The translations under genes were made by a program, and so were the position numbers. Of a DNA stretch of 64,000 nucleotides, positions 1 to 64,000 are shown piece after piece (the stretch's first letter is position 1; the number at the start of each line of letters is the position of its first letter). The DNA is from Sipunculus nudus. Its lineage: Eukaryota; Annelida; Sipuncula; Golfingiida; Sipunculidae. The notes under the pieces are model-generated. The model did not search any database and was not told where the DNA came from. It was given only the letters and a program-made list of their open reading frames with translations. The DNA is taken from contig CM049314.1 in NCBI GenBank assembly GCA_026874595.1, positions 62,475,300 to 62,539,299 of the forward strand. The letters run 5' to 3'.

Positions 1-19
1 AAAACAGTTTCCTCTAGCT

Positions 20-247
20 AAAGTTCATGTAAACACCCCCTACTTTGTTGGTGAAATGGAAGCTTTGTGCATGGATAATCCTGTCTACGATGTGATCATT
101 GGGAATATAAAAGGGGCACGGGAACCACAGTGTCCCGATCCCAGTTGGTCCCATCCTGTGATAGAAACTGCCAGCTCAGTACAAACCAAAGCCATGGTAA
201 AGAAGGTGAGTAAACCAACAAAACCACTGTCTGTACCGAGCCCATAG
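20..247 (+). pseudogene. gypsy protease C-terminal linker, partial
   Basis: The frame through 56-247 reads a VNTPYFVGEMEAL segment followed by LCMDNPVYDVIIGN, the kind of sequence found after the retropepsin core in many metazoan gypsy elements. The catalytic protease motif itself lies left of the window. The frame is lost near 240-250, and the integrase N-terminal region resumes in another frame from about 252, so one indel separates them. Call rests on motif resemblance. Confidence 0.6.
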
Positions 248-251
248 CAGA

Positions 252-1477
252 GGTCACTCGTGCAGAATTCCTTGAGGCACAACAGAATGACAAATCATTG
301 TCAATTCTCTGGGACAAGGTTTCTCAAAAGCAAGAAGGTAAGTTCAAGTTTGACACGAAGAATGGGGCCTTGGTTCGTATGAGGCCGGATAAATATGTTC
401 AAAGCAGTTACCACACTCAATTTGTGGTACCAACATGTTTCAGGGCGGATGTGATTAAACTAGCCCATGAAGGCATAATGTCTGGACATCAAGGTATAGG
501 TCGCACTCTTGAGAGAGTAGTTTCCCATTTCCATTGGCCAGGTGTGCAAGCTGATGTAACACAGTATTGCAAGTCGTGTGATATCTGTCAAAGGACCATC
601 CAGAAAGGTAAGGTGACAAAGGTGCCTCTCGGTAGAATGCTTCTTATTGATCAACCCTATCAACGTATAGCCATGGACCTGGTCGGGCCTATCCATCCTG
701 CGTCAGAACGAGGTAACCGGTTCATTCTAACCGTAATGGATTATGCTACCCGTTACCCAGAGACTATAGCGCTAAGGAATGTTGAAGCCAAAACTGTAGC
801 AGAGGCTCTCATTGATATCTATAGTAGATTAGGCATTCCAGCTGAAGTTCTTACAAATATGGGTAGTCAGTTCACATCATCAGTAATGAGAGAGGTATGT
901 CGTCTGCTTAGTATCAAGCAACTTACTACAACCCCTTACAATCCGAGGTGTAATGGTATGGTTGAAAAATTCAACGATACGTTGAAGAAAATGCTGAAGA
1001 GAATGTGAGCAGAAAGGCCACGGGACTGGGACCGGTATCTGGCACCAGTCCTGTTTGCTTACCGTGAGTCCCCGCATGATTCTCTTGGTGGCTTTTCACC
1101 ATTCGATTTACTTTATGGCAGGCATGTGAGAGGTCCGATGATGGTACTGAAGGAGTTACTGAAAGAAGGTACTGAATCAGAGGTTAAAACCACATATCAA
1201 TATGTTCTAGATCTTAAGCAGAAGCTGAAGGACACCTGTGATTTGGCTCAACAGATGCAAAGTCAGTCAGCAGAAAAGATACAGAGTATACTATAATAGG
1301 AGGGCCAAGCCTCGACATTTGCAGGTAGGTGACAAAGTTTTGGTCTTGCTCCCCACAGACAGAAATAAGTTGTTGCTTCAGTGGAAGGGCCCATTTGAAG
1401 TACTACACCGGTTCAATGATTGTGACTACAAGATAAAGGTTAACGGTAAGATTAAATCTTTCCACATCAATATGTAA
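252..1477 (+). pseudogene. gypsy integrase with GPY/F-type C-terminus, disrupted
   Basis: Integrase inserts retroelement cDNA into chromosomes. The N-terminal zinc module is visible at about 460-600 (HEGIMSGH, then CKSCDICQ). The catalytic core follows, with MDLVG carrying the first Asp near 675. The second catalytic position reads LTNMGSQF, so the expected Asp is Asn. The Glu is kept in GMVEKFND near 955-975. An in-frame TGA follows at 1006-1008, but similarity continues (FAYRESPH, LLYGRHV). After a frameshift near 1280 a GPY/F-like module appears (QWKGPFEVL, about 1380-1405), ending at TAA 1475-1477. Three independent lesions make it non-functional. Confidence 0.82.
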
Positions 1478-3063
1478 AAGGAGTATATATCCAGAGACAA
1501 CTCCGAAGTGACTGCAGGCTGTCTGTTTGATCTGTCTTGCTCTACCTGTGAGATCAAAGAGCCTATCCTTCGCAGTCCTATGGAAATGCAACAAAAGGTA
1601 GGCATTGATGATGGAAAGAGCATTGTTCCAATACCAAGCGTGACCCGCAAACAAGGACCATCCGATGTTCATATCAGTAAGGATCTTTCTTCAGAACAAT
1701 CCGCTGAGCTTAGAGCCCTTTTAAATAAGTTTGAGAACCATTTTTCGGATGTCCCAAAGCAAACACACATTATAGAATGTGAGTTGCAACTCATCACAGA
1801 CCAGCCTGTCCGATCCAAACCTTATCCTGTACCCCATGCTTTGAGAGATACAATGAGGGAGGAAATACGTGATATGCTTTCGTTGGGTGTCATAGAAAGG
1901 TCAAGCTCAAATTACAGTTCGCCAGTAGTAATGGTAAGAAAAAAAGATTCGTCGGTGCGTTTTTGTGTTGATTTCCGCAAACTAAACCGGCTCATACTTT
2001 TTGACCCTGAGCCTATGCCTAATCCCGATGACTTATTTGCTGAGCTCCACAAAAGCCGATATTTCTCTAAGCTAGACCTCACCAAAGGGTACTGGCAGAT
2101 TCCTATGGCCCCTCAATCGAAGCACCTGACGGCTTTCGTTACGCCTGAAGGTCAGTATCAGTTTCGGTTCATGCCATTTGGTCTGGTGGTGGCTGGTGCT
2201 GTATTCACCAGAATGACGAGGAAGCTATTTTCCAATGTCAGGGGCGTCTGTTGTTACATAGAAGATGTCCTGTATCATTCTGTTACATGGTCAGAACACA
2301 TGAATCTTCTAGAGACTGTTATTAGGATACTTAAGCAGGCTAACTTGGCTGCAAAACCTGAAAAATGTTTCTTTGGATTCTCAGATTTGGAATTTCTAGG
2401 ACACATGGTTGGCAAAGGTCGACTAGCAACGGATCCCCAGCTCTTGAGTAAGATCCATAGTACAGAACGACCTACTACTAAAAAGGAGGTGAGATCAGTT
2501 CTAGGACTCTCCGGGTATTACCGGAAATTCATTCCCAATTATGCAGAGGTGGCAGTGCCCAAAACAGATCTGACTCGTAGAGGCCAGAGTAATAAAATCC
2601 AGTGGGGTGATGCTCAGGAAAAGTCTTTTCTGACTCTCAAGTCCATGCTGGTGAAACCTCCAATCCTGCAATTACCTGATTTCTCGAAACAGTTTGTTTT
2701 GAGAACCGATGCTTCCGACAAAGGATTGAGATGCATTCTTATGCAGGAGGCTAATGCTCTTCTTTTCTCAGTGGCTTATGGAAGTCGTAAACTTTCCGAT
2801 GCAGAACTGAATTACTCTGTGATCGAAAGGGAAGCTCTAGCCATCGTGTGGGCCACAGGAAAGTTTGATGTGTGTTTGTTTGGCAGACCTTTTGTGATTC
2901 AGACCGATCATAAGCCCCTATTATACATAAACCAGTCCAAAACACTTAACAAACGGATTATGAGATGGGCCATGATACTGTAAGAGTATCAGTTTAAGGT
3001 GGAAGCAGTTCCCGGGAAGGATAACCATGGACCAGATTTCTTGAGCAGGGTCCAATTGGTTTA
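1478..3063 (+). pseudogene. gypsy reverse transcriptase-RNase H, disrupted
   Basis: The main open part runs 1508-2983. RT motifs in order: SSNYSSPVVMVRKKD, RFCVDFRKLN, SKLDLTKGYWQIP, FMPFGL, and the active-site box reading YIEDVL instead of the usual YxDD, so one catalytic Asp is Glu. The thumb/connection reads LGLSGYYRKFIPNYA. RNase H follows (LRTDASDKG, IEREALAIVWA, IQTDHKPL). A TAA at 2981-2983 interrupts the end, and similarity continues to a natural stop at 3061-3063. The frame is shared with the integrase tail upstream, consistent with a single INT-RT-RH polyprotein. Confidence 0.88.
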
Positions 3064-3270
3064 GTTGATGCATCATTGTCGATTCGCATATTGTATATAT
3101 TGTAAAATGCACATATACTTAAAAGTGGCTTTGTGGTAATAATTGAAATATACGAAATTACCAGTTTTGAAATATGTTTTAATCTGAATGTGGCATGATA
3201 TTCGGAATAAGGAGTCTTAACGTAACTGAGGAATCGATAATACTATGAGAAAATGCAAGCATTTTTTTCT

Positions 3271-3285
3271 TTTAGGGGGGAGTGA
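3271..3285 (+). other. polypurine tract of the gypsy element
   Basis: A G-rich purine run directly precedes a TGTCA LTR start, the expected site for plus-strand cDNA priming. It lies about 210 bases after the pol stop. Confidence 0.65.
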
Positions 3286-3564
3286 TGTCACAGAATTGCC
3301 CCTATGACACGTTAAGTATAATAAAGTCAATATTATTATTATTGCCACCCTCCAAAGTGTAAATTCCCCCCATGGGTTCACCCATATACTGGTAGAAACA
3401 ACCCCCCCCCCCTCCCAGTCATTTAGAACAAACCTGTGCTTTCCTATAGTCCCCACTCGAGTAGGGTTCTTTTCAGTGGTGCACAGTGATCACTGAAGCA
3501 TAGCAACTCTGTGGTGTTTTTTTAATAAAAGACTTGAACAAGGATAGGGTTACAATAATTTCAC
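3286..3564 (+). repeat. LTR of the gypsy element
   Basis: It begins TGTCA after the polypurine tract. An AATAAA polyadenylation signal lies near 3523, and a CA-ending stretch near 3564 is a plausible terminus. The right boundary is approximate because no second LTR is in the window for comparison. A (C)n run lies near 3403. Confidence 0.6.
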
Positions 3565-4348
3565 AAACTGGTTCTGAGGCTTTTTGGGGAATTCATGCTG
3601 GGGCCAAGTTGGCTCTCGGGGAGAGGAACGGCAGTTGGCATGAGACCCTCGTAGCATGAGGATGTGCTCTGTACACCCACCATGAACTGTACATAATTTG
3701 GGGTCTAGAGATGTGTTTTACAGAGTGGAACAGAACCTGGACACTTGAACTTTCAATAAGGCCAACTCTTACTGGGTTTATCAAGCCTCAGGCCAGCACA
3801 TGGGCATAACCGTTTGGTGAGAACCACTACAAGAATGGAAACACCTACTCAGGAGCCGTCTGTGTGGTATTCTGTGGGCCAAGTACTAGGGACCAAAAGG
3901 ACCTCAGGGCTGACTGCCAGTGCCAGGCCTATGTGTACAGCATAACCGATACAGCATTTGATTTAACTGGTATCGTGACACATTCAGGACCCTTTTCATT
4001 CATATGCCTTGACGTGTTGCCACCAAGCCAGAAAATAAATATATTCCTAAATTAAGAGGTTTTTAAACACATCTGGGTTGTAAGAGAAGCTTTTGTGGAT
4101 ATAAAGGACTTTTTGGTATATAACTGTATAATTATCTCTACGAGCAAACCTACATCTTACAATTAATGTAAAGTAAACCAAAATTACCTGAACTGGGTAA
4201 TTCGTCAATATGCTCGTACTTATGTGTATATAATTCAGGCCGGTTATCGAGCAAACTGCTCGTTTGTAAGCCAAGGCTCTGCCCTCAGTAACTTCATCAT
4301 GATCGTATACCAGAGGGTCAGCACTTCTGATGTGATCCAGTCGCAGGG
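3565..4348. other. gap; possible retroelement leader, otherwise unassigned
   Basis: Just after the LTR end comes a G-rich stretch and, at 3835, a short frame starting METPTQEP that stops after about 35 codons. This could be leader and gag start of a second element sharing the LTR, or unrelated flank. No recognised domain. Confidence 0.25.
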
Positions 4349-4507
4349 AATTATAAAAGAAACCGCTGAAGGTCGTGAGACAAATGGAGTCTGAGTAGCC
4401 GGCATAATTTGTGTGTACAGACACCCGGTCATTTTCAATCAGGTGAATCATGACAGATCTTCCAATAGACTCAATGGCATTATTTGCGTTTCGGTAAGTA
4501 AGTAATA
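4349..4507 (-). CDS. C1q-like domain exon, C-terminal part (possibly a gene fragment)
   Basis: The minus-strand frame reads ESIGRSVMIHLIENDRVSV, then THTNYAG-like residues and TTFSGFFYN. This matches the last strands of a C1q jelly-roll domain, where an Arg/Ser-Val-hydrophobic strand is followed by a D-x-V turn and a terminal TTFSGF block. An acceptor-like ...TTTGACAG precedes the segment at about 4508. C1q-domain proteins are secreted recognition proteins, heavily expanded in bivalves. The N-terminal half of the domain is not seen within 400 bases upstream, and the frame runs on past the usual end to a stop at 4047, so this may be an isolated exon or a relic. Confidence 0.5.
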
Positions 4508-4526
4508 CTGTCAAATGTAAAGGCAT

Positions 4527-6201
4527 ATACAGACCTGCACCTTACCGCTTCCCTGAAGTCGCATATTCCACTTATAGGAGCGACGAACGTGTTAGTTGAC
4601 GTGTCCAAAGAGCTTTCTACGCTTGCTCAAAAATGATCAAATGAGATAGGTCTAGCTGCGTTACTTGATGTGCGACCAACGCCGAAGCCGACATATATTC
4701 CCATTCCATGAAACACTGTACCCCATGACGTCAGGTTAGGAAGAGGTCAGAACTGTCGCACCTAATGTGTATTTCATCGTGTTGATTGTAGAAGGATACT
4801 ACACCTTGTTAAAGTGTATTATCCATTGTGCCGGAAGCTGCACCAGCATATATTAATGCCATCAAGTAGTCATGCTGTTGTAAGCTGGATGACTAGCGAA
4901 TATGGTCACTAAGAACAACCCCAATGTCCCAATGTAATGTACTAAGGGCCAGTATATTTAACTGCAATTGTCACTCTCTCTATTTTACCATGATTATATA
5001 ATATATAAGGTGCAGGTGTTTAAGTTAATTGGAGTGTCAGAGCTGAGTTGCCGGGTATTTACATAATGACTTAAATTGCTTAGCCTTGATTACATGGCAA
5101 CTCTATTCAGTCTAATTTCACTTTCATTCAGCTCCTGTGCAGACCCTTCTTTATTTGTATCTATTTTGACACATCAGGAAACTCTCTGATTGGTTTCTCT
5201 GTGTTTTATGAATCTTGCTGGGATACAGGCTATGTGTTGAGAGTCAGTGAGTAACCGGGGGCCAGCCCCTAAGCATGGGCTGCCCCCTCTGCTCTCTAGT
5301 TATAATAAAGAAAAGTATACATCAACTCAGAGACTTGGAAGTTTGTCGCCCATGCATCCTGGACCAAGTTATGATCTCTACACTGGCGAGCATGCCTCTA
5401 ACCTGGAATCAACTGCAGTAAGTTCAAATATGCCTTACAAGCATACCTGACACAAATACCGAAATAAGTTGTCATATAGAATGTTAGTGCTACAGTACTT
5501 AAGCGCTGGTAAAGTGAAAACCTGTTTTGATCCATCCCGGGAAGTATAGAAGCTAACCTGCTGACCTCACAAAATATTTTCAAGAATATAACCAAGAAAA
5601 TTTCAAAGTCACACTGAAAAGAAGCAATGACTGATGTTACTGATGCCATTCTACATGAGAACAGCTCGATGCTTGTGACGCCGCCGCTCGAATGCTGCAG
5701 AGAACACAGAGAAAACAAACCCCACGACGTGTTGACGGCTAACATTAGCAAGGGAGCTGTTTCAAGCCGGCAGGATAGAATAACTACCGGTATATGGCAT
5801 TAACAGACTGTACATGTATTTTGTATATACTAATATGAATACTTAACGTTAAATTAATATAGCAGTCAAATGTCGTTAAAAAATGTCGGTTGTATGAATA
5901 TTCCAAAAGTTATGTAACTAGTTTAACTTTGATAGAGTAAGCTAGTATATTCACCTTTAAAACTTGTAGCTCTAAGGTGTGTTATATATTTAACATGCGG
6001 TGCAATCCATGATGCGTGTTGTATCTAAAAAACTAGCACATATCCCTCATTTAAAGTTACACTTTTAATGGTAAATCTTAGTTTTATTGAGAAAGTTCCT
6101 CCTATAGAACTGAGTAAGTGACAGAATAATGTGATCCATTAACAGGATGTTTTCTGGTTTATATTGCTGGTATGCTGAAGTCTGATCGTCAAGTGGGAAA
6201 G
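4527..6201. other. no gene recognised
   Basis: AT-rich sequence without a long frame or recognised domain on either strand. A frame at 5247-5450 and a minus frame at 5398-5751 have no recognisable motif. Confidence 0.5.
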
Positions 6202-6210
6202 ATATATATA

Positions 6211-6249
<39 letters not shown>

Positions 6250-6354
6250 CAGAATGAAGACGCCTTAGTGTTGACTAACTGTTTAATTCAACCACGAGCT
6301 TTCGAAGCTTATAGCTTCTTAATCAGGTGTCAAGTGGAAAGGTATAAAAATCGG

Positions 6355-6402
<48 letters not shown>
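6202..6402. repeat. two (TA)n microsatellites flanking a short conserved-looking spacer
   Basis: Alternating TA runs occupy about 6202-6248 and 6359-6402. The 110-base spacer contains the hairpin described at 6291-6327. Confidence 0.9.
6291..6327 (-). ncRNA. degenerate hammerhead-like motif
   Basis: On the minus strand CTGATTA is followed by a 5-bp hairpin (GAAGC/GCTTC) and GAAA. This is the layout of a hammerhead core, but the conserved G8 is T and I find no good stem III or I. It lies 3' of the minus-strand PLE fragment, where PLE terminal repeats carry hammerheads. It may be a decayed ribozyme or chance. Confidence 0.3.
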
Positions 6403-6405
<3 letters not shown>

Positions 6406-6930
6406 AGTTAAACAATTTCTAATGACCATAATGCATGGTATAGTGTAATGGATCTGTGATTGGCTACTCTGAATTTGTATCATATTGACCCAGGTTCCGA
6501 GTGTGTCATTGTTATTTACCCATAATGCTAGGTTATGAGTGTCCGGGTTATGTTGAGTTCATGTCCTCTGACACAATAAAGGTTTACAGTTCATTATGCT
6601 CATCGGCTCAATGTTGATGATGATTGACGACTAATGTGGTGGCGATCTGGATTGTGCAAGTCCATGATTATGAATAGAGATAATCCATATGTAAATGGTG
6701 TATTAAATGATATATTAAATAGTCTGTATCAGAAAGTTTACGTATAGGATGATGACGTTTGTCGATTACTTGATATTACTATTGTGTGTAAGCCTGAGAG
6801 GTGATCTCACAACACGGCGGTATCAGTGGCGGGAATGTGCACGCATGCATGAGGAATGACGTCACGTCATTATCAATATGGAGAGGTCGTTCGGTGCTAT
6901 TAATATTATGGTATGTCTCAATGTCTGTAG
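6403..6930. other. probable 3' flank of the minus-strand PLE
   Basis: No domain recognised. It lies between the end of the minus-strand PLE coding remnant and the microsatellite-bounded hairpin, so it may be PLE terminal-repeat sequence. Confidence 0.35.
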
Positions 6931-6934
6931 TGTG

Positions 6935-7675
6935 CCATGAAACCGGCATCGCGCGATTTAATCCTTTCCTTATGGTGTCAAATTTATCAATCAGTTTTAT
7001 ATAATTTTAGTTCCCATATCTGTCGTTGTCGTGTGTCGGTAAGGTGGCCCTTTAGAACGCAAATCTGCATGCATTCTGGCGAGTGTTCCTGTTGAGAAAA
7101 ATGTTCTCCGACCGGTAAGTTAGTGTCTAGCGCTTTAATGGACTGTCTGTGGCCATTTATTCTGAGACTAAGCATTAGGCTGGTTTCGCCTATATAAATA
7201 ACTCCTGGACATATTTTACATAGGATGGCATAGACTACACCTTTACTGGTGCAGTCAAAGTGTCCCTGAATAGTGTGTTTGGCACCATGGATAATTAGGG
7301 TTTCCTTGCGGACTATGAGTGGGCATGTGCGACAGCGCGGTCTTTTACATGGGAATGTAGCGTTAGTGTTATCATATCTGAAGCTTTGATTTTGTACTAA
7401 TTTTTCTATGTATATTTTGGGGTTGTTTAAAAGAGAGGAGTGGTGTGTCAGGAAAGAGGGGTTTTAATGTAGGGTCCGATTCTATTAAAGGTTGTAGATC
7501 GTGAATAATTCTTTTTAAAGGTTTTAGTATGCGGGGATGAAATGTTGCAACTCACGGTGTGCGAAGTTTTCTATTTTGATTTTTGGAGCGAGTAGAGAGC
7601 TGCGTGAAATTGTAGTGGCTTTTCCTATTTGTTTTTCTACTGTTTTCTGTTTGTACCCCAACTGAGCTAAATCTA
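6935..7675 (-). pseudogene. Penelope-like element fragment: RT end plus GIY-YIG endonuclease
   Basis: Read on the minus strand, a frame from about 7675 gives the RT tail (LAQLGYKQKTVEKQIGKA, SRSSLLAPK). After a frameshift near 7418 comes a Cys cluster (CKRPRCRTC, about 7325-7352), then GVVYAILCKICPGVIYIGET (about 7170-7230) and the Arg/His motif LRINGHRQSI. The end reads KFDTIRKGLNR near 6950-7000 after another frameshift. This is the linker and GIY-YIG nuclease of the PLE lineage that includes Penelope and Poseidon. GIY-YIG cuts the target for retrotransposition. Only the C-terminal third remains, and two frameshifts make it inactive. It meets the plus-strand PLE fragment at about 7676. Confidence 0.82.
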
Positions 7676-8636
7676 AAATAGACTTTTTGGACGTAACTTT
7701 GGACCTGAACAAAGCAGAATATAAACCTTTCATGAAACCCAACAATACCCCAATATACATCCACAAAGACAGTAACCATCCCCCAAGCATAATAAGAAAT
7801 ATACCTGAAAGCATAAACAGAAGGTTGTCCAACATCTCCTCAAATGAAGATGTATTCAACCATACTGCCCCTCCATATCAGGAGGCATTACTCAACAGTG
7901 GATACAGTTTTAAACTCAAGTACATCCGCTCGCAACAACCCAACACCGACGGAAAGAAGAGAAACAGAAGGAGGAACATAACGTGGTTCAATCCCTCATA
8001 CAGCGCCAACGTGAAAACGAACGTAGGAAAAAGGTTCTTACAGCTTCTTGACAAATGTTTCCCTCCTGGCCACAGTTTACACAAAATCCTGAACCGTAAC
8101 ACCGTAAAAATCAGCTATAGCTGCATGCCTAACATGAAGCAGGTCATTTCAGCACACAACAAAGGACGACTTAACAATGAGAGAATTAATGAAAAGAAAA
8201 CAGAGAGCATAAGCAAAAACTGCAACTGTAGAAACCTAAAAGAATGCCCAATCAAAGAAGGATGCCTTACTCAAAGCATAATTTACCAGGCCAAAGTTAC
8301 CAGAAAAGATAACAAACAAGTGGAAACATATATCGGACTGACAGAAAACGCATTTAAAACGAGATACTATGGACACATCAGTGGTTTCAGGAATGAAAAA
8401 TACAGAAATAGCACAACACTAAGCCAGTACGTCTGGACTCTGAAAGAAAAAAACATACCCTATTCGGTCAAATGGAAAATCATGGCTAAATGCAGACCTT
8501 ATTCCAACACGTCCAAAAATGTAATTTATGCACCACCGAGAAATACTATATAATTTGCTGACCTGATCTGAGTTCACTAAACAATAGGAACGAGCTCACA
8601 ACGTAATGCAAACATAGAACTAAATACCTCCTTTGA
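7676..8636 (+). pseudogene. Penelope-like element fragment: RT thumb plus GIY-YIG endonuclease (Neptune-like)
   Basis: The frame opens with LDVTLDLN and SNHPPSIIRNIPESINRRLS, typical of the PLE RT palm/thumb. It continues with a basic linker, a Cys motif (NCNCRNLKECPIKEGC, about 8218-8265) and the GIY-YIG segment TYIGLTENAFKTRYYGH near 8325-8375, then STTLSQYVWTLKEKN. The open frame ends at 8553, but a one-base slip in an A run near 8515 restores the expected terminal CNLCTTEK zinc motif in another frame. A TAA and then a TGA near 8636 close it. The N-terminal RT fingers and palm are missing, so it is 5'-truncated, as PLE copies often are. Its motifs differ clearly from the minus-strand fragment, so they are different PLE lineages. 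Confidence 0.88.
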
Positions 8637-8956
8637 CACCTTAAATAATTTTAAGCCGATAATAAAGTTAAATATGCAGTCTCAAGATCCCAGCCAAGTA
8701 TGCAGGAACAACCAACTGGACTACTTATCCACTGATCCCCTGACCGAACCAACACCTGGGGTCTTGATCAACTTTAAGCAATCCAACAAATCCTCGAGCG
8801 CTTCATAATAGCCCTAATACAGTACAATAAGCCAGGCACCCAGTAACCCTTAATGACCAACAAAACAAAAACTTTAAATACATGCCTCACCGAACCGAGT
8901 AACCCCAGATAAATCCTACCTATTACGACAAACTTCACCCAAATATCTGATCACTC

Positions 8957-9024
8957 CAGTTTGTACCTGAAGAGTGAGCCGGCTTGAATGCTGCTCTCAC
9001 GAAACAGATCTGTAGCACAAACTG
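8957..9024 (+). ncRNA. hammerhead ribozyme (type I layout), PLE-associated
   Basis: All hammerhead core positions can be placed. Core C3-A9 is CTGAAGA at 8967-8973 (position 7 is free to vary). Stem II is 8974-8978 with 8996-9000 (5 bp, starting with the required G-C). GAA plus A15.1 is 9001-9004. Stem III is 9004-9006 with 9011-9013 around a GATC loop, giving the A15.1-U16.1 pair. H17 is A at 9014. Stem I pairs 8957-8966 with 9015-9024, with one mismatch in ten. PLE terminal repeats are known to carry hammerheads, and this lies 320 bases after the plus-strand PLE frame. Activity is not shown; loop contacts between stems I and II cannot be judged, and H17=A is not the most common base. Confidence 0.72.
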
Positions 9025-9048
9025 ATGAAGTCAAACTAACCGTACTTT

Positions 9049-9064
9049 ATATATATATATATAT
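9049..9064. repeat. (AT)n tract just after the hammerhead
   Basis: Short TA run 25 bases past the ribozyme, possibly marking the PLE end. Confidence 0.8.
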
Positions 9065-9689
9065 GCATTGTTACGGAACCTAATATAAACAGATCACATA
9101 TGCGTGATGAACACAAATTCTGCAAGGGAGATAAAAAAAATCAGATTATGTAACACTAGGCAGCGTGAAATGTCTAGGGGAATGAACAAAGAAGTCAGTG
9201 GTTTATTGTTAACAAATAACTATAATTTATTCTGAAAACAACCCTTACATTACAATACACTAAATCAATATAATTATACAGTAAAACAGCGGTATAGCAA
9301 CAAGTCAATACAATCACGGAGAAAATAATGTATGTGCACAGTACCTGGATACAAACACCATCATGTAAACTCTCGGAGAATGACAGTCCAGTGGAAAGTT
9401 CTTGCAACAACCCAGAAAGTAAACTGAAGTCCAAATGCATAAAATCCAGGAGAAAGTCTTTGAAAATCTATAATTGCCGCATTCGTCGGATAAGGTCCTG
9501 ACACACGCTTCTGCGTCCGCTGGAATCTACTCTGCTGCTCTCTCTCTCTCTGCCCTTCCGTTCTAAAACACAGTCCCTTTATATACCTTCACACCCCAAG
9601 CCGAGAATTTTCCACTTCTCGAACAGTCTACAGAATCTTGCGCAATCACAGTAAACACGCGTTCCAGGAATTCTCTAGAAAGACATGGC
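9065..9689. other. no gene recognised
   Basis: AT-rich, with a short CT run near 9540. The minus frame at 9195-9440 has no recognised motif. Confidence 0.5.
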
Positions 9690-9902
9690 CGTGTCTCTAC
9701 ACACCATGGTGTACACGTGATCTCGCCCCAAGTGTATTTATGTTTACTACTAAAATGCTTAAAAAACGTGTACCATGTACCGATAGACGTAACTCCATAC
9801 TAGCTCTTATCACTAAAGCCTTATAAAGTCCGTAGGGCGAATCCCTGACATTTGCATATTAGGGCATCACAAGGCTCCTGGCATATACCTCGCATTTGCA
9901 TG

Positions 9903-10346
9903 TCAGGCAGTCACGCGTCCTGTGAATGGCATCGTTGCTATGAGGACGCTAACAGCGGTCCCACTGGCAACAGAGAGCCCAACCTGCATGGTAACATTGG
10001 CACCGAAATCATATATTCGGAGAGTCCATATCCATGGACCTTCGTGTCCTATAATATAAATCTGCTGTTCGAACATTACGGTTCGTAGGCCAAATAAGTA
10101 AATTATGGGCAATGTCGCATCAATTTTCTTCTGTGTATTTATAAGTGTCAAGTTACACTCGAAAGTTTTGCCACTGCATTGGTCAGTGGCCGACACGTTG
10201 ATCGCCTTGATCATTTCAGCCAGCCGGTACATGACTGCGTTCGTCGCGTGTGGAGCTGAATATTTCACGCTGATTCGCTGAGCAAGGGACACATTTTTAA
10301 ACCGGCGTGCTTTGGAAAGCGACGGTGGTTTGACAGACGGTGACAC
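9903..10346 (-). CDS. unrecognised 147-aa open frame
   Basis: Uninterrupted minus-strand frame of 147 codons that I cannot assign. It contains CSGKTFECNLTLINT and GHEGPWIWTLRIYDFG, with mixed hydrophobic strands and no clear signal peptide or transmembrane helix. It lies within about 550 bases (9906-10455) that are absent from the otherwise similar repeat copy at 43.6 kb, so it is either an insertion carrying this frame or sequence deleted elsewhere. It could be an exon, a transposon gene fragment or chance; coding status is unproven. Confidence 0.25.
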   Translation of the reverse strand: MSPSVKPPSLSKARRFKNVSLAQRISVKYSAPHATNAVMYRLAEMIKAINVSATDQCSGKTFECNLTLINTQKKIDATLPIIYLFGLRTVMFEQQIYIIGHEGPWIWTLRIYDFGANVTMQVGLSVASGTAVSVLIATMPFTGRVTA

Positions 10347-11223
10347 TGATTCACTGAGGGTGATGGTTTTATATATAGCGTTGACAGTCTTGCCGTAATC
10401 AAAATAGCCGAGGACCTAAACATTTTAAGACTGATTAAATGGGAATATATAAAAAAGCAAGCTGGAAGTCCACAATAGGCGGTTACTGAATTGCCCATGT
10501 TGGTTTTGAAAAAGATTCTGGGAAAGACCACTATAATTACTTCTTACGTCACTGGGAAAAACCTTAGTTCAGCGAAGCGGTGATGTGTGGCGCTGACTGT
10601 CCGGAATGGCCCGAGTTTACCAGTCGATGAAATAAGAGGGTCAGTGAGTGGTATTTAGTTGCCGCGAAGTGGCAGTACCAACATTAAGTGCGATACAGTG
10701 AGGGAACGTTTGATTTCTCTGTCAGAGGCACCAATTAAGAGCCATTTCATTGACTGGGCCATGCTATTTCTGATATTAAACAGCTACAGTTAATGTAGCT
10801 TTCATGATCTTTCATGCTTACCACTGATGGAAACCAGCTGTTGTTACATCTGACAACCATCAGATTATTCTTAAGTATTAAATGTATCATATGAAAGCTA
10901 GCTGGATTGCGTGTGTGGTAGCATTCTGTGATTAAAAAAAGAGAGGAATAAATAAAATCAATGTTTTAAATTGTGAAATTTATTGAAGGCTATAATCACT
11001 CAGATCATGCATTTTACGTCATTAACTAGGATGTCAGCACCTGGCCATTGAGGCTGCGTATAGGCTCTTTGTAAAAGAAACCTACAATGTAATAAAACCT
11101 TTGTTCATATCAGTACGGAAAAAAGTTAACTGCCTTAACGGTTAGCTGTTCCGTACTTAAGGAGTTCTATTGACATATCATACTAACATAACCAATTATT
11201 TTTATCCGCAGTTATTTCAAGTA

Positions 11224-11383
11224 CATTGTTACGGGGTGACATAAAAGAGGACCGAACTGTCTCGCTAGTGAAGCTTGCTTTTCTAGCGAAGCGGTTGGTA
11301 CGCCGGACTTTTGCGCCACCAACATGGGTTTGATTCCGGGATCGGCCCAATGTTTTTCCCTGAACAATTTGTCTTTGTAACAA
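11224..11383 (+). mobile_element. tRNA-derived SINE insertion
   Basis: A polymerase III box A-like TAGCGAAGCGG (11284-11294) and box B-like GGTTTGATTCC (11327-11337) have tRNA-like spacing. The paralogous block at 19384-19392 lacks this segment and joins the flanking sequence directly, which gives the insertion limits. Confidence 0.6.
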
Positions 11384-11384
11384 C

Positions 11385-11620
11385 ATGGAATCTTAGGTTT
11401 ATATGTGATACACATAATGACACAAATTAGATCATATATATAACGTCATTAACAACATCCGATGACCACTGAGACTGCGTTTAGGATGTACTGAGTATGT
11501 AAAAGAAAGCTACAACGTATAAATGTAATTTTTTTTTTCATATCATTGTGAAAAAAAATTAATGGTTAACCACCCGAACAGTAAGCTGTAATCCCAAAAT
11601 CACGGCGTCACTGTGACTTA
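11385..11620. repeat. second local copy of the 10985-11220 block
   Basis: Similar order of phrases: acgtcatta, gatg-cca-tgaggctgcgt-tagg, a run of T, then gtgaaaaa-ttaa. The unit was therefore duplicated again in tandem, with divergence. Confidence 0.55.
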
Positions 11621-12457
11621 TTATATTTGCAGAGCAAACGGCACATCTGTACATTTTTCAAGAAAGCTTTTAATATTATTTATTTGTCTGTTTTTTTGGT
11701 CATATTTTGGCATTTTGCCCATATAATTTTTGAGAATAATTTTTGTTTTCAAGATATCTAATGTATAACATACTAGTACTCGTTATAAATATCCTGATAT
11801 CTGTTTTGTAATGCTTAGGTTGACATTAAAAGTAAAACTCGATCTAAAAGGATAATCATGCAAGCAGCCAAACAGACAAAACGATACTTTACAATGTTCA
11901 CACAACACCTTATTGTCACCACTGTCGAACTATATTGTGACAAAAGGACACGTATTTGTGTATCGCTAGGAAACGCACTATTGAGCCGGTAATCCCGTAT
12001 GTTCCGGGGATTTGGTGCAATGTTACATGTAGATAATGATGTCTTTGTATTTGATTGGCCACTGTAGCATCATAAACATGATGTATTTTAATATATGTCT
12101 TATAGCTATCTCGGGAGCTTAACTGTACTAAGGTGTAATCATGCTTGATCTTTGTTGTAAAGGTTTCTACCTGGAGGACTGTGATCATGTGGCCATAGAA
12201 CGGTTATATCAGTACATAAGAATCTAGCTTTACACGTTACTATTGTGGAAGCCCAGGCGAATCTGTGAGAACCTGAACGAAACGGTGATTTTTTGACAGT
12301 CCATGCTACGTCTGCACGTGAATTGGCAACTCTTAAGGTGTAAAAAGTATATGCATGGTTTATTCATAAAACATGAAGGGGTCCATAAGTAAAGAAATAA
12401 CCTGATATACTCATTCTGCATGTGCTATACATGGATTTAAGTTAAATGCATGAGAAA

Positions 12458-12460
<3 letters not shown>
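11621..12460. other. duplication flank, no gene
   Basis: 11820-12225 matches 19550-20000. No recognised coding sequence. Confidence 0.5.

Positions 12461-12524
<64 letters not shown>
12461..12524. repeat. (AT)n microsatellite
   Basis: Uninterrupted AT repeat, 32 units. Confidence 0.97.
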
Positions 12525-12526
<2 letters not shown>

Positions 12527-12589
12527 CGTTGATTCTTGCATATCAATAATATCATGCGCAACAAATCATTAAAATATTCAAGACAGAAC

Positions 12590-13034
12590 TTGGTACCTGG
12601 CTTCTGTGCCTCAGGGGCAGAGCGCAGGACTCAAAGCCGGGAGATAATGGGTATGAATCTCAGCCGAGGCGGTGAGGTTTTTCACGGTCGGCCCCCATCC
12701 AGGGTGAGCGCTCTGTAGGCTTAATGGGTAGGCTGTGCCCACATCCGTGTATCACTCACATACGAGTGCGTCTTTGGGGGTTCCTCGGTGTTACGACCCA
12801 GCAATGGGGAAGATTACACACCCAGGACCCGCAGGTGCGGTAGACACCGGGCCTTGGTGACACCTGGATATAAAAATGATAGGAAGCGAGTGCTACCGCC
12901 TTGTCAAGTAGTCCCAAACCGAAATGGAAATTCTGCAGATGTACATACTTAGGTTAAGAATTAGATTAGTTAGCATTAAAAAAATGGAGGTGGTTACCTC
13001 CACAAAAAAAAAAAAATTAAAAAAAAAAAAAATT
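12590..13034 (+). mobile_element. tRNA-derived SINE, near full length with A-rich tail
   Basis: Box A-like TGCCTCAGGGG (12607-12617) and box B-like GGTATGAATCT (12650-12660) form a tRNA-like head. A long body and an A-rich tail (13001-13034) follow. The head matches the minus-strand copy at 24490-24770, and the 3' part (about 12830-13005, ending in a ggaggtggttacctcc palindrome) matches 15270-15475. Three copies define a family. Confidence 0.75.
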
Positions 13035-13900
13035 GGTACCCACTATCACCAGTTATCAGGACGTTAAAAAATATGTAACCACGTCATGAATTTATCATAA
13101 AGTTATGATATGTCCGTTCACGTATTTTTATGTGTGGGCTGTATAATGTATTTTTGCCTCCCTTGCTGTATCAATTGTCAGGTAAATTGTCATAACAACA
13201 TTTTCACATCCTTCTGTATCGTTACTAAAAAGATCTGTCCTGATTTATTGAACATTTTAATTGTAATATGATGTTTACAAAACAGTTGACGAAAATATAA
13301 TTACTGGACATAAATGAGTTTTTTTACTGGGTGCGTTTGAAAGGTGCCACTTGGCCACCAACAGGTGACGACGAAAAGGCGAATTTCAAGGGCCAAGAAA
13401 AAACAGCGTACTCCAAGAGACTTATATCTCAGGCTTGGCAAAGTCGGGTTTTGGGCCCATCTCCCGTAGGGGAATGGGGGTTTGGGGGGCTTAAGTCATT
13501 TACTTTTTTAATACAACAGGGCCCAGGACTATAAAAACAACGAACAACAATCGTGGCCCCCATGCTGTACGTTGATTTACTGAACTCTTTCACGGAACTC
13601 ACAATTTACTGAACTCTATTACTTTGTTAAGTGTATAAGCAAAGCAAAACCACACTCCACGACTAACAAATCCTGTAATCTCTGCCTGGAAGAGAAATTC
13701 TTTATAATTTACAGACCCCTATTGTGAACACTTTAAAAGAAACGAACTTGCGAGCACATACAGACACAGGGCGAAACACCTCCTGGCTATCACGCATGCG
13801 CCAGACCAAACATTCAAAAATCTTAATACCTGGCCCACTTCATTATGGTTTCCGAAGAGTGAGGACCTACGGTAAAACCCATGTAGGTTAAAGTCTTGAA

Positions 13901-13901
<1 letters not shown>
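13035..13901. other. no gene recognised
   Basis: A frame at 13331-13534 has no recognised motif. Confidence 0.5.

Positions 13902-13939
<38 letters not shown>
13902..13939. repeat. (AC)n microsatellite
   Basis: Pure dinucleotide run. Confidence 0.97.
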
Positions 13940-13941
<2 letters not shown>

Positions 13942-14334
13942 ATCACTACATGTATTTTTCTCACTTGCCGTAAAGGTAATTACACCGTATCGATAATGGA
14001 TATCTTCATATATATTCCTATTTGAATCGGATACAGTACATAACTTCTAGGCTCAGCCGACGAAATATTATTTAATTTGTCCAACCCGTTTTTATCGACT
14101 GAGACCCCCTCATCTTTTTCTCAACTGAGGGCCTTCTTAATCAGTCTTCATCCGCAAAGACCCAAGCATTTTTTTTCTGCACCTGTTGAATTAATTTGTT
14201 ACTTTTTCAGTTTTTCTTTGGTTCGGACCCTCTTTTTCCAAATCTTGGATCAGCCCCTGCAAATTGTCATACTCTAGAATACTCGAGTCGGGTTTAGCTT
14301 AAAGAGTTCTCTGGTATTGAGTGTTAACTGGATA

Positions 14335-14545
14335 ATTAAGAATCGATTTTTATACAGATCTTTAATTTATTTATCCCAACCATTTAAATTCTGCCTTGAA
14401 AGTTCCGCAAAGTCGATTTTTATACAGATCTTTAATTAATTGCCCAAAGAATTTGAATTCTCCTTTGAAAGTCCTCGTGCAGTCCATTTTATACAGATCT
14501 TTAACTTACTAATCTCCAATAATTTTAATTCTCATTATGTTTAAA
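14335..14545. repeat. 70-bp tandem repeat, three diverged units
   Basis: The phrase tatacagatctttaa recurs at about 14351, 14421 and 14490, each followed by an aattct-ctttgaaagt block. Period is about 70 bp. Confidence 0.8.
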
Positions 14546-15269
14546 GTAAATTAAACCATTTTAAACAGTCAAATATGTATGTCTCTGAAGCATGAGGCCT
14601 CCCTTTAAAATGTAAGCAGTAATTTAAAAAAAAAATAAAATGTATATTTGAAAGATAAAAATGATAACTGAAAAACGATCAGTTATTATAGACGAAATTA
14701 TATCTTATACTCTCAACTGCAGGAGAAAAATGAAAAGCCATATATACCCAAGCTTACCCACACGACGGAGATGCTACAGTCGACAGTGAACCTACTCAGC
14801 CTCCCATCGCAACTCTAGCTCTGTCACTACCATCATAGTGTAGTAGAAATTATATTTAACAAAGAATACAAACAGTTTCATAAGGCCGAAAAACAAGGTT
14901 TGGTTCTCACGCACTTTTCCTAAGAAATTAATTTCTTTTACCTTTTTTTGTGTTTCTATAAAAATGTCTTCTTTGAAGAAATGTTCGAGGGAATGGAGCT
15001 CAAAATTAGTAAGTTTCTGTTGAAAATCAAATGAAAAAAAATGATGCAGGGAATAAAATTGATGCGGGCGGTGCCTGACAACCATACCTTTTATTTTTCT
15101 GGGAAAATTCATGTAACTCAAGCTGTGATTTTTTATTGTGCGTCAGAAGTATATATATCTTAATTCCTAAATCTTTCTTGTATGTAGTTTCGGCTTTATT
15201 TTGCCCCAAAACCGTGTTTCACTAAAAAAAAAAAAAACGACTCGCTTTTGATCCTTGATGACAAACGCA
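14546..15269. other. no gene recognised
   Basis: A minus frame at 14792-15121 is Phe- and Lys-rich without a known motif. The first coding exon of the PLAC8 pseudogene would be expected hereabouts but I cannot find it. Confidence 0.45.
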
Positions 15270-15475
15270 CGACTAGAAGATGCGGTTGTCACCGGGCCTA
15301 GTTAACATAAGGATATATACATGTAATGAGTGAGCGTGTGGTACTGCCATGTAAAATATAGTCTAAACCGCAGACGTACATACACTTAGTTAAGTTAGCA
15401 TTCATCAACTGGCAGCGGTTACCTCTAACAAATTCAAATGTACTTAAAAAAATAAAAAAAGTACTAGTTTTACTA
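15270..15475 (+). mobile_element. SINE 3' fragment (same family as 12590-13034)
   Basis: Shares, in order, gcggt-g-caccgggcct, the gtacatacttag-ttaag block, gttagcat and a ggttacctc-ac end followed by an A-rich tail. The tRNA-like head is missing. Confidence 0.65.
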
Positions 15476-15852
15476 TTTGTTTCCGTTTTAGCCTCCAGTT
15501 ATGACGCAGCCTGCTGTTTTGGAACAGTCGCAAGCCATTGTCATACCGCCAGTAGGGACCACCGCCACGGTGATTTACCTTTGCCATAATACCACCTTCC
15601 AAACTCCCTATCCCTAGCAGTGGCGGATCCAGAGGGGGAGCTTTTGGGGCTGAAGCCCCCCCCCCCCCCCCCCACGTAAACCCCTGTTAGGCCTTTTTAT
15701 CAGAGAAATATGTATATCTATGCGTTATGTCCTGAGGTCATTTGCATTATTTTATTTATAATTACCATATAGCATTAAACAAAAGACCAATTCAACAACA
15801 CCAAAAAACTTGGAAAAATGGAACTAAAAGCTAGTGTCTGTGCAATGCCCGT

Positions 15853-16769
15853 ATCTATTTATATTTAAAAAGAATAAACTGTAATACCCACAATGGATGC
15901 AGACATTAACATTTCTATCCAAATTAATTCTACGCCGTTCACGTAGAATGCTGTAGCTTCTTAAGGCTTCGACATCTTGAACGACATTTTTCAGTTGGCC
16001 TTGTTTTGGGAAATACGTACACAGTAAACAACACTGTAAACAGTGAATGTATATGCATGGTCATTTTTTATGATTGCAGAATTAAATTCTGAAAACGTGC
16101 TGGCTCGTCTTTAATAACATGTAAATGATTAATGACTAAGATTAGGCTGTGTATATCCGTTTGAATTATCGTAGTCGATCACTTTGTTAGACGTATATGG
16201 TGAAAAGAACAACTTTTCAAAATGTGACAGGAAAATTAAATATTATACCCACAGCATTAATTTATGAATATTTCTTACCGATCAGCAATGCAGTTATCGA
16301 TGGTGTCTATTTATAAATATCTATTTATATTTAAAAAGAATAAACTGGAATACCCACAATGGATGCAGACATTAACATTTCTATCCAAATTAATTCTACG
16401 CCGTTCACGTAGAATGCTGTAGCTTTTTAAGGCCTCGACATCTTGAACGACATTTTTCAGTTGGCCTTGTTTTGGGAAATACGTACACAGTAAACAACAC
16501 TGTAAACAGTGAATGTATATGCATGGTCATTTTTTATGATTGCAGAATTAAATTCTGAAAACGTGCTGGCTCGTCTTTAATAACATGTAAATGATTAATG
16601 ACTAAGATTAGGCTGTGTATATCCGTTTGAATTATCGTAGTCGATCACTTTGTTAGACGTATATGGTGAAAAGAACAACTTTTCAAAATGTGACAGGAAA
16701 ATTAAATATTATACCCACAGCATTAATTTATGAATATTTCTTATCGATCAGCAATGCAGTTATCGATGG
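15853..16769. repeat. 466-bp tandem duplication inside the hAT-like element
   Basis: The block starting near 15853 repeats at 16319 with period 466 bp over about 450 bases. I see only about four substitutions, so the duplication is recent relative to the decay around it. Confidence 0.92.
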
Positions 16770-17496
16770 TGCATACTAGATAACAAATGCTTTATAATAC
16801 ATCAAGACGTACATGCCAGAGATCAAATTTACCGTAAGCTGATAAGCTCTTTTATATGGTAGCCGCACTCAGGGAAGAGTAATTCAAGCTACTGGTTATT
16901 CAAAATAATCTCGAATGAGTAAAATCAACTTGAAAATCAGCCGTAGTTCGAGTATTTAACTAATTTTAATGGGGTATCAATTTCCCCCACATATATTTAC
17001 ATAATTCAATGTTTTAATTTTCCACTCTATGAATACTATGAAGTTATATGCAAATTTGGAAAAAGAAGTCTTTTCGTACAAAAGGATCACGATGAGATTT
17101 TCTTTTGTTCATATTTATGCACTGGTATTTATGTAATTTTACCCAAATAAAGAGCAGCTGTCATAAGTTATATACATGTAGCGTGTTTTTACAGATTAAT
17201 ATATTCCATCAAGCCTGCATTTATAACACATACTGGAGGTTATCTTAATCAAGAAAATGTTGCTTCTTTATTATATATTGTGCCAAATTATTAAGCTGTT
17301 ATGCTTTTTGTAATTTATTTAGTATTTCCTGCCTGTCAAGCATTGTACAGGAGTATACAACGGATGAGCGAGTTTGCAAGTACTTCCGAAATATATTTCA
17401 AATAAAATTACCAATAATCATAATATGAAAATGTTTACTTTTGAGTCTACATTTACGTTTGGTCCAAACATTGCCCATGTTTTTACACTTCCAAAT

Positions 17497-17549
<53 letters not shown>
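17497..17549. repeat. (TG)n(TA)n microsatellite
   Basis: TG run passes directly into a TA run. Confidence 0.95.
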
Positions 17550-17555
<6 letters not shown>

Positions 17556-18219
17556 TTGCACTTTATCTGTATCAAATTAAAAAAAAAGTTTCTGATTCTA
17601 GCCCATCCTGTTGAAAAATCCTGGATCCGCCCCTGCCTAGAGAGTTCAGAACTGGAGCACCGGCCTGTGTGACTGCTTCTCAGATACTGGAGTTTGTGAG
17701 TCTTGTTCTGAATTACCTATAATCGTAGAGGGTCTCAAGGCTGCTCAAGTATTACTTAATGCATAATATAACGGTGATTTTGTCCAGTACAGAGGGTGTC
17801 TACATAAATGATTTTGACACATAGATTAACAATTACAAAGAAAGGACATTTTCGGTGAAACTGGTTAATCGCAAAGCGAACTGAGCTATGTTATCTTGTT
17901 ACTGTAAAACATCTAGGATCTCTTCATGTGGATATATAATCCTCTTAAAATAAAACTTAAAATTTGCACTCAGAAAGCGCAGACCGTCTCCAACGCAGCT
18001 CATTACCCCTATATGTATCAATAGAAATGCAGGGATTTCATTATAAAAATGTTTAATCCAGATGGTGATTCGGATCACTTCTTTTTTAATTAACTTTGAA
18101 TTATTGCCGAGCTCATCATAACATTTTGAATAATGGTGCTAACAGACACACAAAAAGAGACAAACATACCAACGGCCGCCTCTGGGAGGAAGTAATGAAA
18201 AAAACTGTTTTTTTTTCGG

Positions 18220-18644
18220 GGGGGGGGCGACGAACAAGGCCCTGCTTCAGCCTTTAGTGTTTATGTTTGCTATCTAAATGCCTAATATAAAACGCGATTC
18301 CACGAACTGATAGACGTATCAGCTCTTAACACTGGTCGGGCAGAGAACGGCAATTGAGTAAAAAGATTTGCCGTAAGGTGGCAATACCTATTCTAAGCGT
18401 TGCCATTCTCCTCTCACGAGATCTCGTCTATGGAGGGAATAGATATCTGCCAATCAATGTGCGCTATTTCAGCTATTTCAATCGAAAGCTAGCTCTATTG
18501 TCTGGCATTTGAAAATTACAATAATTAAGGTAATGGAGTAAATTTAGAACAAACATTAACAACATTCATTTCAAATATAACGGTTATAAAAAATACTGTT
18601 GTAAAACTCGGGGAACCCCATTGCGGCACGATGTTGGTGACGAC

Positions 18645-18701
<57 letters not shown>

Positions 18702-20000
18702 AGGTCTTTAGGGTTGTTTCTGTCATCCCTGTCTCGGATGTAAGGTCTCGAGTCACATGGGGGAAAACTGCTGTGCGTTCTGTTGTTGTGGACCGATCCC
18801 ACTGAGGGTCAAGCTGTGTACCATGCTGGGATTTACGGTAAGAAATATATATAGAGTTTTTTTTATACATCTGATTCAAAGTACAATGTCTGAAAAAAAA
18901 ATGAAACTGTCACTTTGGAGTTGTCGAAAGATTAAAAACATTTAACATACAAAAGTATTGCTCGGTTTTAACACGTTGCATTAATTCATTCAAGTGTGTT
19001 TGTAAGTTCGTGTAAACGTCTCCTTTTTTTGTTGTAGGGGGCCATCGACACGGATAGTTGGGAACATGTTGCTGTCCATGCCTTGCCTTGTGCCAAATGG
19101 AACGCGAGATGAAGAATCGAGGAATGTGATTGGCTGCTCATGTATTAGTGAAGACTATGATAACTCAGATTACATCATGTATATTACCTCATCAACTAGG
19201 ATGTCAGCGTATTGCTATCGAGGCTGCGTATAGGCCGTATGTAACATAAAACTACAATATAATAAAAACATTTTTTTTTCAAATCAGTATGAAAAAGTTA
19301 ACTGGCTGTGATTCCGTACCCGAGGCGTTCTACTGACATGTTATACTAACATAACTGTTTAATCATTCCGCGCATAATTTCAAGCACTTGGAATCATAGG
19401 TTTATATGTCACATACTTGTTTTTTTATCATTTTCAGCAATTAACCTCGGAACTTTTAAACTATACTCGTTTTTAATGTTTTTTTTCTCTTGATTTCTAT
19501 TTTGTAATTTACTCTTAATAAATATCCTGATATTTGTTTTGTTACTTTCAGTTTGACATACACAAATGTACTCACACCTATACGTACAAACAAACAAGCA
19601 GCCAAACAGGCAAATAACTCCTAACACAGCGCCTAGTCGAAATAATCAACAGATCCCCGGTGCTTTGACCTAAGAACACATGTTTGTGTGTTTCCTGAGC
19701 CTGCGGTAAGCCGGTCGTAAACCGGAGATAAGGTCCATTGTTGCATGTTTTGATTATTCAGGCGCTATGTACAGATTGTATTTAATTAACCACTGTAGCA
19801 CCATACGCGTGATGTATTTTAGTGAATGTCCCCTCTTTGTCTGGGATTAAAACTAACCGGCAGCGTCTAAACAGAGTGAAATATGCTATGTCTTACCGTT
19901 ATCTCTTCTTTGGTGTAATTATGTTAGACATTTGTTGTAAAGGCTTCTGCCTGCGGGGATGGGATCATGTAACAATAGAGCGGTTATATCATGCAGTCAC
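18220..20000. repeat. segmental duplication, copy Y
   Basis: Colinear with copy X at 9690-12225: a 5' part near 18250-18400, gaaagctagct near 18490, then 19144-19400 and 19550-20000. It retains PLAC8 exons 3 and 4 that copy X lacks. Confidence 0.7.
18646..18698. repeat. (TA)n microsatellite abutting a splice acceptor
   Basis: The run ends six bases before exon 3 of the PLAC8 pseudogene. Confidence 0.96.
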
Positions 20001-22119
20001 GTATATTACACTGTATATTTTCATTTTTTTTATAAAACTAGAATATGAATGTTCTGTGAATGTAATACAAATGACATCAATGGATTTGAACAAGGTTTAA
20101 GACGTGGTTATTTATGAATAGACTTTACATAATAATATAACACCCGTGCTTATATTAGTATTTCAAGTGTTTGGTATTTCTTCAACGGATACCTTGATTA
20201 ATAACAAATAATCATTTATTACAGCAGATATATAGATTATTAAGTAATATACTGTATACGTAAAGGAAAACCCGTATTTTCCTATTTTATGTTATAATAC
20301 TGTTTTAATATTTAATATTTTTTTTATAAAACATTTGGTCAGACTTTGAACATGTCATCTGTTCGTCAAATTCGTAAATGAACTTAAAAATAAATTCTCC
20401 ACCAAACCACAATGTCTAATTTGCGAAAACATCCGTTTACTTCCACTTTTATTTTCATTTTTGTTTTATTTTATCTTCAACTCTACTGGTAGGGCGAATA
20501 TAGAAGTTATATCAAAATTTATTTAAGTACTGCTTGTCTTAATCTTATGTTCAAATCTCCACAACTCCACTGAATATCTAACCGTTCAAAGAATATGGAA
20601 CATCGGGCTTAAATATAGATATTAAACTAACACGCCCCTGTCTTCCAGCGGCGAACTGTTACCAGTCAGACATACACATCGACCCGAATACATCACAGCT
20701 GTATCAACTGTCGTTGTATTGTCGTGCTGAAGTGGAGTTTATATACGACCAACGGGCCATTAACATAAAAGTTGGGTCGGCCCAGATGGCTGATAACGTT
20801 CAAGGCCTAGCCGTTAACCTTAAGGGCCTTTACAGAGAATAGCGACCTTTGTGCCTCCAGTGTGCGACCACAAAATTAACTAGGTCGTCGTAGGAGGCTC
20901 AAAGAAGGCAGAATGTTTGCCTAGGTCGTTCAAAGTTGGTACACAAGAGTTTCAGACATCGCCATGGACGCCATGGTCGCCGTGATTTTGTTAACATGTT
21001 CAAAACAATCGCACAAGGTCGCCGAGGATATGGGTTATTCAGAGGTGGCTCAAAGGAGGCGGAGGGGAGGCACAAGCATTGTTGTTGTTGTAGAATGAAG
21101 GCACAGTGGTCGCGTTGGTTGCACAGGGAAAGCAGAGGGAAGGCAGGCATAAACATTCCCTAATGCTGCATTTTGGGAGGTTCAAGGAAGGCACAAGCAT
21201 CGCTGAAACGGTCATGGAGCAGTTACACAGAAACAGTATTTTCTGGGGTTAAGCGACAATTGAGCGTCCTTGTCATTTTTTGGTCGCTCAAAGGTGACAC
21301 AAAGGTGGCAGCCCTACGTAAAGCGGCCTTCATCGCTAGCATTACTGTGCGTAACATTTATTATTCTGATCATGTTAATCAGCGGATTCAGAAATAGGAA
21401 GGGGCGGGGGCAATTCTAAAACTAGGTTATACACAATTTGTTAGCGAGCAAAGCAACCGAGTCCCGAAAATTCGTTTATTTTTTCGAAATTAAAAATATT
21501 GAACCGAGATCTATTACTATTAATCGAAACGTAGAAATGCCACGTTTGGAAAATATATTTTGAAATATTAAATTACTTTATGTTACTCCGTAAGTAATTC
21601 AGGTCATTTTGTTTGCTTGCCACTTCCGTTTTTTTTAAGTTTATTGGAAAAAGGCTCCAAGAAAACCCATTAGGGTTGCGGAGCGGCACCATGTGTCTGT
21701 GTGAGAAGCTATCCCCATAAATCGATTACTAGCGACGTCTGAAGTGACGAATTGTACGTTTCGTGTCCCGCTTGACTCTGACATTCAGTTGTTCACAGCT
21801 TCCTCAAAACCAGTCGTCGCCTCACGAAGCTAAAAGTCGATTTGTTATTTATTGAATTACCTGATCTTTATCCACTTGGATCGTCTTTTTCCCAATGAAA
21901 ATAAACCCTTTGGCCCCGTCCGTTAAAAAGGTGCCGTTATTTCGGTTTCCCAAGGGTTTTCATGCACAAGTCTTGGAAATAGATCTTTTTAACGAAAATG
22001 GTGACATCTGTTGGTCACCTTTGACACTATATTTTCTTGTCCGACATATTGACAAAACTTGCACAAGGTTGTCAAATCTTAGATAAAAAAAAATGAAAGA
22101 CAGAAAAACTATAAAGTAT
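20001..22119. other. no gene recognised; GC-richer degenerate repeat at 20750-21330
   Basis: Between about 20750 and 21330 phrases such as ggcacaagcat and caaagg-ggc recur imperfectly, suggesting an old tandem repeat. Frames there have no recognised motif. Confidence 0.4.
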
Positions 22120-22687
22120 CAGTCCCATAGAGTTACGGCAGTGCCACGGATAGGTCCGGGATGGTCTGGGACGGTCCGGGATGGTCCGGAATGGTCCGGG
22201 ACGGTCCGGGAGGGCGAGCCGGCAGTTTTTGGATGTCAAAAACTGCCGGGGCGATTCGTGGTGATCCGGGGCGGAATGTAATCCGGGGTGATCCGGGGCT
22301 CATCCGTAGCTCTGACGGGGCTTTACTGTGGGTGTCCGTGCCACTGCCGTGGAAGTCCGGGGCACTGCCGTGACAGTCCTTGGAGGTCCGGGACAATGAA
22401 AACTGCAGAGCGACGGCCCAATACGGCAGAGCCCAGGACTTCCACGGCAGTGCCCTGTCCGAGCTGCGAATATCCCCGGACTAGCGCCGCAGACAAAAAC
22501 AGGAATCCGTAGCGCATCCTTGGCGGACCGTGGTGAGACGTAGCTCTGCCGAGATAATCCGGGGCTCCACCGGGATAATTTCTGCCAAAAAAACACCCCG
22601 GATCACCACGGACCGACCCGGACTGTATCTGGGATGATACGTGGTAATTCTTGCCTATCCGTAGTACTGCCTGCTTCAGTGGGACTG
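22120..22687. mobile_element. GC-rich inverted-repeat element (MITE-like), class unknown
   Basis: The left end begins CAGTCCCA and the right end is its complement (TGGGACTG). Both are followed inward by a CACGGATAGG / TACGGATAGG block, giving imperfect terminal repeats of about 35 bp. The interior is GC-rich with tccgggg and ctgccgtgg words in both orientations, plus a GGTCCGGGA(T/C) minisatellite at about 22153-22214. The flanks are AT-rich. Target duplication is unclear (possibly TA). Confidence 0.6.
22153..22214. repeat. 10-bp minisatellite (GGTCCGGGAT-like)
   Basis: About six imperfect units inside the inverted-repeat element. Confidence 0.85.
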
Positions 22688-24489
22688 TAGCTTAATGTCT
22701 TTAAAGTAAAGGTTTGCCGGAAGCTCTAGCATTTATTTGGTCGCATATTCATAAACAGAATGCTGGCTCACTTGGCCCGAATATAGAAGACGAATAATTA
22801 GTCCTTTAGAAAAAAGTAAGAAATAACGGACATTTGAGTTCTGCTAAAGAACGCCGATAAGTTTTTGGATGTCTCTACGGTATGACCTGAACACAATGTT
22901 ACATTTTCTCATTTTACCAAACAAATTAAGAAAATCTTTTGTTTTCCTAAATATCGGATCCTGGCATATTTGATAATTTCTTTTTTTTAAATTAATAATG
23001 CAATTCCGTCCTTTCGGTTTTTACCAGATTCTTTTTATTTGCAAGCATTCTCATAATCCACCTTGTGAAGGTCGTCCGCAGGAAATTACCGGTCCAATGC
23101 GGTTTAACCCAGATAACGTATTTACAACGGAAGTTACGAGGAGAAACAGGGTTGTATTTTGTAATTTGACCAGAGAGACACCTCGTTATAGGAACGAAAC
23201 TGCTAGGTCGTGTATAAAACAGAATTATTCCCTGGATAACGGACTGTGGAAGATCTCATTTCGGACGCGCTTGTGTTCATGTCTTTGCGTTTCCATTCAG
23301 AATAACGAGAAATGTGCCGTATAGGTTCGCGGATGCGTACTTGAGCGGAGGAAGTGTTTGATGTATCGAATGGGAGAAATCGCTAGTATAAACAAGAAAA
23401 AGCGGGGTTTACTAGTCATTAACCGGCGATAAAGCCAGGGACTCAGTTTTCCTTATTTGTCTCTTTGGACTTTGTGGAGTATATTATATATATTTTCTAT
23501 GAATTCAAAATTGCATAACTGCATGAAATGACTTATTGCTTATTTAGAGGCCTAAACAACTTTCACCCCCTGCTGATATTTATGCAAATGAATCCATATT
23601 TTTTTTAAATAATCAGAATTAATATAAGCCTTTTTTTATATAATTGTCTTATATGAAAATATCCCATGATAACATTGATATAATAAAATAAAGTAACACT
23701 TTATGTCTTATGATCGATTATGATAGTTAGAATAATTTACCAGCCACAATTAAAAAGAGTTTATATCCTAAAATTAGCTGCTCAAACGAAAGAGCAGGTG
23801 CAAGTTAATTGGATATGACTGTTAAGGTACGTTCGACTGCATGGATCTCCACCTGACAATGCCTCCCGTTCAAAAAAGTCAGTCTTTGTACTATATTTAA
23901 GGCCACATTTAAGGCCTTATTAAATAAGCAATATAAAATTTGAAGAAAGGCATGACGTATATAGTACTAGATATACTTTTAATACACAACCCATCCTCAC
24001 CTGTTTATATTACGAAGTACCCTTGATATACTCAGAGACTAAATGGGATCCTGTAAACATAACTCAGGTTTTTTCACACAACCCTGTAAATAATATGTTG
24101 GCATATACCCTACATATCCCCCTATTTGTCCTTCCATGCCCGGAATCAAGGTCGCCTTTCGTGTTTGCTGTGACCTTTATAGAACTATCCAGGCTCTTCT
24201 GAGATTCCCTGGCCTATAAATTCTTCTGTTGACTCCTTACAGTCCTGCATACTAAACTTTGTATAACAATGTGTTCTTGGGTTTACGTCATAGCACCTAG
24301 GTTCTGGTGTAATACCCTGTTTTCATTGCTGACACAGTCCTTTTTAAAAATAATCTCCATACATTTTGGTTTTGGTTATATTATTGATTTAGAGGTTAGA
24401 GCCTCCAGTTTATTTGCTATCATAACTAGGTATGACATATGTATAGATCAATTCCGGTTTCGGAATACTTGACCGGGGGTTTCCATTCA
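22688..24489. other. no gene recognised
   Basis: A 108-codon frame at 22998-23324 and a 67-codon frame at 24269-24472 show no known motif. Confidence 0.45.
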
Positions 24490-24770
24490 TTTAAAAATCC
24501 TTGTGTTCACTATGCCCGTTGATATTGCAACTGCGTTCGCCATTGCTGGACCATACCATCGGAATTCCCAAAAGACGCACTCGTTTGGGAGAGAAACATA
24601 GCCGTGAAACACGGCCTCCCCATAACGAATGCAGAGCACTCACCATTAGTTTTATCCTCCCGTAAAAGAACCTCACGCCCAGCTGAGATTCGAACTAACG
24701 ATATCCCGGCTTTAAGTCTTGTGCTCTACCTCTATACCACAGTGTCAGCAGAGCACTGTGACCTAGTTAT
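24490..24770 (-). mobile_element. tRNA-derived SINE, minus strand
   Basis: On the minus strand, box A TGGTATAGAGG (24729-24739) and box B AGTTCGAATCT (24686-24696) form a tRNA-like head. This is followed by the body shared with 12590-13034 (acgagtgcgtctttgggg-like and cagcaatgg-ga phrases). It is a SINE head, not a tRNA gene: no acceptor stem closes it. Confidence 0.72.
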
Positions 24771-25143
24771 TTTATTGGGCACTCAAATAAGGATAGTATA
24801 ACCAGATTATATTTTATATTATTTGTTTTACACTAATATGTAGCATCATGTATCGCTGTTAGCGTTGGAACTCTGGTTATAAAATCCAGTTGGCTTATTT
24901 GATGTTGGCTTAAGTACAGTTGTAATTCCGTGAAAATCGGTTATGCCGGTTTTGTCTAGACTGTTCATGTAGTTGCTTTGTTTACTGTAGACTTCAAAGG
25001 CAACGCACCTGCATACTTCATTTTCAAATGCTTTGGTCTCTAAAGAGGCGTGTTCATTTTAGTTCTCATACAATCATTGACGAGCCGCATAATATTGTAA
25101 GGCAATAGACAATAGGCGGTCAGGATGTGTTGCAAAAGCAGGC
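24771..25143. other. no gene recognised
   Basis: AT-rich, no notable frame. Confidence 0.5.
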
Positions 25144-25915
25144 TTATATAAGCTGCAGACGCTAGAGAAAGGAAACAATCTCCTAGGTCAGCGCTAGATG
25201 ATGTAGTTTGTTTGTCCAGAGGAGAGTGCGGGATCGTTTGTGAACTGTTGAGCTGAGGAACAATTTCTTTACCAGAGTCTGCGGGAGACCAACGTAGATC
25301 TTCCTTACGAACTTGAGATTGGTGTTTACAGAAAATCATGGAAACAGCCGGAATGTTTCTGCCGTGTTAAGGCCCAACAAACATACCAGGACAATTGATA
25401 CTCTGATAATTGTGAATCGTACCAAATATGGTCGTTCGCAATGACACATTTGGATACAGAATGCATGATATATCATGAATAATAATGCATTGACAGTCAT
25501 GTAGGGACTGTGTCAAGCCAGTTTTGTGTTAAGATGAGAAACGCTTGTGCATGTGTATACATTTATAAGCGGCCTCGATTCGAGAAGTGCATACCTAAGT
25601 CACGTGTGCGACTATCATGTGACCAGAGGCCGGACTGCCAAGCGAACTTTCTGTGTGATTTGATTTTACGGCGAGAGTCAGAATTAATCAGGACTCAGTG
25701 AATTTGTTCATTCATATGGACCCTAAGGATGTTCATATCCTTTGTGTGGAACGCCTCTCAGGAGAATTGTAAGTTGGAATTTAATATACTTTTACTGTTT
25801 TTGTTACACACGACTTTCTCATCTTTTTCAGTGTATGTGTGACTTTCAGCCAGTTAATTCCTCCGTTTAAAAGAACCTGGAAAGTCAATTCCTTTGGAGG
25901 TTTTACACACAGATA
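25144..25915 (+). repeat. possible solo LTR or related repeat
   Basis: A TATA-like TTATATAAG lies at 25144-25152. About 600-760 bases on, 25746-25915 resembles 42605-42755 (CGCCTCTC...GAGAA, then cagccagtt...taaaagaacctgg...acaca). Similar TATA-to-end spacing in both suggests two old LTRs of one family. Start undefined. Confidence 0.35.
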
Positions 25916-26831
25916 AAAGTAAGCATCCTTATCCTTTAAGTCCCCCATATGCCAAAAGTGTACTTAACCATCCTCGTACTCTTGCCATGTCAAGGACTCG
26001 CATCATAATTCGGACTTGCACTCGAACTCACGTTCTGTGGACGGGACACCATTACTGAATGTTTTGATTCAATTTTGAGTCACCCGTCAGTGCTATTGTT
26101 ACAAGAACATAGCAGCACACGAAGAGATCTACCTTTTGAAAAGTTATTTTTCCTTCGATAATCACACTCGATACAGGGAAAAATATGTTTTGAAAACAAT
26201 ATTTTCTTTCGGAACGACATGTTATCTACACCAATACCTACACCACAAATCAGGAGAGATTGCACCAGAGTAAAACGCATAGTAATAGTAATAATGTTGG
26301 GTGGACATTGCCACGGACGGTTGCATATTAACATAGTAATCAAACAAAATCTGATCAAAGAACTACCACATTATAGCCAGTGATCCTCAGGAAAACACAG
26401 ATATATGACGTTGACCTATTAACATTGAAGATACTTAACCTTGAAAGATAAGACTACCGTTGCCACAATCTATTTGCTTTAGACGTAAACATTGAACCAG
26501 AATTATAAATCTTTAGTGTATAGATTAAGTAGATAATGAAAGCTGACAACTGACAAAAAAAGACTCGAGTGTTACGCTCAGGTCGGCCAATATAATTTTG
26601 CCTGTTCGATCGATCTCAAGCAAAACTTCATGTTATAAAGTGTTATTTACCTTCATAATTTTACCATAATATTATAAATGCTACCACTGCACTAGCCCAT
26701 GCTGTTCATTCCTTGAAATCAGCACATGTCCGAATGTTAATGTTTCTTTATGTGTTTTATTATGTATGTTTATCTGAAAATTAATTTATAAAAAAAGAAC
26801 TTAATGCGCATTATTGAAACCGAAACGTTTA

Positions 26832-26833
<2 letters not shown>
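25916..26833. other. no gene recognised
   Basis: A 92-codon minus frame at 26080-26358 has no known motif. Confidence 0.5.

Positions 26834-26877
<44 letters not shown>
26834..26877. repeat. (GA)n microsatellite
   Basis: Pure dinucleotide run. Confidence 0.96.
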
Positions 26878-26879
<2 letters not shown>

Positions 26880-29136
26880 ATGTGAGGCTTATAGCTAGAT
26901 AAATTCTTAGTTCTGAGAGGAATATAAGCAAAGAATGCACTTATATTGTCTTGTATTGGGCAGTTATGAGAGGCTTTTCGTTTCAACTACAGCAAATATT
27001 AGGTTAAGTAGAACAGAAAATCTTATGATTTTAATTAAAGTATTAAACCGGAAGATTAGGTCATAGAATGGACAGTAAGTGAACAGGAGTAAAAAGTTTA
27101 TTATTCCATTTGTATCAGTATCTGCTTCTATACGTGAATTATTTTCAATAACAAAACTTCCCTTTGAGGGATCGATTAAGGGATTGTCGCGTACGGGTTT
27201 GCCTATTTGTCACCTTCTTTTAGCTCTTTATATTTTTTGTGTATATTTCTTAGGCCAGACAACCCTAGGATGCCCCGTCACTGGATCATGCCAGAGAGAC
27301 TGACTTTGCTAATCACACAAATCGTTATCTCATTTCCCTAAATGGCATTACCTTCGTGTCCTGATGATGACGCAGGTCACGCACAAGAAAGACTGTCCCT
27401 AGTATGACCTACACTGTCCAGGCGGTCATTATCAAATTATTAGTTTTACAAGTCTTCGTGCATGTTAAATTCTTGGAATATTGGCATGCACTTGTTTCGC
27501 TCTCGATGAAATTCGGTATACAATGATATTCTTGGTGCAGATTCCTGTGTTGGTAGATCTCGAAACTTGAGCCCTGGCAAAATATTGGAGAACTTTTAAG
27601 GTCACAGGTATGAAGACAACCACGGTATTTATATCTTTTTCATTGACTGTAGAGCAATGGCCCCGTCTTTATGAGTGGATGTTCATAGAAACACGATATA
27701 GCAATAGCTTTTACCATATTGATAAGAACACACTATCCTGTCGCACACTTATCGATAACAACACTTGATATATCGATCATGTAATAAATTAAGTAACGCC
27801 TTAAGTTTTTACATTTTAAGTAGTTCACCTTTGAAAATTGTGACTCTTTGGGCAGAAAATGATAAGACACATGCACACATTTGCCTATGCTCTATCATTA
27901 GACGATTGGTGCTTGGCCAAAATAGATGTGTTAACTATTTGCAGGTTAGTAAGAAACACTTTCTTAGTTATTTTTATAAGACACAACAAAACCGTTTATA
28001 AACAACATACACCTATCAAATATATATATAATCTACATACTAGGAATGCAGACATCTTAAAGGAAAAGAATTAATATTGAATTCTGACTCATGCCTACCC
28101 TTATGATAAAATGTATAATGGCTATTGCTTAAGTACATATCATTTATACAGTAAATTCTAGCATTATAGTGTGGAAAAGACGACTGTCTCGTTTAAATGG
28201 CTTATTGCAGATCTACATGTGATTTTATAGTATATAAAAAATATCGGAATAATCTGGTTTCTCTTAGGTTTAAATAAGCCCCATTTTAACATAGGTTTTC
28301 GAGACAAAAACCTGATATTGTCCACTCCATCATTCTATGTCTGTTTTATAGATCTTTCTTTAACATTAATATTTTTCAATTATGTTCCGGAAAGCTGTAT
28401 ATAAACGTAATTTTAAGAATTTAACTATAAATCTTCAGTTTGTGTTTCGCAACTTTTCTCGCAACATCTTTGTTTTAACTGGTTACATTTCATCGTGTTT
28501 TTACATGACCTCATCCCATGAGCAGCTTTCAGATGAGGTTGTTTTTGTATCTGACCAACGATCTTAACCTCCATAAGTGTGGCTTATATGTTGTAAGATG
28601 TAGACTATTTTCTCATACTTAATATAAATTCTGTTAATTAAATGCGATGTTAGGTAGTTATTAATTTACCTTTACATTCATATATTCACTTTGAAACGAA
28701 ACAAAGAAAAGTTTTTTTATGACAAAAAAAAGGAAAAGAGGTGGAGGACATGATACGATAAAAGGGACCATGTAACACACCTTATGTCTTTCCTTAGCAT
28801 TAAAAGAATATTTTATAACAAGAACCACAAATCTTTGAAGGAAATATGCAAACAAAAATAGAGTAAAATCCACTCAGAAATACTCTTTGGACCCCTCTCT
28901 GTAGTTTATAATTTATTCCTGGTGGATCAATTTGCGACACATATTTCACGACCAAATTTGTTAACACCATCACACTTCCTACTCTGAGAAAATATAAAGT
29001 CTTACACACAGGCAAGTAGTGACTGTCGTTAAGGTCAAATTTTGAGAACAAGTAAACACTTTCATGTGCCTAAATTTTATTATCCAGTGTTTGAAATAGT
29101 TGTGGATAATGGGATAACAGATTATTTATTTTACAG
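26878..29136. other. upstream region of the PLAC8 gene; no other gene recognised
   Basis: No recognised coding sequence. An untranslated first exon and promoter of the PLAC8 gene probably lie here, since its first coding exon is preceded by an acceptor, but I cannot place them. Confidence 0.4.
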
Positions 29137-29340
29137 CCATACTAAATTTGAAACAAAATGGCGAAAGTTGACACAGTACAGAACATCGAAACCGTTGAGG
29201 TTACTCAGCAGGAGACAGCGCCATCTTGTGCGCAGGCACCGCCATCTTACGACATGGGCCACCCTGGTCAGCAGTACGGTATGGCCCAACCGGGACCTGC
29301 ATACGGCATGGGCCAGCCAGCGGCTCCTTACGGCGCCCAG
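29137..29340 (+). CDS. PLAC8 gene exon with start codon
   Basis: Acceptor ...TTTTACAG ends at 29136; 21 bases of leader precede the ATG at 29158. Donor GTATGC at 29341. Encodes 61 residues, phase 0, ending YGAQ. Confidence 0.82.
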
Positions 29341-32300
29341 GTATGCCTTAAGGTTATGGACTCTCATTTGGCGATTAAATCAATAGAATTATCTGATACA
29401 AAACAATTTTTTTTCACTATGTGGCCAATTCTTCTACAAGTTGACACAAATCGTGTTTAATTATTATGCAGATACTGTCGTTGGGTTCATATCCCGAGGA
29501 TTCAGGTTCTGATTTCCTTTTTCCAGTGTTTCAAGTGGGTTTTATTTTTGCGATATCACCTTATATCCTATATTGTCATAATTATTTAATATGCTCGAAA
29601 AAATCTTCATCATTTGAGAAGAACCCAGGAAAGTTGAATGAGTACAAAACGCTCGTTTTTATAATTACAGAATGTAAAACTCTCAAGATATGTTAATATT
29701 AAAATACACAGAACTTGTCCTGACCAGGCTAAAAGCATAGTTCATGTATATTAAATAAGTAAATTCGACGTATTTTTTTTTTTTTTTTATAAATTTCTTT
29801 TTGCCAATATAAAGAACTTGAAACTCCTTAAGCAAAATCCGGACGAAGAATGGTTGCTGATATAAATATATTATCATATTACGTACTATGAAAGGATTAT
29901 TTTTTTGTCGAACTCGACATGCAGCTTGTATGTTTTTTCTTTATGCGAGCCAATGCGAATAGTTTATGCAACACAGTTATGACCTTCACTGGTTCGTTAG
30001 TCCTGAAAGGCAAATCGCTGTTATTTTCTTTTGTTTTCCTATACTTATTAATTTGCTTCATCCTTAAATTAATTGATTTTAAATGTATGATGCTTGTAGC
30101 CGACAGTGGTAATGCAGCCGCCCATGCAATCCATTATACATTCGGGCACGGTTGTCTCGGTGTCTGCTGCACCTGCAGAGGTTCAGTTGCCCTACCCGCA
30201 GGGGGTGAGAGGATGGACCACGGGACTGTTCGACTGCTTCTCTGATATGGGAGTGTGTAAGTATGTTATAATTTCTCAAGGATGTACTATGTATCATCTT
30301 TGTCGGTGTTTAGGTTACTTTTTGTACTCGTTTGCTTCTTGGCAGCTTAGGGTAGCAGGACCTGTCCCCCCGCATGACCTTACCTTGTTTCTTTTTTTTC
30401 TTTGCATTGAACAATATAATGCCTTAGGACCCCTTAAAGTATACATTTATATATGACATATATATAACAATCACGGATCATTCAGAAGAACTTATGCGTT
30501 TGCACACTGAAAAGCATAAGTTTGGGTTACTTTACTTCGCTTATCAGTTTTGTATGCTCAGCTAATAAGACTGGGCTTTCAAACCTCGACCGTCAACTCT
30601 GGCTGCCTGTGCACGGATTAGGCCTATGCATTAATTAACCACTTGCACCTCGCGATAGGCCGGCTGACCCAGTTGAGGGCTTTGGGCACAGTGATTGATA
30701 GGCCAGTCATCAACTTTTTTCCACAGAATGCAACCGGCGACCCAAAATGTGCTAAGTGCAATAGATACGCCCAATATTCAATATAAAGTATACCATGTAT
30801 TGCAAAAACATAAATTTTTAGGAATGTTACCAATTCTGCTACCTTAACTCAATATATACATAGGGTATGCTAACCAAAGAAATATTCCTTTTGGGCGTAA
30901 TCACTTAAATATTTTGTTGTCTAAATGATTTTTTAACACTGCAAGTCCTACACTGGTACAAGAGTTGGCCTTGGAGTACAATTATGCAAAATGTCAGAAT
31001 ATATCAGAGGAACATGGCTCCATGACGGGCATGGTTCTGTTCCAAACTTTTACGCGTAGCGAGTTGCTTTACGGCAAGTTGAATACTTTGCAATTGATGA
31101 TCTGCTTGTTTATATATTATTTAAGTGAAGCTCCACCTGTGTGTAATTTTGAAACTTTCGTGTGATAGACTATAAAGCTTGTTACATATAGTAGTGTACA
31201 AGACTGCCTAATTTTTTTTATTAACATCTACGGCATGATTGACAGTTTTTTTTTTTTTTGTTTTTTTTTAGAGATGATTCTAAGGAAGAAAACGTCCATC
31301 GTAACTGTACAAACTCATAGAGCCGAAAGCACTTTTAATCAAATGTTTGAAGTTTATATGTGTCAGGTCATGTGTACTGGTTGCCAAAATATATATGAAT
31401 ACACGCTGGTTTGTGCTAGCATGCTCTCCGGCCATCCCCAGGGCCTAGGACTCAGACTGAACTCCAAATTCCCCGGTCCACACACCCTTTTAATTACTAC
31501 TGGCGTTAAAAAATATATAACAGGTCTTACATATGAGGCCAATACAAAATCATGTTTGGAAATATTCCAGAGCAGGCCAGAATATAGAAGTCACAAATAC
31601 CGCCTAACTGGCTCCCTTTCACTTTTGGTCCACTAATATATGTATTACGCCACTGCGTGATACATACATTTACCCAGATAAAAAATTATTTGGTGTTGAT
31701 TAAAATATATAATGGGCGAACTGCACATCTAGGTTTTTATACTGGCTCATTGCACTATGTTCCGATGATTTACTCCTATAGTTCTTACTATTTAATGAAC
31801 ATTGTCTAATTATATTATTGATTTAACAAGACAATGACTTGACATCACTGACAGTTTAAAGTGATTATGAAATTCCGAAAGCCTGCATATTTGATTTTGG
31901 ATATATGTCATCAACGTGAGATCTCTCTAATTTTTTAACAGGAAGTCGAAAAATAAAGTTTTTCTGCTTATAAATAATTTTCGGGTTGGAGGTTCAGGGT
32001 CGGGCCTTCCTAAGAGCATGCAGGCACAAACACATGTCGGATAACTGGTGAGGGTACAAAGGACAATAACAAAGGCATTACTTTTTTACATTCCAAAACT
32101 CATGGAAGTATAAATGTCTAGGTCCCTGAATGTGGCTTGATCTCGAACCCTACGCTCTTTACACAACGCTTTACCTATAGGCCTACTGCCTATATCGTAT
32201 GCGCTGTTTGTTATGGCCTCGTTTCCTGAATTGCTACACCAGAGGGGAGCACTGTATTTTTGTCCAATCAGAACAGACCTTGTGCTGAAAAATGCAGCCA

Positions 32301-34541
32301 AGCGATGAATATACGGGGCCAATGTTGTTCATTTCATTTTGAGTGACAGCTCATCGCGCCGGGAACCGTCTGAACAGGCCACAGGCTTAGAGAAAATGGC
32401 CCCAGACGTTGTTTGCTCAGGGCCTTGGGCACATAGGACGCCCGGCCGGTGAACTGTAATTCAAAAGAAAGGTAACAACAAAGGCTGCGTGCACACCTCG
32501 CTAGCTGGTTTCAGTTCTGCAGACAACAGGTACATTGCTATGCCAACACAGTTATAATAATGTCATAATCGGTTCGGTCAATGATGCGAGAATGCAGACA
32601 TAAACTGTCATCAAGCAGCGCCTGAAGCGCAGCTATGGGCAGAGCCAGGATGCCTGTAGAGTGTTTGTTTATTGGCAGCTGGTTGGCTGCTTGTCACATC
32701 ATACGCACGTTTTTTTTTCAGGGGACAATGAACCGCCATCTGGTGTCTAAATGTATCATAAACGGTCAAAGCAGGCAGCGTATAGTTGTGTTTTTAGAAG
32801 CGCTAGCTTTCAGCTGCATCGGGAGCGAACTTGAACCCAGGAAATATCCTGGAAAGGCGGATGCTGAACATAAGCGCTGTTGTGTTTTGGTCAGTCCCAA
32901 AGGTGGTCTTATAAACATGGTTTACTATACTTATAATGTTGCAAGGTATATCAGATTTATAGTAACTCGTTCTCTATAGGATATTTTAACTCTGTGGTAA
33001 CACTTTTTTCTACATTATACATTAACTTTTACAAAACTTTCCTGTGCATGGTATATAAACTTGTTTGAAACAGTTTCTCTATTAGATCAATCCACGCTTT
33101 GCAAACAGTTTCTCTACATAATATATCAACTTTTGTTGGGACTTTTTTTCATGGTACATTAAGTATCATCTAAAAGATCATAAGCAAAATAGATCTAACG
33201 ACTTATCCTTACTTTCTGTACCAAGTGTCTGTACTTTTCAGGCCTCACCGGTTGGTTCTGTCCCGAGATTCTCGGCCTTCAGGTTGCCAGTCACATGGGA
33301 GAGAACTGCTGCGTCTACTGCTGCTGTGGTCCACTCGTGCTGAGAACGAAGCTGCGTACAATGCTAGGGATAAAGGTAAGAAAGCCATCATATACCCTTT
33401 CTGTTATGCTAACTATGACCTTTTACACCAAATATACTTCTCGTCAGAAAAAAAATATAAACATATGTACTTGATGTTTCCCTCGTCATTTAACAATATA
33501 CACTTTTGTACCAGTTGTACTTCTTTGAATTAAAACCTTAACCCTTCTGTATCGATATCATATTCAACTATAACCCTTTGTTCAAATACACTTCTTGTAA
33601 TTAAAGATAAAAAAAAAACCTTTTGTACCGAATGTACAACTTGTCATTTAAAACTATAACTCTTTTGTATCAGGTGTACTTCTGTTAATTAAAAATAGTG
33701 TTATTACAACCATAACCTTTTGCACAAGATGCACCTAGTATCGTATCATTAATGATTTTTTTTTAGGTTGATAAGTTGCATTAAAACTATAATTTATTTA
33801 TCACATATTCCCGTTTTAGTGCAGTTGTAAATTGCAGTTGTAGCTTGTTTCATTAAACTATGTCCACCTAAGTTTTCTCTAGAAATCCCTGATGGATGGC
33901 TCACAGTCAAAATGTATTTCTCAAGGAAAGTCTGAGCTCGGTTTTTAATGAAATTACCTACAAGAAATTAAAAAAAAAAAACCTTCCCTGATTAGTATTT
34001 TACCATGATTCGAGAAAACAGTCTAATTTTTATAGCTTTGTATCCAAGTGAAAGTTGTTGATTTAATCATGACAAACGAAACAAAAAAATTAAATAATTG
34101 ACAGAAGGAAGTGAATAAATATACAGGAGTCCAGTAAGTCGTACAATATTGACCTCTTTGTTGTAACGTATCATTGGTTAGAACCTTCATTTTATGCCAC
34201 GCCGTTGGTCCCTCTGATAAAAAAAAGGAAACATGCATGAGACATTAGGTAAACTGCTAAATTTTCTATTACATTTTTTTTCAAAAAGTCAATTATTATT
34301 TTGTGAATTACATGTAAAGCAGAGGTGTTTTGGCATTCAAGATTATATTGCATTTATTTATAACGATTCTCCATTTGCGTATCAATTTTTGGTGTATTTA
34401 ATGTCTGTTCTTACCCTGGTGATGAGGTTACTTGTTTCTTTACTACAGGGGGATGTATGCAACGACTTTTTCGCCCTTTATTGTTGCTATCAGTGTGCCA
34501 TGTGCCAAATGGAGCGAGAGATGAAAAACAGGGGAATGTGA
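29158..34541 (+). CDS. PLAC8-family (cornifelin/onzin-like) gene, four coding exons, 188 aa
   Basis: Exons: 29158-29340, 30100-30256, 33242-33375, 34449-34541. All junctions have AG/GT(A) signals and phases agree (183+157+134+93 = 567 bases). The N-terminus (about residues 20-75) is Pro/Gly/Tyr-rich with YGM repeats. The PLAC8 domain starts at about residue 97 (GWTTGLFDCFSDMGVC), then FCPEILG, the signature MGENCCVYCCCGP, basic LRTKLRTMLGIK, and CCYQCAMCQMEREMK near the C-terminus. Family proteins are small Cys-rich proteins, often membrane-associated, with varied roles in animals; the specific role here is unknown. No break is visible. AATAAA at about 34978 may be the polyadenylation signal. 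A dead paralogue lies 10 kb upstream on the same strand. Confidence 0.88.
30100..30256 (+). CDS. PLAC8 gene second coding exon
   Basis: Acceptor ...GCTTGTAG, donor GTAAGT at 30257. Codes a low-complexity stretch, then GWTTGLFDCFSDMGV. Leaves phase 1, completed to Cys by the next exon. Confidence 0.87.
30257..33241 (+). other. second coding-region intron of the PLAC8 gene
   Basis: 3.0-kb intron. It contains poly(T) runs near 31246-31270 and a possible tRNA-like SINE remnant at 32139-32177. Frames at 31235-31636 and 32635-32979 have no recognised motif. Confidence 0.7.
32100..32220 (-). mobile_element. possible tRNA-derived SINE remnant
   Basis: Minus-strand box B-like GGTTCGAGATC (32139-32149) and weak box A-like TAGGTAAAGCG (32167-32177) at tRNA-like spacing. 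No clear body or tail. Confidence 0.35.
33242..33375 (+). CDS. PLAC8 gene third coding exon (Cys-rich core)
   Basis: Acceptor ...TACTTTTCAG at 33241, donor GTAAGA at 33376. Encodes TGWFCPEILG and the MGENCCVYCCCGP signature. Confidence 0.9.
33405..33745. repeat. diverged tandem repeat in the third PLAC8 intron
   Basis: A unit of roughly 55-60 bp recurs about six times: (actataac)c-ttttgtacca--tgtacttct-gt-att-aa. Strongly diverged. Confidence 0.7.
34449..34541 (+). CDS. PLAC8 gene last coding exon
   Basis: Acceptor ...CTACAG at 34448. Encodes GDVCNDFFALYCCYQC and CQMEREMKNRGM, then TGA at 34539-34541. Confidence 0.88.
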   Translation, partial: GDVCNDFFALYCCYQCAMCQMEREMKNRGM

Positions 34542-35967
34542 TTGAACGGAGCCATTGTTCATAGAGCCTTGTAGGTTTGCAGTGGTCTGAGCAAGTTATG
34601 CGTGACGTCTACCCGTATAACCAAGACGGACGGTTTATATACTCGTATGAAACTGTGATAACCGTGGTTTTATTTTGTGCTTTACTATAATACGTTATCC
34701 TCTCAAACTCATAGTTAATTCCCATTTCTAAATACTATATTTTTAAATATGCATGTCTATATGTTTCCGTGTTTTCTTTTATCCTTCGTATTTAGGTGTT
34801 GTAACTAATTAATATACTGAGAAAAAATATACTTATTTAATTAGATTCAATCTGAGCTCGATTAAGATTGATTGTAATCAACCTCCAACCGGATCTGCTG
34901 ATTTAATCAGTCAGTAATAATATTTTAATATACTGAATACTTGTTCGAATATTTGGTACACTCTTTAAAAGAGAGAAAATAAATTGACAAATCAACATCT
35001 GGAAAGAAATTTTGAAATAGTATCATACTAATTGTCAGAAAGATGTACGTGGTTTGAGGAAAGTTTTTACATGAGTTTTATTTCTCTATACAATGTGTAG
35101 TAGTCTTTTAGAGCAGCACACGATTAGGAAATTAGTATATACATGTATGCAATTTAGTTTGCGTCTAAAGAGAGTCTGTTCTTGTCTGCAATGTCTCTAT
35201 CTGCGTTTCTGTAAATTCCAGGCTCTGTATAACGCTCTTAACCTTTTCCTCAGGGCCTATATTCGTTCTGTCTATCATGAACACGTCTTATTTATGTTAT
35301 CTAATCATCCAACAATGAGTCTCTGAATTCTTGTAAGGCAGCCTTACAGATACCTTCCAATTTTGCACATTTTGCATCGACCATGGATAAAAATGTATCA
35401 CTTGCCTATGTCGATGGTGATCCACTGAGCGAGTCTCTTTAAGATGTACCGGCCATTCTTTTGCTTGGTTTGTTTTTCTGAAGAGACTTCCCAATGCTGG
35501 TTTTTACATGGCTAGAAGAATTCGTTGTGCTGATCAATCTCGTATGAACCATAGAGCTCTCATCAATACTGTGGAGGATATTCAAAAATTACCTTGTGCG
35601 CCCCTTCCTACGTGCGTTGTCAGCCATGTTCAACCGGAAGTGCCCTTCCAAATTAGTTACTGATACGCGGGACCCTAAAAACAAATCCATTTGGAATATC
35701 TAAACTTTGACCAAAGAGTCCCTGCGTTAAAAAAAAATACTGAAAGAACTAAAAATAAAAACAAATTTAACATTACACTAAAGCACATTTAAGGTTTCAA
35801 ATAATCAAATTGATTCTAGTTTTTGTAAAAAATTTTATTCTTATGTACGAGGAATGGAGCTTCTGATACTTGATTATGCAATTATGATTGAACAGTCAAA
35901 ATGTAAATCCCGCATAGCGCATGCACATGGGAGAAAATGTATTTTGTGACTACCTTATTATATTTAG
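34542..35967. other. 3' flank of the PLAC8 gene; nothing else recognised
   Basis: An AATAAA at about 34978 is a candidate polyadenylation signal. Frames between 35093 and 35700 show no known motif. Confidence 0.45.
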
Positions 35968-36876
35968 ATCACTTTGAGGTAAGAATGGAGTACAATATAA
36001 AAGAAATAGAGTCCGACATATTGACCACTTAACTATGTCAGTTCTATAGGTATAAGTATAAGACCAACTGTACCGTTTAAAATAGCAAAATTGCTATCGC
36101 TCTAATGCGAATGTCTTTTTCTTTTAACTAATATGTTATGATTAGTAATGTTATTAAATCTTAGCAAGAACTCTGCTGCATTTTGAAGGATCAAACAGTT
36201 TTCTCTGTCGATTTACATTTATTATTTACATATGAAACATGGTGACTCGTAGTACCGGGCTTTGTGTGCTAAAAACAAGAATTTGTATACGTTACTCAGA
36301 ATATTGACCATTTATGTCATTATTATCAGGGATACACGAGGCGAAGACAGGCGCTACATGAACTCGTTCAACATATATACTTCCGTATTCACCTTTTTAC
36401 CTTAATTGTGTCTTCAGTTTCTGGACATTTCATTTACAAGTTTCACTTTGTGTAGAAAAAATACTCGACTAATAACAAATCTTCACAACTGTGTTTATTT
36501 TGATACATGTACTTGAAACAATTTTTTTCTTTTTATTGTGAATTTGACCAACTGTCCAACACTGCATTCACACGATTAAACGCTTTTCAAAGGTAGATCG
36601 GATATATTTAATGTTTGAAAAGTATTTTAATATAACAACCATATAATCACATATATCTTCACATAAATTAATATAATCCACGATAATTCACATTTTTATA
36701 TATGTTTATCGGAACAAGTGCTCAAGTACTTCGGATGGGAGTAACATGTTAGATATGTCTGATAGTGTTATCATCCATCAAAAAGCAACAGAGCACATAT
36801 TAACAGCTTGATATTAACGCATATCAAGCATTAGATCGGGCACTACATGACAAGCGTTAACAGCACTACAACAATG

Positions 36877-36921
36877 CTACGACCTCAAACCTACTGCTAC
36901 ATCAACTTTGTCTGCAATAAC
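36877..36921 (-). CDS. probable last exon of the helical-protein gene, copy A
   Basis: After an acceptor-like pyrimidine-rich ...GTTATGCAG the minus strand reads VIADKVDVAVGLRS and a stop. The other copy has VSADQVDVAVGWM in the same place (56131-56172). Conservation of frame and acceptor suggests a real terminal exon, although in copy A the upstream exon appears to read into the intron remnant instead. Confidence 0.35.
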   Translation of the reverse strand, partial: VIADKVDVAVGLRS

Positions 36922-37501
36922 CTGCATAACAAACGGTGACTAATAGAACTAAGGCTGTACGGAAAAGACAATAGACATTATAAGCAAATGAACCGCCTCC
37001 TATCTTTGCCATCTTTGTTCTGTTTCCTTCGTATCTTTGATAAAATAGTTTCAAAACCGAATCTCTCAACTCGGCTCCAGTTACCTTAGACGGTAATCCA
37101 TCAACTGCTGCACATAACCTGTCTTTCATATCCTGAAGGTCCTTCCTTGAGCTCTCCGCCTGCGTCATATCAAAGGCGTTGGTATATTCTACACTCTCCA
37201 AAAGTATACGAATAGCTGCTTTGATATTGTCGATATGCCCTTGAAGGGGAAGGGTTCGGGAATTCCAATCAACATAGTCCTTTAAAATTGCGATATCATT
37301 CTGAATCGAATCCACCGATTTCTTAAGATTCTTGACCTGTTTTATGATAGCCTTAATTTTAGGGTCTGGCAGTAATATTAATGCCGCTCCCACTACCCCT
37401 CCTAAATCCCCTCCCACCACAGGGAGTACATCCGCAACAGGTTTAAGAAGCTCGATCACATTGTACAGCAGTTCAACCGCATCTATTCCACTCTCTGCCA
37501 T
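36902..37501 (-). CDS. helical protein of unknown function, copy A (probably truncated)
   Basis: The frame is 199 residues from ATG 37499-37501, which follows an AG acceptor and a five-base leader, so a 5' untranslated exon is likely. The first 169 residues align closely with copy C: a hydrophobic Gly-rich stretch (VADVLPVVGGDLGG), an amphipathic helix (IIKQVKNLKKSVDSIQNDI), then WNSRTLPLQGHIDNIKAA. This hydrophobic-plus-helical layout loosely recalls rapunzel-like and other helical membrane proteins, but I do not recognise the family. Residues after GG169 (about 36993) correspond to intron sequence of copy C, so the C-terminus is probably the product of a deletion. Confidence 0.6.
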   Translation of the reverse strand: MAESGIDAVELLYNVIELLKPVADVLPVVGGDLGGVVGAALILLPDPKIKAIIKQVKNLKKSVDSIQNDIAILKDYVDWNSRTLPLQGHIDNIKAAIRILLESVEYTNAFDMTQAESSRKDLQDMKDRLCAAVDGLPSKVTGAELRDSVLKLFYQRYEGNRTKMAKIGGGSFAYNVYCLFRTALVLLVTVCYAGYCRQS

Positions 37502-38543
37502 GTTTCCTGAAAAGAAGCATGCGAAGAGATGATTTTACGGATGTATTTATAGATGTAATAAAGAAAAAAAACTATAATGATCGGTACATGCCTCATGCTT
37601 TAGAGATAAACACTTTATATGCTAGTACCGGTAATAATGAAAATATGAACCAACATAAATAACAAGCTAAATAAAGCTCAAGAATTGAATATTATCAAGC
37701 CAGTATGTATTTGCTGCATTTGTTAAAAAAATGGAAAGTTCAGAAAAGGCCCATGGGCACAGACGCTCAGATGAATCTGGCACACTAATAATGAACATAG
37801 GACGTATATATGACCACAGTGACATTATTTGGGCCTTTTCGTAAATGAATAGCTAATCATGATACACAACGTAATAAATTTTCGATTGCATTTGGAGAAT
37901 TAGAAAAAAATGATAGCTGGCTCGCTCAAAGAAGGATAGCATACTTTGCACCATTTCGTTTTCCTTGTTGTAAAGGAAAATAAACATGGTATGGTTGTGC
38001 AGTTATAACATTGTATTACTTATTCAGTGAACATTGGTAGATACTTTTCTGGTTGATAGAATAAATATGTATAGTTTGCATCCATGGCGATTATTAAAAG
38101 AATGCACACAGTTTATAATTTCAGAGCTGGTACAATATTCTTTCTCACGACAAGTGCATTAATAGAAGGGAACCGCAGCCATATTATAAACGTAAATAAC
38201 GAATGTCAAAGTATTTACAGCAATGCTCCATTCCTTCGTCAGCTTCTTCTTTTCCTTATAAAAGCATCTGATAAATTCCACCTTTAGCATTTTAAGATAC
38301 GCATGTGCTTACTGTGTGCCGAAGTAAAAGGATTATATTATCTTGATTATGTTATCAATCTTGCTTTTGGCAGATCTTCTTTTTATTGCATATCGATTGA
38401 ATCATTGAAACACAAAATATTGATTTACCAACGGCCCCCTCCGCTTACCTTGATGAACCAACGTACATGATTCATTACTGATTAAGGGCAAAACAAAGGC
38501 ACCTGGTAGGCAAGCATTGTTAACCAGTTATAACTTTTGGGAA

Positions 38544-38580
38544 TGGGGTTTGGGGGGCGGGGCGGGGGTGGGGCGGGGGG
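38544..38580 (+). other. G-quadruplex-prone G-rich tract
   Basis: At least five runs of four or more G separated by one to three bases, in otherwise AT-rich DNA. It is absent from the other duplicated copies as far as I can see. Confidence 0.7.
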
Positions 38581-40300
38581 ATGTGGCGTGGTAAAGGGTT
38601 ATCTTTTAACAATAATACCAGTGGTTAGAAACGTTTTCGGATACATATTCTCATTGAATTTATAAATTGGTTATTAAAGTTTTCTTCGTATAAGTGGTTT
38701 TTGAGACCAGGCTTGTTTTAAAATAGGAACAAGAATTTTTTTGAAAAGGTGCTAATAAAAACATTGATAAGGCAAGGTGTACCAGTAAACAGCATGTTCG
38801 ATTGCTTGTATACACATAGAATAATCTTCTAGACTACCTACTTATCGATGACTTTCCGGCACTGAACAAATTTACGGAACCTTTGACCAGGGGCCTGACA
38901 TGTATGCAAGGTTTATGTTGTTGTGAGGTTGGTGGAATAAAATTATAGCATACACGTTTATTTCGAATAGGCACATTTAATACTGGCCAAGAAAAATACA
39001 TACTCTCTATAATTCTTACAACACGAACATGTTAAACCTTTACGCTATTAATAAGAAACCGTGAATGACGTACCATGTACAATTTAGTATTCTTATGTCA
39101 CTAAAGAAGCTGCATGATGGATACTCTCAAATATACGTTCATTATATAATAATGATTCTATATTTAAAAAAAATACTTCGATATAGTGAGTCATAAGTAT
39201 ACATAACGCATGTCCATTGACACACATACTAGCAGAAAACATGTTATTTAACATGATTATCATTTATGAAATATAGTGATTAACTAAAAGAAAAAAATGA
39301 TAAATATTGTAAACCTTAAGCTGTCGTCGCATGTACGTATACATATAGTACCTCCTACATATAAATACCGATCTCTGAGTATCGTGGACAAATTCATTAT
39401 TTCTGGAAACAGTAGCCGAGGTATATCGAAGGCATATTTACCCATATATGACTATAATGGTATTACAGGGACAAGGAATTTAATGAAATTTGATTTCCCG
39501 TGGTACCATTCATGCGTCTTGTTTGGTTGTCAGATTTACCTCTCCATGTTCATAATCAAAATATGCGCTACCAAACAGACGGCCAATCAATTAGACACAG
39601 GGGAAATTAATCCCCAATTCTATATAGGTCTTCACATATATGTTGCGCTATTTTTTTCTCCTTTTCACATTCGATCAATAAAAAATCGTTCGTGTCATAG
39701 ACATCTTGTTACAAAAATATGAATATCGTTCTTTGGTAATTAAAGGCACAGAGACGCAGTTACAACCCGCATTCCTGAATATTCTCTTCACATACTTTGG
39801 GTAAGAGGTCGAGGATTAAATGTTTGTATTGTAGGTTGGTGTGGTACCGGTCTGAATGTGACTTTCGCATATTTTAAGATACAGGAGATATGCTAATCTA
39901 ATGTTTTATTATTACAACATAAGTGATGAGTTCTTAATTATACTTTCATGGATACCGATTGTGCGGCTCATTTGACCGAGCATTAAGAACTTGTTTATCT
40001 GCTTTGGCTATAGTTTTATAAACCGCTGACATCATTATTTAATCAGCAGTACACGTGTATCGTATAAAACCTTTATATAAGCATTTAGGTGCGCTGTTGT
40101 ACTTTGAACGATTATAGTAGTTTTGAGTAGTAGTATATCAGTAGTATAGCTACTTTTCGAACCAGGCTTTATTTGATATTGTCAGTATCGTTCAGATCTT
40201 AATTTAATGTTACCTCTTACGTGACCTTTATTTGTGTTACCGTTTGCCTGCTTAACTACACGTTTTATGCCACCCGATTACCTAAGTGCTACTACTGCGT

Positions 40301-40508
40301 GAGAAATAACGACCATCTTACGCAATAAAATTGTTAATGACTACTATCAAGTGCATTTTATAGCAAGCTGGCCGCCTGTTACAGCTTTTCACATAGTTTG
40401 GTTGGATAAAGTTAAATTAGATATTTAAAATATACAGGAGGCACCGTGTTTGGACTAGTTATAATATCTGAATCACTTTGAATTCTTACCATATCAATAT
40501 AATAAGAA
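40301..40508. other. no gene recognised
   Basis: Short AT-rich stretch leading into the microsatellite. Confidence 0.5.
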
Positions 40509-40532
40509 ATATATATATATATAAATATATTT

Positions 40533-40602
<70 letters not shown>
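40509..40602. repeat. (AT)n microsatellite with ATAAATAT interruptions
   Basis: Nearly 100 bases of AT repeat. Confidence 0.96.
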
Positions 40603-40606
<4 letters not shown>

Positions 40607-42030
40607 GATAATTTAGAGATATCAGCTAAACATTTGATCGATTGTTTACTCTAAGGTTAGAGCCATTATTAACATGAAGCAAATAAAATAGGCTTTAATA
40701 TAATAAATTGATTAATAATGGACCATACATCATATATCACGTACGATGTGAACTTATGATATCCTCAGCAGGTTTAATATTACAGATATAACGGATCAAT
40801 GCACCACATCTGCATTTTACGTCTGTTGTGTATCAGTTACTTTGTCTGTTCGATCGCAAATAAGGCAGAATATTCGTAATGGGATTGATTTGTAAAATTT
40901 TGACCCTGTTTAAATCAGTGTTATTCTGGAATAATAGAAGAAGCAGATTATGGCAGATTACGGATCGTAGTTAACAAGCTCCGGTTTATTAAGATGAACT
41001 AAAAAGGGCGTATGTCGATTGCTGTTTTATATTTTTTTGAGGGCTGTTTCTATAACCTGTTCTTTCTTAATGCCTATTAGTTGGTCCTAGGTTCAAAGCT
41101 TCTATAGATATATCAGAGGCATTCGTCTCCATCACCATTTTCCTTTCCTTTGCACAATTAACCCTATAGCGTATAAACATATTACATATCGATGTCATTT
41201 CAAAATTATATATTTAAAAATGTTAAATATTCCGTAGTTTATACAAACTTGATTTAACCTGCGTTCATTCAACTGTAAACAGAATTATGATTATGTGTAA
41301 AGGCACCGTATCTTACCACCATTCACTGTATTTTGCTATAGGGGCACAGGCACAGCATCAGAAAAATGGTTTGACATTCCGCTTAGACATATATACAGCC
41401 ATATATTTTACACCCGGGATGATTGGCACTTACATAGGTTCTAGATGGGGTTTGGGAACTAACACGTAAAGTCCAAGTTGGATGTCGGTAACCATTTATT
41501 TAAATAATAAGGCTCTTAAGTAAAACTGAGATAACATTAATTATTTTAAAAAGCACATTTACAGCGATGCGCTAATGATGTTGTGCCCGAAGGGAAGCCG
41601 TTATCACCAGAGAGCTGTGACTTAGGTTTGGTGTTGCATGTTCTAATTAGGATAGTAGCCAGATGATTGTTTTGATAATTTATTGTGCATTAATATGGAA
41701 TATCATGTTTTGATAGTACCGTGAGATATTTTGAAAACGAAAAACGTACCTCGTTAAAGGTTTATTTCCGGGCGATTTAGTTTTTAGAGATCACACTTGT
41801 CTCCTTTGTTGTTAATTGCAGTACGGTTTAATTTAGATTAAACCGCCTGTGTTTTGGCGATCACTAGTGTTGGTTATAGATTTCAGAGGAAGTGCACCCG
41901 TGTAAGTAAGGTTTTCTCACTCTTTGTTCCAAGAGGCGTTTCCTTATTAATATTCGTGCATTGATTGACGGTCGGCATAAATTGTAGAGATGATTGGCCG
42001 GAAGGACGATCTGGAGTTATTACGTCAGCT
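40603..42030. other. no gene recognised
   Basis: No motif recognised; frame at 41287-41469 unassigned. The 5' part of the LTR-like repeat at 42034-42757 may begin here. Confidence 0.45.
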
Positions 42031-42033
42031 AGC

Positions 42034-42757
42034 ATTTATAAGGAGGGACCGTTTTAGCGTTCAGGGGAGAAGGGCCTGATCACCAGTCAGTATTTACCAG
42101 GCAGGTCCGCATCTGTTACAGTGGAAACAGCAGGGATGTAGTGTTTACGAAAGTAGTTAGTCGATGTATAAGGAAGCCACGAGTGATTTCTGTGTAAAGG
42201 ACTTCAGAGCAAATAACGCATTTTGCCGATGGACTGATAATCTGGCGTGGTGATACTTGTTGTTAGTGCCTCATACTCATTATCGTAAACGTACAGCGAT
42301 ATTGCTGTGTGGAAGCTTTTTATGGAACCAGGTCTGGATATCCAGGTGACATCAGCTGTGAGAGGCTGAAATTAAGAAAGAAAAGTAAGTGCGCGGTACG
42401 TGGATTGTGAAACGTGTATACACAGAGAGAGAATGAGGATTGTAGAAACTCCTTGAATACAGGACAGTGATACATCCCGGTGTTACGTGTGTGCGGGATA
42501 ACTAAGTGGTCAGTAACCGAGTGATCAGAAATTTTGCTGTTTGCCATCATGATTGGACTTCATGATTGTATTTATGTGAACATATTTAATGTTGGTGTAA
42601 AGAAATCGCCTCTCCAGAGAATGAAAGTAACTTTTTATTATATATTATTGTTTGTTAGCACAGTTCTATTTTTTTAGTAGACATATGTATAAGTTCAGCC
42701 AGTTTGTTTGACTCTTAAAAGAACCTGGACGTTCACATCTTTACCGGTGTGACAACC
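42034..42757 (+). repeat. possible LTR or related repeat, second copy
   Basis: TATA-like ATTTATAAGG at 42034-42043. The end, 42605-42755, resembles 25746-25915. It ends in GTGTGACA, followed within 20 bases by TGTGGTGTCA, which could be a primer-binding site. Left end undefined. Confidence 0.38.
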
Positions 42758-43504
42758 ATATAATGTGGTGTCAAATTAACTTTGTCAAGATTGTTTCTGC
42801 TAATATCTCGGACGAGTCAGAAAAACCGGCTACCTTGAAGATCAGCATCAAGGTAAAATAGGTCAAAATATAATTGTTTTGTGAGCCCTATAACCTTACA
42901 AGTATTATATTAGTTCCCTTGAATTTGAAAAACTAATTGTTTTAACGAAATATTTTGTGTAGTTTGAAAACCGGATCTAGAAATTCAAATCAGCTGGGGA
43001 AGTAATATTCGCGAATGTCGTGACTTTTGATATAGTCCGTATTTTTTTTTCTTAATTCGGGATGGGAGGCTGGTAGGGAGGGAGACATATGTCGAATGTG
43101 TCTCATTCGAGTATCGGATTCGGTTTTAACTGTATAACTGTAACCATGATGTTAACTCATAAATGTAAAAACGTTCTTATTTGCATATGTAGAAGAAGTA
43201 AACGACAGTTTGGGTGACATATAATAGATCAAAATGGCTAGGAGAACTTTATAACAATTTAGTTAGCATTGAAGAAAATACTAATCAAGCTGTGGGCGTT
43301 TTGCTGCTATTTAAGCCTACATATCCTGGGAGGGAGGTTAGGACCATAATGGTTCATAGAAAATGTGATGACTTTCCAAGACAATAAAGACATATGTCAA
43401 AAGTCCTGCTAAATATGTAACAGACAGTTGCAACCATTTCCGATATATTAACTAAATGAAATAATGGGTAGCCCTGGCTAGGCTTTAGTGTACTGATTTT
43501 TCCT
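42758..43504. other. no gene recognised
   Basis: AT-rich, no notable frame. Confidence 0.5.
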
Positions 43505-43945
43505 GATAAATGTAACGTGATTTCATGTACCGATAGACGCTACGTAACTCAGTTCTAGCCCTTATCACTAAAGCCCTGTAAAGACCTTATGGTGAATCCC
43601 TGATATTGCATATTAGGGCGTCACAAGGCTCCTGACGATTCCCTCGTACTTGCATTTCAAGCTGGAAACACAGAGTAGGCGGTTCCGAATTAACCATGTT
43701 TGTTTTGAAAAACATTCTGGGATAGACCACTATAATTACTTCTTACGTCACTTGGAAAGACCTGGTTCAGCGAGGGGTGATGTGTGGCGCTGACTGTCCG
43801 TGACGGCCCAAGTTTACCAGTCGTTGAAATAACAGGGTCAGAGAGTAGGAATTAGTTATGTAAGTTGCCGCGTAGTACAGGCACTTAGTGCAACACAGCA
43901 AGAGCTGTTAGGTATCTCTGTCAGAGGCATTTCATTGACTGGGCC
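43505..43945. repeat. dispersed repeat, copy Z of the 9.7-10.8 kb segment
   Basis: Matches 9765-9905 and 10455-10765 in order: cttatcactaaag, catattagggc-tcacaaggctcctg, ccactataattacttcttacgtcac, ggtgatgtgtggcgctgactgtccg, tttcattgactgggcca. The intervening 550 bases of the first copy are absent. Confidence 0.85.
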
Positions 43946-44457
43946 AGTCTAAATAATGGGAAAAATTCCTTCTTAAGAAAATTCCCCAAGGTTGTTGCTT
44001 GGCGGTGGCACCGTGTGTCTTAGCAGTTTTTAATTAAAAAGCTACAGAGGCTTCAATGATACCCCTTTTATACGAGGAAATCTAAGAATGAACTGGTGAA
44101 AAGGCTTAAAATTTGATAAACATAATGCAGGCAAAAGAATTTTATTGTAGATGCATATAATAATGAATTCTTTACAGGTTTGATATTTGATGGAACACAT
44201 CCTCCTTTACTGAATTATCATCACATATTGTTTTGCATGGGTAGTTAGGATAGTCTTTCTGAAAATACTACGTCAGAAAGGCAATAGAACCGTCTGATGG
44301 ACGGACCTAAAGGACGATCAGACACGCATATAGCCTGATTACAATAGATTACCAATCTACGGTCGTCCTATTTAAAACGGTGTAAAATCTTCGAATCGTA
44401 AATATCATAAAAATTGAGAGAAAAAAAGATAAAATTAACTATTTTGATTACACATAA
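43946..44457. other. no gene recognised
   Basis: AT-rich, nothing assigned. Confidence 0.5.
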
Positions 44458-44458
44458 C

Positions 44459-44516
<58 letters not shown>
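44458..44516. repeat. (TA)n microsatellite 5' of a PLE fragment
   Basis: TA run with one TATTTATA interruption. Confidence 0.95.
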
Positions 44517-44517
<1 letters not shown>

Positions 44518-44550
44518 TGTGTAAGGAATCAAACGATTGTAAGCATCGTG

Positions 44551-44865
44551 TACCCGAACTCCTTCAAAACAAGATATAACAACCATAAAACATCGTTTAG
44601 ACACCCGGAAAAAAGGAATAGTACGGAACTCAGCAAATACATTTTGGAACTAAAATAGAACAACGTCAAATTTGAAATACAGTGGAAAATACTCAGAAAA
44701 GCCAAAGCACATTCTCCAGAAACTAACAGATGCAACCTATGCCTGTTGGAGAAATATTTCATTTTATGTAAACAAAACATGGCCACGCTTAATCAAGAGA
44801 TTAATCTCGCTCTGGCGAGAATGCATTCCAAGAGATCTTCTAATTTTTTTCTCTTAATTTTTTAA
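44551..44865 (+). pseudogene. Penelope-like element fragment: GIY-YIG C-terminus (Neptune-like)
   Basis: One frame from 44551 to the TAA at 44863-44865 reads SFKTRYNNHKTSF, RNSTELSKYILELK, an in-frame TAG at 44656-44658, then QWKILRKAK and the terminal zinc motif CNLCLLEKYFIL. The order and spacing match the end of the PLE at 7676-8636. Everything upstream of the nuclease's Arg/His motif is gone, and the fragment starts 35 bases after the (TA)n tract. Confidence 0.8.
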
Positions 44866-45224
44866 TCTTATTTCACTATAAAAGTTGTCATAGACTTACT
44901 AAGTAACAAGTTAACAGGATTTTATTGTCTCACTTTTGTGGGTTTTTTTATCTAACCTTTTGCAGAGACATCCAAATATTTGGTTACGGTAGACTCCCAG
45001 AGCTTATCTAGACGCAAAAAGCTACATAAGCTAATACTCCGAAGGATAAAGCAATTTAAATATTTCCTCAAAACGTACTGGTGCACTGCTAAAATTATAC
45101 CAAAAGCAGGAGTTATGATATTTTATTCTGTAATATTATTGTTTAGAAACAAAGGTGAATGCATGACAGTATTGACTGTATTTTTTAATTGGTTATAATA
45201 TTTCATCATATAAATAAAACGGGG
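44866..45224. other. no gene recognised
   Basis: Frame at 44980-45198 has no known motif. Confidence 0.5.
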
Positions 45225-45800
45225 ACAGGAGACCAGCCTTGTTAACAAAATTAAAAAAAGTAATGCTGACAAGAAGATAACTTTGCTCTTGGGTTTATAA
45301 GGGGGCGGTTAAATAAATTTATCTGGTGAATATACACCTGTACAAAGCATGTTTTGGTCCATGTAAACACATCGTGGTATATGCTAGATTACCCATTTAT
45401 CAGTGATTAATTGAAGCAAATATACGGCACCGCGGATCAACGGCCCTGTAACACGTACGCAAGGTTCGTTGTGGCGTTGGTGGAAAGCAAAGTGTTAATT
45501 TTAACACATTAATCCAGAACAGGCACGTTTACTCCCGGCCTTTAAAATACTATACCATTTATTTGCCTGACGCTTCGGGTCATTTTACACTAGTTACGCT
45601 TTGATGTACTATTTGTATTTCTATATGCGTTAGCCAGTAAAAAAAATATAAATTGCGACGCGGAATATGATTGATATCGTAATTATAAGTTCCTAATGTA
45701 AAAAAAATCCTGATTCAATATCCAGGGTATCACAGTTCGTCAGAATTCAATATGTGTATGACCACACACGCATATTTGCAGAAATTTTATTACTCAACAT
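45225..45800. repeat. duplicated block B (partial)
   Basis: Matches 38700-39020 in order: gagaccag-cttgtt, acctgtacaaagcatgtt, cagtgat, the ggccctgtaacacgtacgcaaggtt block, ggcacgttta. Weaker likeness continues to about 45800. The gene itself is not present. Confidence 0.65.
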
Positions 45801-46419
45801 GGTTGTATGTAACCTTTCCGTCCATAACGCATGATGTCTATTCTATAAGCAAATAGATTAAGGCTCCTCATTATCCCAACGACAGACATGAATGGCGCCA
45901 CTACTTAGAGGCCCGAACCAACAGCAAAAAAAACGGCACTCCATGCGTAGTCCTCTATAAATTAACTTGTTTAGGATTACATGTTTGGTGTTGAGGGTAT
46001 TTTTTTATTTCGAACATGGTGTTTGCTAGGAAAATAAATTGAAAAAAAAATACTGCTGAGACGAGGGGAATGTACATTACAGATTACCAGAAAGTCTAGG
46101 AATAATCAGTGTAAGGAAAACATCATTAACATTTTTTAGTATAAGCTCTGGTTGTATGTACATTTGAAACCGGCTCTTATGCAACATAATATAGCAAAAT
46201 ATTAAATAATCTTTAACAAAATAATGATTTCTAAATAAGCTTGTTTGTCGTAGTGTCATTTGCCCTAAAAATGTATGTCTAAAATAGTAATACAGGGTGA
46301 CGGCATTGCATCCATTTTTTTTCTTATATTAGATTGAGACCATACAATGGGATTCTTTACCTGAGGCCATCATGACTTGGACATGTGTATTCAGAATCTA
46401 AATTCAAGAGCAAACCCTC
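45801..46419. other. no gene recognised
   Basis: AT-rich, nothing assigned. Confidence 0.5.
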
Positions 46420-46740
46420 TTATGAAGATTGGAGTGGTGTGACTTTACAGACCTCCTGCAAATTGGATGCGGATAAGAGAAGCGTTTTCCCTTGACCAGT
46501 TATTTTTATCCAAACATATGTCCCCAATTACAAACAGTATTGATCTTATCCTCAAAGGCAAATTAGATCGCTTCAGTCTGAAATAAGGTTTAACATTGGC
46601 AAAACATTAATATGGACCAAAACCTAGGGAGAAACTGTTTTTACATATGTTTAACTAAAGCTGTTGAATAATAATCTTCCTGGCAGCATTAAAAACCTAA
46701 AATACTTTCTAGCTTCAGGAAGTTAAAACCTATTTCAAGC
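46420..46740 (+). mobile_element. decayed non-LTR retrotransposon remnant
   Basis: Short pieces look LINE-derived: KIGVV and YRPP near 46425-46460, as in the endonuclease domain, and NLPGSIKNLKYF near 46675-46710, like the NxLPxxI..l..F block at LINE ORF2 ends. Stops and frame changes abound, and most of the element is missing. Confidence 0.4.
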
Positions 46741-47688
46741 TCCAGTTTGAGCCGACACAAAGATTCCTAGTTGTACAAAAAGGATTTTATATTTCTTGTA
46801 TACATTTTAACTTTAGACCTCTCTCATTCTTTTTATATCTTATGTCTCTGAGTCTTAGACTGGGGAAATCCTATAAGTGTTTAATAACGGGGGTGTCAAA
46901 GGTTCCTTAAATAATTCAGATGAATGTTTTCCGTAAAATCCAATAAGCCCGGGGCCCTTTCGTATTTCGCATATTTGATGAGCTAATTTGCATATTTAAA
47001 TGAATGACCGGAAATTAATAAATAATACAGTAAACATTCAGAATTTGCCAGAAAACGACAGTGTGGTTTATTGGGAACGAATTATTCAACTGTTTTCACA
47101 TAAAACATTTTTATTCAAAATTATTTTTTTTAACGAAAAAGTTAATAAATTATGCAAATAAGGCAAATTTACAAGTTTATCGTTTGTTAAGGTGTTCTTC
47201 TTTAACAGAACGTTATAAAAAAGGAAATAGTTTATGCTTTTATTACCTTAGCTTTAAAATGTATTGTCGATATCATTTTGTTAAGTTATTTGCAAATATG
47301 TATAATTTTATCGTCTTATTTGCATATGTATGTAGGTATATATGTTCAACATAAAAATCGATACATTACAAATGTTAAATGGATGTCATTAATTGGCATC
47401 TATTTAGTGTGAATTAAATTGCATGTTAACTTGCTCAGGTGCCTTGATTTAATTAATTGTTCCCTCCAATGATCTGATGAAAACGTCATTAGCTAATTTG
47501 CATATATATAATGAGGGACGGGTTAAATCATTTTCGCATTCATGTGTGTAAAATAAGCAAGCGGTACATGTATTCCTTGGTTTCTTATGTAAAGGAACTA
47601 ATTTTTACATATAAGAAGGCAATTTGTATCCTTTTAGTGTATTTTGCGCAAATATAAGAAAATATTTAATTACCGAACCAGACTTGGG

Positions 47689-47835
47689 TCCAAGTACTTT
47701 TAAAGTACTCGAGTACGAGTATTGATTTCTTTAAAAGTACTCGAGTATAAGTATGAGTACTTATGCATTTTTTTCGAGTAAGAGTACCGAGTACTCAAAA
47801 TGTACTCATGAGTACTTTAATGAGTACTTTTTTTA
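47689..47835. repeat. left subterminal AGTACTCGAGTAC array of the hAT element
   Basis: Repeated, overlapping, self-complementary AGTACTC/GAGTACT words, mirrored at the right end. Confidence 0.9.
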
Positions 47836-49581
47836 CCAAACTTGTTTAATGATGTGATTAAATTTAATATATACTCACAAAGTTTATATTTTATTAATGA
47901 AAACTCCGGACAAAATAAAAATATATACAAATTTGTGTTATGCTTAATGAAAATACTAATGCGAAATGCAAACTCTAGGGCATATAAACAAGCCATATAC
48001 AATTGAAATATATCAAAGCATTAACTTATTATAGTAGAGGGTTTGCATTGAAGTAACATCCCGTCTCGGAGGTTCTCAAAAATTATTTCTTAGCCAGGAA
48101 AAGATATAAAGTTTACTTAATGTTGTATTACGCAAATTCAAAACAGCGGTAGGAATGTTCAGAAACTACAACATAAAAAGTTATTTAAAAGTTAATATAT
48201 AAAAGTTATATTGTTAAAGGAAATCTCACTGACATTGTATAAAGCATATAACCATATGTTAACCATATGTAATCATATAATAATAACTAAATGATAACAA
48301 TAATAATAACAACCATATGATATTATATATATCAACTTATGAATAACATGTAGCCTAATGAAGATATTTAATGACCACCGGTATATGTGGAAATAGTATA
48401 AAGCAGCATACCTGACACACCATGTCATCTATCATGTGTAATAATTGAGTATTAACAACAGTTACATCAGTGGCATATCACAACAAGGAATGAGGCGATA
48501 GTAATACGTAATATTAAAAGAAGATTACAGTTTTCCAAAGTTAGTAAGAGTAATATTATCATTGATAGAAAAGAAATTAGAACTAGTAATTGTAATAGCA
48601 CCCTAACTTATAGAATAAAAGCTATTAGTAATAGAATACTAGCTATAGCTTTATAGTTATTAGTAATAGAATAATAGCTATTACTTTTCTATTACAACCC
48701 AAGGGTAACACATCTGATGAATTGATTGTTTGATTAGGTTGATAAAGCACAGCAAAAGGCAAAGTGTAGTGTGATTAGTTAATGCTGGGTGCTTTCATGG
48801 TCCATTGGGCACTGGGCAGAAGGATTTTGCTTGAGGTTAATCCCAGTTCTTTTTGTTGTTTCATTAAGTAGGCTCGGTCATTAAACATTAGCAAGCCCCT
48901 TGTGAGCTTACACAGTATGTTGGGCAAGTTATTGTCAGCTGATAGTAGAATGTGATGCTGCAGCCTATGTTGTTGTACGTACATGGTGTATGGTCTGATA
49001 GTCACAGCATTTAATGATTTAATCAGTTGACAGTCAACAGTTGCGTGTTAGTTGTGCCACAGACTGTGTACAGAGCTCACCAAAGACTGCAATTCCAACT
49101 GAAAATCTGCTAAACTTACAATCACATTTAGTTTCATATATAAATCAATTCAAGCTTGATTAGCCCACGCCTCAGAGCAAATTAGAATTTTTCTCTTAAA
49201 ATATTACTCAGTATAAGTTTGCTGATTTAATGTTGTTGAACACTATGTTGTTCTTATCCTGCTGGAAATTTAATGCTCTATACATGTTACACATAAATTG
49301 CGTGAATTTATTAATAATAAAATAGTTCAATCTATTTATATTTTATATAAAATAAAAGTAATAGTATTTGTAATAGCAGCTAAGTCATAGTAATAGTAGT
49401 TGTTATCGATGCTAAAAAGCTGTAATAGTTTTAGTTATAGTAACAGATGGATTACTTAAATATATATGATATTATATATATGTTATATATTATACATAAT
49501 ATCTTACTACAATATACTAAAATAAACTATTACTAATATAATAAATTGGGATTAAAGATTATTTAGAAATATAAAATAACC

Positions 49582-49745
49582 AAAAGTACTCATGAACTAC
49601 TCATATGAGTACCGAGTACTTTTAAAGTACTCGAGTACAAGTACGAGTACTTTTGTAATTTTCAAAAAGTACTCGAGTACGACATCTGCGTACTGAAAAA
49701 AGTCCTCATGAGTACGAGTACTGTGAGTATGAGTACTTTTGAACC
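49582..49745. repeat. right subterminal AGTACTCGAGTAC array of the hAT element
   Basis: Same words as the left array in roughly mirrored order; likely transposase binding sites or a hairpin-forming end. Confidence 0.9.
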
Positions 49746-49990
49746 CAACTCTGTACGGAACATATTTACTGATCGGAAATAAAGAGTAACCCATATTATG
49801 TTCTCCTAGTTCTTGTTAAAAGAGGAATTTATACCTTTTCAGTGTGAATGAAATTGTTCATTTTCTTGGGTGACATTTTGTAATTGATCTTACCGCATAG
49901 CTTGTCCAATGGATATATAATTAGGTAAATTGCATATATGATGAGCGAGGGATAAGATCATGACCATCATAGGTTTTCGTTTAAAAGAAA

Positions 49991-50373
49991 CCTACAGCAA
50001 ATGCATCCATTTGTCTTCACTAACCACACAATCAGTATTTTAACAAAAAAACCTGAAATGTACGTCTTACTAGAATTTGTTTTATTCTATGGCATATAAC
50101 GAAGATGTCATAGAGCCAACACCGTATTTAAGGGTCATATGTCCTCATCGAGATAAGCAATGATAGCTTACACAAAATGTAATGTTGCATCAGCTGTCAG
50201 CTTGACGAGGAGATGATTTTGCGAAAGTTTACATGTAATTATAAAGGTAACAGAGATTATAATATATTTTCTAATAAGTGTCCTAAGTTTATTTATATCT
50301 TAAATATTTCCTTTGTGCCTTGTAGATGACGACAAAATATCCTTGACGAACATTATGTTTATTCACAGTTACT
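49991..50373. other. no gene recognised
   Basis: The plus frame 50313-50651 is the shadow of the minus-strand fragment. Confidence 0.45.
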
Positions 50374-50859
50374 TTAAATTCGACTGCTGTCAGAATCACT
50401 GCCACTACTCATGTCGGAAAAAAGATTCACGTGACTCATTGCATATTTCTCCAATACTTGTATTGACCTTTTTCTTGGAGGACTTGGAGCATATGTTTCA
50501 CCTAACAGGTCATCAGCATCCTACCAAGATTTCTGCTGTGCTCTTAACTGTTCCTTTGATAGACATGGGGGCGGTTGTGTGCACTGATACCATACAGGTT
50601 CCATACCATCTTCTGCTGCATACCATCCTCCGTCCTCGGGTAAAAGGTTGACAATATTTTGTGTTACACGTTGATACCAGATGTATGCTTGGCGATCAGC
50701 AGGTTTCAAATGCTCTTTGGTGCTGCCTGGGTAAGGCAGCAATTCCAAGCTAGACTTTGTTTTCTGTTGGTCATACATGCGCATTCTTTTTTTTTCAACA
50801 AATGACTCATTTCTTTTGCCTGGATATACAATCTCCTGGACAAACTTCTTTTCAACCAA
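50374..50859 (-). pseudogene. decayed repeat-family protein fragment, probably transposon-derived
   Basis: Minus frame 50521-50859 reads KFVQEIVYPGK, LLPYPGSTKEHLKPADRQAY and LPEDGGWYAAEDGMEPVW. After a stop, another stretch to the stop at 50374-50376 reads TYAPSPPRKRSIQVLEKYA and FSDMSSGSDSDS. The GW...DG.EPVW block resembles a multicopy metazoan repeat protein whose next part is normally a Cys-rich region; that part is missing. Two frames and the missing segment indicate a relic. Family recalled by pattern only. Confidence 0.4.
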
Positions 50860-53800
50860 TTTCCCTGCTTTTTACACGATGTTTTTGACTTTCCCTTCGA
50901 TGAAAGATAACTTGCTTTGTTTCCTTTAATCTTTTTTAAGCGGTTCACCTTGCCAACGTTACGAGGATATGATGTCGTTTCACAGCAAGTAATAAATACT
51001 ATGAAAAGCTGGTAGGAGGCCACAGAACAATCTAAATAACAGGAAACAGTCTGTTACACCTGTACCAGACGATCGCGGTCTATTTTCATGAACCAATCCT
51101 CGTTCGAACTGATCAATTGTTTCATTGAGATTTCGATTTCAAGCAAACCTGATGATATTACAATGCCTTGGAGAGTGCATACTGTTCTTAGAAGTGATGT
51201 TGTCATGTATATGATGTGATGCTATTTAAAAAAAATTGACAGAATATTAATTAAATCATCTTATAAGTAAACCATTACCAGGAAACTTATTTAAACCAAT
51301 AAATCTCGTTTTAGTGATTACATTTTGGCAAAATTCTACATTATTACGCCTTCATTTTCTCGCATACAATACATATTCCATGTGACTTTATATGTGATAC
51401 CTCGTGAAAGCCATGACCATTGTTATAGTAACCATTATTACACACCTAAGAGGATGACAAAATATGAAACATGGTTAGCCGCAATCACCTTTATCTTCTT
51501 GGTTTATCTTCCAGTACAACTTGACTTCGTACTATAGGAACGGAGTTTTCTCAGGAAAAGTAAATATATTGACCAAGAGTTGACGCTGTACTCACTAAAC
51601 ATCAAAGTATTGCACGAATATGTATATTTTTACGGTAGAAGTAGAGACCATTTTTATAATAGAATAAAATTGATTTTGAAAATATTGGGTAGAAAAGGGT
51701 GATTAATAATGGTAAAATAGAAAGACTCCTTTCATACATAATTTCTGACTTTAAATTTATTACACGTACCTGTAGAAACTCTCCGCATTAACTCCGACCC
51801 TACATAATAGATCACTTGAGTATTCCAATTGTAAATATTGTAAATATGAGGCTTGTAAACAGAAAGGCTGCCTTGTTAAGATTATCTTTATAAAGACAGT
51901 TAAGGACTAATAAACTAAAAGGGAAACCTGATACATTACCAATAGAAACTCTTAGTTATTTCGCACATGGTGTCTACATGCGATGTTTTAGTAAATTAAG
52001 ATATGAAACTTGGGAGTCAATGTGCTTGGTTTGAAGTATATGAAGTTTAAACTGATTTTATGATATTTTAAATTAGAGTGAATCAAAAGTAAACCAAAAG
52101 AATTAAATATTTATCTGGTTTAAAACACAAACATGTGCTTGTCAACAGATTAAATTTTAAAATGTAATAAAATAAAATGAAATTTTAGAGAATACTTGTT
52201 AACTAATATCCTGATAGGTAGCGCTGGCATTTGTGAGGCTTGTAGCCAATCCACATAAGAAAAGATATGACAAGATAAGCCTATATTCATCATGGAAGGC
52301 ATGAAATTCAGTTCGCTAGTATTTATATCATATGTATAGACACCTACAGGTATTGTACATGAATCAAGTGCAGACATTATGGCACATCAGACAGTACGAT
52401 AGCAATTCACTGGCATTATATTAAGTATATCACAAACATTATAGCACTCCACAGGTATTATACATACACAAAAGTGAGCTGATCTTTACTACTTCAAATA
52501 TATACAATTCCTAAAGCACTTACATCAGAGTGCTTTCTGTACCATTTCACAATCTAATACTTAGGTTTGCCTGTATCTTGCCGTTGGGCAATGTTCAGCT
52601 ATGTTCAGGGTATCATATGAATAAGATAGAAGCAATAGAGTTCATTCAGCAGTTTTAAATTCTTGAGACCCAACGTCATCCCTGCACGAACAGTTCTTCA
52701 TAGTTTTTAATGCTGTATTGCAATTTCCGACCCAGCTTGTAATGCAGAATATCTGACTGGTAGCCTTTCCACTGCTGGTGTTGTATGTGTGTTACTTTTG
52801 CTAGGATTGAAGATCGGCTCTTTTCGAATGGAAAAAATATAATGGATATTAAACAAATTCATACCACATTCATACATTATAGTGAGGGGAAGTTATCTGA
52901 TGGTAAACATTGAAACTACTATTGTACCCGGCTTCTGAACAGGGCCGGCGTCAAATTAAGGCTGGGTTTCATTTATTTTGTATAAACATTGTTTTGTCCC
53001 GGACAATAAATTAGGCAGGCCACTATTTAAGGCCCGGCGCCTGATCAAACAATTTTGGGTAGGTGACTTTGACCTATGATGTTAAACGTTGTGCTCTGCA
53101 TTCCATCTCTAGCCAAATATCCCCATCTGCCAATGTCATAAATGAATGAAGCGACTGAAATAATAAGGGCCTGCTTTATTAACATTCAACCTGAAAATAT
53201 GACCAACATCACTCTATTATAAGAAATGAAACTTTAATTGGAAATCTCGCCATCATATCCGAGAATATATATGAAAACACAAACTCTATAATATATATCG
53301 CATTAATATAATGATCACTCCCATCATAAATATCTATTAATAAATCACATAACCATACTGATTCTGTTTATGCAAGATCGTGTCTGCTAATTAGCCCCTA
53401 TTGCCTAATTTTACTTGATTAAAATTGATTGATCGAAGTTTCTGTCATTAGGATTAAAATTTTATTCAAAGTGTGCGAAAGCCCATTCCATATATTCACA
53501 AGTAAAAAGGTCGACTAAAATTGATACATTTCCACCAGAGACACCTAGAGACACATAAAGTATATAGTACAAAACAATAACATTTTATGGCTAGTAATAT
53601 AATATAAATACCCAGTTCATGTATGAATAGTGCACACAAAAGCGTCCCTACCGGCCTTGCTAGTAAAGCTTTTTGACGAAGATATTACCCATGTGTCTTT
53701 ATTTGATCATCTGTGTTCAATTTATTTGACAGATTGACTGAAATAAAATAAAATAAGAGAAAACTATTGTATAGTTATAATGTTCAGTACCGCTAATTAA

Positions 53801-54339
53801 CGGGACAACATCGTCATCTAATTAGCTTCGGATTTAATCTAGGTATGAATCAACAAAACTATGAAACTTAAAAATTAGTTTTTTTTTTTATTTTCCTTTG
53901 ACATGACTCGAAATCTTGTGTATCGTGAAACAAGACTACATATCCCGTACTGTACAGGTCTTAGACTTGAAAGAACCACACACTGATTAAATAAGCATTT
54001 TTAATATTCGGTCTTCCATTTCATAGGTTTTATTCCAACCTTCATATTACATACAATCATAAGATGGATATATAACATACAAACAACTTGTAAATTTACA
54101 GGACGAAGAATCAGAAAATAAGACATCATACCTTTTCCTGCATATACAAGTACAATTTCTTAATTTATGTATTTTGTGTTGTTGATATAGATAGTCATAA
54201 AATACAGTATCGCTGTACAATGGACAGATTAACGAATTTGAAAAAAAAAAGAAAAAAATAAAAAGTGTATATGAACTATTCTTAAAACTTTCTTTATGGT
54301 TTCCTTTTAAGGAACCTTCCTTTTAAGGACCCTTTTCGT
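50860..54339. other. no gene recognised
   Basis: Long AT-rich stretch. A possible small hAT-like MITE at 52941-53043 is discussed under rejected items. Frames at 51325-51537 and 52150-52377 have no known motif. Confidence 0.5.
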
Positions 54340-54476
54340 GGTAGAGATGCGACAATATTTCTTTTTTTTTGTTTACAAAAAGAACAAAGCATACTTTTTT
54401 TCTTAGCAATTCTAAATAGAAATGGATTTATTGCAATACATGTGTGCATCGATTTAAAATGAAAAATTCTTAGTGT
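54340..54476 (-). mobile_element. LINE zinc-knuckle (zf-RVT) remnant
   Basis: The minus frame reads TLRIFHFKSMHTCIAINPFL then MLCSFCKQKK. This lines up with the LINE at 57326-57769 (LRYFQYKIVHRILALNPFL, ELCTFCNSKK). Only this short block is recognisable. Confidence 0.5.
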
Positions 54477-55304
54477 TCTGCAAAAGGTTGTTTTCTTTTT
54501 TGAAAGAATCAACTTTTCGAATTTTCACAGTCAGATCACATGTCTCTGTTCATTTGTTTATCATCTAAGTCGGTTTAGTATAAATATTAAGTATAAGTTC
54601 ATTGTAAATAGCGTATGTAACTCTCTTCTTTTCCATTATTTTATCCACCTTTGTATTTGCAGCAGGATCACTTAGTTTTATTTCTTCCCTCAAAATAAAT
54701 GGAAACGTATTTACTTTTAATGCTAACCTTAGTCGTATTTAACACCTTATCATCAGATAAATACACATTTTTCTTTAGTTGTTGTGATAAAATTTACAGA
54801 TTTTTGTAATACCAGCATTTTGAATTCCTTATAATATACTATATTTTTGTGAATATTAGTATGTAAATTGAAGAATAATATTTATGACAAAATATCAGCA
54901 CATATATTTATTTGATCAAAGTTATATTTGCACCATTTTAATAACACTTAATTCTAAAAAGGGGTCACCTGGTTTGTTTAGTATTTTGTATGTGATTATA
55001 AATTACAATTAAATATTAGTTTTGTCACGTAAAATGCTGGTTTGCATTATTCCTTCATCCTCCCTTTAGGTTCTATGATAATATTACCCCAAATAAATGT
55101 GTATAGTAATGATTCGACTTCTTAAATGTCTTTTGCTGTTAAGTGGGTAAATCTTGAAGAACATATATTAATAGCAACAAAACATGAGTTTTTTTATAGC
55201 AGTCTTTCTAAATAGAGACATGGTTCTCATGGACAATATATTAAGTTATTTAAATGTTTCTTAGTATTTCTTTAAAATTGATCTCTTTCAGTTTCTTCAA
55301 GTCT

Positions 55305-55306
<2 letters not shown>
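54477..55306. other. no gene recognised
   Basis: AT-rich, nothing assigned. Confidence 0.5.

Positions 55307-55358
<52 letters not shown>
55307..55358. repeat. (AT)n microsatellite at a duplication boundary
   Basis: Duplicated block C begins within about 15 bases of its right end. Confidence 0.96.
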
Positions 55359-55361
<3 letters not shown>

Positions 55362-56248
55362 ATAAAGGTTAGAATGGAGTACAATATCCAAGAAACAGAG
55401 TTCGACAAATTGAACACTGTACTGTGTCAAGTTTTATAGGTATAAGAGGAAACTGTTCCATTTATTAAAGCAAATTTGCGATCGCCCTTATGCAAATTTC
55501 TTTTCTGTTAACTAATTAGTTATGATAATTACTGTTATGAAATCTAAGCATAAACTCTGCTGAGTTTTTTGAAGGGTCAAATAATTTCCTCTGTCAATAT
55601 ATATTTAATATTTATAGCAGAAACACGTGACTAGTGGTATCGGGCTTTGTATGCTTAAGACAAAAATTTACATATATTTTTCACAATATTGATCATTTAT
55701 GTCATTATGATCAGGGATACACGAGTCGAAGACAGGCGCTACATGAACTCGTTCAATATATATATACTTCTGTATTTACCTCTTTGGCTTCATTATTTCT
55801 TTTATAGATTTAGTTTATAGATAATTCATTTATACGTTTTACTTTGTGTAGGAAAAATACTAGACTGATATCATACCTGCAAAACTGTTTTATCTCGATA
55901 CATGTACTATAAACATTTTTTTTTGTTAATTTGACCGAATGTCCAACAACGCATTCACACGATTATACACTTCTCTAAGGTATATCGGACCTAGCAAATG
56001 TTTGAAAAGTAGTTTTATATTAAAACGATATTATCAGAAATATCAACACAAAAATTAATAACATTTAACATTATCATGAGGGTTAGATCCGGCATCACTT
56101 AACAAGCTTAAATATCACTACAAAATGCTACTACATCCAACCAACTGCTACGTCGACTTGGTCTGCACTAACCTGCAAAACAAACAGTGACCAATAGACG
56201 TAAGGCTGCAGGGATAAGACGATATACATTATGAGCAATTGAACCTCC
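55359..56248. repeat. duplicated block C, first part
   Basis: Matches 35968-36990 throughout, for example gaatggagtacaatat, tttataggtataag, atcagggatacacgag-cgaagacaggcgctacatgaactcgttcaa. Similarity ends at GGAGG (minus), 56244-56248. Confidence 0.88.
56131..56172 (-). CDS. probable last exon of the helical-protein gene, copy C
   Basis: Acceptor-like ...TGTTTTGCAG, then VSADQVDVAVGWM and a TAG stop (56131-56133). Conserved with copy A (36877-36921). Joining to the main exon would require an intron of about 5 kb; the donor is not identified. Confidence 0.35.
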   Translation of the reverse strand, partial: VSADQVDVAVGWM

Positions 56249-56807
56249 TTATGATACAACTTCCCCACTGGTAAGAATGGATTTTATAATTGCCAAGTAC
56301 TTGAAATTTATTTCACAAACGCCCAAACAATACATCAATTTGGAATAGAAATACAATTACAGCTTAGTTTAACATATTAGAAATCATGAAAAGTAAATAA
56401 ATATTACTTTTGTTAATAGGTGATTCAAGTACATTTACAGGGTGTCCTAACTGAAAATTTATCTAAGAGGTGGTGCCTCTAACATCTATTGCTATCAAAT
56501 ATAATAGCAGAGTTCTAGTAGCAGCAGTTCGTCATCAAACTTTCAATAACAGAAATAAAAACGACATCTGCACACGAGTTTGAATGATTGCTGACACGAT
56601 GTCTAATGCTTTGAATATTTAACTCATACGTGACAGCCAACAAAATGTCTCCTAATAACGGACTAATTCCGTCAAATCTCTCATAATCTATCAATATATT
56701 GAAGCGATCTCCACAAGGAATATTTGGAGGAGAATCACTATTGCAAAAGACGTGTAAATTTAAATTTATAATTGAATGACACATATGTATATATTAATGT
56801 ATACTTT

Positions 56808-56809
<2 letters not shown>
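56249..56809. other. intron or intergenic, no gene recognised
   Basis: An 89-codon minus frame at 56515-56784 has no known motif. This sequence is absent from duplicated copy A. Confidence 0.45.

Positions 56810-56848
<39 letters not shown>
56810..56848. repeat. (AT)n microsatellite
   Basis: Pure run; a shorter one lies near 56889-56901. Confidence 0.95.
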
Positions 56849-56850
<2 letters not shown>

Positions 56851-57214
56851 TCCTAAATAGGTTCCAGTGCTTGCAGTATAGTGCAAGTATATATATATAT
56901 AACATTGATAGAAGACAATCGTTCTCATTTTCAAAAAGGTCAGGACTTATAAATAGCTTAAATTGATAGGTAATGTGGCTTCGTACATAAACCAAATAGT
57001 TAATTATTGTTATATCGGTAACCAACTAAAATATTTACAATTTTCAATTTTCAAACTTGATTTACAAAAACGGATATCACAAAGTCCACAAAAGCCTTGA
57101 GACGCTTTTGGATGATTTTACCGAATACAAGTATATTCTTTGGAATCACTGTGACAAGAGACATAATTATCATTAGAAATTGAGGAAGTAATTTTTCAAG
57201 TTAAGCCTCGTTCT
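56849..57214. other. no gene recognised
   Basis: AT-rich, nothing assigned. Confidence 0.5.
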
Positions 57215-58128
57215 AACTATAATGGGGGATTTTAATATGGCACAGAGATTTAGGAGAGTGCACAAGAGATGAAATACATGAAGCTTTTCAGAATATTGAT
57301 AACATAACAATTTCTACAAAACTAAGGTATTTTTCAATACAAAATTGTGCATCGTATTCTTGCATTAAACCCATTCTTGACTAAAGCCGGTATTACAGAG
57401 AGTGAACTATGTACTTTTTGTAACAGTAAGAAAGAAACCATCACACATATATTTTATGAATGTGATTATACCAAGGAACTTTGGAAAAAAATATATGACT
57501 GGCTTACAACCTTTGGTATTCCAAACATTTTCTCAATTAAAATAATAATTCTGAATGTAAGCTTAAATAGATTACTGGACAAAATTATACTCTTTGTAAA
57601 ATATTACATATATGTGAAAAAGTGTAAAAGAGAGGTGTTGTCATTTAATGGTGCAAGAAATTTCATAAAATATTACTATGACATTGAAAAAAAGGTGGCA
57701 CTTTCCAGAGGGAAACTTAAATATCATGAAAATCTCTGGAAACCAATTACCAACTTAAACCATGCTTAATATCGACAGGGGGGAGGTGAAGTGTTTATTA
57801 GATTCATTTAAATATATTAATCAATTAAATAAATGGAATAAATATACTATATAAATTCTACTCAAGTTATTATAATAGGAAGAGGCTTACAAAGAAATAA
57901 AACAGTTAATTTTAATTTAAAAAAATGCGCATGAGATACACCTGCTTTGTCTTGTTTTGTTTCGGTGTATGTAGGTTCCTTTGGTTCTTATGTATGTCAG
58001 TTGTATGTTTTTTTTGGGTTTTTTTTTGTTGTTGTTTTTGTATGTATATGGATCGCGTATTGTTATATATTGTTGAAATTGTAAATTGATATTCGTCGTT
58101 GTACATGTACTTCATTTGATTAATAAAG

Positions 58129-58163
<35 letters not shown>

Positions 58164-58175
58164 ATAATGGGGGAT
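57215..58175 (+). mobile_element. 5'-truncated LINE with poly(A) tail and target-site duplication
   Basis: ACTATAATGGGGGAT flanks the insert at 57216-57230 and 58161-58175 (15 bp, perfect). The insert ends in about 29 A residues (58132-58160). This is the product of target-primed reverse transcription. Only the 3' 930 bases of the LINE are present. Confidence 0.92.
57326..57769 (+). pseudogene. LINE ORF2 C-terminus with zf-RVT zinc knuckle
   Basis: Open from about 57347 to 57769. It contains VHRILALNPFLTKAG, then the C-x2-C...H-x4-C knuckle CTFCNSKKETITHIFYEC and LWKKIYDWL, typical of the region after the RT in L1/Tx1-like LINEs. A short piece upstream is in another frame, and the catalytic RT is absent, so it cannot act alone. 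About 360 bases of 3' untranslated sequence follow. Confidence 0.8.
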
Positions 58176-58355
58176 ACTCGATATGACGGAGCTGCTCCAA
58201 ACATTAAAGCCATTTAAAACGTTGAAATCAATAAACCTTTTGTATATATATTCTTGAACTTAGATAATTGTTGGAATGACTCTCAATCTATTATTCAGAA
58301 AATAAAGGGTTAAGCTTAGCCTTTCAAGATGCTAGGTTCAAGGCTGTTGATAGGT

Positions 58356-58499
58356 TCACTGTAACAAAACACACAACATGTACGCCCCTGCTTTTTGCTA
58401 AATGATCTAATCACCATCTTCGCCCTTTCACTGTAACAAAACATACAACATGTACGCCCCTGCTTTTTGCCAAATGATCTTATCACCATCTTCGCCCTC
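58356..58499. repeat. 72-bp tandem duplication
   Basis: The block starting tcactgtaacaaaaca at 58356 repeats at 58428, differing at only a few positions. Confidence 0.92.
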
Positions 58500-59816
58500 C
58501 CACCATGGTTTTAAATCTTGTCTAATGCAACTTATCCCCAATACTTTATTTGTCTTCTCTCCAGGTCTTCGCGGACAAAAACACCTTTTCCTGCGTCCTT
58601 CACATCTCTCGATCCGTGGATAATCTGTCGTGTCAATTCCTTGTTTGAAATTGAACTTGAAGAATATTCCATTTTGCTGAGAAAGAACACAGATGCGCAT
58701 TTATAACCTTTTTCCCTTAAGGACTACTGTGTACTGCCCAAAGAACGAATGGCCTCTGCAGGGGTTCTTGGTGCCGTCAAACACAATGCAATACAAGAAA
58801 AGCCAGTCGTATTTTTGGTACCTGGAGATCTCGGACCTTTTACATCTCGGCCCACACGAAGTCGGACCACTTCAAATCGGACCATCACGATCTCGGACCA
58901 CCCGGTCGACGATCTCGGACCACTTTGTATCTGGCCACTACGATCTCGGACCACTTTGTGATCGGGCAACTACGATCTCGGACCAAAGTAATATTCATGT
59001 ACTGCCTGCCTAAACTGTTATGAAATTACCAATGTATTGTTTATAATACACAATATTATTTCTTCTACGCGCGATTCAGATATTAAAAATTCCATTTGGA
59101 CAAGTTAGGCCTAAACGACATAGTTCAGTATGTATATCCAATCAGAACACATTTGACACACGCACACGCACACACTCTTATACTTAATTTATAATAGTTT
59201 GTGTGAAACGCATGACACAATATTCTAACTAAAAGAGAAATGACAAACTTATTAGACTTTAATATATACAATATAAAAAGAGGTATGAAAACCGAAATAT
59301 GAAATTTGTGATAAACCAAAAATGTACAAATGAACATGTGTGAATCAAAGAATCAGAACTGGTGTATTGCTGTTACATATCGTGAATTCAACTACTGAAC
59401 TAGATAATATTAACGAGTGAATACAGTTGTCGTTTAGATGTATAGGCCTACATAAAACAGAAATTCAAAGGTGGGAATTGACACCATATTTAAACTCAAA
59501 GAGCTGACGTTTATAAGAATTTCGTATATATACAATATAAAAACGAGATACGAAAACCGAAAAACCATCAAACGAACAAAAAAAATCACACTCATCGTAT
59601 TTTACAGAGTGAAAACAGTAGAAGTTTAGATATATACATCTAACAAAAAAGTTATTTATCAACTAAAGAGTTACAATAAACTTATTTATACCAGATTTTT
59701 CTTGTACAACATTTTAAAGCCTTTACTAAACAATTCTTATTCAGATTGGAAAGGCAGCACAGTTCTATACACCAATCAGTTATCTCTATATATCAAAACT
59801 ATCCATGCCATCACAG

Positions 59817-60071
59817 TTAGCATACATCCTGTGTCATTAATGTTGTCAAATAGTCGTAAGCTGGGGCTGATAGAGGCGGCTTAATTGCTCTCCTCAAGAA
59901 CTTTGAAGTTGAGATATCCCCCGCTTCGTACGTACTCAAAAGTTCCACTATTCTTGTCTCAGACTTCCTGTACTTGAACTTTTGGTAGGTCTTTACTTTG
60001 TTGGATGATAATAACTTAACCTGCAGTGGCTGGAGTTTCGCCTCATCATGAAGTTTCGGGATCAGGAGGTA
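59817..60071 (-). CDS. unrecognised exon-like open frame
   Basis: 85 codons on the minus strand, after an acceptor-like ...AATCTCAG, reading YLLIPKLHDEAKLQPLQ, YRKSETRIVELLSTYEAG and YDYLTTLMTQDVC, then TAA. Composition looks protein-like (charged, few low-complexity runs). Lying inside the foldback-like element, it could be a captured or transposon exon. Not recognised. Confidence 0.3.
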   Translation of the reverse strand, partial: YLLIPKLHDEAKLQPLQVKLLSSNKVKTYQKFKYRKSETRIVELLSTYEAGDISTSKFLRRAIKPPLSAPAYDYLTTLMTQDVC

Positions 60072-60305
60072 CTGAGATTCTTGACATCGAGCAGTTCAGG
60101 TTAGGGTACCCACACATAAACAGACTGTGTACACTATAACTAGATCAAAGCTCTTTGACTTTGATCTTGATGAGTTTGCAAGAAGCTCAGTGCTGGCTTT
60201 ATCAATTAAAGGAACGAAGGGATATCAAAAGAAATTGAAAGCTTCGTGTTTGGCTTTGATCATTTCCATTCTTTAGTAATCAATAAGTGAAAGATGATAT
60301 TCATG

Positions 60306-60309
<4 letters not shown>

Positions 60310-60355
<46 letters not shown>

Positions 60356-60862
60356 CTTTCATTATTTTATCGGTCTATCATCCATTCTTTCTTTCATTAA
60401 TTCATTCAATCTTTCTTTCATTCAATCTATCTATCATTCATTCTTTCTTTCATTTATTCCACCAATCTTTCTTTCATTATTTTTTCATTCATTCTTTCTT
60501 TCATTCATTCTTTCCTACCTTAATTGATTCAATCTTTCATTTATTTTGTCATTATTTTTTTCATTTATTCTTTCTTTCATTCATTCTTTCCTACCTTAAT
60601 TCATTCAATCTTTCATTTATTTTGTCTGTATATCATCCATTCGTTCTTTCATAAATTAATTCCATCTTTCTTCCATTAAATCTTTTTATAATTCATTCTT
60701 TCTTCCATTAATTCATTCAATCTCATTCAATCTTTCATTCATTTTGTCTGTCTATCATTCAATCTTTCTTTCATTCAATCTGTCTATCATTCAACCTTTC
60801 TTTCGTTCTTTCATTCATTTAATCTTTCATTCATTCTGTCTTTCTTTCATTCTTTATCTCAC
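60310..60862. repeat. (TC)n followed by a long TTTC/TTCA-rich imperfect repeat
   Basis: Pure TC to 60352, then about 500 bases of ctttcattcattcttt-type imperfect tetranucleotide repeat with strong strand asymmetry. Confidence 0.93.
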
Positions 60863-61161
60863 ACACACGTATACTTTAATAAACGATCAAATGCACAAAC
60901 TTTATAATTATTTATAAATTAAGATTAAGACGATATGTGGTGAATGATTAATGATGGAGAGAATGAAAAAGAGAGGGAACAGTAATGCGTGGAGTAATAA
61001 TGTTTTAATAATTAGCATTAACATCGTTTGATGACGGAACAGAGACATTTGACAACGACATCATCGAGTCCGATCGAGGTCTGAACGGGTCCGATAAAGT
61101 GGTCCGAGATGGTACGGATGGTGGTCCGTGATCGTCGACCGGGTGGTCCGAGATTGTACTA

Positions 61162-62003
61162 AGTGGTCCGACTTCGTGTGGGCCGAGATGTAAAAGGTCC
61201 GAGATCTCCAGAAAGCGTATTTTTCCCTGAGTACATTTTAAGTACGAATGCTATTTCCTTGTTTTCAGCCTTGGCTTTGATTGGATGATTCATGAATGTT
61301 TCTGTGTCTCTTCCGAGGTTTTCTTCTACTTCAGCTTCACATCGCTTGATGTACTGTAAAACTTGTGCCTGAGCTATGCCTATCCGTTCCGAGTACCTTT
61401 TTACCAATATTGTCGGTCCATATATCCCGGATTCCATTGCTTTGATGGCTAACAGTGCAATTATTCCTCCTAAAACTAATTGGAATAAAAAACCTCCTAG
61501 CTTCGCCATCTTTGTTCTGTTTCCTTCGTATCTTTGATAGAATAGTTTCAGAACCGAATCTCTCAATTCGGCTCCAGTTACCTCAGACAGTAATTCATCA
61601 ACTGCTTCACTTAACCTGTCTTTCATATCCCGAAGGTCTTTCCTTGAGCTCTCCGCTCTCGTCAGATCAAAGGCGTTGGTATATTCTACACTCTCCAAGA
61701 GTATGCAAATTGCTGCTTTGATATTGTCGATATGCCCTTGAAGGGGAAGCATTCGGGAATTCCAAAGGACATGGTCCTTTACAATTGCGATGTCATTCTT
61801 AATCGAATCAACCGATTTCTGAAGATCCTTGACCTGTTTTATAATAGCCTTAGTTTTAGGGTCTGGGAGTAGTGTTTTTGCCACTCCCACTACCCCTCCT
61901 AAAACCCCTCCCACCACCGGGAGTACTTCCGCAACAGGTTTAAGAAGCTCGATCATACTGTATAGGATTTCAACGGCATCATTTCCACTGTCTGCCATGT
62001 TTG
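61162..62003 (-). CDS. helical membrane-associated protein of unknown function, copy C
   Basis: An acceptor AG (62004-62005) and five-base leader precede ATG 61996-61998, the start conserved with copy A, so the longer upstream frame is not used. From there the frame is 279 codons. A hydrophobic Gly/Val-rich segment spans residues 21-44, an amphipathic helix about 48-75, and a probable transmembrane helix 169-186 (GFLFQLVLGGIIALLAIK). A charged helical tail follows. The layout loosely recalls rapunzel-like or other helical membrane-inserting proteins, but I do not recognise the family. The last 17 residues (from 263) are encoded by the arm of the foldback-like element, so the native C-terminus is lost or lies in an exon reached by splicing (candidate 56131-56172). 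Confidence 0.65.
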
Positions 62004-63336
62004 CTGAAAAGAAACACATGAAAAGACGTCTCATGACTGTATCTGTAAATGTAATAAAGAAAAAAAAAACGACAATTCTAATAGGATACATGAGATAACT
62101 CAAACAGCGGAGATAACAGCTTTACATGCTAGCACCGGTGATTACGCACATAACATAAATAAGGAGATAAACAAATACTTTGATTATATTTGTAACACCT
62201 TTATCGTATAATATAATCTTGATATGTATGGGATTACTTTTTACAATAAATATATTAGCAGTATATCACAAGGTATTGCTCTGAGAAAGTTTATATTTTC
62301 ATGTTAATTAACGAGGTTACAGGAATTGGGGCTCTGTGAATAGGCTGTGCTTATAATATTACCCTATATAATATAAGCATTAAAGAAAAATGGAAGGCCA
62401 ATAACCTAGCCTCATTAAAGCAAACGAATTACTAATATGAACAGACTAATATGAAAAAAAATTAAACGCTTTTTTATGAAATAGATAACCATGATGTAAA
62501 AACGCAATACATTCTTATTTGCGGATAAAGAAGTGGAATACGATGGTAGTCTCGATTATAGTAGGTTAACAGACTTGGCACCATTTCGTTTTCTTGCTGT
62601 TCAGAATAATACGCATGATATCGACGACCAATTATTATATTGTATTTCGTGTTCAATGGAAAAATGGTGTATACCCTTAAGTTTCGCGAAATATATACGC
62701 CTTGCTTGCATCCGTACAAATGATTAAAACCAATCAATAAAGTCCACAATTTTAGACCTGGTGCAATATTCTTTCACATGACATGGGTGTTAACACAGGC
62801 GAAAACCGCAAACATATTATGGTGTAATATGTACCTGAAACCAGATTGACTTGGAAGTCTGCACGTAAGCATCTTTAATTCAATGCTCACATCATTTATA
62901 GATCTTCTAGCGGCTGCTGTCAAGTGGGAAACATGCAACTGAAGGCGCATTCCGTCCATATAATAATAAGTGTACGCTACGGAATATGATACATTTAAAA
63001 CCAAACTCCACACATTTTACCGCTAGTGGTACACCGTTACAGGAAGCGTTTGTGTGGACCTATATGTTTATATCCGCATATTCATTCCCAAATCTGCGCT
63101 GCGAAACACACTACGATTCACAAAGACACAGAAAAAAATAATCCGCAATTGTTTTTGTTCTACAGAGATCTTAACATACTCGTTCCGTCTCACTCTTGAT
63201 CAATAAATAATCATTCGTGTCCTATGCATCTTTGTAAATAAGATATACGAATCCTCCAATTTTATATTCTTGTGTATATCATAGAGAACACTATTTTGTG
63301 TCTTTGTGTGTCTGTGTGTGTGTTTGTGTGTGTGTC

Positions 63337-63380
<44 letters not shown>

Positions 63381-64000
63381 CGGGGTTATATGGGTAGATT
63401 GTTTAAGGAATAACTGGTTGTTTGTAGGTGTGTGTAGTAGCTCCTTGAGTCTAACTATCGCACATCTGGCGTTACAGAAGACATGTGAATCTTTTGATTT
63501 ATTATTACAATTTAAGTTATGGTTACGCAATTATACTTACATTAATGCCGTTTGTACGCTTATTTGTCCAGACCCTAACACAAGCTTCTGCAGTTTTCTG
63601 TTATGTGACTATAACCATAAACACGTTTACTGAATGAGAGGTGTATTATGTACTGAACAGTGTAAAGTATGTTGATATCATAATACACCAGGTGCGCTTG
63701 TGTACTTTGAACGATTCAATCCAGTGAGAAATTGGTTTCTACATATCAGTAGTATAGCCACTTCGGAACGCTTTGTGTTATAATAAAAAAAACGGCGCAT
63801 GGTGTTTGTACTTCATGATATCTATCAACGCTCAATCAAAGTCACCGCTCACTTGATCTGTATTTGGTTAACCTTTGCCTTGCTTAACTTTAGAGGTTAT
63901 ACGCTATCCTTTACTTAAGAAGCTTTTTAATATGACGTAAGACATAAATGATATTTACTTGACAACCCAAAATGTTGCACATAAATAGAGGAAAATATTA
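62004..64000. repeat. duplicated block C, second part
   Basis: Matches 37510-40300 in order through scattered segments, including cttggcaccatttcgttttc-ttg, ctggtgcaatattctttc, tgatcaataaa-aatc-ttcgtgtc, aggtgcgct-gtgtactttgaacgatt and catatcagtagtatagc-actt. It probably extends past the window. No gene in it is recognised. Confidence 0.75.
63298..63380. repeat. (TG)n(AG)n compound microsatellite
   Basis: TGTG/TCTG run passing into a pure AG run. Confidence 0.95.

Follow-up and report, generated by a model that had tools for sequence, protein, structure and literature searches.

A probable type I hammerhead ribozyme in the pseudo-LTR of a Penelope-like element of Sipunculus nudus, at whose 5' edge many genomic copies end

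Introduction

Hammerhead ribozymes are already known from Penelope-like elements (PLEs), and the copy described here adds one of the known type. Lunse, Weinberg and Breaker reportedly described, in 2017, small variants of the PLE hammerhead whose cleavage occurs in dimers. Tandem and inverted pseudo-LTRs (pLTRs) and an optional tail have been described for PLEs (PMC11167929; excerpt of PMC3846280). A review, in the excerpt available of it, holds that PLE hammerheads may cleave as dimers and calls their role in living cells a mystery (PMC7761336). In PAc, the Poseidon element of Anolis carolinensis, the hammerhead cut only in the presence of the element's own protein, and cutting was not needed for insertion in vitro (PMC11167929).

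The DNA analysed here, referred to below as the window, is a stretch of 64,000 nucleotides from Sipunculus nudus (G000:C9:62475300-62539299 in the searched genome of 1.43 Gb and 153 contigs). A sequence-only reading had proposed a nearly canonical hammerhead ribozyme in this window, downstream of a PLE. Here the ribozyme, the element that carries it, its relatives in the genome and the places where the genomic copies end are described.

Results

We read the window against the hammerhead core definition and numbering, which we take to be CUGANGA, GAA, an A15.1-U16.1 pair and H17, with the predicted cut falling at 9014/9015. On this reading, positions 8957-9024 are very probably a type I hammerhead ribozyme lying in the pLTR of a PLE, with the following parts:

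8957-9024, forward strand: probable type I hammerhead ribozyme (direct reading, shuffles, covariation, held-out covariance model)
8957-8966, forward strand: stem I, 5' strand (direct reading, fold)
8967-8973, forward strand: core C3 to A9, CUGAAGA (direct reading; kept across copies)
8974-9000, forward strand: stem II, with 5 bp, an internal loop, 4 bp and a hexaloop at 8984-8989 (fold)
9001-9003, forward strand: core G12 A13 A14 (direct reading)
9004-9013, forward strand: stem III, the perfect palindrome ACAGATCTGT, with 3 bp and a tetraloop in the monomer and 10 bp between two copies
9014-9015, forward strand: predicted cleavage, between A17 (9014) and 9015 (hammerhead numbering)
9015-9024, forward strand: stem I, 3' strand (direct reading, fold)

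Direct reading agreed with the earlier claim that every core position is present: the CUGANGA core, the GAA, A15.1 (9004) opposite U16.1 (9013), and H17 (A9014), which gives the predicted triplet GUA, legal for cleavage. The stems that had been drawn were also recovered, with 9/10 pairs in stem I (8957-8966 with 9015-9024; mismatch A8965/C9016), 5 pairs in stem II (8974-8978 with 8996-9000) and 3 pairs in stem III (9004-9006 with 9011-9013), a combination that none of 200 dinucleotide shuffles reached. A descriptor scan of both strands of the window returned this single site, in two H17 registers; looser descriptors were matched 0.5 times per shuffle. The points that had been flagged as unusual from the sequence proved to be mild oddities. 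The supposedly bulky 17-base loop of stem II is not really bulky, because the 17 bases between the two strands (8979-8995) contain four further pairs (8980-8983 with 8990-8993) and a 6-nt loop. Neither A7 nor the A at the cleavage position is odd, because both positions vary between sister families, where each is A, C or U. Cleavage may be slowed by the A8965/C9016 mismatch next to the core and by A17.

The element copy to which the ribozyme belongs and its reading frame are as follows:

7675-9064, forward strand: 5'-truncated copy of a Penelope-like element, running from inside the RT/nuclease frame to the 3' end in (TA)n (alignment of about 1.39 kb, 95-96% to other copies)
7666-8553, forward strand: open frame that covers the last part of the RT region, a cluster of cysteines and a GIY-YIG-like motif (TYIGLTENAFKTRYYGH) (sister-frame alignment; motifs by eye)

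The true frame continues, frameshifted, past 8553 to about 8633 (tblastn 8517-8633). The earlier figure of 320 bases between the nuclease frame and the ribozyme holds when it is counted from this frameshifted end, but from the stop at 8553 the distance is 404 nt. The window frame aligns with frames of 705 and 710 aa at sister loci, and the RT motifs, the cysteine cluster and the GIY-YIG-like motif can be recognised by eye. Searches of Pfam and of PDB sequences gave no usable match to the RT or the nuclease of the element, and structure prediction of the window frame alone was of low confidence (mean pLDDT 36.7). Since none of these confirms the RT or the nuclease, the Penelope-like assignment leans on anatomy. 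The setting claimed by the sequence-only reading is therefore supported by the pLTR organisation and by motifs read by eye, but not by profile searches of the frame.

This organisation comprises tandem copies, an inverted copy on the 5' side and an optional tail, as expected of pLTRs. The direct repeat of the pLTR measures 360 nt in L021, long frames stand in tandem arrays at a fixed period, and inverted end pieces abut direct copies; the optional tail is found at 6 of 7 inverted and 12 of 30 direct ends. Tandem units of 2667 nt (L056), 2427 nt (L057) and 3324 nt (L021) each carry a hammerhead. The order in L056 is hammerhead (129-193), frame (349-2466), hammerhead (2796-2860), so that cutting of a tandem transcript would give units of 2667 nt. 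In a tandem element the ribozyme occupies the interval between successive ORFs.

Other frames and fragments were seen in the window. A second GIY-YIG-like frame lies head to head with the element on the reverse strand at 6987-7463 (Pfam GIY-YIG E 0.0035, below the curated cut-off), and a fragment at 44527-44856 on the forward strand matches the L057 frame at its nuclease end, with 77% protein identity. Upstream of the element, at 214-2983 on the forward strand, are frames resembling the integrase and RT of an LTR retrotransposon (by eye, from the ORF list).

The Penelope-like element of the window is present in hundreds of copies in this genome. A 521-base query had at least 47 matches genome-wide (40 of 640 candidates scored), and the 47-base ribozyme core had 230 matches with at most 3 mismatches, those listed (100 of the 230) all being exact; the reversed control had 0. 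The copy alignment was limited to fragments that span the ribozyme (query start at 29 or before, end at 95 or beyond), and in it a by-eye reading found the core intact in 32/37 copies and altered in L007, L011, L023, L027 and L028. Judged by its sequence, the window copy is dead as well as 5'-truncated, and its ribozyme still equals the family majority, none of the 14 sites at which it differs from that majority in 8300-9046 lying within the ribozyme. Variability within the family was 1.3% in the ribozyme and 1.4-2.5% in the flanks. A clearly lower substitution rate in the ribozyme than in the flanks was not seen within the family, and this similar drift is what dead copies should show. All 37 aligned rows, which had been selected as resembling the window, have A at base 17, but the 91 copies taken from the pattern listing comprise 58 with A, 32 with C and one with T. 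At G000:C12:8537527-8557265, four copies of the 3' end of the window family are spaced by about 6420 bases, perhaps as a larger ribozyme-bearing tandem repeat.

Sister elements were sought by protein (133 of 3168 candidates scored; identities from 100% down to 47%), and 18 sister loci at 75% identity or less were examined for a downstream hammerhead. Model R1 found one in 14 of the 18, at the same place as in the window, 10 of the 14 being training rows of R1. The first batch gave 12/13 loci, comprising the 10 training rows and two others equal in score to training rows, and the second gave 2/5, namely L061 (score equal to that of training row L053) and L062 (new). A fifteenth sister hammerhead, at L059 (813-870), is plain by eye and was missed by R1; it has U-U at the base of stem II and U17. 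At L037, L060 and L063 no hammerhead was found in the downstream DNA examined. The sister cores include imperfect ones, with G at position 6 in L041 and C at position 4 in L043, L044 and L046. A17 occurs with a canonical core in L053-L058, while among more diverged copies C17 is found in L035, L040 and L048 and a full stem I pair in L036.

Two of these families deserve a remark of their own. The L059 family is a much-repeated tandem PLE with frames of about 713 aa and a period of about 2924. In the L043/L044/L046 PLE family (ribozyme at 2501-2577), C replaces U at core position 4 in the four rows read, and it does so too in a remnant at 13846 of the window.

Compensatory changes in the stems, which had been named as a check on the ribozyme, proved nearly absent among close copies but plentiful between families. 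Within the family 1/22 pairs had changed on both sides, a value that 98/500 shuffles reached, the divergence being too small to decide. Between families (13 rows) 9/14 pairs had changed on both sides, which 15/500 shuffles reached. Cells with a double change numbered 24 against 10.1 in shuffles, 0/500 being as high and slid partners giving at most 6, and the picture was the same with 16 rows (32 against 13.7). The pair types (13 rows) were not above shuffles, 271/500 of which reached the observed value; of the five covariation measures, two (pair types and pairs changed) do not clearly beat shuffles. The three helices, with stem I open-ended, thus appear to have been maintained by compensatory change between families.

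A covariance search had been proposed as a further check, and its outcome depended on the model. With Rfam 15 there was no hammerhead match in the window at the gathering score, and none up to E 10 on stretches of 1001 and 83 bases, where the hammerhead models were run without a positive control. Rfam was also silent on the hammerheads of nine sister loci (seven, plus L059 and L062), some of which have CUGAUGA, the textbook hammerhead core. Its silence on the window says little because these sister-locus hammerheads were missed too, which suggests that the Rfam search as used here misses the PLE hammerhead class. Model R2, built from nine sister-element hammerheads in four sequence groups with the window's family excluded, did match the window, at 8961-9020 with 40.2 bits and E 1.3e-10, the E-values of these models being rough. 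The sole other R2 match in the window up to E 1 (15.2 bits, 13846-13880) is a sister-element hammerhead remnant with an internal deletion. The forward strand at 13634-13907 is the remnant of a second, sister PLE of the L043 family (about 92% DNA identity), and the middle of its hammerhead is deleted.

Helix III has ten bases in all families read except L059. Its sequence is perfectly palindromic in the window family and L053/L056, and reading shows the same for L043/L044/L046 and L062. For the monomer of the window RNA, another structure was favoured by 3.2 kcal/mol. With two strands, the minimum-energy fold of L056 and of the two window-family sequences tried was the double hammerhead, that of the window having 10 inter-strand pairs and 9/10 core bases unpaired. 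A 10-bp helix III between copies was predicted in 5 of the 8 sequences tried, with 9 or 10 core bases open in 3 of these; the dimer folds of L045, L057 and L059 lack an inter-copy helix III. These models predict that helix III of the window ribozyme can pair between two copies, as in a dimer-acting PLE hammerhead, and the predicted dimer fold fits the published view that dimer cleavage may occur.

The ends of genomic copies were mapped in two overlapping sets. The first comprised 200 exact matches to 9018-9044, 100 of which, at 100 distinct places, were read; a pattern ladder toward the cut had two steps, with 200 and 174 exact matches. The second used an anchor further downstream, at 9027 (75 of 135 matches). 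Only copies with an exact anchor are sampled in this way, alignment ends are uncertain by a few bases, and the arms of stem I, being inverted repeats, may favour the joining of ends. In the first set (100 of 200 matches), 36 copies extend upstream by 92 nt or more, and the other 64 stop short. At the 5' edge, 8949-8967 (19 nt), there are 29 of these 64 ends (1.53 per nt), and at the predicted cut, 9013-9018 (6 nt), there are 9 (1.5 per nt); the remaining 68 positions from 8926 on have 25 (about 0.37 per nt) and 1 lies further up. Four ends, at three loci (both arms of L064, L065 and L084), fall exactly at 9015. The second set (75 of 135 matches) has 46 breaks, of which 22 are at 8949-8967 (1.16 per nt), 4 at 9013-9018 (0.67 per nt), 4 at 9019-9027 (0.44), 11 at 8992-9012 (0.52) and 5 at 8926-8991 outside the peak; one is exactly at 9015.

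The clustering of copy ends at the ribozyme's 5' edge is firm. The bump at the predicted cut is not firm, and it was inconspicuous in the second set (4 ends in 6 nt). That cutting by the ribozyme sets most copy ends was considered and rejected, the main pile-up being at the ribozyme 5' edge. A candidate feature lies at this edge:

8951-8956, forward strand: initiator-like TCACTC, candidate RNA start (copy-end pile-up at 8949-8967; directly before the ribozyme)

An Inr-like TCACT has been reported in the pLTR of a bdelloid PLE (excerpt of PMC3846280).

Discussion

The explanation that we favour starts from the sequence, the structure, the covariation between families, the copy number and the tandem and inverted pLTR anatomy, and would add to these an RNA start, dimer pairing and cutting, and uncut RNA as the main form that is reverse-transcribed. 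The RNA of the element would start a few bases before the ribozyme, so that the ribozyme would form the 5' end of the RNA and recur between units. Two ribozyme copies may then pair through the palindromic helix III to form a double hammerhead, which would cut after base 17 to give unit-length RNA with a 5'-OH. Most of the RNA that is reverse-transcribed into the genome would be uncut at its 5' ribozyme. We read the copy ends at 8949-8967 as marking where the RNA template begins; those at the cut would stem from cut RNA. We offer only tentatively, as something possible and short of probable, that the ribozyme is the 5' end of the element RNA with an initiator directly before it, copies ending at its 5' edge where the RNA was uncut and, more rarely, after the cut site where it was cut. 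The 5'-edge half of this reading draws on a strong pile-up in two overlapping sets, the cut-site half, which is unproven, on few ends. Since the second set showed no conspicuous bump at the cut, the odds of the RNA-end reading are lowered, and slightly also those of the main explanation. It also counts against our explanation that the cut site of the related element PAc coincides with neither the start nor the end of any RNA-seq read (PMC11167929). If the reading is true, old insertions would be a record of how often the ribozyme worked in living cells.

An alternative is that the hammerhead is a relic of an active ancestor in a family that no longer cuts, given the A17 of many copies, the mismatch beside the core and the weak stem III of the monomer, and that it persists solely by virtue of its place in the pLTR. 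The preference of the monomer for another fold agrees with this, as do the more diverged copies with C17 (L035, L040, L048) or a full stem I pair (L036), and the finding that most copy ends retain an uncut ribozyme while those at the cut form no conspicuous group in the second set. However, the core is intact in 32/37 copies, the 47-mers among the matches listed (100 of 230) are all exact, C17 is present in 32 of the 91 copies read, and A17 is also found with the canonical core of L053-L058, so that a relic seems unlikely to us.

We also regard as improbable that the structure is mainly a site for the joining of cDNA ends or for binding of an element protein, with cutting secondary and with the stem I arms, as inverted repeats, promoting head-to-head joining. 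Copy ends do cluster on the 5' arm of stem I, many of them in head-to-head junctions, but six ends at 8955-8958 (L078, L094, L098, L106, L119 and L136; by eye) abut something other than an inverted ribozyme, which for L094 and L106 is an inverted piece from further downstream in the element. Moreover, the catalytic core is conserved across families and would not be needed for joining. Chance, or a mere inverted repeat that resembles a hammerhead, could appeal to the silence of Rfam and to a core-only pattern expected 0.12 times in the window, but it is scarcely credible in view of the held-out model (E 1.3e-10), the compensatory changes between families and the 0/200 shuffles.

The many element copies that end right at the ribozyme edge may be what is new here, and a specialist may find the end mapping new; no report of copy ends at a PLE ribozyme edge was met in the literature searched, where the search aimed at this topic by name was narrow. 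Several PLE families in one genome, each with a diverged hammerhead, provide both covariation and a copy-end record for testing the role of the ribozyme.

As in the dimer variants reportedly described by Lunse, Weinberg and Breaker (2017), helix III of the window ribozyme is suited to pairing between copies, although here the dimer fold is a prediction. The window ribozyme resembles the minimal type I PLE hammerheads (Cervera and de la Pena 2014, as cited in excerpts of PMC7761336 and PMC6155905) in being of type I, in its pLTRs and tandem arrangement, in its short stem III and in the adjoining PLE frame. It differs from them, as far as those excerpts describe them, in that stem III is a 10-nt palindrome and not absent and that stem II is long with an internal loop. 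PAc is likewise a PLE with a pLTR hammerhead and an optional tail, and its uncut RNA is the main insertion substrate; its ORF begins at stem II of the ribozyme, whereas in the sister element L056 about 155 nt separate the end of the ribozyme from the first ATG (PMC11167929 for PAc). Metazoan retrozymes, according to the excerpt of PMC7229834, also have type I hammerheads with a weak helix III, and the axolotl retrozyme HHR_Amex2 has U-U at the base of stem II as L059 does, but they are short non-coding tandem repeats, whereas the element described here has a frame of its own.
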